A stretch of DNA of 32,988 nt from a virus: IMG/VR virus record IMGVR_UViG_3300036770_007938, positions 1 to 32,988 of that record, one strand, 5' to 3'. This document shows positions 1-32,988 of the stretch, one piece after another; position 1 is the stretch's first letter; the number at the start of each line of letters is the position of its first letter. The notes under the pieces are model-generated. The model made no database searches. It saw only the letters and a program-made list of their open reading frames with translations, and had not been told where the DNA came from. The position numbers were made by a program, and so were the translations under genes.

Positions 1-2
1 CC

Positions 3-1448
3 GGTCCTGGCGTAGATATTTCCAACACTGGCCTGCTAACCATAGACTCTGCCAACTTGTCTTTCTCGTTTGGCAACTTCACGGCCAACAACAACATACT
101 CACCATCGTGAACTCGGACGAGGACATGATCCTGGCCACGCAGGGTTCGGCTGAGATACAGTTGGTGGGCAACATCGGTTTCTACAAGCCCAACGGTCTC
201 CCACCCGATCCCAATAACTTGTTTTTCCTTGCCCGCGACGACGGACAGATCCTGATCCTCACACCCGTGGCGGATGCTGCCAACGGCGCAGTAGAGATAC
301 GTGGCAGCGCTTCGGGCAACGCTCTCACACCACAGTCCGAAGGTGCCATGATCCACATCACCGGCAACAATGACAAATACTCTGCTGTGTTGCTAGACGC
401 TATTGGCAATGTGCCTTTCTATGTGAGCCGTAGATTCAACGGCAATACCTCAGCGCCGACCCAGGTGCTGGATGATCAGCAAACTTTGGTAGTAGGATCA
501 ACACCATATACAGATTCAGGATTCACACCTCTGCCTTCGGCGTTCCTTTCCTGGGTGGCCGCTGGCGATCAAACCAGCACCAACTACGGTGCCAACATCG
601 CTGTCTACACCACGCCAGAAAATTCTACCACAGCTTCTCTCACCGCCACATTTTCGGGCGATAATTTCTTTGCCAATGTTATACAGGCCACTGGCAACAT
701 CTCCGGTGGCAATCTCTTGCTGAGTTCGGGTGGCATCATATCCTCCACGGGCTTGATATCTACCACCGGCAACATTTCGGCCGGCAATGTCAACGCTTTT
801 GTGAATCTCACGGCGGGCACGGCCAATGTCGCTCCCTTGAGATTCGCCCCAGGCACCCTGCTCACTGTGCCACAGCCCGGTGCCATGAGCTACGATGGCA
901 CAGTGTTCTATGCCACACCGCAGGACGACGAACGGGGTCTCATTGTCACTGAACAGATCTATGTGATCAACACAGATTATGCACTAACGGATCAGACTGC
1001 ACTGCAGAGCCTCCTGGGCGCTGCTACCAATGTGAGTTCTAATACCCGATACGCCTATCGCATCATAGCCACTATCAACAAGACTGCCAACAACATCTCT
1101 TTGCAATTCGCCCTGGGCGGCACGGCCGTCTTGGCACGCCATACCTATGATACCCTGACCACGGCAGCCGCGGCTCTGGGCACCCTGACCACTCCCAGTG
1201 CTGTGCGCAACATCCTGACCGCAAACTTTGATACTGCTGTCACAGTCAGTGGCGCACTCAACGGTGCTGGCTACTACAGCCTGGCTGTGACAGGCAAGAT
1301 CAATGTGACCACAGGTGGCACATGGTTCCCCCAAATTGGATTCACTGGCCTGCCCGGTGCAGGCAGTATCACTACTGCTGGATCTAGCATAGAAATCTGG
1401 CCCATTGGGCCCACCGGAGCCAATGTGTCAATAGGAGCATGGACATAA
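3..1448 (+). CDS. Virion structural / tail-fibre-like protein, 5' end missing
   Basis: The reading frame is open to the left edge of the window, so this is the C-terminal ~481 residues of a longer protein; an internal TTG at 57 is not a convincing start. The sequence is rich in Gly, Asn, Thr, Ser and Ala with almost no Cys. Around nt 670-830 it has short repeats of the type TGNIS-G/A-GN alternating with SSGGI/SSTGLI units, as in beta-helical or collagen-like shafts of marine phage fibres. The end is a more globular beta-rich domain with the motif IEIWPIGPTGANVS. I infer a virion surface protein (fibre, or neck or baseplate decoration). No enzymatic motif is visible. It ends one base before the thermonuclease-like gene. 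Structural role likely; exact virion position unknown. Confidence 0.6.
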   Translation, partial: GPGVDISNTGLLTIDSANLSFSFGNFTANNNILTIVNSDEDMILATQGSAEIQLVGNIGFYKPNGLPPDPNNLFFLARDDGQILILTPVADAANGAVEIRGSASGNALTPQSEGAMIHITGNNDKYSAVLLDAIGNVPFYVSRRFNGNTSAPTQVLDDQQTLVVGSTPYTDSGFTPLPSAFLSWVAAGDQTSTNYGANIAVYTTPENSTTASLTATFSGDNFFANVIQATGNISGGNLLLSSGGIISSTGLISTTGNISAGNVNAFVNLTAGTANVAPLRFAPGTLLTVPQPGAMSYDGTVFYATPQDDERGLIVTEQIYVINTDYALTDQTALQSLLGAATNVSSNTRYAYRIIATINKTANNISLQFALGGTAVLARHTYDTLTTAAAALGTLTTPSAVRNILTANFDTAVTVSGALNGAGYYSLAVTGKINVTTGGTWFPQIGFTGLPGAGSITTAGSSIEIWPIGPTGANVSIGAWT

Positions 1449-1449
1449 T

Positions 1450-1893
1450 ATGAAAACCGTTTTCGCAGCAGTCGTCACAGTATTGGTCATGATGGGCGCT
1501 GCCTCGGCGCAGAAACAACCCACTGGCGTCACATATGACACCCAGATCATCCGCGTATCAGATGGTGACACCATCGTGATCTCGGCACGCTTTCTGCCCG
1601 CACCGCTCAAGCCCGAACTGGCCGTGAGGATCTGGGGAGTGGACACTCCGGAAAAAGGTCACCGTGCGCAGTGTGAATCTGAACGCCAGCGTGGAGAGCA
1701 AGCCTCAGCCTGGACAAAATCGTTGGTGGCCTCAGGCACCAAGTTCCAGGTCACTTTATACAAATGGGACAAGTTTGGCGGTCGTGTGATCGGCGACATC
1801 CTGGTGGATGGCATCAGCGTGCGGCACGGTCTCATAGCCGCTGGGCTCGCACGCGAATACTACGGCGAAGCCAAACAGTCATGGTGTCAATAA
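1450..1893 (+). CDS. Secreted thermonuclease-like (SNase family) protein
   Basis: 147 aa. Residues 1-20 form a classic signal peptide: Lys2, a hydrophobic core and an ASA-Q cleavage site. The rest matches the staphylococcal nuclease (OB-fold) family: VSDGDTI at about 36-42, then the active-site stretch VRIWGVDTPE with Arg60, Asp65 and Glu68, and a second catalytic-type Arg112 in GGRVIG. These match the Arg/Asp/Glu/Arg set that cleaves DNA or RNA with calcium. The C-terminal GLAREYYGEAKQSWC is also typical of bacterial SNase-like proteins. The gene starts one base after the structural gene and is followed at zero spacing by the next ORF. A signal peptide suggests action in the periplasm or outside the cell. 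Family assignment is firm; the biological target is inference. Confidence 0.85.
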   Translation: MKTVFAAVVTVLVMMGAASAQKQPTGVTYDTQIIRVSDGDTIVISARFLPAPLKPELAVRIWGVDTPEKGHRAQCESERQRGEQASAWTKSLVASGTKFQVTLYKWDKFGGRVIGDILVDGISVRHGLIAAGLAREYYGEAKQSWCQ

Positions 1894-2103
1894 ATGCGCA
1901 GTCGAGAATTTGTACTGCCTGATCCTGGCTACGGCGTCTATACTAAACCTCGTAAGCCTGCCGCTGGCAGCAACATATCCAAAACTGCAACCGCACTCAG
2001 TAGAAAGATAAGACGCAGAGGAATCCAACCCGGTGACGCCGACTGGTTTGCCGCCTGGTTCAGCAGACCTTATCTCACCGGCGAAAAGCCATTCCGCAAA
2101 TGA
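1894..2103 (+). CDS. Small basic hypothetical protein
   Basis: 69 aa. ATG directly follows the TAA of the thermonuclease-like gene, so translation is probably coupled. The protein has a Pro/Gly-rich N-terminal half (LPDPGYGVYTKPRKPAAG), a basic segment SRKIRRRG near residue 40 and an aromatic C-terminal part (DWFAAWFSRPYLTGEKP). There is no signal peptide or membrane segment. I do not recognise the family. The position between two real genes, the coupling and the normal amino-acid composition make it probably a genuine gene. Confidence 0.5.
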   Translation: MRSREFVLPDPGYGVYTKPRKPAAGSNISKTATALSRKIRRRGIQPGDADWFAAWFSRPYLTGEKPFRK

Positions 2104-2109
2104 TGCGCT

Positions 2110-2117
2110 CGTAAATA
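2110..2117 (+). promoter_or_regulatory. Possible late promoter box (CGTAAATA)
   Basis: CGTAAATA differs from the T4 late box TATAAATA at the first two positions. It ends 7 nt before the ATG of the methyltransferase at 2125, so the predicted transcript would have almost no 5' leader. Weak alone; supported by the same geometry elsewhere in the window. Confidence 0.3.
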
Positions 2118-2124
2118 GCGTATC

Positions 2125-2772
2125 ATGAACACTCAACTCAAACTGAAGTTTTACTACGAACACGTGCTGGGCACAGTGTACGCCGAAGGTGATTCGCCGT
2201 TCCATCGCACCATCACCGAAGACGTGGTCACTCGCTTCATAGATCCTCTCGATCTGCCAAAAACCAGCGTGATCCGCGATCTGGGCTGTGGTCCCGGTTA
2301 CTTCCTGGATCTCATGGGCGCACGCGGATTCACCACAGTGCGTGGCATCACTCTCAGTGCAGAAGACCTCGCTCTCTGTGCGGGCAAAGGTCATCGGGAC
2401 TTGGTGCGCGGGGACATGAACTTCTTGTCGGACGCCGACGAATCAGTGGATCTCCTGTTCTGCCGTCACAGCCTGGAACATTCACCGTTTCCTTACATCA
2501 CCTTGATCGAATACAATCGCGTGCTTAAACCCGGCGGCGTGCTCTACGTGGAAGTACCTGCGCCCGACTGCGAACTCACGCACGAACGTAACCGCAATCA
2601 CTTCAGCATCCTGGGTCGGCAGATGTGGTTGAGTCTGCTGGAGCGCACCGGATTTGATGTTGAATGGCATGAATATGAGTTTCCTGTGAACTTCGCAGAC
2701 GATCGTGGCACCGTTAAGGAACAATACTACATCTTCGTCTGTCGCCGCAGAAGGCCCATGGACATCAAGTAA
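2125..2772 (+). CDS. Class I SAM-dependent methyltransferase (Methyltransf_11/23 type)
   Basis: 215 aa. SAM-binding motif I is VIRDLGCGPGYFLDL (about residues 48-62), followed by an acidic-loop region GITLSAEDLALC, then motif IV-like VDLLFCRHSLEHSPFP and the post-motif region YNRVLKPGGVLYVEVPAP. These are the hallmarks of small-molecule or glycan methyltransferases of the UbiE/Methyltransf_11 group; nothing indicates a DNA target (no NPPY or DPPY). The stop overlaps the terminase start (TAATG), linking it to the terminase. No Shine-Dalgarno is evident before ATG 2125; the CGTAAATA box lies directly upstream. The substrate is unknown; a sugar or lipid in the phage's glycan pathway is one possibility. 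Confidence 0.8.
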   Translation: MNTQLKLKFYYEHVLGTVYAEGDSPFHRTITEDVVTRFIDPLDLPKTSVIRDLGCGPGYFLDLMGARGFTTVRGITLSAEDLALCAGKGHRDLVRGDMNFLSDADESVDLLFCRHSLEHSPFPYITLIEYNRVLKPGGVLYVEVPAPDCELTHERNRNHFSILGRQMWLSLLERTGFDVEWHEYEFPVNFADDRGTVKEQYYIFVCRRRRPMDIK

Positions 2773-4319
2773 TGCCCAAGTCAGAAGTCGTACTGGTCAA
2801 ACCAGCGCATACCACGACAGTGTACTCGGATGATCAGATCCGAGAGTTTGCTGCCTGCGCTGATCCTGTGACCGGGCCCATGTACTTCATGGACAACTTC
2901 TTCTACATACAGCATCCCACGCGCGGTCGCATGCTGTATCATCCCTTTGACTATCAGAAGCGCCTGATCGAGACCTATCACAACTATCGTTTTTCGATCT
3001 CTATGATGCCCCGGCAGACCGGCAAGTCAACATCTGCCGCGGGCTATCTCTTGTGGTATGCCATGTTCGTGCCTGACTCGACGATCCTGGTAGCCGCACA
3101 CAAATACACCGGCAGCCAGGAGATCATGCAGAGGATACGCTATGCCTATGAGTCAGTGCCCGATCACATCCGGGCCGGTGCCGTGGACTACAACAAAGGC
3201 AGCCTCACATTCGACAATGGAAGCCGCATAGTGTCGGCCACCACCACAGAAAACACCGGTCGAGGCATGTCAATCTCGCTCCTATATGCGGACGAGTTTG
3301 CTTTCGTGCGTCCTACCATAGCCACTGAGTTCTGGACTTCGATATCGCCCACCCTGGCCACTGGTGGTAAGGCCATCATCACATCAACGCCAAACTCAGA
3401 CGAGGATCAGTTTGCACTGCTCTGGAAAGGTGCAAATCGCTGCGAGGATGAATATGGCAATCCCACCGAGGTAGGACAGAACGGATTCCGAGCCTATCGC
3501 AGTTTCTGGCACGAACACCCTGATCGAGACGAAACCTGGGCACAACAGCAGCGCGCGGCCCTGGGCACAGATCGTTTCCGGCGAGAGATGGACTGCGAGT
3601 TCATCATCAATGACGAGACCTTGATAGCACCGGCCAAACTGATAGATCTAGTGGCGCGCGAACCCGAGTTCAAGACCGGCGAAGTTCGTTGGTTCCGGCG
3701 GCCAGAATCAGGCCGGATCTACTGCGTGGGGCTGGATCCCAGTCTGGGCACCGGAGGCGATCCTGCTGCCATACAAGTGTTCGAAGCCAATGGCACAGAG
3801 CAGGTAGCGGAGTGGCGGCACAACCGCACTGACATACCCACGCAGATCCGCATCATGAGCAACATAATCCAACATATCTACGACATCACGCGCGACGACA
3901 AAAGCATCTACTACACCGTGGAAAACAACTCCATCGGCGAGGCAGCCCTGCTCAGCATCTCAGAGTTCGGCGAAGAAAACATCCGCGGCTACTTCCTTTC
4001 AGAAACCGGTCGTGGCCGCAAGGGATTCAACACCAGCCACAAGCCCAAACTGTCGGCCTGCGCCAAACTCAAGCACATGATCGAGAGCAATCGCCTTAAA
4101 ATACACAGCCGTAGCCTGATCAGCGAACTCAAGACTTTCGTGGCGCACGGCACCAGTTATGCTGCCAAGCCCGGCGAAACTGATGATCTCGTCATGGCCA
4201 CTGTGCTGGTGGTGCGCATGCTGCAGACCCTGCAGGACTACCATCCAGAACTGGATCGGCAGATGCGCGATCACGCCACCATGATCGAACCCTTGCCATT
4301 CGTCATGACCATGATCTAG
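2772..4319 (+). CDS. Terminase large subunit (T4 gp17-like), packaging ATPase-nuclease
   Basis: 515 aa, somewhat shorter than T4 gp17 (610). The N-terminal ATPase has Walker A PRQTGKS (80-86), Walker B LLYADEF with Asp174 and catalytic Glu175, and the coupling motif ITSTPNS. The C-terminal RNase H-like nuclease has candidate metal ligands Asp322 (GLDPSLG), Glu384 (TVENNS) and Asp471/Asp472 (DDLVMA). It cuts concatemeric DNA and pumps it into the prohead through the portal. It overlaps the methyltransferase stop by one base. The small terminase subunit (gp16) and portal are not in the window. Confidence 0.95.
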   Translation: MPKSEVVLVKPAHTTTVYSDDQIREFAACADPVTGPMYFMDNFFYIQHPTRGRMLYHPFDYQKRLIETYHNYRFSISMMPRQTGKSTSAAGYLLWYAMFVPDSTILVAAHKYTGSQEIMQRIRYAYESVPDHIRAGAVDYNKGSLTFDNGSRIVSATTTENTGRGMSISLLYADEFAFVRPTIATEFWTSISPTLATGGKAIITSTPNSDEDQFALLWKGANRCEDEYGNPTEVGQNGFRAYRSFWHEHPDRDETWAQQQRAALGTDRFRREMDCEFIINDETLIAPAKLIDLVAREPEFKTGEVRWFRRPESGRIYCVGLDPSLGTGGDPAAIQVFEANGTEQVAEWRHNRTDIPTQIRIMSNIIQHIYDITRDDKSIYYTVENNSIGEAALLSISEFGEENIRGYFLSETGRGRKGFNTSHKPKLSACAKLKHMIESNRLKIHSRSLISELKTFVAHGTSYAAKPGETDDLVMATVLVVRMLQTLQDYHPELDRQMRDHATMIEPLPFVMTMI

Positions 4320-4330
4320 CACTGGCCCAG

Positions 4331-4338
4331 CATAAATA
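4331..4338 (+). promoter_or_regulatory. Late promoter box CATAAATA
   Basis: CATAAATA matches the T4 late consensus TATAAATA at 7 of 8 positions and lies in the only gap (4320-4344) between the terminase and the next gene. The box ends 6 nt before ATG 4345, so +1 should fall at or next to the start codon. Confidence 0.55.
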
Positions 4339-4344
4339 ACAGAT

Positions 4345-5727
4345 ATGGAAAACAACGCCTCAACTGCACTGTACGATCTCCTGGTTACCCGTGATTTTGA
4401 TCCAGAAATCCTGGACAGTTCGGGCAAAGCCGTGACGGATCCCTCCCAGGCCGAACTGTTCAGTTTCGACTGGAAGACCGAGAACAAGAACTATGGCACC
4501 GTTGTGGTGCTGCTGGGCGCGGATCAAGAACTGGAAGTTTATTACGGCGACAACCTAGGTCGAAGCATGGAGTCAGAAGATCGCCGAGACTGGTATCAGT
4601 TCCTGGAGCAGATGAAATCGTTCGCCACTCGCAATCTCTTGAGTTTCGAACTCAACAACCTAAACCGTCTCAAGTACACCATGCAGGGCATGGCAGCCAT
4701 AAAAGAAGGTCTTTTCGAAGGCTACTACGGCACGCGCAAGATGAGTTACAGCGACCAACCCAAGAAGACCAAGTTGGTGATACGCCATGATCGCACCTTG
4801 GGCGAAGGCGACAAACGCTATCGCCACATTGAAAGCCTGTTCGTGGAAACTGCAGACGGAGAGCGATTCCGTGTGCCCAGCCGCAGCCTCATGCACGGCA
4901 AGATGCTGGCGCGCCATGTGGCCGAAGGTGGCACACCCTACGATGCTTTCGGCCAGCACATCACAGAGATCATAGCAGAGATGGCCACCATGAGCCGTTT
5001 CGTGCGTGCTGCCCGTGGACGCGCTTTCGAAGGTGAAGCCCGTGCCATGACGGAATCTGCTGTGAGACACTATCAGGATCTCAAAGCCAAGGCCAAGAGG
5101 ATGATCAGCCAGCGCGGCTACCGAGAAGAGCGCGAACAGTTTGATCCTGCTCAGTTCACCGACAGTGAAGTCACCGTGGAAGCCATCCGCGACATGTTCA
5201 TAGAAAACAGCCTGGATCAGCGCATAGAAGAGGCCCTGCCCATCCTGGCTCGTATAGCCATACCCATGGCAGTAGACGCACTGTCCTCGGATGATTCCGA
5301 TCTGGATGAAGCCCGGCAGTTTGAATCCTGGGCCAACAATCTTGTGGAAGGTACCTGGGCCCTGCCAGAAGGACCAGAAGAGATCGCCCGGCTCAAGGAA
5401 CTCATGGCAGAACCTTTGCCCGTGGGACCTGACGCCACCAATGCCACAGAACAACTGTACGACCTCCTTGGCGACGATGCCCTGTTTGATGAACTGGCAG
5501 AACTGGCCCAGATGGATGCCAATGCCGATGCTCGTCCTGCGATCCAGCGCCGTCTCCGACAACTGGGTCTCGACAACATCCTCACCGACCGGCAACCCGT
5601 GGCCGAACCTGTGCAGCAGGAAGATTTAGATGTGGACGGTGTGATGATGACCCGTCCATCCAACATGAGTTCAGAAAGCGTGGAGCGAGATTTAACCGCA
5701 GTCAGGAAACTGGCACTGGGTCAGTGA
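4345..5727 (+). CDS. Hypothetical 460-aa phage protein
   Basis: 460 aa, not recognised with confidence. The N-terminal ~110 residues look alpha/beta (FSFDWKTENKNYGTVVVLLG, then LEVYYGDNLG). A middle section (about 110-250) has basic and aromatic stretches such as KYRHIESLFVETADGERFRVPSRSLMHG in part, then a helical region rich in Ala, Arg and Glu. The last ~150 residues are strongly acidic and helical (DALSSDDSDLDEARQFESW type). No signal peptide, membrane segment or catalytic motif is visible. A late promoter box sits directly upstream, and the terminase neighbourhood suggests a late (virion or packaging-related) role. The coding end overlaps the next GTG start by 4 bases. Confidence 0.6.
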   Translation: MENNASTALYDLLVTRDFDPEILDSSGKAVTDPSQAELFSFDWKTENKNYGTVVVLLGADQELEVYYGDNLGRSMESEDRRDWYQFLEQMKSFATRNLLSFELNNLNRLKYTMQGMAAIKEGLFEGYYGTRKMSYSDQPKKTKLVIRHDRTLGEGDKRYRHIESLFVETADGERFRVPSRSLMHGKMLARHVAEGGTPYDAFGQHITEIIAEMATMSRFVRAARGRAFEGEARAMTESAVRHYQDLKAKAKRMISQRGYREEREQFDPAQFTDSEVTVEAIRDMFIENSLDQRIEEALPILARIAIPMAVDALSSDDSDLDEARQFESWANNLVEGTWALPEGPEEIARLKELMAEPLPVGPDATNATEQLYDLLGDDALFDELAELAQMDANADARPAIQRRLRQLGLDNILTDRQPVAEPVQQEDLDVDGVMMTRPSNMSSESVERDLTAVRKLALGQ

Positions 5728-6611
5728 ACACTGCGGTACTGACATTTCCCGGTCATTTTTTTCAGACAGCACTCTGCATCCAGAGCCTGCTGCACTATTA
5801 CCCTGAATGCACCGACCGTATCACTGTGATAGCAGATGATGTGCAGTGCGAACCTTGGTCTGGATATGTGTCAGATCTACGCCAGTATCTTGGTGATCTG
5901 TATCCGGTCATGCCTGTCAGTGCATTGCCCCAGATCCGAGACTGCGTAGCAGGCTGGTGGCGTCAGCAGTTGATCAAACTTACCATAGATCAGATCCTGC
6001 CAGGCACCCAGTGGTTCGTTGTGGATGGTGATGTTATATTTCGGTCAAGATGTGATGTGCAGGACCGAGTGCCCATATCCAGACGCTATGATGCCACCAG
6101 TCGCTGGAGCCAGATGTGCATAAACTATGTGCGCGGTGCGCTCGGAACCGATCAAGGCATCATGCATGATCAGGATCAACCTGTGATAACCAGTCCTGTG
6201 CCGTTCCGGCATCTTGATCGAGATCTGTTGCAGGCCTTGCGAGATCATGTGGAGTCGAGATTTCATGGTAATTTCGTTGATCTGCACCTTGGGTGGTTCC
6301 AGGACCAGACCATAGTGGCCGACATAGACCCGCCCACACGCTGGGTGATGTCAGAATGGGAACTGATAGAATGTTTCCGCCAGATGGTGCTGGGCCAACA
6401 GTTACCTTATCATGAACTTGGCTCGGGATATCAGACCGATGTGGATCTATACAAAGTGAATGGATGCAATGGCATATTCCTACACTCGTATCAGCGAGAC
6501 ACTGTGATCGGTCGATCCTGGTTCCGGGATCAAGGTATCGCTGTGCCAGATCCGATCTGGCAACAGGCCCAGACCTGGCACCATGCCAGAGAAGTGCAGC
6601 GATTGGTATGA
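5724..6611 (+). CDS. DUF6492-like GT-A glycosyltransferase
   Basis: 295 aa, GTG start in a GTGA overlap with the preceding gene. The pattern GWWRQQLIKL (78-87) followed by FVVDGDVIF with a DxD-type Asp101/Asp103 is what I associate with DUF6492 proteins, a GT-A-like family of bacterial envelope and phage glycan loci. The DxD would bind the metal and nucleotide sugar. The C-terminal half contains WELIECFRQMV and GIFLHSYQRD, consistent with acceptor-side elements. It is translationally coupled to the SGNH hydrolase (ATGA overlap) and forms a three-gene set with the NPP methyltransferase. Donor sugar and acceptor cannot be read from sequence. Confidence 0.65.
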   Translation: MNTAVLTFPGHFFQTALCIQSLLHYYPECTDRITVIADDVQCEPWSGYVSDLRQYLGDLYPVMPVSALPQIRDCVAGWWRQQLIKLTIDQILPGTQWFVVDGDVIFRSRCDVQDRVPISRRYDATSRWSQMCINYVRGALGTDQGIMHDQDQPVITSPVPFRHLDRDLLQALRDHVESRFHGNFVDLHLGWFQDQTIVADIDPPTRWVMSEWELIECFRQMVLGQQLPYHELGSGYQTDVDLYKVNGCNGIFLHSYQRDTVIGRSWFRDQGIAVPDPIWQQAQTWHHAREVQRLV

Positions 6612-7366
6612 CTAGACTGTTCACATTTGGCTGCAGTTTCACCCAGTACTGGCGCTGGCCTACCTGGGCAGACTATGTGGGACGCGGCTTCGCGCACTAT
6701 GAAAACTGGGGACTGTGTGGTGCCGGCAACACCTACATCTTCAACAGCCTGATCGAATGCAACCAAAGGAACAGGCTGGGGCCGGGTGATCTGGTTTTGA
6801 TCATGTGGACCAATACCAGCAGAGAAGACCGATACGTGGGTGATCGATGGCTGGAAGGTGGAAACGTGTATTGGGGTTCGGAACTGGGCACAGATTATGT
6901 GCGCAGATTCGCCTGTGAGCGCGGCTATCTCATACGCGATCTGGCCACCATGGCTGCCTGTGAACAGTTGCTGGAGCACTGGCACTGCGCCTGGCGCTGG
7001 TTTTCCATGGTGCCTTTTGATCGTACCAACAGCGATAACGAACTGGGCGAAAATCCAGACCGGCCCACACAGACAGATCAAGATGTGCGCGATCTTTACC
7101 GGTCAGTGATAGATCTCATGCAGCCCAGTGTGTTAGACACAGTGTTTGGGGGATCCTGGTTCACCGGTGATGGCATTCCCGACAGCCATGACAGTCGGCG
7201 CAGAGATTTCCATCCTACTCCTCTGGAACATGTACGTTACATAGATCTAGTGGCGCCTGATCTTGGTGATCCAGATCATGCTGCCTGGATGGCCGAATGG
7301 GATCAAGATTTAAGATCGGGTCGACGAGACTGGTGCCAACCAAATCGACCCGCTGTGAGACTGTGA
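6608..7366 (+). CDS. SGNH/GDSL-family hydrolase
   Basis: 252 aa from ATG 6608 (ATGA overlap with the upstream stop); an upstream in-frame extension to 6464 would run deep into the previous gene and lacks homology-like sequence. Block I is FTFGCSFTQ with the nucleophile Ser10. Block II is the Gly in GLCGAGN, block III the Asn in IMWTNTSRE, and block V is DFHPTPLEH with Asp200 and His202. This arrangement resembles phage and polysaccharide-locus SGNH proteins that add or remove O-acyl groups on glycans. The neighbouring glycosyltransferase and methyltransferase support a glycan-decoration role. The substrate is inferred only. Confidence 0.75.
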   Translation: MTRLFTFGCSFTQYWRWPTWADYVGRGFAHYENWGLCGAGNTYIFNSLIECNQRNRLGPGDLVLIMWTNTSREDRYVGDRWLEGGNVYWGSELGTDYVRRFACERGYLIRDLATMAACEQLLEHWHCAWRWFSMVPFDRTNSDNELGENPDRPTQTDQDVRDLYRSVIDLMQPSVLDTVFGGSWFTGDGIPDSHDSRRRDFHPTPLEHVRYIDLVAPDLGDPDHAAWMAEWDQDLRSGRRDWCQPNRPAVRL

Positions 7367-8007
7367 TGATACAATTCGAGATAACAGGACATCCTGGATT
7401 CACTGTGAGCCACAACAGCAACGAAGATGGAGGTGGTACCTGGTTCGGTCAAGAATATGTCACTGTGATACAACAACGCTATGGCCGACGTTTTGGTCGC
7501 TGTCTGGAATGGTGCTCTGGTCCGGGATTCATTGGTTTTGCTCTGTTGGCAAATAATTTATGCGAACATTTGGTGCTGATGGATAGCCATGTGCCTGTGG
7601 CAGACTCTATCCGTGAAACCACGACGCGGAATCAAGTGGCAGCGCAGACCACTTTTTACTGTTGCGATCAGATCGCGCAGTTGCCATCCGACGAAAAGTT
7701 TGATCTCATCGTGGCCAATCCACCACACTATCTGGAATGCCCCGGTGATGCCAACTATCAGCGCATCGCTGTGGATCAGGATTGGCGCATCCACCGTGAA
7801 TTTTACAATCATATCAGGCAGCACATGCACCCAGATTCCACGATCCTGATGCAGGAAAACCAAGCCGGTAGCCTCTTGGGGCCGGCGGAATGGCAGGACA
7901 TGATCCAAAGAGCCGGACTCCGGATCACAGCCTATTTTACAAGTCCATCGCATTTTGATACGCAAGGTCCTACACAGATCTACTACATGGAAATACGGCA
8001 AAAATAA
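7366..8007 (+). CDS. NPP-motif SAM methyltransferase (RsmC/PrmC-like fold)
   Basis: 213 aa from ATG 7366 (TGATG overlap with the hydrolase stop); the frame is open 23 codons further upstream but that part overlaps the hydrolase. Motif I is LEWCSGPGFIGFALL, followed by an acidic strand LVLMDSH and the motif IV LIVANPPHYL. [ND]PP[YFWH] is the signature of methyltransferases acting on planar amino groups (N6-adenine, N2-guanine, N5-glutamine). The protein is of the size of RsmC/HemK catalytic domains and has no visible target-recognition domain. It may modify a protein, RNA or amino sugar. It is the last gene before the gp32 promoter. Confidence 0.7.
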   Translation: MIQFEITGHPGFTVSHNSNEDGGGTWFGQEYVTVIQQRYGRRFGRCLEWCSGPGFIGFALLANNLCEHLVLMDSHVPVADSIRETTTRNQVAAQTTFYCCDQIAQLPSDEKFDLIVANPPHYLECPGDANYQRIAVDQDWRIHREFYNHIRQHMHPDSTILMQENQAGSLLGPAEWQDMIQRAGLRITAYFTSPSHFDTQGPTQIYYMEIRQK

Positions 8008-8019
8008 TTTGATTTTTGT

Positions 8020-8049
8020 TTGACTTCGCTAAATAAAGATGTGTATACT
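8020..8049 (+). promoter_or_regulatory. Sigma70-type early promoter of gp32
   Basis: -35 TTGACT at 8020-8025, 18-nt spacer, -10 TATACT at 8044-8049. The spacer contains TAAATAAAG, also present in the uvsW promoter at 28869-28877. It would give a leader of about 70 nt. Confidence 0.75.
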
Positions 8050-8055
8050 GTAATC

Positions 8056-8107
8056 AGTGTACGCAATAGGCAAGCAGTACACTAGGCAAGTACCAACCAT
8101 AGGCAAC
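8056..8107 (+). repeat. gp32 leader: inverted repeat and three TAGGCAA direct repeats
   Basis: AGTGTAC (8056-8062) pairs with GTACACT (8077-8083) around a 14-nt loop. TAGGCAA occurs at 8067, 8083 and 8100, spaced 16 and 17 nt; the first copy is in the loop. A Shine-Dalgarno AGGA follows at 8111. T4 gene 32 mRNA is autoregulated by gp32 binding to a structured leader, so this could be a functional counterpart; that is inference. Confidence 0.5.
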
Positions 8108-8124
8108 GAAAGGAAATTTCAATT

Positions 8125-9123
8125 ATGGCATCTTTAGCAGAAATCCGCGCTCGACTCCAAGCCGCAGAGTCCAACAAAGGCGGTCAATCCACGGGCGGCG
8201 ACAACGCGATTTACCCACACTGGAACATGGACGAAGGACACTCAGCAGTGCTGCGTTTCCTGCCAGACGGTGACGGAAAAAATACATTCTTCTGGGCCGA
8301 ACGCGCCATGATCAAACTGCCATTCGCAGGTGTCAAGGGCGAAATGGACTCCAAACAGGTGCAGGTACAAGTGCCCTGCGTAGAGATGTGGGGCGAAGCC
8401 TGCCCGATCCTGGCCGAAGTGCGTACCTGGTTCAAAGACAAGAGTCTTGAGGATATGGGTCGCAAATACTGGAAGAAGCGCTCCTACATCATGCAGGGTT
8501 TCGTGCGCGAGAATCCACTGGCCGATGACAAGACTCCAGAAAACCCCATCCGGCGCTTCATCATCGGTCCCCAGATCTTCACCCTGATCAAGTCCGCTCT
8601 CATGGATCCTGAACTGGAAGAACTGCCAACCGATCTCATGCGTGGTCTGGACTTCCGCATCACCAAGACTTCCAAGGGCGGCTATGCTGATTACAGCACT
8701 TCCAAATGGAGCCGCAAGGAAACAGCCTTGACCGAAGCCGAACAAGCGGCCCTGGCACAACATGGGCTGTTTACCTTGAACGAGTTCCTGCCCAAGAAGC
8801 CCACCGAAGTGGAACTGCGTGTGATGAAAGAGATGTTTGAGGCTTCGGTAGACGGACAATCCTATGATCCCGATCGTTGGGGTCAATACTTTCGACCGGC
8901 CGGCGTAGCGGCTCCATCTGCTTCATCTTCATCGGCGCCCGTTGTAGATGAGGAGGCAGCACCGGTGTCGGTCACCCCTGTAGCAAAAGCGGCGCCTGCT
9001 GTGAGCAGTTTTGACGAGGACGATGCTCCGGTAGCCACAGCGCCTGTAGCTAAACCTGCTGCCGGTAGTCAGAATGCGCAAGACATCCTGGCCATGATCC
9101 GCGCACGTCAGAACAAGTCTTAA
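8125..9123 (+). CDS. Single-strand DNA-binding protein (T4 gp32-like)
   Basis: 332 aa. The basic N-terminus (SLAEIRARLQAAES) is the cooperativity-type segment. The OB-fold core begins near YPHWNMDEGHSAVLRFLP and contains GVKGEMDSKQVQVQVPC, KYWKKRSYIMQGFV and GLDFRITKTSKGGYADY. The tail after ~260 is Ala/Pro/acidic and ends in DILAMIRARQ, matching the gp32 acidic protein-interaction tail. T4 gp32 binds zinc through one His and three Cys; here only Cys85 and Cys93 are seen in that region, so the zinc site may be altered. It coats single-stranded DNA for replication and UvsX-mediated recombination. It has its own early promoter, structured leader and Shine-Dalgarno (AGGA, 8111). Confidence 0.9.
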   Translation: MASLAEIRARLQAAESNKGGQSTGGDNAIYPHWNMDEGHSAVLRFLPDGDGKNTFFWAERAMIKLPFAGVKGEMDSKQVQVQVPCVEMWGEACPILAEVRTWFKDKSLEDMGRKYWKKRSYIMQGFVRENPLADDKTPENPIRRFIIGPQIFTLIKSALMDPELEELPTDLMRGLDFRITKTSKGGYADYSTSKWSRKETALTEAEQAALAQHGLFTLNEFLPKKPTEVELRVMKEMFEASVDGQSYDPDRWGQYFRPAGVAAPSASSSSAPVVDEEAAPVSVTPVAKAAPAVSSFDEDDAPVATAPVAKPAAGSQNAQDILAMIRARQNKS

Positions 9124-9137
9124 TTTTGAACTGCAAA

Positions 9138-9162
9138 GTCAACCCCTTCAAAAGGGGTTGAC
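9138..9162 (+). promoter_or_regulatory. Strong hairpin between gp32 and radical SAM gene
   Basis: GTCAACCCCTT (9138-9148) and AAGGGGTTGAC (9152-9162) form a perfect 11-bp stem with a 3-nt loop. No U-tract follows (CAAAACAAATG), so it is not a standard terminator. The AGGGG in the 3' arm is the only Shine-Dalgarno-like sequence before ATG 9171, so the stem could hide the ribosome site. Confidence 0.6.
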
Positions 9163-9170
9163 CAAAACAA

Positions 9171-10766
9171 ATGTCGCAGCTCGTGTCTATACATTCTTTG
9201 GATCTAGCGAAGTATCTAGAGTCTACCTTCGACTTCAAAACAGTTGGCGTTATAGATCTAGATTGGTTGAAATCTCAACCTCGAAAAACTTTGGTCGGGC
9301 TGTTAAAAAGCTGGTACAAAGAATCGTTTGATTCCAACGAAAGAATAGTGTTATTCAGTCGAGCCTCGATTTCAAGGGATCTTCTTAATCACCTGCAAAA
9401 ATGTGTCTGGCAAATAGATATTTCTAATTTTTTTATTTTGCTTTGCGCACCAAAAATTGACCATGAAGAGTTGGAATTGGCTAGATCTCTTCACAGCAGA
9501 GATAATCAAATTTTTTCGAATCTGGACATAAATTTCATCGACGAAGCTCAACCGTGTGATGTCAATGAGCTATTGAATTTACCAGAGTCTTTTTGTTATA
9601 GTCCATGGGCTCATCTTGAAATATCTTCCATTGGGGAATTCCGACCCTGCTGTGTATACAAAGAAGCGATCCGTAAGCCCGATGGTCAACCGTACAATAT
9701 AAATCAAGATACCATAGCAGATGTTTACACCAGTCAGTATCTGATTGATCTCCGAACACAATTTGTGAATGGTGAGAGGCCCGATGGTTGCACGAGCTGC
9801 TGGTACAAAGAGCAAACACACGGCGAGTCCAATCGCACCTGGTTTACCGATCATATTTCGTCGCACTTGGATTTGTTAGAAATTGAAAATGCCGAATTGA
9901 TTGATAACTTGATAAGTCTTGACATCAAGATGGGCAATCTTTGCAATTTCAAATGTCGCATATGCAATCCTTTTTCCAGTTCTCGTATCGCCGAAGAAAT
10001 GACAAAATATCGGCAGAAAACCATCGATTTAAAATCTTTAAATGCCAAAGGAAAATGGTCTGGCGATCATAAAATATGGCAGTCCTTTGAACTGTTAGCT
10101 CCTAATCTGGTAAACATAGATTTTTTCGGCGGTGAACCTTTTTTGATCAAGCAGCATGAATCTTTCATTGATTTTTTAATAGAGCGTAATTTTTCAAATA
10201 AAGTAAGACTGCACTACAATACCAATGGTTCTGTTTATCCTGAAAAATTATTTGCGAAATGGCAACAATTCCGAGAGATAGATATCGCCTTCAGCATAGA
10301 TAATATTGAAGATAGATTCCAATTAGAAAGGGGAGGTTCATGGAAAGAAATTGATAACAATCTAGATCGTTTTATCAGTCACAAACTGCCTAACATGATC
10401 TTGAGTGTTTTCACCACAGTCAATGTTCAAAACGTATTCTATCTCGGAGAACTGTTGCATTGGTTTGAAACCAAAAATCTAAATCGTCTTGTTTTCAACC
10501 TGCTGCAAACACCGGAGTTTATGAGCATAACCAGCATGAACACAGAATTGACCAAATTGGTCATTGATAAACTGAATCAAATTGACAAAAACAAATTGAT
10601 CAAGTATAATATAGTTCCAATCATTGAAATGCTAGAAAAAAATATTGGATCAAACAATCGTAACGTTGAGTTGGCAAATTTCATGAAGGAACTGGATACC
10701 ATAAGACATGAAGATTTATCTAAGACTCATCCCCAGATAGCTCAAATTATTTACAAAGGAAAGTAG
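9171..10766 (+). CDS. Radical SAM enzyme with N-terminal twitch/SPASM-like cysteine domain
   Basis: 531 aa. Radical SAM motif CxxxCxxC is Cys258-Cys262-Cys265 (CNFKCRIC), binding the 4Fe-4S cluster that cleaves SAM; GGEP near residue 320 is the SAM amino-group loop. Before the core lies an auxiliary cysteine set: Cys142, Cys160/161, and Cys207-x2-Cys210, with the pattern SPWAHLEISSIGEFRPCC resembling SPASM/twitch domains that hold a second cluster. Residues 1-130 are an extra alpha/beta domain I do not recognise. Such enzymes modify peptides or small molecules; the substrate is unknown. The gene is clearly AT-richer than gp32 and uvsX on either side, suggesting separate origin. It ends 2 nt before the uvsX ATG. 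Confidence 0.8.
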   Translation: MSQLVSIHSLDLAKYLESTFDFKTVGVIDLDWLKSQPRKTLVGLLKSWYKESFDSNERIVLFSRASISRDLLNHLQKCVWQIDISNFFILLCAPKIDHEELELARSLHSRDNQIFSNLDINFIDEAQPCDVNELLNLPESFCYSPWAHLEISSIGEFRPCCVYKEAIRKPDGQPYNINQDTIADVYTSQYLIDLRTQFVNGERPDGCTSCWYKEQTHGESNRTWFTDHISSHLDLLEIENAELIDNLISLDIKMGNLCNFKCRICNPFSSSRIAEEMTKYRQKTIDLKSLNAKGKWSGDHKIWQSFELLAPNLVNIDFFGGEPFLIKQHESFIDFLIERNFSNKVRLHYNTNGSVYPEKLFAKWQQFREIDIAFSIDNIEDRFQLERGGSWKEIDNNLDRFISHKLPNMILSVFTTVNVQNVFYLGELLHWFETKNLNRLVFNLLQTPEFMSITSMNTELTKLVIDKLNQIDKNKLIKYNIVPIIEMLEKNIGSNNRNVELANFMKELDTIRHEDLSKTHPQIAQIIYKGK

Positions 10767-10768
10767 AT

Positions 10769-11830
10769 ATGGCAAAACCCTTTGATGTTTCAAAGTTTAG
10801 AAAAGAAATCACCAAATCAATCGATGGATTGAGCATCGGATTCAACGATCCCACAGACTGGATCAGTACCGGAAACTATGCTCTCAACTATTTAATCTCG
10901 GGAGACTTCAACCGAGGCATTCCATTAGGCAAGGTCACTGTGTTCGCCGGTGAAAGTGGCGCAGGCAAGAGCTACATCTGCTCAGGTAATATCGTGCGAC
11001 ATGCCCAGGAACAGGGCATCTTTGTGGTGTTGATCGACACAGAGAATGCGCTGGATGAGACCTGGTTGCATGCCCTGGGCGTATCGACAGATGAAAGCAA
11101 GCTTTTGAAACTGAGCATGGCCATGGTAGACGATGTGGCCAAGACCATCTCCACATTCATGGCAGACTACAAGAGCCTGCCGGACGGTGAGCGTCCCAAG
11201 GTGTTGTTTGTGATCGATTCGGTGGGCATGCTGCTTACACCCACTGATGTGAACCAGTTTGAAGCCGGCGACATGAAAGGTGACCTGGGTCGCAAGGCCA
11301 AGAGCCTCACGGCCTTGGTTCGTAACTGTGTTAACATGTTTGGTGCCTACGGTGTGGGCATGGTGTGTACAAACCATACCTATGCCAGTCAGGACATGTT
11401 CGATCCTGATGACAAGATCTCGGGTGGACAAGGCTTCATCTATGCTTCATCAATCGTGGTGGCCATGAAGAAGTTGAAATTAAAAGAAGACGAGGACGGC
11501 AACAAGATCTCGGACGTCATGGGCATCAGGTCGGCCTGCAAGGTCATGAAAACACGCTATGCCAAACCGTTTGAAGGTGTGCAGGTCAAGATCCCGTATT
11601 CTACGGGCATGAGTCCCTACAGCGGCCTGGTGGATCTAGCCGAGAAAAAAGGTCTTTTGAAAAAGGATGGCAACCGTCTGGCATTTACCACTTCGGATGG
11701 CGAGATCATCAAACAGTTTCGCAAGGCTTGGGAAACCAACGAAGCAGGGTGTCTGGATCGGGTGATGGCAGACTTCCAAAAACAAGCGGTAGAGGTAAGT
11801 ACAGCCGAAGTCTCATCCGAGGAGGAATAA
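10769..11830 (+). CDS. uvsX: UvsX RecA-like recombinase
   Basis: 353 aa, close to T4 UvsX (391). Walker A GESGAGKS (61-68), the strand FVVLIDTENALD with the catalytic-type Glu, Walker B VLFVIDSVGML, the DNA-binding loop regions GDMKGDLGRKAKSLT and DPDDKISGGQGFIYASS, and an acidic C-terminal tail. It forms filaments on single-stranded DNA displaced from gp32, aided by UvsY, and drives strand invasion for recombination-dependent replication. The start is supported by Shine-Dalgarno AAAGGAAAG just upstream. It directly follows the radical SAM gene, so it is probably on the same transcript. Confidence 0.95.
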   Translation: MAKPFDVSKFRKEITKSIDGLSIGFNDPTDWISTGNYALNYLISGDFNRGIPLGKVTVFAGESGAGKSYICSGNIVRHAQEQGIFVVLIDTENALDETWLHALGVSTDESKLLKLSMAMVDDVAKTISTFMADYKSLPDGERPKVLFVIDSVGMLLTPTDVNQFEAGDMKGDLGRKAKSLTALVRNCVNMFGAYGVGMVCTNHTYASQDMFDPDDKISGGQGFIYASSIVVAMKKLKLKEDEDGNKISDVMGIRSACKVMKTRYAKPFEGVQVKIPYSTGMSPYSGLVDLAEKKGLLKKDGNRLAFTTSDGEIIKQFRKAWETNEAGCLDRVMADFQKQAVEVSTAEVSSEEE

Positions 11831-11832
11831 AG

Positions 11833-12072
11833 ATGTCTGTTGATGTGGCCTATGATATATGGACCGAGTTACGTAGGTTTTTGAGCACGCCAGATCGAGC
11901 CGAGGCTGCTGATTTGTTAGTGAATGTCTTGATTGATAATGATTACAATGCCGAGGACATACGTTCCGCGTTCAAAGGCGATGCAGATGTGAAGCGAGCC
12001 TTGCAGAGTTATCTCGACGATGTTGAAGAAGATGACACCGAAGATGAATTTGAAGATCTTGAAGACGATTGA
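11833..12072 (+). CDS. Small acidic hypothetical protein downstream of uvsX
   Basis: 79 aa from ATG 11833, chosen because a strong Shine-Dalgarno GAGGAGGAAT lies directly upstream; a longer frame from 11728 would overlap uvsX. The N-terminal ~55 residues look helical (AYDIWTELRRFLSTPDRAEA, then LLVNVLIDNDYNAEDIRSAF) and the last ~20 are nearly all Asp/Glu. There is no known catalytic motif. The acidic tail could mimic DNA or contact UvsX or gp32, but that is speculation. The stop is followed 5 nt later by the second radical SAM gene. Confidence 0.65.
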   Translation: MSVDVAYDIWTELRRFLSTPDRAEAADLLVNVLIDNDYNAEDIRSAFKGDADVKRALQSYLDDVEEDDTEDEFEDLEDD

Positions 12073-12077
12073 AGTCA

Positions 12078-13346
12078 ATGGCTGATCAGAAGTTTTTTCC
12101 GATCAAACAAGGTGTGGCATGTCAATTGAAATGGACCTGGAATACCCTAAGATTAGCCGAAGCATCGTCGGCGGTATGCCATAGAGTTGCACCTGTCAAG
12201 CTGACTACTGAAAATTTTAATGATATCCATAATCATCCTACATGGGTACAGCATCGGGAATTACAAATGCAAGGTGTTTTCCCACAGCAAGGTTGCCAAT
12301 ACTGTGAACAAATCGAAAAAGCAGGAGGAGTCAGTGACAGGATCTTGCATCTGCAGGAACCAGACATGTATCCTGCAGAACTCGATGTAGATTCATTGGC
12401 TACCCATGTGACACCCCGCATATTAGAAGTTTTTATCAACAACCGATGCAATCTTGCCTGCATTTATTGCGATGAGTCAAACAGCACAAGGATTCTCAAA
12501 GAAAACACAAAGTTTGGATATGCTATCACAGGTATCAAAGACTCATCGCGCATGATTCCCAAACTTGAATTTGAAACAAATTATCAAGAATTGCTTGACA
12601 AATTTTTTGATTATCTCGATTCGAAGTATAACCAACTTCGAAAACTAAATGTGCTTGGCGGAGAACCATTCTATCAAAAAGAATTCTTTCGACTGGTAGA
12701 TTTTATTGCGTCAAAAAAAAATCCTGATCTAGAGTTTACTGTGGTGAGCAATCTCATGGTGTCAAGGTCGGTGCTTGAGGATTTTGTTGAAAAAATGAAA
12801 TGGTTACTGGCAAGAAAACACATCAAACGTCTGGATATCACTGCCAGTATCGATTGTCTAGGACCTGAACAGGAATATGTTAGGTATGGTATTGATTTGC
12901 AAAGATGGACTGATAATTTTGAATTCTTAGCTCAACACAAATGGATTTACATTAAAATAAACAATGTGATCACATCATTGACCTTGCGCACCCTGCCAGA
13001 TCTACTGACTTATATAAATGGCGTTAGAAAACACAGATCCATATTTCACGCTTTTGGATTAGTGGATGGCAGACCTCATTTACATCCTGAAATTTTTGGT
13101 CAAGGATATTTTAATGAATACCTTGATCATACAATCTCTCTCATGTCCAGATCTGACCGGTGGGAACAAACAAGTATTGCATATATGCAAGGAATCAAAT
13201 CCAGATTGAACCACGGTCATGAGAATCTGACAGAACAACGAAATCTCAAATTATACCTAGATGAGATAGATAGACGCAGAAAAACAGATTGGAAATCTAC
13301 CTTTAGATGGCTCGACAGTTATTTTAGGCAATGCAATGTGGTATAG
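12078..13346 (+). CDS. Second radical SAM enzyme with N-terminal auxiliary cysteine domain
   Basis: 422 aa from ATG 12078; an upstream TTG at 12069 is possible but weaker. The radical SAM motif is Cys124-x3-Cys128-x2-Cys131 (CNLACIYC), with GGEPF at 194-198. An auxiliary set Cys15, Cys34, Cys73-x2-Cys76 precedes the core, with nearly the same spacing as in the enzyme at 9171 (142/160/207/210), so the two share an architecture. The sequence is again AT-rich against its neighbours. It overlaps the next gene by 11 bases, so it is embedded in the recombination operon. Phage proteins of this type are often described as twitch-domain radical SAM proteins; the substrate is unknown. Confidence 0.8.
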   Translation: MADQKFFPIKQGVACQLKWTWNTLRLAEASSAVCHRVAPVKLTTENFNDIHNHPTWVQHRELQMQGVFPQQGCQYCEQIEKAGGVSDRILHLQEPDMYPAELDVDSLATHVTPRILEVFINNRCNLACIYCDESNSTRILKENTKFGYAITGIKDSSRMIPKLEFETNYQELLDKFFDYLDSKYNQLRKLNVLGGEPFYQKEFFRLVDFIASKKNPDLEFTVVSNLMVSRSVLEDFVEKMKWLLARKHIKRLDITASIDCLGPEQEYVRYGIDLQRWTDNFEFLAQHKWIYIKINNVITSLTLRTLPDLLTYINGVRKHRSIFHAFGLVDGRPHLHPEIFGQGYFNEYLDHTISLMSRSDRWEQTSIAYMQGIKSRLNHGHENLTEQRNLKLYLDEIDRRRKTDWKSTFRWLDSYFRQCNVV

Positions 13347-13788
13347 TCGTGTGACTGCCAATCTTGGCGCTATTCCAGACTTCATCGCGCACTATGAGCG
13401 CGAACTCGAGGAAGCCAAAAAGGAATGTCGCATCGGCGGCCTGGTAGAACGCAACATCAAGGACCTTCCAGGCGTCACCGAACACCGATTCAACCAACTG
13501 CAAGAAATCGAAGCCATCCTTAACTATCTCAACATACAGTTGAGAAAGATACGTCGCAGGCATTTCCAAAAATATCTTGAAGCCTATGCCAGAAGTCTTA
13601 CCAGTAGAGATGCAGAAAAATATGTAGATGGCGAGGATGAGGTCATAGATTTTGAAACCATCATCAACGAAGTGGCATTTTTGCGCAATCGCTGGTTGGG
13701 AATCATGAAAGGCCTGGATTCGAAATCCTGGATGAGCGGACACATCGTGAGATTGCGCACGGCAGGCATGGAAGACATACAGGTATGA
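13336..13788 (+). CDS. Possible UvsY-like recombination mediator
   Basis: 150 aa, mostly alpha-helical, rich in Glu, Arg and Lys, with no enzyme motif. The C-terminal part VIDFETIINEVAFLRNRW-LGIMKGLDSKSW-HIVRLRTAG resembles the end of T4 UvsY (hydrophobic pattern, W-GI, a lone S-R/K pair, HI--R), and the basic NIQLRKIRRRHFQKYLEAY corresponds to the T4 DNA-binding segment KARLDYY. T4 UvsY (137 aa) loads UvsX onto gp32-coated DNA. The position three genes after uvsX fits. The similarity is read by eye and remote, so the call is tentative. The gene overlaps both neighbours (11 nt, and ATGA). Confidence 0.5.
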   Translation: MWYSRVTANLGAIPDFIAHYERELEEAKKECRIGGLVERNIKDLPGVTEHRFNQLQEIEAILNYLNIQLRKIRRRHFQKYLEAYARSLTSRDAEKYVDGEDEVIDFETIINEVAFLRNRWLGIMKGLDSKSWMSGHIVRLRTAGMEDIQV

Positions 13789-14543
13789 TCAGATTTGGTT
13801 CGCCCCAAGCCAGCCATGCACACAGTTTAGGCACTCTGGAAACTCTCTATCAGTTCGACGACTTCATGCAGAGCATCGAACATGTGATCGATATGGGATG
13901 CGGCACAGGGCTAGACATGCTGTGGTGGGCTACCAGAACCACACGAGATGCCAATCCACGTCCCTTGAACATCAGATGCATGGGCATTGATCTGCATGAG
14001 TCCTGTGCAAGCACCAGCCAACACAAATACGTCAGTTATCTGTCGCAGGATTTCGAAGAACCTATCCGGGCCCATAAACGTCGCTTTGATGTGATCTGGT
14101 GTCACGATGCATTCCAATACGTGCAGGATCCTTTTCGTACCCTGCGGCAATGGAGAGACATAGCCACTGCTGGCGCCATGTTGGTAATCACTGTTCCACA
14201 GACTACCAGTCTCTATCTCAACCGCGAACAGTTTGAACAGGCTGATGGTTGCTACTGGCATTGGACCTTGGTCAATCTCATCCACGTGTTGGCAGTATCA
14301 GGATGGGATTGTGCATCGGGGTTCTTCCAGAAACTCACAGGAGATCCTTGGATCACAGCCATCGTTTATAGGAGCGATCAAGAACCGGTAGACCCGCGAC
14401 AGACCCGTTGGTATGATCTGTGTGATAGGAATTTGTTGCCTGACAGCGCAGCGAAATGTATCCAACGACACGGTTATCTGCGCCAGCAGGATCTGGTGTT
14501 GCCTTGGATAGATAAAAGTATCACCTGGCACGGACATCCTTGA
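13785..14543 (+). CDS. Class I SAM-dependent methyltransferase
   Basis: 252 aa. Motif I VIDMGCGTGLDML (about 34-46), acidic strand MGIDLHESC, then FDVIWCHDAFQYVQDPFRTLRQW and the strand GAMLVITVPQ, as in Methyltransf_11/25 enzymes. There is no NPPY. The N-terminal RFGSPQASHAHSLGTLETL resembles the lead-in of phage glycan-locus methyltransferases. It starts in an ATGA overlap with the UvsY-like gene, so the glycan island begins on the same transcript as the recombination genes. The substrate is probably a sugar or small molecule. Confidence 0.75.
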   Translation: MIRFGSPQASHAHSLGTLETLYQFDDFMQSIEHVIDMGCGTGLDMLWWATRTTRDANPRPLNIRCMGIDLHESCASTSQHKYVSYLSQDFEEPIRAHKRRFDVIWCHDAFQYVQDPFRTLRQWRDIATAGAMLVITVPQTTSLYLNREQFEQADGCYWHWTLVNLIHVLAVSGWDCASGFFQKLTGDPWITAIVYRSDQEPVDPRQTRWYDLCDRNLLPDSAAKCIQRHGYLRQQDLVLPWIDKSITWHGHP

Positions 14544-14570
14544 TACATAACAGTATCAAGGAGGCAGTGC

Positions 14571-15548
14571 ATGAAAAAAACAGCATTCGTAACTGGAATG
14601 ACCGGTCAAGACGGACCATATCTGGCCCGATTCTTGCTGGAGCGCGATTACCACGTGTATGGGCTGGTCAAACGCTACAGCAATCCCAATCTGGACAACC
14701 TGCGTTGGCTAGGCATCGAAGACAAAGTCGAGCTTATCACCGGGGATCTCACAGATGAAAACTCCATGAATCACATCATCCGCAGCCTCCGGCCCCAAGA
14801 GTGCTACAATCTCGCCGCACAAAGTTTCGTGGGCATCAGTTGGGACATGAACAAGCTCACCACCGAAGTCAACGCCATGGGCCCTTTGAACCTCCTGAAT
14901 GCGATCAGGACACACAGCCCGTCTACCAAATTTTACCAGGCCAGCACCAGCGAAATGTTTGGCAACAGCACAGGAGAGACCCGTCAAGGCATGACAACTC
15001 CATTCCGACCTCGCAGTCCTTATGGTGTGAGCAAGTTATACGCACACTGGATCACTGTGAATTTCCGAGAAAGTTACAGCCTCTATGCCTGTTCTGGAGT
15101 GCTGTTCAATCACGAATCACCCCTGCGTGGCCGCGAATTTGTCACTCGCAAGATCACCGATGGAGTAGCACGCATCCGGCTGGGATTACAAGACAAGATC
15201 ACTCTGGGCAATCTTGACGCACAACGCGACTGGGGCTTTGCTGGAGATTTCGTTGAGGCCATGTGGATGATGCTGCAACAGCCGGAACCGCGTGACTATG
15301 TGCTGGGCACTGGTGTGCAACACAGCATTCGCGACGTGTGCGATATAGCCTTCCGTCATGCGGGCATCGAAGATTGGCAGCATCTGGTTGGATCCGATCC
15401 TAGATACAAGCGACCAGCCGAATTACATGCTCTACGCGCCGATACCGATGAGATACGAGACATGTTGGGATGGCAACCACGCACATCTTTCGAGACCATG
15501 ATCCGGGACATGGTAGACGCGGATCTGGCCCGACTACAGCCCCGGTAA
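14571..15548 (+). CDS. gmd: GDP-mannose 4,6-dehydratase
   Basis: 325 aa. The extended SDR signature is complete: NADP-binding TGMTGQDGPYLA (about 8-19), the STSEMFG motif with catalytic Thr/Ser and Glu, and YxxxK as Tyr151/Lys155 (YGVSK). Family-specific FNHESPLRGREFVTRKI and the late NLDAQRDWGFAGDFVEAMW are diagnostic of GDP-mannose dehydratase. The product would be GDP-4-keto-6-deoxymannose, precursor of fucose, rhamnose, perosamine and related sugars; no reductase or aminotransferase is visible in this window, so the next step may use host enzymes. A strong Shine-Dalgarno AAGGAGG precedes the ATG. It overlaps the convergent minus-strand gene by 15 bp. Confidence 0.93.
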   Translation: MKKTAFVTGMTGQDGPYLARFLLERDYHVYGLVKRYSNPNLDNLRWLGIEDKVELITGDLTDENSMNHIIRSLRPQECYNLAAQSFVGISWDMNKLTTEVNAMGPLNLLNAIRTHSPSTKFYQASTSEMFGNSTGETRQGMTTPFRPRSPYGVSKLYAHWITVNFRESYSLYACSGVLFNHESPLRGREFVTRKITDGVARIRLGLQDKITLGNLDAQRDWGFAGDFVEAMWMMLQQPEPRDYVLGTGVQHSIRDVCDIAFRHAGIEDWQHLVGSDPRYKRPAELHALRADTDEIRDMLGWQPRTSFETMIRDMVDADLARLQPR

Positions 15549-16370
15549 CAATCTTTCTATAGGCCAACCAGTGGCGATCTCTTCTGGTCGCCACTCGGTG
15601 TGGCACAACTGTATCAACCAGGTGCCACGATCGGGCATGGCCGGTGATTCTATATCGGCCAAATCAAGATTGGCCACTGGTGCTGCTAGGCTAGATGCAT
15701 CAACGAAAGCAGGCACACCTTGCAGGATGGATTGGATACCCGGACTACTGTTGTGATTGATCACGGCCCAGGCCCCTTCCATGCCACGCTCTAGATCAAA
15801 ACTGTCATAACTGCCTGGAATGGATAGAGGCAGATCGACGTCGAAGCCTGCCATCTCTGGTACCCTCTGTCTAGGGTGCGATCTCAGCACCAAGGGCCGT
15901 TGCGTATACATCCTTACACGATCTCTGAGATTGATCAACCATCCAGTGATGTCTGGCTGTGCCTGCCATTGCAGGCTGTCAGTGCGTTGGGCGCATACCA
16001 CGATGTGATCTCCCGATTGGCGCCATGGCTGCGCCTGGATACCTAACTTGCGTGGCCTATCTAGATCGAGGCCGTGCCCGTGATAGGCATAGGAACCGGT
16101 GCCGTTGACAGCCATCTTCCAGGTGCGACCTCTGTCCAGCATGCCCACCTCCAGCACTATCACAGGGCGGCCCCGGGCGCGGAAATGCTGCCAGATCTCA
16201 AAGTTAGGCTTCATCCTGCCAGCCCAGACCACGCTCCAGATCACTGCTACATCAGCATCCAGATGGTGCGAACGATGTGAGAAGCCCAAGGCATCAAGCC
16301 CTTGCCTGAATGCGGCAAATATTGGTACGCTGTTTTTAGCGCCGAAGTTATCAAATATGCCAAATTTCAT
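15534..16370 (-). CDS. Capsule-transferase-like protein (paralogue A)
   Basis: 278 aa. The C-terminal half has a GT-B-like pattern of capsule polysaccharide synthesis proteins: RPLVLRSHPRQ, then WAVINHNSSPGIQSILQGVPAFV, then DLADIESPAMPDRGTWL and a closing E-x-A-x-G segment. The same blocks recur in four other proteins of this window (17233, 20664, 21611, 22603). The N-terminal half starts MKFGIFDNFGAKNSVPIF and includes VIVLEVGMLDRG. RxHP and the NSS/GVP loop are typical of nucleotide-sugar binding in KDO/capsule transferases. It is a lone minus-strand gene whose end overlaps gmd. Activity inferred; the donor sugar is unknown. Confidence 0.65.
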   Translation of the reverse strand: MKFGIFDNFGAKNSVPIFAAFRQGLDALGFSHRSHHLDADVAVIWSVVWAGRMKPNFEIWQHFRARGRPVIVLEVGMLDRGRTWKMAVNGTGSYAYHGHGLDLDRPRKLGIQAQPWRQSGDHIVVCAQRTDSLQWQAQPDITGWLINLRDRVRMYTQRPLVLRSHPRQRVPEMAGFDVDLPLSIPGSYDSFDLERGMEGAWAVINHNSSPGIQSILQGVPAFVDASSLAAPVANLDLADIESPAMPDRGTWLIQLCHTEWRPEEIATGWPIERLLPGL

Positions 16371-16373
16371 AGG

Positions 16374-16381
16374 AGTAAATA
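16374..16381 (+). promoter_or_regulatory. Possible late promoter box (AGTAAATA)
   Basis: AGTAAATA lies between the divergent genes at 16370 and 16409, 27 nt before ATG 16409, with a Shine-Dalgarno AAGGA at 16399. It matches TATAAATA at 6 of 8 positions. Weak. Confidence 0.3.
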
Positions 16382-16408
16382 GGTCATACAGTAATTATAA
16401 GGATCAGC

Positions 16409-17236
16409 ATGAGCCGTAAAATCAGTGTAGCAACTACCTTCCATGAAGATGGATATCATAGATATGGCCAGCGCATGATACAGACGTTCATGGCCAATTG
16501 GCCCCAAGACATTACCTTGCATGTGTACGCAGAACGAACCCCGGTAGAAGAGTCCGCCCCCAATGTGCGGATATTGGATCTGGAAACTGCTTGCCCCGAT
16601 CTTGTGAGATTCAAGGATCGATATGGTTCAAATCCCCGCTATCGCGGCGAAACAGCATTTGGCCCTGGCAATGGTGGCAAAAAAATTCCGGGCATGGGAT
16701 TCCGATGGGATGCCATCCGATTCAGCCACAAGGTCTATGCCATTTGCCATGCCGCACGCACCAGCGGCGCTGATCTCCTGTTCTGGATGGATGCGGACAT
16801 GGTGTGTCACAGCCCCATAACTCATGCATTCATCGATCGCATGGCACCGGAATCAGTGGGTGTGGCCTATCTCGGCCGCAAGAAAAAATTTACCGAGACA
16901 GGGCTTTATGCCTTGAACCTCCGGCAGCAGCCCACGCGAGAACTGATCGACCAGATGCAGGCCTGCTATGACAATGCTGATACTGACCTGTTTACGCTGT
17001 CTGAATGGCACGACTGCTGGGTGTTTGACACCAAGCGTGCCTTGATACAGCAGCGCCATCCCGGGTGGCAACAGTTGAACTGGAGCGAACATCTCACCAT
17101 GGGTGAAGGTCATCCTCTTGTGAACGTCGAGTGGGCAGACTACCTGGACCATCTCAAGGGCGAACGCAAGGCCCTGGGGCGCAGCAAACACAAAGATCTC
17201 GTAGCACCAAGATCGCACGGATACTGGGCCGCATGA
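16409..17236 (+). CDS. GT-A-type glycosyltransferase (paralogue 1)
   Basis: 275 aa. The N-terminal KISVATTFHEDGYHRYGQRMI and TFMANWPQDITLHVYAE start a GT-A fold, with the DxD motif Asp128-Ala-Asp130 in FWMDADMV for metal and nucleotide-sugar binding. A second gene at 18575 has the same plan (ITTMNRAYYDAIGRYMLETF, HWPRDFPLYVYTE, YLDADTE) and both end in an H-x-K-G-x-x-K segment, which suggests duplication. The start has Shine-Dalgarno AAGGA. It overlaps the next gene by ATGA. It presumably transfers a sugar during synthesis of a phage or host glycan. Confidence 0.75.
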   Translation: MSRKISVATTFHEDGYHRYGQRMIQTFMANWPQDITLHVYAERTPVEESAPNVRILDLETACPDLVRFKDRYGSNPRYRGETAFGPGNGGKKIPGMGFRWDAIRFSHKVYAICHAARTSGADLLFWMDADMVCHSPITHAFIDRMAPESVGVAYLGRKKKFTETGLYALNLRQQPTRELIDQMQACYDNADTDLFTLSEWHDCWVFDTKRALIQQRHPGWQQLNWSEHLTMGEGHPLVNVEWADYLDHLKGERKALGRSKHKDLVAPRSHGYWAA

Positions 17237-18036
17237 GAGTGCTGCAAGGCCTTGAGGGTCTGACCACAGAGACGGATCGTGCGCAATGGCTACCCGTGGT
17301 GGATGAGTTCCGCATGCAAGCCAGGCTGGAGGATCTGGATCCTGCCATACCATTGTTGGTGTACTCAAACATGGCCACTAGTTGGATCATGGACTGGATA
17401 GACCGACAGAGGCCCGTGATAGCCATGAATCGTCCGCACCTAGGAGGCTGGGCCAAGCAATACACCTATGGTGCTCGACGGTTTTCCATCAACGGGTACG
17501 CCTGCACACGCTGGGGTCAGCGCTCGCACGAGCGTTTTCCTTTGCTGAACATCCCGCGGCACGCCTGGAAAGTGCGCGAGATCCGCCGTGTGTTGATCGC
17601 GCCACCGGGCAAACTGCTGTGGTTCTGGCACGGCATCGATGCACAGCAATGGGCGCAAGAACAGGCTGAGTTTTTCGCAGACAAGTCAGTAGAAGTTCGT
17701 TATCGATGGAAGTACGACAATCGCAAAGGCAAGAAAGGTCGCTATGCTGATCTCTGGCAGGATCTAGACTGGGCCGATCTGGTGGTCAGTTGGGGATCGG
17801 CCATCACTGCTGAAGCGTTCTATTACGGCAAAAAGGTCATAAGCCTGGGTCCGTGCCCTACCTGGACCTGCTGTGATCGAGATCTGTCAAACTGGCAAGA
17901 TCCCATCGAACCCGCGGGCCGAGCAGAATGGCACGAACACATGGCCTGGACTCAGTTTACCCAACAGGAGATGACCAGTGGTGCAGGTGCTGAAATGATC
18001 CTGCAATATCAAGGCTGGCCCGTGCCTGGCCAATAA
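17233..18036 (+). CDS. Capsule-transferase-like protein (paralogue B)
   Basis: 267 aa from ATG 17233 (ATGA overlap with the glycosyltransferase); the longer frame from 17131 overlaps that gene. It carries the C-terminal half of the family: DLVVSWGSAITAEAFYYGKKVISLG matches the NSS-x-x-x-ILQGVPAFV block of the minus-strand paralogues, followed by a WxxHMAWTQFTQQEMTSG end that matches their Q/EM-x-x-G segment. The N-terminal half (LLVYSNMATSWIMDWIDRQRPVIAMNRPHLGG) differs from the others. It lacks the RxHP motif. It is likely a divergent member, the only one on the plus strand. Confidence 0.6.
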   Translation: MRVLQGLEGLTTETDRAQWLPVVDEFRMQARLEDLDPAIPLLVYSNMATSWIMDWIDRQRPVIAMNRPHLGGWAKQYTYGARRFSINGYACTRWGQRSHERFPLLNIPRHAWKVREIRRVLIAPPGKLLWFWHGIDAQQWAQEQAEFFADKSVEVRYRWKYDNRKGKKGRYADLWQDLDWADLVVSWGSAITAEAFYYGKKVISLGPCPTWTCCDRDLSNWQDPIEPAGRAEWHEHMAWTQFTQQEMTSGAGAEMILQYQGWPVPGQ

Positions 18037-18044
18037 GTACCTGG

Positions 18045-18578
18045 ATGAAGAACTACATTTTTACCGAGACCCTGGGACCCCTGATCGAGCAGTACCATCC
18101 GCGCGTGCTGGTGGAAACAGGCACGCATCGCGGACGCAGCGGTTGTTTCATGGCACAGCAGGCCCTGCAGTATCATCCAGATGTGGAATATCACGGTTTC
18201 GATCTGTTCGACGCTGCCACAGAAGAAACCGATCTCACAGAGATCAACGGCAAAGGACACGGGTCCTATGATATCGCTGAGGCCAGATTCGCTGCCATCG
18301 GCCTGGTGCATCCAGGATTCCGTTTTGCTCTGCATCGTGGATTCACCACAGAGACTTTTGTCAAGCCCATACGGGCGGATCTGGCCTACATCGACGGCGG
18401 CCACAGCACGGAAACTGTGCTGCATGACTACAGCATGGTACGTGACAGCGGGGTAATAGTGTTTGACGATTTCCAGATGGAGTCGGTGCGCGAAGCACTT
18501 GAGCAGGTCGGCATAATCGATCGCATCCGACCATACATCGGCAAGAAAACACATCAGGCCATACTGATAAACCTATGA
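18045..18578 (+). CDS. SAM methyltransferase, Methyltransf_24-like
   Basis: 177 aa. VLVETGTHRGRSGCFMAQQAL is a variant motif I, followed by YHGFDLFD, then LAYIDGGHSTETVLHDY and GVIVFDDF. The IDGGHSxE-x-V-x-x-D sequence plus FDD is the signature of Methyltransf_24/TylF-related O-methyltransferases, which use the two Asp residues for a metal and often act on sugars. It is smaller than most (about 200-250 aa) but complete. It follows paralogue B by 8 nt and overlaps the next glycosyltransferase by ATGA. Confidence 0.75.
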   Translation: MKNYIFTETLGPLIEQYHPRVLVETGTHRGRSGCFMAQQALQYHPDVEYHGFDLFDAATEETDLTEINGKGHGSYDIAEARFAAIGLVHPGFRFALHRGFTTETFVKPIRADLAYIDGGHSTETVLHDYSMVRDSGVIVFDDFQMESVREALEQVGIIDRIRPYIGKKTHQAILINL

Positions 18579-19306
18579 GAACCATTGCCGCTATCACTAC
18601 CATGAATCGGGCCTACTATGATGCCATAGGTCGATACATGCTGGAGACCTTTGTGGCGCACTGGCCCCGAGACTTTCCCTTGTATGTGTACACCGAAGGA
18701 TTCGATCTGCCGATCCAGGCCGCCAACCTACACACCCGGGACCTGTACACAGAAGTGGGTCCCAGGCTGCAGGCTTTTTTAGATTGGCGCGGTGAGCATC
18801 ACACACGCAAGTTTGCCTACAAGGCCTATGCCTGGATGCGCGCCACGGAAACCTTGACCGAAGATGTCCTGATGTATCTGGATGCCGACACAGAAACCAA
18901 AAAGGCTGTTCCTAGATCATTCCTGGAAAGCCTGATCCCAGAAGATACCCTGTTGGCCTACATGTATGCGCGTGCCACAGCAGTGGACGAACACGGTGCT
19001 CAGTTGTTCTTTGACAACGCCGAAACCTGCATCTATGCCTTCAATCAACGGCACGCTTTTGCACCGGAGTTCATGCGCAGATACCGAGAAATATACGAAA
19101 CGCGAGAGATAGGAAACAGCGCAGTATTCCGCAAGAGCCATGATACCTGGGTCATGGCCGAATGTGTGAGACTGGCCGAGCGCAATGATGTGCGCATCAA
19201 CAACCTACATCCTGATCGAGATCGGCGCACTCCCATCAAGGCCACGGTGCTGCATGAGTATTTCAGCCACTACAAAGGCAAGACCAAGTTCCAGGTAAAA
19301 ACATGA
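18575..19306 (+). CDS. GT-A-type glycosyltransferase (paralogue 2)
   Basis: 243 aa. It shares plan and sequence blocks with the protein at 16409: an opening strand TIAAITTMNRAYYDAIGRYM, then AHWPRDFPLYVYTE, the DxD Asp103-Ala-Asp105 (MYLDADTE), the internal FAYKAYAWM, and a closing HYKGKTK. It is shorter by about 30 residues. Both flanks are coupled: ATGA with the methyltransferase upstream and ATGA with the FkbM-like gene downstream. The sugar and acceptor are not predictable. Confidence 0.75.
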   Translation: MRTIAAITTMNRAYYDAIGRYMLETFVAHWPRDFPLYVYTEGFDLPIQAANLHTRDLYTEVGPRLQAFLDWRGEHHTRKFAYKAYAWMRATETLTEDVLMYLDADTETKKAVPRSFLESLIPEDTLLAYMYARATAVDEHGAQLFFDNAETCIYAFNQRHAFAPEFMRRYREIYETREIGNSAVFRKSHDTWVMAECVRLAERNDVRINNLHPDRDRRTPIKATVLHEYFSHYKGKTKFQVKT

Positions 19307-20031
19307 AAAGATATCGACTGCCCTACGAATCACAGCACCACAGCCAGCACGGCGAAGACGGCATCATTGAGATCATGACTGCCGCGATCCGATCACCCAA
19401 TAGGTTTGTGTTTGAGATAGGCTGGGGTTCAGGCAAGGAAAACATGAGCCGCAATCTCATGGAGCAGGGTTGGTCAGGCATCGGTATCGATGGTGCACGA
19501 GAGCCGCACCCAGACATACGGCTGCCGGACTGTTTTGAATATCGCATGATGTATGTGGAGCCCTCGAAGTTCGACGCAGCGTTCCAGGACGTGCCTAGAG
19601 ATCTGGATTTCTTTAGCCTGGACATAGACAGTTTTGACTTTGAAGTGGCACAATGGGCATTGGACAACGGATATCGTCCCAAGACAGTGTGCCTGGAGTT
19701 CAACCACAGATTTGGCGCCACTGTGCAGGCCAGTTTTCCCTGGGCAGCTCCTGCCCCCGGACGTCCCAAGTTTGTGTACAACAAACACTGGTTTCACGGT
19801 GTAAGCCTGGCCAAGTATCGCGCGCTGTGGGAAGGCCGTGGCTACAGATATTTTGGCTTTGACAGCAGTTGCGTGAATGTGTTCTTTTACGATCCTGATC
19901 AGGTACCCGACCTAGATCATCCGGTGTTGATGCCATCAGATCTCTGCACCCAACAGGACTCTGTGAGATCCGTGATTGAAGCCGATGCCTATTGGGGCGC
20001 CAGGGTCAACGACATCTATCGCGAGATCTGA
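19303..20031 (+). CDS. FkbM-like methyltransferase (1)
   Basis: 242 aa. The start SQHHSQHGEDGIIEIM, then VFEIGWGSGKENMSRNLMEQGWSGIGIDG is the pattern of FkbM-type proteins that begin S-Q-x-G-E-D and continue F-x-E-I-G-x-G-x-G. LDFFSLDIDSFDFEVAQW gives the metal/SAM-site Asp residues, and TVCLEFNHRFG follows. The usual Asn in the motif I region is altered (GWGSGKEN). FkbM-like enzymes O-methylate sugars or polyketides. It has ATGA coupling upstream, and the next gene's GTG starts 1 nt after its stop. Confidence 0.75.
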   Translation: MKRYRLPYESQHHSQHGEDGIIEIMTAAIRSPNRFVFEIGWGSGKENMSRNLMEQGWSGIGIDGAREPHPDIRLPDCFEYRMMYVEPSKFDAAFQDVPRDLDFFSLDIDSFDFEVAQWALDNGYRPKTVCLEFNHRFGATVQASFPWAAPAPGRPKFVYNKHWFHGVSLAKYRALWEGRGYRYFGFDSSCVNVFFYDPDQVPDLDHPVLMPSDLCTQQDSVRSVIEADAYWGARVNDIYREI

Positions 20032-20032
20032 T

Positions 20033-20800
20033 GTGCAGAATGTCCTGGGCTGGTCGCTGCCTGACACCGACAATCATTTCCGATCCTTCCTAGACCGGCA
20101 CCCCAAAAACTGTTATCAGCAACCGAGTCTGGATCTCGCACTGGAGCACTGTGACTCCAGATCTCTGGTGCTGGACATTGGTGCCAACATAGGTCTGTTT
20201 GCCACCAGATTCAGTGAGCATTTCGATCAGGTGATCTGTTTCGAACCCACCACCACTGTGTATGATTGTCTCCGCCAGAACTGTGCCGGATTTGACAACA
20301 TATCTATACACAAGGTAGGCCTGGGCCAGCACACGGGCACAGCCAAGATATCAATGCCGGAGTCCAGCAGGAACTGCGGAGTCTACAGCATGGTAGATTT
20401 TGCCGCGCTCCAAGATGGTGTGTGGCAAGAAACTGTGCCTGTGATGAAACTGGACGATTTTGATCTCATGCCAGATCTGATCAAGATGGATGTGCAGGGA
20501 TTTGAACCCTATGTGTTGCAAGGTGCATTGATCACACTGAAGAGATGTGCTCCTGTGCTGATGTTAGAGGTGGAAGGTACTGCCGTAAGGAACAAGATCC
20601 ACAGCATATTGAAGCCTTTGGGCTATGAACCTGTGGCTGCTGCCAGACACGACCAGATCTGGATCAAAACCCACGAACCCACTGACGCATGTGCTGCCAG
20701 CAACGACCTGATGTCAGATCCTCGTGGCTCCAGTGGAACTGAGCCAGCCTTTGAACCCATGCCTCTCGATCCGGAAGATTGGGAGTTTCAATCTGACTGA
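20033..20800 (+). CDS. FkbM-family methyltransferase (2), C-terminal overlap with antisense gene
   Basis: 255 aa from GTG 20033, one base after the upstream stop; the frame is open to 19976 but that part overlaps the previous gene. The SAM motif LVLDIGANIGLFATRFSEHF, then VICFEPTTTVYDCLRQN, and the late DLIKMDVQGFEPYVLQGA are textbook FkbM. A normal FkbM end would be near GYEPVAAARHDQIWIKTHEP (about residue 213). The last ~43 residues (DACAASNDLMSDPRGSSGTE onward) are the antisense strand of the conserved end of the convergent gene at 20664-21614, so they may be a read-through tail. Activity likely intact. Confidence 0.8.
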   Translation: MQNVLGWSLPDTDNHFRSFLDRHPKNCYQQPSLDLALEHCDSRSLVLDIGANIGLFATRFSEHFDQVICFEPTTTVYDCLRQNCAGFDNISIHKVGLGQHTGTAKISMPESSRNCGVYSMVDFAALQDGVWQETVPVMKLDDFDLMPDLIKMDVQGFEPYVLQGALITLKRCAPVLMLEVEGTAVRNKIHSILKPLGYEPVAAARHDQIWIKTHEPTDACAASNDLMSDPRGSSGTEPAFEPMPLDPEDWEFQSD

Positions 20801-21614
20801 GCGTGGTATTGGCCACTTCACGTGCCTGGCTCTGCACCGGATCGGTGACGAATACCGGAACGCCTTCGATGGCAGCACCCACTGCAGGGCTGGAGTTGTG
20901 ATTGACCACTGCCCAACAACCACGTAGATCATCTAACAGGCTGGCAGCAGGATCTGACAAGCTCACTCGGCGCAACGGTCCCACTGGTTTGAAACTGCCG
21001 ATATAGGACTGCGCTTTTTTGTCCCCAGGATGCGTTCGCACTCGGATGGGTCGGTCAGTGTGTTGCCGTATTTGCAGTATGGTGTCGGCAGCCCAGTCCA
21101 GCACTGAGCGACCTTGCATGCTCCAACCGCCCTGCCGCTGCAGGCACAGCAAGATGTGATCACCTTGTGTGCGCCATGGCTGCAACCGTAAACTCATGTC
21201 TGTTTGCACGGTCTGCCATCGATCTCGATCTGGTGCATGATCACAATATTCTCCTGTGCTGGGAAAGATGCCATCGAAACTGTATCTCAGATAATGTTTA
21301 GGATTAGCAGTGTTCTTGTATAGGAAAAGATTGCTGTCCGCGATCACCACTCGGCCTCCGGATCGTTGCTGTTGATCCAATAGAGCCTGGCGGAAAGCCA
21401 GATGTGGTGCACGCTTGCCATCTTCGTGTACCCACCCCAGCATCATGGCTACATCGCAAGGTTCCAATGTCATGGCACTATGTACCTGGGCCTGATCTCC
21501 GCAGATGCGCGCTCCCTCGATGAATTTTATCAGGGTCTGTGGTTTTTCTTGCCCGTGATTGCATGCCAACAACATCTTGCTAGGCAGCGTGGCTAAGAAA
21601 GCTACGATCTTCAT
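20664..21614 (-). CDS. Capsule-transferase-like protein (paralogue C)
   Basis: 316 aa from the ATG at 21614, chosen because it overlaps the upstream stop by ATGA; an extended frame to 21701 lies inside the upstream gene. The family blocks are clear: RPIRVRTHPGDK, CWAVVNHNSSPAVGAAIEGVPVFV, TTLSQIETPNLPDREAWVQRL and HEDLTSGRCWQHMRQW. The N-terminal half opens MKIVAFLATLPSK, like the gene at 21611 (MKIVASMSSCANN), so the two are probably recent relatives. It is the last gene of the four-gene minus operon from 24047. It overlaps the FkbM-like gene on the other strand by 137 bp. Confidence 0.65.
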   Translation of the reverse strand: MKIVAFLATLPSKMLLACNHGQEKPQTLIKFIEGARICGDQAQVHSAMTLEPCDVAMMLGWVHEDGKRAPHLAFRQALLDQQQRSGGRVVIADSNLFLYKNTANPKHYLRYSFDGIFPSTGEYCDHAPDRDRWQTVQTDMSLRLQPWRTQGDHILLCLQRQGGWSMQGRSVLDWAADTILQIRQHTDRPIRVRTHPGDKKAQSYIGSFKPVGPLRRVSLSDPAASLLDDLRGCWAVVNHNSSPAVGAAIEGVPVFVTDPVQSQAREVANTTLSQIETPNLPDREAWVQRLAQFHWSHEDLTSGRCWQHMRQWVRGF

Positions 21615-22606
21615 GATCTGACGAAATCTTCTATGATAGGTTGATAATGTTGCCACACCAGACCCTGGCGCATCTCTACCACGGTCCATTGTGTCATGCA
21701 CAGATCATCCATCCATCTCGTGACCTCATGCGACGGCACTGGTTGCAGATTTTCAAAGCCGTCTAGATGATGTGCGCTTACTGGCCATGCTAGACAACCG
21801 GAATCACACGCGATCACTGGCACACCTTGAAGCACCGCATCCACGGCACTGCCACTGGCATAGGTCACTGCAACACCTGCGGTTTTGAGATCCTCTTTCA
21901 GTGACCTCTGACCACCCAGGCTCCACCGGATGTTGCTGTGATTTTTCACGATCATGGGTGCCATTTCCGCCATGAATTCTGACAAGGACTTGGCGCTCAT
22001 GGTAGGATGCAGGCGTATCACTATAGATCTTTTGGTGCGAGCGCGTAGATTCTCAACAGTATCTATCAACCATTCAGACATGGACTGGCCACGCAGGCTG
22101 GCATCGCCGGGCAGTTGCAACAATATCAAGATATCATCGCGGCTGTGATCCCGCCATCCAGGAAACTCTGGCACATCCAGATTCTGTCGTACCTCCAGAC
22201 ATCTCGTGCTATCAGTTTTGGTTGTGTGGTAGAGTCCCTGATCGTTGAGGAAACCATTGATGCCTATGCGGTAGTACTCGTAGTCATTCTTGGTGTTGAT
22301 CTGTCGACCAATCACGGGCGTTTCTATGTAAACGATATGTTTGGCATTTTGCCGGATGTTTTGACGCGCCTGATGATGATCGGCTGACCTATCTTTGGCA
22401 GCACCAAACTGTATGGCCACATCACAGGCGCCTATGTTGGCATCATATTCCAGCACGAGATGCACTCCGTTGTTGCGCGCCAGGGCTTTGAGCGAATTGG
22501 TCTGGAATTGCTGGAAGTAATTTAACTGCATACCTTCGTAGAAACTGCGCATCACGATGCGTTCAGTGTTGTTGGCGCAACTGGACATGCTGGCTACGAT
22601 TTTCAT
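21611..22606 (-). CDS. Capsule-transferase-like protein (paralogue D)
   Basis: 331 aa, the longest of the family. It has RSIVIRLHPTMSAKS, then VAVTYASGSAVDAVLQGVPVIA, then a closing DLCMTQWTVVEMRQGLVWQHYQ. The NHNSS motif of A and C is here YASGS. The N-terminal half contains GMQLNYFQQFQTNSLKAL and VIYIETP-type segments with HIVYIETPVIGRQ, corresponding to the EVGM strand of paralogue A. Coupled by ATGA to both neighbours in the minus operon. It is probably a glycan transferase of the capsule-synthesis type; the acceptor is unknown. Confidence 0.65.
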   Translation of the reverse strand: MKIVASMSSCANNTERIVMRSFYEGMQLNYFQQFQTNSLKALARNNGVHLVLEYDANIGACDVAIQFGAAKDRSADHHQARQNIRQNAKHIVYIETPVIGRQINTKNDYEYYRIGINGFLNDQGLYHTTKTDSTRCLEVRQNLDVPEFPGWRDHSRDDILILLQLPGDASLRGQSMSEWLIDTVENLRARTKRSIVIRLHPTMSAKSLSEFMAEMAPMIVKNHSNIRWSLGGQRSLKEDLKTAGVAVTYASGSAVDAVLQGVPVIACDSGCLAWPVSAHHLDGFENLQPVPSHEVTRWMDDLCMTQWTVVEMRQGLVWQHYQPIIEDFVRS

Positions 22607-23391
22607 TGGTTTTCCTGTAAAATTTTAAGGGCGCTGCCATCTCGTAATTCACGAACATGGAACTGTCCATATGCCAGATGACAGGCCCATGCCAATAATT
22701 TATCTGCATCTGGCCACGAAGGTGATTCTATCTGGCTGAGATCGCCGTTGCCCACAGGAGCTGCTGCATGTGTAGGCGCCAGCACGAAAGCCGGTACGCC
22801 TGCCAAGATGCTTTCCACTGCGGCATTGCTATTAAAGGTCACAAGAGCATGCACATCATCGGCGAGCACACGGTACAAAGGATCTGCGATCACCCTTTGC
22901 TGTCTCTCGCGGGCGCGCTCTCTGAGCAGGATGGGTCGGTCGGTATACAGTCTTATCTTGTCAGTGACATCCGAGATCCACTGATCTCTATCGATGCCGT
23001 AAAAACGACAGGGTTTTTGGTCTGGTGCCGCTATGATGATCTTGCGGCCGGTCCGGCGAACCCCGGGGAGATCGATGCCCAGGCGGTGCCAACGATCATC
23101 TTTGCAGGGTGTTATGTCGCTGTGTTGCAGATCGTTTTTCACGATGCGATGATACAGTTTCATCGCCCCGTTGCCGAAATAGCCGGTATCAACATAGTAA
23201 AAATCCCTACTGTCTCGCCAGCACTGGTGCATGATCTTGTGCTTGAGTATGCCACGTAGCACTATGGGCGAAGTGGTAGCGTCGTAATCAAAATTTCTGG
23301 TGTCAGTGATTTGCGCTCCGCAGCTTTGAGCCAACATGTTGATGTATTCATCTGCTCCATCTTTGCTGAGGAAAATCCAGTGCTTGCTCAT
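22603..23391 (-). CDS. Capsule-transferase-like protein (paralogue E)
   Basis: 262 aa from ATG 23391 (ATGA overlap with the methyltransferase stop); the longer frame to 23469 runs into that gene. The family blocks are VTFNSNAAVESILAGVPAFV, GDLSQIESPSWPDADKLLAW and FHVRELRDGSALKI. The usual R-x-HP is replaced by RPILLRERARERQQR, so the His-Pro dipeptide is lost. The N-terminal part starts SKHWIFLSKDGADEYINML. The missing HP may mean altered catalysis or a degenerate copy. It is the second gene of the minus operon. Confidence 0.6.
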   Translation of the reverse strand: MSKHWIFLSKDGADEYINMLAQSCGAQITDTRNFDYDATTSPIVLRGILKHKIMHQCWRDSRDFYYVDTGYFGNGAMKLYHRIVKNDLQHSDITPCKDDRWHRLGIDLPGVRRTGRKIIIAAPDQKPCRFYGIDRDQWISDVTDKIRLYTDRPILLRERARERQQRVIADPLYRVLADDVHALVTFNSNAAVESILAGVPAFVLAPTHAAAPVGNGDLSQIESPSWPDADKLLAWACHLAYGQFHVRELRDGSALKILQENQ

Positions 23392-24047
23392 CCGCAGACC
23401 TTGATGCTGCACTGTTGATGACCGCTGCGCAACAGCGGTCGTATCTGTCGATCGTGCATGTTTAACCATTCATTGAGAGCGCGGAATTCTCCTTCATACC
23501 ATAGATCATAATCTGCAGCATCATTCCAGGGATACATCTCATCAAACACTATCACGGTGCCCGGTTGGATAAAAGGATCCACAAGGTCTAACACCGTGAG
23601 CGTGCTGGAATAGAGATCGCAATCGATGTGTATGAATTTGATTGGTCCCGCATGGTCTCTCAGCCATAGCGGCAAGGAATCTTCGAACCATCCTGGCATC
23701 AGTCGCACATTGTCACGGAACACCGGTTGTTGTGCTTCCAGCCGCATGTCAAATTTGCCTGCAGGATGTGTCTTGGCATTTTGATTTCTACGGATGTGCC
23801 AGGGCTCTGGCAATCCCACAAAACTGTCAAAACCCCAACAGATTTCATCAGCAAAATATTCACTGATTATTTGCATGGTCTTACCACGATAGACACCAAA
23901 CTCCATCACATGCCCTGTGAGATCAACATGGCACATGGCCTGTAAGAGGTGGCGTTTGCGATCCAATCCTTTGCTTTTGCCCGAGCCATAGATCAGATCC
24001 GCGGTGTGCAAGGCCGCAATGGAAAAATTACTTTTGTCGTAGATCAC
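23388..24047 (-). CDS. TylF/MacF-like O-methyltransferase
   Basis: 219 aa, GTG start at 24047. Motif I is HVMEFGVYRGKTMQIISEYF, then ICWGFDSFVGLPEPW, then FIHIDCDLYSSTLTVLDLV with the Asp pair of the metal site, and TVIVFDEMYP. This is the pattern of the TylF family, metal-dependent O-methyltransferases of sugars. It is the first gene of the minus operon 24047 to 20664. The box TGAAAATA (minus strand, 24061-24054), a 6/8 match to the late box, ends 6 nt before the GTG. Confidence 0.8.
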   Translation of the reverse strand: MIYDKSNFSIAALHTADLIYGSGKSKGLDRKRHLLQAMCHVDLTGHVMEFGVYRGKTMQIISEYFADEICWGFDSFVGLPEPWHIRRNQNAKTHPAGKFDMRLEAQQPVFRDNVRLMPGWFEDSLPLWLRDHAGPIKFIHIDCDLYSSTLTVLDLVDPFIQPGTVIVFDEMYPWNDAADYDLWYEGEFRALNEWLNMHDRQIRPLLRSGHQQCSIKVCG

Positions 24048-24078
24048 GGTTGATATTTTCAGGTCGATAAGTATTTCT

Positions 24079-24687
24079 ATGATAATCAGCTACCGGTACC
24101 AATTCATTTTCATCAAAACCAAAAAAACCGCAGGTAGCAGCATTGAACATTACTTATTTCCCTATTTGGGTCCCGAGGACATATGTTCTGGCAGTGCTTT
24201 GGATGGAACACCCAGCCTTAATCCCATCAAGATGAAAAAAGGCCACGTGGGATGGAGATGGTTGGCCGAACATCGTTCTAGAGAATGGCGCAAGTTCTAT
24301 TCTTTCGCAGTGGTCAGGAACCCATGGGATACCGTGGTGTCGGCATATTTTTGGTTCCGAGGTTATGCTGAACTTCAAGGAGTCAGCCTGGAAGAATTTG
24401 GCGATTTTGCAGACTGGGTCTCGCACTTTGCATTGCACACACTGGATCCATGGCCGATGTTCGCTGGTGATGCCGGTCCGGTGGTAGACAAGGTATTGCG
24501 ATACGAGAATCTACATCAAGAACTGGCTACCATACCGGTGCCTTACGCGGGCGAGATGCTGTCAGTTTTCAAAAAGTCTGGCATGAGAGAGTCGCGAGAC
24601 TACAAACAGTTTTACACTGATCAATCCCGGCAACGGGTTCAGGAAACATTTGCCCGGGTCATCGATCATTTTGCATATGAATTTTAG
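24079..24687 (+). CDS. Sulfotransferase-family protein
   Basis: 202 aa. The PAPS-binding 5' phosphosulfate loop is FIKTKKTAGSSIE (residues 11-23), where K-x-x-x-T-A-G-S-S-I is typical of the P-loop-like PSB. The 3' phosphate site is VVRNPWDTVVSAYF with Arg80 and Ser88. The His in KGHVGWRWL may be the catalytic base. These match the sulfotransferase family 2 enzymes that sulfate glycans using host-made PAPS. The gene lies alone on the plus strand between two minus-strand blocks; GATAAGTA (24066-24073) ends 5 nt before its ATG. It overlaps the convergent glycosyltransferase by 4 bp. Confidence 0.8.
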   Translation: MIISYRYQFIFIKTKKTAGSSIEHYLFPYLGPEDICSGSALDGTPSLNPIKMKKGHVGWRWLAEHRSREWRKFYSFAVVRNPWDTVVSAYFWFRGYAELQGVSLEEFGDFADWVSHFALHTLDPWPMFAGDAGPVVDKVLRYENLHQELATIPVPYAGEMLSVFKKSGMRESRDYKQFYTDQSRQRVQETFARVIDHFAYEF

Positions 24688-25364
24688 AGTCTCTGTTGGC
24701 AGTATTCAGTGAGTATGCGCTCACGATGCCACTCCGCGCCTTGTGGAGTGTCAGCGAATTCATGGAAACAAGGTGTACCTAGAGTGTAGTGGAGGAGTTT
24801 GGCATCAGGGTTAGGACCAAGTTCGTCTGGTAACCAGTTCCATTCTGGCGGTAACGCTTGGATACGGTCATCCTGGATCCAGGAAAAGCGATGCAGGAAA
24901 CTGCCGGGCTGCTTCTGCACGAACTCCGGCGTGAGTTTGCGGTTAGGAAAAGTTTGGCAATCCCATATTATGACTGAACTCCAGTTCTTCCTGGGATAGT
25001 TTTCGTTTTTGGCTCCCATGTATTTTTCTGTCATCCGGGTTTGGTAATCGTGCTTGACCACGGCCACATCGTGTCCCAACTGGAATGACTCGAAAAGTTC
25101 AACGATGTCTCCGCGCACGATCATGTCGCCGTCGATGAATATGGCACGACCCGTGAACCCCATGAGGTGCGGAACCAGGAACCGTGTGTACACAAAATGA
25201 TTCGAGTTGTCGCCGTGGGTTTCTTGGTAGTCCTGGAACAGATTCAAGGCCACGGGTATGATGGCCACAGGCGCCGAAGCATTGCGTATGATAGAGTTCA
25301 CACACACATGATAGGCTATGGCTTCTCTGGGGTCATAGCCCACGAACACTGGTATGGGTTTCAT
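24684..25364 (-). CDS. GT8-like glycosyltransferase
   Basis: 226 aa. The opening PIPVFVGYDPREAIAYHVCVNSI, the tyrosine/arginine region FVYTRFLVPHLMGF, and AIFIDGDMIVRGD with DxD Asp78/Asp80 are those of GT8-type retaining transferases found in many phage and bacterial glycan loci. WNWLPDELG and KLLHYTLGTPCFHEF follow; the late HYTLG-type stretch contains the His that completes the metal site. It starts in an ATGA overlap with the nucleotidyltransferase-cupin gene, forming a two-gene minus operon. Confidence 0.8.
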   Translation of the reverse strand: MKPIPVFVGYDPREAIAYHVCVNSIIRNASAPVAIIPVALNLFQDYQETHGDNSNHFVYTRFLVPHLMGFTGRAIFIDGDMIVRGDIVELFESFQLGHDVAVVKHDYQTRMTEKYMGAKNENYPRKNWSSVIIWDCQTFPNRKLTPEFVQKQPGSFLHRFSWIQDDRIQALPPEWNWLPDELGPNPDAKLLHYTLGTPCFHEFADTPQGAEWHRERILTEYCQQRL

Positions 25365-26128
25365 AGCCCCTGTCGCTCTATGTCAGTTTCCTCGCAGCGA
25401 TCACCGTACTGGATCTCCACGATCTTGAGTGGGTTAGGGTCTTCGTTCACCAACTGATGCCACTCATGCGTGGCAATGTGCAGGTATTCATGCCGATCAT
25501 AGCGTCCCTGCAGTTCTGCGTCAGTGGCAGCGTTCAAGGTGTACACCGTGGCCTCGCCTGAACTCACCAACCAGAATTCCGCACGCTCCTGGTGCCGCTG
25601 CATGCTTAGGGCGCCACCAGGTTCCACAGTGAGTTCTTTGACTTTCACACCAGGTGCTTCGTGCAGTACCCGATAGTATCCCCAGGGTCTGCGTGTCTGC
25701 GGTGCTTTCCACTCTTGCAGGATCCAGGAACTTGAGTTGCGTTTGTTTTCGCCGCCCACGCCAAAGCGAAACTCGAGATTGTCATCTACAACATCCATCT
25801 CGGGGATGTTGGCATCGGTGCGGTCTCCACCGTTGGCGAATATGATGCGATCCTGCGGATAACTCTGTCGGGTCATGGTGATGGCTCTGCGGGCCGACCC
25901 ATCTCGATCATCAAAGTCTATCACAAAGTCCACGCCCCGGAGACTGCGCAGGATAGTGATGCGTTCTTTCAAGGGCATAAAGGCACGGCCTTTTTTGCGC
26001 TCCAGCCAGGCATCTGAGTTTACGCCCACTACCAGGATGTCTCCCAGTTGTCGTGCTGCTTCTAGGTATGCGATGTGCCCGGAATGCACAGGGTCAAATC
26101 CTCCGGTTACGAGTACGATGGTTTTCAT
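25361..26128 (-). CDS. Nucleotidyltransferase-cupin fusion (HxGH domain + ManC-type isomerase cupin)
   Basis: 255 aa from ATG 26128, the first Met of the conserved domain; an ATG further upstream (26233) lies across the divergent promoter region. Residues 1-~130: TGGFDPVHSGHIAYL with His15-x-Gly-His18, GVNSDAWLERKKGRAFMP and IIFANGGDR are the cytidylyl/adenylyl-transferase (RfaE-C/TagD-like) fold. Residues ~145-255: RPWGYYRVL, VKELTVEPGGALSMQRHQERAEFW, GEATVYTL, and EIQYGDRCEETDIER match the phosphomannose-isomerase type II cupin normally fused to ManC. Here that cupin follows a different nucleotidyltransferase. It may couple sugar isomerisation or stabilisation to activation. A CATAAATA box ends 5 nt before the ATG. 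Confidence 0.8.
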   Translation of the reverse strand: MKTIVLVTGGFDPVHSGHIAYLEAARQLGDILVVGVNSDAWLERKKGRAFMPLKERITILRSLRGVDFVIDFDDRDGSARRAITMTRQSYPQDRIIFANGGDRTDANIPEMDVVDDNLEFRFGVGGENKRNSSSWILQEWKAPQTRRPWGYYRVLHEAPGVKVKELTVEPGGALSMQRHQERAEFWLVSSGEATVYTLNAATDAELQGRYDRHEYLHIATHEWHQLVNEDPNPLKIVEIQYGDRCEETDIERQGL

Positions 26129-26133
26129 ATGGA

Positions 26134-26141
26134 TATTTATG
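26134..26141 (-). promoter_or_regulatory. Late promoter box CATAAATA, minus strand
   Basis: Read on the minus strand, CATAAATA (26141 to 26134) is followed by 5 nt and the ATG at 26128. This is the same box and nearly the same spacing as at 4331, so predicted +1 is on the start codon. Confidence 0.5.
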
Positions 26142-26155
26142 TGCGTAGATAATGC

Positions 26156-26163
26156 GGTAAATA
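26156..26163 (+). promoter_or_regulatory. Possible late promoter box GGTAAATA, plus strand
   Basis: GGTAAATA (6/8 to TATAAATA) lies 29 nt before ATG 26193 with an AAAGG Shine-Dalgarno between. It would serve the glycosyltransferase divergent from the fusion gene. Weak. Confidence 0.35.
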
Positions 26164-26192
26164 TCCCAGTGAAAAAACAACAAAGGCAGATC

Positions 26193-26921
26193 ATGCGCGA
26201 CACCATAGACTGTGCCTGTGTGATACATGGCAATCTGTACTCCTGGGACTATGTGGAACGGCTGCGTCACATGGTCACCACCAATCTCTCCTGCCCAGTG
26301 CGTTTCCATGTGTTCACAGAGCATGATCGTCCTGTGCCGGCCACCATGATCAAGCACATCCTGCAGGACTGGCCCGGCATAGGAGGACGTAAAAAAGCCT
26401 GGTGGTACAAGATGCAGATGTTTGACGGCGTGCATGTGCAAGGTCATTTGTTGTATTTCGACCTAGATGTGGTGATAGCACGTCCCATCGATTGGATGCT
26501 GAGCTTGCCAGGAGAATATTTCTGGACCATACGCGATTTCCGGCATCTCTGGCGGCCAAACTGGCGCGGTATCAATTCCAGTATCATGCTGTGGGACACC
26601 GTGAGATATCGCTGGATCTGGCAGCAGTTCCAAGAGCACAATATCGCTGCTGTCACACGGCAGTTCCATGGTGATCAGGATTTTCTAAACTCTGTGCTCA
26701 CAGATCGGCATCTGCGTTTCATGCCCGAACACCTGATCAAGAGTTGGCGCTGGCAGATCAAGGACGGTGGCATGGACATGCGCAGTCGCGTGTATCGCAG
26801 ACCCGATGCAGGTTCCGTGCTGGATCCAGATACTTCGGTGATGATATTCCATGGATCACCCAAACCGCATGAAGTGCAAGATCCCGTGGTACAACGGTTG
26901 TGGACCATCGCTGATGTATAA
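26193..26921 (+). CDS. GT-A-type glycosyltransferase
   Basis: 242 aa from ATG 26193, preferred because of the AAAGG Shine-Dalgarno and because the upstream frame (to 25875) is antisense to the fusion gene. CACVIHGNLYSWDYVERL opens the fold, KKAWWYKMQMF gives the basic/aromatic helix, and LLYFDLDVVIARPIDW has the DxD Asp90/Asp92. NSSIMLWDT and FHGDQDFLNSVL follow; the latter DQ-x-x-x-N pattern is common in phage glycosyltransferases of the GT-A type. The closing VMIFHGSPKPHEV has a His for the metal site. The stop codon lies inside the late promoter of the next gene. Confidence 0.75.
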   Translation: MRDTIDCACVIHGNLYSWDYVERLRHMVTTNLSCPVRFHVFTEHDRPVPATMIKHILQDWPGIGGRKKAWWYKMQMFDGVHVQGHLLYFDLDVVIARPIDWMLSLPGEYFWTIRDFRHLWRPNWRGINSSIMLWDTVRYRWIWQQFQEHNIAAVTRQFHGDQDFLNSVLTDRHLRFMPEHLIKSWRWQIKDGGMDMRSRVYRRPDAGSVLDPDTSVMIFHGSPKPHEVQDPVVQRLWTIADV

Positions 26922-26924
26922 ATA
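26917..26924 (+). promoter_or_regulatory. Late promoter TATAAATA
   Basis: A perfect TATAAATA at 26917-26924, overlapping the stop of the preceding gene, followed by GGAGA (26932-26936) and ATG 26943. This is the clearest T4-type late promoter in the window and has a normal short leader. Confidence 0.75.
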
Positions 26925-26942
26925 CAGCATCGGAGATACGAC

Positions 26943-27440
26943 ATGACGGACAGAACTTTCATACAAAACGCCCAGGGCTATGGGTCAACTGTTAGCCAGG
27001 TAACATGCCAGATTGATGGCAACACAGTGTTCTCTGGTACAGTAACAACCTTGGACCAACCATGGCCAACCTTGCCTGATCCAGAGTTTGTTGCGCCACC
27101 ACTAGGATGGACTTGGCAGGATTCTGCTGATTTCGCGGGCACTAAACAGATCAGTATTTCGGTCACCGGAAGTCCTGTCTTACTGGCGCAAACTTTTGCT
27201 AATAACCCTTATGACGCTGATGCAAATATTTTCATGCCGATTTTCATAACAGAAGTTGACGGTGTTGTGTATCCGCATCCCTTTACCGATGCGGCTATCG
27301 ACGGCGTTGCCCTTTTGGACCATTTCAATCCTGACATCCCTGGTCAATGGTGGTGGTGCATTCCGGCTGGCAGCACTTTTACCGCTACTATGCATGTCAA
27401 CGCTGCCTCTCCGCCTGAATCTGATCCACAACCGGAATAA
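26943..27440 (+). CDS. Hypothetical late protein, beta-rich
   Basis: 165 aa. It is rich in Thr, Val, Pro and Asp, with beta-strand-like alternation (TVSQVTCQIDGNTVFSGTV, then KQISISVTGSPVLLAQTF) and aromatic-rich loops (PPLGWTWQDS, GQWWWCIPAG). No catalytic motif, signal peptide or membrane segment. A perfect late promoter upstream and a strong terminator right after make it a single-gene late unit. The composition suggests a virion-associated or carbohydrate-binding beta-sandwich, but I do not recognise the family. Confidence 0.6.
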   Translation: MTDRTFIQNAQGYGSTVSQVTCQIDGNTVFSGTVTTLDQPWPTLPDPEFVAPPLGWTWQDSADFAGTKQISISVTGSPVLLAQTFANNPYDADANIFMPIFITEVDGVVYPHPFTDAAIDGVALLDHFNPDIPGQWWWCIPAGSTFTATMHVNAASPPESDPQPE

Positions 27441-27446
27441 TTAGGA

Positions 27447-27475
27447 AAAAAACCCTGCCCTGGGCAGGGTTTTTT
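27447..27475 (+). terminator. Bidirectional rho-independent terminator
   Basis: A 14-base arm AAAAAACCCTGCCC (27447-27460) and its exact complement GGGCAGGGTTTTTT (27462-27475) are separated by one T. It ends the late gene at 27440 on the plus strand; with A-runs on one side and T-runs on the other it could work in both directions. Confidence 0.85.
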
Positions 27476-27479
27476 GTGG

Positions 27480-27508
27480 TTGACCAGAAAATCCTATTCG
27501 GTTATAAT
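27480..27508 (+). promoter_or_regulatory. Sigma70-type early promoter P1
   Basis: TTGACC (27480-27485), 17-nt spacer, consensus TATAAT (27503-27508), then TAGACA. It drives the 56-aa ORF at 27541, whose Shine-Dalgarno is AGGAG before ATG. Confidence 0.8.
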
Positions 27509-27540
27509 TAGACATCATTAACAAACGCCAGGAGCTGGTG

Positions 27541-27711
27541 ATGTCCAAACAAGAAATCATCATGTCAGAGGTGATCCATCAGATCGAGCAGGATCTCCGT
27601 GACGGTCAAAGTGATGCCCTGTATGCTCTGCTAATGTCAGTAAGCACTGACCAACTTGTTGAGTTTTTGCCCCAAGAAACTCAGCAGATTTTGGCGGTGG
27701 TTGACCGGTAA
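27541..27711 (+). CDS. Small early protein, 56 aa
   Basis: Begins MSKQEIIMSEVIHQIEQ and ends QQILAVVDR; helical, acidic, with Leu/Ile spacing suggesting helix packing (DALYALLMSV, DQLVEFLPQ). It has its own strong promoter P1 and a good AGGAG Shine-Dalgarno 8 nt before ATG. Its last codons contain the -35 box of the next promoter (TTGACC at 27701). I recall similar short proteins upstream of AAA+ ATPase genes in marine T4-like phages, but I cannot assign a function. It could be a partner or regulator of the ATPase that follows. Confidence 0.7.
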   Translation: MSKQEIIMSEVIHQIEQDLRDGQSDALYALLMSVSTDQLVEFLPQETQQILAVVDR

Positions 27712-27729
27712 ATCGCAATTTCGTATAAT
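27701..27729 (+). promoter_or_regulatory. Sigma70-type early promoter P2
   Basis: TTGACC (27701-27706), 17-nt spacer, TATAAT (27724-27729), then AATTAGACA. It closely resembles P1 (TTGACC, TATAAT, TTAGACA). It drives the AAA+ ATPase; Shine-Dalgarno TAGGAG precedes ATG 27761. Confidence 0.8.
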
Positions 27730-27760
27730 AATTAGACAATAACACATAGGAGCCTAGACC

Positions 27761-28780
27761 ATGACCCAAGTCGTGATCCGTAGCGGTGAATACCGTAAAC
27801 AAGATGTAAGTGGCATGAAGTTTACCTTGGTGCGGGATTTCCAGACCGACGCCCGAGGCGGCAACGTGGTGGTAAGTAATGATGGAGTTTTTCCTGGCAT
27901 GCCGGACCAGATCCGCATCCGTGTAGAATCCATCGATGACATCGAATTTACAGGAGACCGCTCAGTGAGCAAAGAAGATCGTGTGCTTGAATTCAAACGA
28001 CCCGAAGAAACCGACGAACAAGTCATGGATCGTATCGAGCAACGGTTCTCGATCCTGGACGACATGACCAAAGCAGCCATCGCCGGCGACATCCGTGCCA
28101 TGATCGTGGTTGGCCCTCCCGGAGTAGGCAAATCCTACGGCGTGGAGTATCAGTTGGAGAAGGCTGGTATGTTTGATCAGATCTCCAGCCGCAAGGTAAA
28201 GTATCAGGTAATCAAGGGTGCCATGACACCCATTGGCTTGTACTGTACCCTGTACAAAAATTCCGACCCGCAGAACGTGTTGGTGTTTGACGACTGTGAC
28301 TCGATCCTGCTGGACGATGTTGCCTTGAACATCCTCAAGGCAGCCTTGGACTCGGGCAAAAAGCGTCGCATCCACTGGAACGCCGATAGTTCCATGTTGC
28401 GCCGTGAAGGCGTGCCTGACGCGTTTGACTTCAAGGGCTCGGTGATCTTTATCACGAACTTGAAGTTTGATCACCTTAAATCGAAGAAACTGCAGGACCA
28501 CCTGGAAGCCCTGCAGAGTCGCTGCCACTTCCTGGACCTTACCCTGGACACCACGCGCGACAAGATCCTGCGCATCCGGCAGATCTTCCGCAAAGGGGAT
28601 CTGTTCCAGGACTATGATTTGACGCCGGAGCAGGGCGAAGAGATCGTGCAGTTCATGCAGGACAATCATGCACGGTTACGCGAGATCAGCCTGCGCATGG
28701 CGCTGAAGATCGCAGATCTCACCAAGATTGGTACCAACTGGCAGGCGCTGGCAGAGAGCACCTGCATGCGGCATGGTTAG
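27761..28780 (+). CDS. AAA+ ATPase
   Basis: 339 aa. Walker A GPPGVGKS (118-125), Walker B VLVFDDCD with Asp177/Asp178, sensor-1 Asn in VIFITNLKFD, and an arginine-finger-like LQSRCHFLDL. The first ~100 residues are a separate N-domain; the last ~60 form a helical lid (FMQDNHARLREISLRMALKIADL). The small C-terminal domain and ITN/SR pair are those of AAA+ machines such as clamp loaders, remodelers or helicase loaders. T4 gp44 has SRC in its arginine-finger motif too, but the extra N-domain and lack of a DEAD/E box differ from gp44, so I do not call it gp44. It lies on early promoter P2 and ends in tandem terminators. Confidence 0.75.
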   Translation: MTQVVIRSGEYRKQDVSGMKFTLVRDFQTDARGGNVVVSNDGVFPGMPDQIRIRVESIDDIEFTGDRSVSKEDRVLEFKRPEETDEQVMDRIEQRFSILDDMTKAAIAGDIRAMIVVGPPGVGKSYGVEYQLEKAGMFDQISSRKVKYQVIKGAMTPIGLYCTLYKNSDPQNVLVFDDCDSILLDDVALNILKAALDSGKKRRIHWNADSSMLRREGVPDAFDFKGSVIFITNLKFDHLKSKKLQDHLEALQSRCHFLDLTLDTTRDKILRIRQIFRKGDLFQDYDLTPEQGEEIVQFMQDNHARLREISLRMALKIADLTKIGTNWQALAESTCMRHG

Positions 28781-28788
28781 CAGTAACC

Positions 28789-28827
28789 GGATCGCCCGCA
28801 CAGTCTAGCTCCTAGGCGGTCCGTTTT
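28789..28827 (+). terminator. Possible rho-independent terminator (first of tandem pair)
   Basis: GGATCGCC (28789-28796) pairs with GGCGGTCC (28815-28822) with one G-U pair and an 18-nt loop, followed by GTTTTTAT. Weaker than the next hairpin. Confidence 0.45.
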
Positions 28828-28830
28828 TAT

Positions 28831-28861
28831 ACCGGTACCCCAAAAAGGTACCGGTTTTTTT
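28831..28861 (+). terminator. Rho-independent terminator (second of tandem pair)
   Basis: ACCGGTACC (28831-28839) and GGTACCGGT (28847-28855) form a 9-bp stem with a 7-nt loop and a T-tract to 28861. The end of the T-tract is the first bases of the -35 box of the uvsW promoter. Confidence 0.8.
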
Positions 28862-28888
28862 GACTTCAGTAAATAAAGCCTGTACACT
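28860..28888 (+). promoter_or_regulatory. Sigma70-type early promoter of uvsW
   Basis: TTGACT (28860-28865), 17-nt spacer with TAAATAAAG, TACACT (28883-28888). ATG 28895 lies 6 nt after the -10, so predicted +1 is at the start codon. Confidence 0.7.
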
Positions 28889-28894
28889 CACAAC

Positions 28895-30358
28895 ATGCGA
28901 CAGGCACGACTAATCATACGAGACGAAGTCAACGTGAAGATCGAGGGGTTGGAACTCGATGCACGTCGTACCTTGGTCAATCGATTCAAATACGATGTCT
29001 CATACGCTCGCTATCTTCCTGCGGTAAGATTGGGACGCTGGGATGGCAAGGTGTCATTCTTCCAACTGGGCGGATCCACTTACGTGAATCTCTTGCCAGA
29101 AATCATACCTGTCTTGGAAGAACTTAACTACGATATCGAACTAGATGATCAACGCGAGTATCGTACCACGTTTGAATTTTCTCCTGTGGCGGAAAATACC
29201 TTTGTTGAGTATACCTGGCCACGCGGGCATCCGCAGGCCGGTGAACCCGTGATGTTACGAGATTACCAGGTGGATATCATCAATGACTTCCTGGCCAATC
29301 CACAATGTATACAAGAAGTGGCCACTGGCGCAGGCAAGACCGTGATGACCGCGGCCTTGAGTCATGCCGTCACACCCTACGGTCGAAGCATCGTGATCGT
29401 GCCCAACAAGAGCCTTGTGACCCAGACAGAAAAAGACTACATCAACCTTGGACTGGATACCGGTGTGTTCTTTGGCGATAGGAAAGAGTTTGGCCGCCAG
29501 CACACCATCTGTACCTGGCAGAGCCTCAACGTCCTGCTGAAAAACACCAAAAATCAATCAGCGGACATCACCATTGGCGAATTCCTTGAAGATGTGGTGT
29601 GCGTGATCGTGGATGAAGTACACATGGCCAAGGCTGATGCACTTAAGACCTTGCTCACCGGCGTGATGTCACAAGTGCCTATCCGCTGGGGGTTGACTGG
29701 TACAGTGCCCAAGGAACAGTTTGAGTTCCAGGCCATACACGTGAGCCTAGGACCCGTGGTGTCAAGGCTGGCAGCGGCCGAACTGCAGGACCGTGGCGTG
29801 CTGGCACAGTGCCATGTCAACATCGTGCAGTTGGTAGACCATGTGGAATACACGAACTATCAGAGCGAACTGAAGTATCTCTTAGAGGAATCAGGACGTC
29901 TAGATACCATGGCATCGGTGATCCGTGAAGTCAACAACACCGGCAATACCCTGGTGCTAGTGGACCGTATCGCGGCTGGACAGGAACTGGTCGCAAGACT
30001 GGGAGATCGGGCAGTGTTCGTATCGGGTGCTACCAAGGCCAAGGACAGACAGAGTGAGTACGATGAAGTGGCCGAAGCCACGGACAAGATCATCGTGGCC
30101 ACATATGGTGTGGCTGCGGTGGGCATCAACATTCCTAGGATCTTTAATCTTGTGTTGGTGGAACCAGGCAAAAGTTTCGTCCGGGTCATACAGAGCATCG
30201 GGAGAGGCATCCGCAAAGCCGAAGACAAAGACTTCGTGCAGATCTGGGACATAACTTCTACCTGCAAGTTTGCCAAGCGACATCTCACCAAGCGCAAAGC
30301 CTTTTACAAAGAAGCGCGATATCCTTTCACGCACGAACGACTGGAATGGCAGACTTGA
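28895..30358 (+). CDS. uvsW: UvsW DNA/RNA helicase (superfamily 2)
   Basis: 487 aa, close to T4 UvsW (503). The N-terminal ~110 residues are the DNA-binding domain (LGRWDGKVSFFQLGGSTYVN). The motor has VMLRDYQVDII (Q-like motif), Walker A ATGAGKT (143-149), DEVH (240-243), motif III GLTGT, and motif VI QSIGRGIRK (about 433). It unwinds branched DNA and R-loops, moving replication from origin mode to recombination mode. It has no leader between promoter and ATG and is followed 31 nt later by the next gene's promoter and start. Confidence 0.92.
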   Translation: MRQARLIIRDEVNVKIEGLELDARRTLVNRFKYDVSYARYLPAVRLGRWDGKVSFFQLGGSTYVNLLPEIIPVLEELNYDIELDDQREYRTTFEFSPVAENTFVEYTWPRGHPQAGEPVMLRDYQVDIINDFLANPQCIQEVATGAGKTVMTAALSHAVTPYGRSIVIVPNKSLVTQTEKDYINLGLDTGVFFGDRKEFGRQHTICTWQSLNVLLKNTKNQSADITIGEFLEDVVCVIVDEVHMAKADALKTLLTGVMSQVPIRWGLTGTVPKEQFEFQAIHVSLGPVVSRLAAAELQDRGVLAQCHVNIVQLVDHVEYTNYQSELKYLLEESGRLDTMASVIREVNNTGNTLVLVDRIAAGQELVARLGDRAVFVSGATKAKDRQSEYDEVAEATDKIIVATYGVAAVGINIPRIFNLVLVEPGKSFVRVIQSIGRGIRKAEDKDFVQIWDITSTCKFAKRHLTKRKAFYKEARYPFTHERLEWQT

Positions 30359-30383
30359 CATCTGTGTCGGATATCTGTAATAT
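30355..30383 (+). promoter_or_regulatory. Sigma70-type early promoter P5
   Basis: TTGACA (30355-30360; overlaps the uvsW stop), 17-nt spacer, TAATAT (30378-30383), 6 nt, ATG 30390. Predicted +1 is at the start codon. It would drive the four-gene operon 30390-32587. Confidence 0.75.
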
Positions 30384-30389
30384 AATCAC

Positions 30390-30890
30390 ATGCGTATACT
30401 CACACTAGAAAACAAGTTTTACGATCTGGACCATTTGCCGGACGAAGTAGATGACATGAGGTTTGCGATCTTTGATAACTCAGATCCTCATAACCCAGAC
30501 TATCACTATATTCCCCTGATCTTCCTGGAAAGTTTTGCTGCGCCAGCCCTGGTATTGCGCATCGGAGAAGCAGAGATCCGCATGCCCATGGACTGGCAGG
30601 TCTTGATTGGAGAACCAGATCTTGGAGATCTAGAAATGTTACCATTGACGTCCATCAACGATCGCGGATTCCGGGTGTTCCAGTTCAATCCGCTCACCAG
30701 TTTTCGACCCAGTTTCTTGGACATAGAGATCCTGGATGTTTATCATGAAGTCACATGGTATGCCCCAAAACTCAAGAACGGACAGATGTTGGCCGTGCCA
30801 CTGACCGATGATCCTGAGCCGGAGTGCGTTTACTTTGTGAAAGACATCAGTCGCAACTGCGAAATAGTAGACTACAATCGGGCCTGGTAG
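30390..30890 (+). CDS. Hypothetical early protein (first gene of replication operon)
   Basis: 166 aa. Opening MRILTLENKFYDLDHLPDEVDDM, then PLIFLESFAAPALVLRIGEAEIRMPMDWQVLIG, MLPLTSINDRGFRVFQFNP, TWYAPKLKNGQMLAVPL, and a close in NCEIVDYNRAW. The pattern of short beta strands and Pro suggests a beta-barrel or cupin-like fold, with no catalytic motif I can name. It seems to be a conserved gene in marine T4-like phages (recall only). As the first gene of an operon with gp62 and a polymerase-like protein, a role near replication or late transcription is possible. Its stop overlaps the next GTG by one base. Confidence 0.6.
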   Translation: MRILTLENKFYDLDHLPDEVDDMRFAIFDNSDPHNPDYHYIPLIFLESFAAPALVLRIGEAEIRMPMDWQVLIGEPDLGDLEMLPLTSINDRGFRVFQFNPLTSFRPSFLDIEILDVYHEVTWYAPKLKNGQMLAVPLTDDPEPECVYFVKDISRNCEIVDYNRAW

Positions 30891-31330
30891 TGGAAAAACT
30901 TTCTATCCGGAACGAGATGCAGCAGTTCGATCGCAAGAATCGACGGTTCTACGACGATCTCACTGATGAAGAACGTAAAAAGTTTTCCAACTATCTCATG
31001 ATACGTTGGGGTTCCGCTGTGCGAGGTAGTCGCGAACTGCAAGAATTCTATGTGATAGCCACCAATGAGCGACTGAATCGACATTTCTTTGCAGTAAATC
31101 GTCATCCTCGCCTGCAATGGTTAATGGCCACCACAGTGAGTCCTTGCCTAGGCGCGCAAGACCATCCTTGGATCGCCCCCAAGAAAAAAGAAACTGGCAG
31201 CAACGAAGTGCGAAAGATGTTGTTGGAACTTTATCCTGCCATGAAGATTTCAGACATAGAAACCTTGGCCGCCCTGGTGGACCAGAAAGAACTGCGAGAA
31301 TATCTGCGTGAGCACGGCAGTACAGACTGA
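30890..31330 (+). CDS. Probable clamp-loader small subunit (gp62-like)
   Basis: 146 aa from GTG 30890, overlapping the upstream TAG by one base; a frame from 30824 would overlap it by 67 bases. The sequence FSNYLMIRWGSA, then ELQEFYVIATNERLNRHFFAVNRHPRLQWLM, then WIAPKKKETGSNEVRKMLLELY and LAALVDQKELREYL shows the order of marine gp62 proteins (helix, N-x-x-LNRHFF, H/P-x-LQ-x-x-x, basic loop, closing helices). T4 gp62 (187 aa) joins gp44 to load the sliding clamp gp45. The match is by eye. The gene overlaps the next one by 23 nt. Confidence 0.6.
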   Translation: MEKLSIRNEMQQFDRKNRRFYDDLTDEERKKFSNYLMIRWGSAVRGSRELQEFYVIATNERLNRHFFAVNRHPRLQWLMATTVSPCLGAQDHPWIAPKKKETGSNEVRKMLLELYPAMKISDIETLAALVDQKELREYLREHGSTD

Positions 31331-32006
31331 CGTTGGCTTCCAGTGCCAATATTGTGAACGATCATTCCGGCGAGAATCCAGTCTGGCTGTGCATCTCTGT
31401 GAAGCCAAACGGCGATACCAGGAGCGCGATGAAGTAGGTGTGCAACTGGGCATGCAGGCCTATCTGCGCTTTTATGAGATCACACAAGGATCAGCGCGGT
31501 TAAAAACATTTGATGATTTTGCGCGGTCTCCGTACTATCGTGCTTTCGTGAAATTTGGTCGTTACTGTGTGGCCATCCGGGCGGTGAACACAGATCGATT
31601 CATTGACTGGGTAGTACGACAAAATCGAAAGATAGACCACTGGTGCAGAGACAGTGTATACCTGGACTATCTCGTGGAGCACGTGCGATCGGAAGCTGCC
31701 ACAGATGCCTTGGGTCGCGCCTTGGAAACAGCCATAGACTGGGCCGAACAGACCGGCAATCCCGACCGAGATTATCTGCGCTACGGCAATGACAATGTGA
31801 TCTGTCATGCCGTGACTACAGGGCGCATCACGGCCTGGGTGCTGTACAACTCAGACAGTGGTATGGATTTCTTGGCGCGCATCAATACTGATCAGGTGGC
31901 CATGATCTGGAGCATGATCGATGCAGACTTCTGGCAGAGGCGGTTCCGAGATTATCCTGCTGACACCGAGTATGTGCGCGAGATGCTGCGGAAGGCAGGT
32001 TGGTGA
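31308..32006 (+). CDS. Zinc-finger-like hypothetical early protein
   Basis: 232 aa from GTG 31308 inside the end of gp62. Residues 13-31 hold Cys13-x2-Cys16-x12-His29-x-Cys31 in FQCQYCERSFRRESSLAVHL-C, a C2H2-like zinc finger with a shortened H-x-C end. The rest (YLRFYEITQGSARLKTFDDF, FVKFGRYCVAIRAVNTDRFIDWVV, DHWCRDSVYLDYLVEHV, then WSMIDADFWQRRF) is helical with conserved-looking Trp and His residues. No enzymatic motif is visible. The zinc finger suggests nucleic-acid or protein binding in replication. It overlaps the next gene by one base (TGATG). Confidence 0.65.
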   Translation: MSTAVQTDVGFQCQYCERSFRRESSLAVHLCEAKRRYQERDEVGVQLGMQAYLRFYEITQGSARLKTFDDFARSPYYRAFVKFGRYCVAIRAVNTDRFIDWVVRQNRKIDHWCRDSVYLDYLVEHVRSEAATDALGRALETAIDWAEQTGNPDRDYLRYGNDNVICHAVTTGRITAWVLYNSDSGMDFLARINTDQVAMIWSMIDADFWQRRFRDYPADTEYVREMLRKAGW

Positions 32007-32587
32007 TGAGCGCAGACATCGACATCGACCTCGCTGATCGCACCCAGATACTGGGCCTGATTGAACATGTGCCCGCACGCCAGATCACAGATGGCCAGGT
32101 CCGCCGACACAACAGCGGTGTGTATGTCACGGACATACCGCGTGATGCCGTGAATGTCTGTGCGGCCATCGATTATGAGTCAGCAGAATCCAGAGGCTAT
32201 TTCAAGATCGACCTGCTCAACATGTCGGTATATCAACTAGTGCAAAATCCCGAACACTACGAGACCATGCTGAACAGAGAACCGGACTGGCCACGACTAT
32301 GGCAGGATCCAGAATGGAGCCGCGGTCTGGTGCACGTTGGCAACTATACCGATCTCTTGTCACGCATGCGTCCCGACAGCATTGCCAGGATGGCCGCATT
32401 TATCTCCGTGATCCGGCCCGGCAAGGCACATCTGCAAGATCGTCCATGGTCAGAAGTTTTTGCGTCGGTGTGGGATGGCGATGACAGCCGGGGTTATGTG
32501 TTCAAGAAAGCACATGCCGTGGGCTATGCTGCCCTTGTGGCCCTGCACATGAACCTAATCAGTGATGTGACGCACCAGGGTGATTGA
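32006..32587 (+). CDS. DnaE-like mini polymerase-core protein
   Basis: 193 aa from ATG 32006 (TGATG overlap). In order, it carries motifs of the bacterial Pol III alpha (DnaE) palm and fingers: D-x-D-x-D at 4-8 (ADIDIDLADR; DnaE PDFDVDF), H-x-x-GV at 35-39 (RRHNSGVYV; DnaE HAGGVVI), K-x-D-L-L at 67-71 (YFKIDLLNMSVYQL; DnaE KFDFLGLRTL), RPGK at 137-140 (IARMAAFISVIRPGK; DnaE IALVALFRPGP), and FKKAH-x-x-GYA near 166-175 (DnaE GFNKSHSAAYA). DnaE itself is about 1160 aa. The DxD and the third Asp69 match the catalytic triad, so activity is not excluded. It may be a regulator or relic rather than a polymerase. Confidence 0.6.
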   Translation: MSADIDIDLADRTQILGLIEHVPARQITDGQVRRHNSGVYVTDIPRDAVNVCAAIDYESAESRGYFKIDLLNMSVYQLVQNPEHYETMLNREPDWPRLWQDPEWSRGLVHVGNYTDLLSRMRPDSIARMAAFISVIRPGKAHLQDRPWSEVFASVWDGDDSRGYVFKKAHAVGYAALVALHMNLISDVTHQGD

Positions 32588-32935
32588 TTTGCGCTTGGTT
32601 TTTTTGCGATTTATATCTGCGAGACTGCACACAGGACCATGTATGACTTCGAGATCACGATTGCTGAAGGTCCTTAGATAGGGACGGAACGGTAACCAAT
32701 CTCGTCCCAGGAATATGTTGATAGGTATGCTGCGATTGCTTTCCCACCACCATATCTGTGCCTGATCAATGAACTGACGTTTCAACGCAGGATCCTGGAT
32801 GGCGCCAAAATCATAGATCGTGGTCACGGCATCGTCGCGATTCTGTATGAGCCCGATGTATTCCACTCCTGAATACACACACAGAGTGATGAACGGATAC
32901 TGTTCTGTTAGTTTCGCAAAGACGTTTTCACCCAT
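32555..32935 (-). CDS. Hypothetical late protein, minus strand
   Basis: 126 aa. ENVFAKLTEQYPFITLCVYSGVEYIGLIQNRDD, then FIDQAQIWWWESNRSIPINIFL, then DLEVIHGPVCSLADI and a basic end RKKTKRKSITLV. I recall similar short proteins in other marine T4-like phages, without function. No catalytic motif, signal peptide or transmembrane segment. A TATAAATA late box lies on the minus strand at 32981-32974, upstream of ATG 32935. It overlaps the DnaE-like gene by 33 bp tail to tail. The alpha/beta composition and basic C-terminus suggest nucleic-acid or protein binding, no more. Confidence 0.6.
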   Translation of the reverse strand: MGENVFAKLTEQYPFITLCVYSGVEYIGLIQNRDDAVTTIYDFGAIQDPALKRQFIDQAQIWWWESNRSIPINIFLGRDWLPFRPYLRTFSNRDLEVIHGPVCSLADINRKKTKRKSITLVRHITD

Positions 32936-32973
32936 AAATATCGCTGGAGATTCCTATGTATTCGACCACGGTC

Positions 32974-32981
32974 TATTTATA
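32974..32981 (-). promoter_or_regulatory. Late promoter TATAAATA, minus strand
   Basis: A perfect TATAAATA read on the minus strand, about 38 nt before ATG 32935. It gives a normal leader of ~33 nt, unlike the leaderless cases. Confidence 0.6.
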
Positions 32982-32988
32982 TCAGCAG

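Follow-up and report, generated by a model that had tools for sequence, protein, structure and literature searches.

C-family DNA polymerases are the replicases of bacteria and typically contain about 1000 amino acids or more. A far shorter candidate is encoded in the window analysed here, a 32,988-nucleotide genome fragment of an uncultured phage (IMG/VR record IMGVR_UViG_3300036770_007938), where a 193-aa protein carries, in the right order, five short motifs of the bacterial C-family enzyme DnaE (Pol III α). This raises the questions of whether the protein is a genuine DnaE homologue and of what it could do in a phage. The original prediction considered a lone C-family remnant beside a clamp-loader gene to be unusual in the T4-like lineage, which uses a B-family polymerase, and proposed either a regulator that mimics or poisons the host replicase or an accessory enzyme. 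Here, we favor, with a probability of roughly 70%, the interpretation that the protein is the C-terminal half (C-half) of a phage-specific minimal DnaE-type polymerase split over two genes, whose halves associate in trans.

Homology of the 193-aa protein to the DnaE palm and fingers

The protein is the product of an ORF running from ATG to TGA at positions 32006-32587 (+), and the translation contains all five predicted DnaE motifs at the expected residues:

32006..32587 (+): probable C-half of a minimal, split Pol III α, with Mg2+-binding palm strands and part of the fingers (phrog_11778, hhalign, AF2, Foldseek)
32015..32029 (+): D4-I-D6-I-D8, equivalent to E. coli D401/D403/D405 (invariant in 50/50 family members; columns invariant in DnaE)
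32108..32122 (+): H35-N-S-G38-V39, equivalent to E. coli H511-AGGV (family alignment, DnaE alignment, hhalign)
32204..32218 (+): K67-I-D69-L-L71, equivalent to E. coli K553/D555, with the third catalytic Asp (alignments, hhalign)
32414..32425 (+): R137-P-G-K140, equivalent to E. coli R639-P640-G641, in the fingers (family alignment, PDB profile search, hhalign)
32501..32530 (+): F166-K-K-A-H170-A-V-G-Y-A175, equivalent to E. coli F756-NKS-H760-SAAYA (family alignment, PDB profile search, global hhalign)

As a single sequence the protein was uninformative, with noise only in Pfam and no matches in a phmmer search of the PDB, and family profiles were therefore needed. Among PHROGs, it matched phrog_11778, annotated as "DNA polymerase", over residues 3-188 (E = 9.7e-54). 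A weaker match was to phrog_405, the profile of full-length phage Pol III α (1190 positions; E = 9.6e-6). An alignment of the C-half family was built with 50 members taken from the window and IMG/VR, 47 of which are matched by phrog_405. This alignment was compared via hhalign with a palm/fingers alignment of 12 DnaE sequences headed by that of E. coli (E. coli position = alignment number + 259), resulting in a probability of 96.3, an E-value of 1.9e-9 and a score of 71.5, whereas the reversed and 60 column-shuffled DnaE profiles scored at most 22.0. These controls rule out chance matching of the motifs; in global mode, the probability reached 98.2%. When searched against all PDB sequences, the family profile gave seven matches, all to DnaE and all colinear, with pieces including E. 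coli residues 402-422, 614-641 and 739-767; direct sequence matches to solved DnaE were weak (PDB, E = 0.03-0.08).

The predicted structure points to the same family. The best AlphaFold (AF2) model has a pLDDT of 91.2 and a pTM of 0.79, the remaining four being less confident (69-75). In a Foldseek search of the PDB, ranks 1 to 14 were all Pol III α (probability 0.72-1.00, TM 0.37-0.55 by query), before a drop in probability to 0.02 at rank 15, and, of the first 21 matches in viral models, those with a name were DNA polymerases, several of them labelled Pol III α. The protein hence displays the Pol-β-like palm fold of Pol III α. The profile comparison, whose match covers the motif region, and the structure prediction had both been proposed as checks of the original claim of C-family palm/fingers homology, and both bear it out: the protein is homologous to the palm and fingers of DnaE and the likeness is not a chance resemblance.

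Deleted segments and conserved residues

Bacterial DnaE1 (E. coli Pol III α, PDB 2hnh/5fkw) shares the fold of the C-half, with colinear palm and finger residues. Unlike DnaE1, the phage protein is devoid of PHP and thumb and of the clamp-, OB- and tau-binding parts, lacks ~97 finger residues and carries a palm that is divided between two genes. The hhalign and PDB alignments skip E. coli residues ~405 to ~511 and ~641 to ~739 and stop at ~777; the clamp- and tau-binding regions are gone because nothing past this last position is present. The first gap shortens the spacing from D8 to H35 to 26 residues, compared with 105 from D405 to H511 in E. coli, and the absent stretch is the thumb (thumb positions per PMC12641269). 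The second gap lies between RPGK and FKKxH. It leaves no counterpart to T680, Q687, E688 and R709 (E. coli numbering), all invariant in DnaE, and the DnaE finger block TYGxxxYQEQ...RRxxGKK is not intact; the absence of these invariant residues means that templated polymerisation might be lost. The GRGS nucleotide-binding motif, which is N-terminal to DxD in DnaE, is also absent and sits in the gene for the N-terminal half (N-half) described below.

Twenty-three columns are invariant in the 50-member C-half family, whose rows go down to 33% identity. D4, D6, D8, H35, G38, K67, D69, R137, P138, K140, F166, K167 and H170 are identical in 50/50 members, and in the 12-sequence alignment DnaE is invariant or nearly so at the equivalent places, namely D401, D403, D405, H511, K553, D555, R639-P640, F756 and H760. 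D401, D403 and D555 are the catalytic metal ligands and are absolutely conserved across the C-family (PMC3919608); their counterparts D4, D6 and D69, colinear with those of DnaE, are indeed kept, as the original prediction held. A fourth Asp, D405, is found in DnaE and replaced by Asn in PolC (PMC3919608). As its equivalent D8 is retained in all 50 members, the family is of the DnaE type and a PolC origin was rejected. Residues D11-R12, present in at least 90% of the family rows, align by eye with D431-R432 of Mycobacterium smegmatis DnaE1, which adjoin the template strand (PMC12641269). The dN/dS ratios of the C-half gene against two relatives were 0.04 and 0.12, with synonymous sites near saturation. 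Judging from these sequence comparisons, the C-half gene is under selection for its catalytic residues.

The partner gene, its distribution and its neighbourhood

Phages with the C-half carry a second gene, phrog_11127 (Pectobacterium phage CBB gp328 and relatives), which encodes the N-half, a protein of ~170 aa. The N-half matches Pfam DNA_pol3_alpha (E = 2e-8) and aligns with DnaE 318-393 by hhalign (96.3%; score 70 versus a null of at most 23). The GRGS(S) nucleotide-binding motif of the Pol-β-like palm is located within its last ~76 residues, and W-G-x-G-R-G-S is invariant in the N-half. The last residue of the N-half falls at E. coli DnaE ~393 and the C-half starts at ~398; the two positions abut, so that the break in the palm lies between GRGS and DxD and neither half overlaps the other. 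In the bacterial DnaE L186, residues 330-404 are matched by the N-half profile, and the C-half profile follows with residues 412-433, 547-645 and 735-767. The AF2 model of the N-half is poor at the C-terminal (GRGS) end and too weak there to judge the docking surface. The protein is consequently not a solitary remnant, as had been supposed: the front of the palm that it lacks is encoded by the co-occurring phrog_11127 gene, which was not seen in the 33-kb window, a genome fragment.

The phrog_11778 C-half family includes 63 phage records and is common to phages of many hosts. At least 594 relatives of the C-half were found in IMG/VR, the length of the family is nearly constant, and the closest copies from isolates are at most ~43% identical to the present one. 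A scan of a genome collection also returned one near full-length relative (43%) on a contig (L184) of a Pacearchaeota MAG, which is probably phage DNA misbinned with the archaeal MAG. In the listed phage records, each half occurs in 60, and 58 records have both. Among the four discordant records, Slicko01 (C-half only) and RAS14 (N-half only) turned out to carry both halves by profile search, and the remaining C-half-only record (Klebsiella phage, 109 kb) is probably partial. Both halves are present in 60 of the 61 assessable phage records (62 listed; the RAS14-like CM1 left out), as well as in all six large uncultured relatives (contigs G001, G004, G005, G009, G010 and G011).

The distance between the two genes amounts to 11 kb in Slicko01, ~31-44 kb in RaK2, CBB, 121Q and PA5oct, and 182 kb in Atu_ph07. 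No natural fusion or adjacency of the halves was found among the phage loci examined; both profiles met in one ORF only in full-length bacterial or plasmid DnaE. A B-family polymerase was detected in five of the six uncultured contigs and in both phages tested, Slicko01 and RAS14, in agreement with the expected T4-like lineage; none was seen in the window, a 33-kb genome fragment. A second, complete C-family polymerase was not found in the six uncultured contigs. The DNA_pol_B match of Slicko01 is split across two reading frames.

In the window, the C-half gene is preceded by phrog_11279, phrog_11758 and the zinc-finger gene phrog_11058, in this order. The closest neighbours and the orthologues of phrog_11758 are as follows:

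30917..31330 (+): phrog_11758, probable gp62-like clamp-loader small subunit, two genes upstream of the C-half (E = 2.4e-16)
31308..32006 (+): phrog_11058, C2H2-type zinc-finger protein, conserved upstream gene (orthologues precede the C-half in RaK2 and Atu_ph07)
32555..32935 (-): phrog_11637, convergent neighbour whose 3' end overlaps that of the polymerase gene (PHROGs)
L171:3083-3511 (-) and RAS14 193171-193614: phrog_11758 orthologues

The zinc-finger gene ends in a TGA that overlaps the ATG with which the polymerase gene starts (TGATG), and the convergent overlap with phrog_11637 also occurs in RaK2, Atu_ph07, Phosso and Slicko01. The C2H2-like zinc finger of phrog_11058 is N-terminal, and the gene is found near the C-half in several genera; its product could be a DNA-binding accessory subunit. 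The window also encodes a terminase, a gp32-like SSB, UvsX, UvsY, an AAA+ ATPase and UvsW. The AAA+ ATPase (phrog_1250, 27761-28780 (+), upstream of uvsW) shows weak similarity to clamp loaders. Two radical SAM proteins (9171-10766 and 12069-13346, both (+)) flank uvsX and, together with nearby methyltransferases, an epimerase and glycosyltransferases, may form a DNA or surface modification set.

The gp62-like clamp-loader subunit announced in the original prediction is plausible because of clamp-loader profile matches of phrog_11758, weak as they are (3e-4, and 5.6e-8 in RAS14). The Slicko01 orthologue matches clamp-loader phrog_225 and directly follows gp44, and from these sequence matches phrog_11758 is probably the small subunit gp62, reported as missing in the RaK2 and CBB papers. 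On the other side, the Pfam family Phage_clamp_A recovered no gp62 in the window.

The neighbours of the C-half in RaK2 and Atu_ph07 match those in the window. The order in Slicko01 is gp44 (RFC small subunit), phrog_11758, a zinc-finger-like gene, a small gene and the C-half. The N-half comes after UvsW and a phrog_11279-like gene in Slicko01, lies four genes before gp44 in CBB, and in RAS14 is followed after ~1.6 kb by a ~315-aa ORF and then by the gp62-like gene. In different genomes, both halves thus lie close to genes of the clamp loader, which links them to the replisome.

A split enzyme of this kind has been described before. In the available text of Iyer et al. 2021 (PMC7824862), a minimal Pol III α, characteristic of group 2.2 jumbo phages, consists of two proteins with distant genes, an N-terminal one that binds NTP and a C-terminal one that binds Mg2+ and the template; a B-family polymerase exists beside it, and the split enzyme is proposed to help one-strand synthesis or repair. 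The pair phrog_11778 + phrog_11127 corresponds to it by description, with a separate and distant N-half, a B-family polymerase and no other Pol III domains. The gene is therefore not unusual for this lineage, contrary to what its position beside the clamp loader had suggested, and the 193-aa protein adds to a known kind, since that text already predicted the enzyme. This kind now extends from the group 2.2 jumbo phages to a genome below jumbo size, that of the Alishewanella phage Slicko01 (141 kb, L187), in which each half lies within a replication or recombination cluster. "Truncated" Pol III α proteins have also been reported as CBB gp328 and Atu_ph07 gp316 (PMC5259590, PMC6102473). They belong to the same split system: gp328 of CBB is the N-half partner, its counterpart in Atu_ph07 is the N-half gene of that phage, and both carry the front of the palm, whereas the 193-aa protein carries its back; the available text of both papers mentions the N-half only. 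In a literature search that lacked many subscription papers, we found no experimental follow-up of the split Pol III α since 2021. New here are the controlled fold and profile tests, the residue-level conservation, the split point, the near-complete co-occurrence, the clamp-loader link and the sub-jumbo genome.

Possible roles of the two halves

We infer that the halves assemble physically, that the pair has DNA polymerase activity and that it serves a cellular role along the following lines. The partner phrog_11127 would be encoded elsewhere in the genome, outside the 33-kb fragment. The N-half would bind the nucleotide through GRGS, while the C-half would supply all three Mg2+-binding aspartates (D4, D6 and D69) with their K67/H35 surroundings, plus two finger pieces, and would hold part of the template grip. 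Meeting in trans, the two proteins would restore a single palm active site capable of DNA synthesis. The thumbless pair would then be an accessory to the phage B-family replicase. With neither thumb nor PHP domain, only part of the fingers and nothing beyond E. coli ~780, the putative enzyme would be expected to act distributively and to suit lagging-strand work, gap filling or repair rather than the task of main replicase. Most likely, the halves form a thumbless nucleotidyltransferase for replication or repair. The stronger statement, that two proteins of ~170-190 aa with genes tens of kb apart form a functional C-family polymerase sharing one active site, beside a B-family replicase and a T4-type clamp loader, is to our mind an even bet.

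The main rival, which we regard as unlikely, holds that the pair is a real nucleotidyltransferase that copies no template, e.g. one acting in DNA or RNA end addition or in RNA or protein modification. Pol-β-fold palms are widely re-used for other transfers, and this explanation would account for a pair devoid of the thumb and of the conserved finger block in phages that already own a B-family replicase. However, the finger elements RPxK and FKxxH are kept as invariant residues beyond a bare palm, and the genes are found among those for clamp loader, SSB, recombinase, primase and helicase, both of which argue against this rival.

Much less probable is the catalytically dead mimic that would poison or regulate the host replicase, as first suggested. 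Its appeal lies in the fragment-like size of the protein, about one sixth of DnaE length, and in the dominant-negative effects of mutant DnaE1 in mycobacteria (PMC12641269). Such a decoy is disfavoured because the catalytic Asp, Lys and His residues are strictly conserved in 50/50 diverse members, the dN/dS ratios are low (0.04-0.12) and the protein stops short of the clamp- and tau-binding regions that a decoy would use, with no regions beyond E. coli ~780; moreover, the same genomes encode a second half that holds the complementary active-site motif, and members of the family occur in phages of many hosts. Finally, the idea of a host dnaE that was captured and is now decaying, which the large deletions relative to DnaE might evoke, is hardly credible and is contradicted by the at least 594 IMG/VR relatives of nearly constant length, the same low dN/dS ratios and neighbours conserved across genera.

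If the split-polymerase interpretation is true, the pair would be the smallest C-family polymerase known to us. A two-gene version of about a third of the usual size would show the minimum required for a C-family catalytic core and would provide a small enzyme for mechanistic work. It would also bear on the origin of the C-family, which may have grown from small modules or, alternatively, may have been stripped down by phages.
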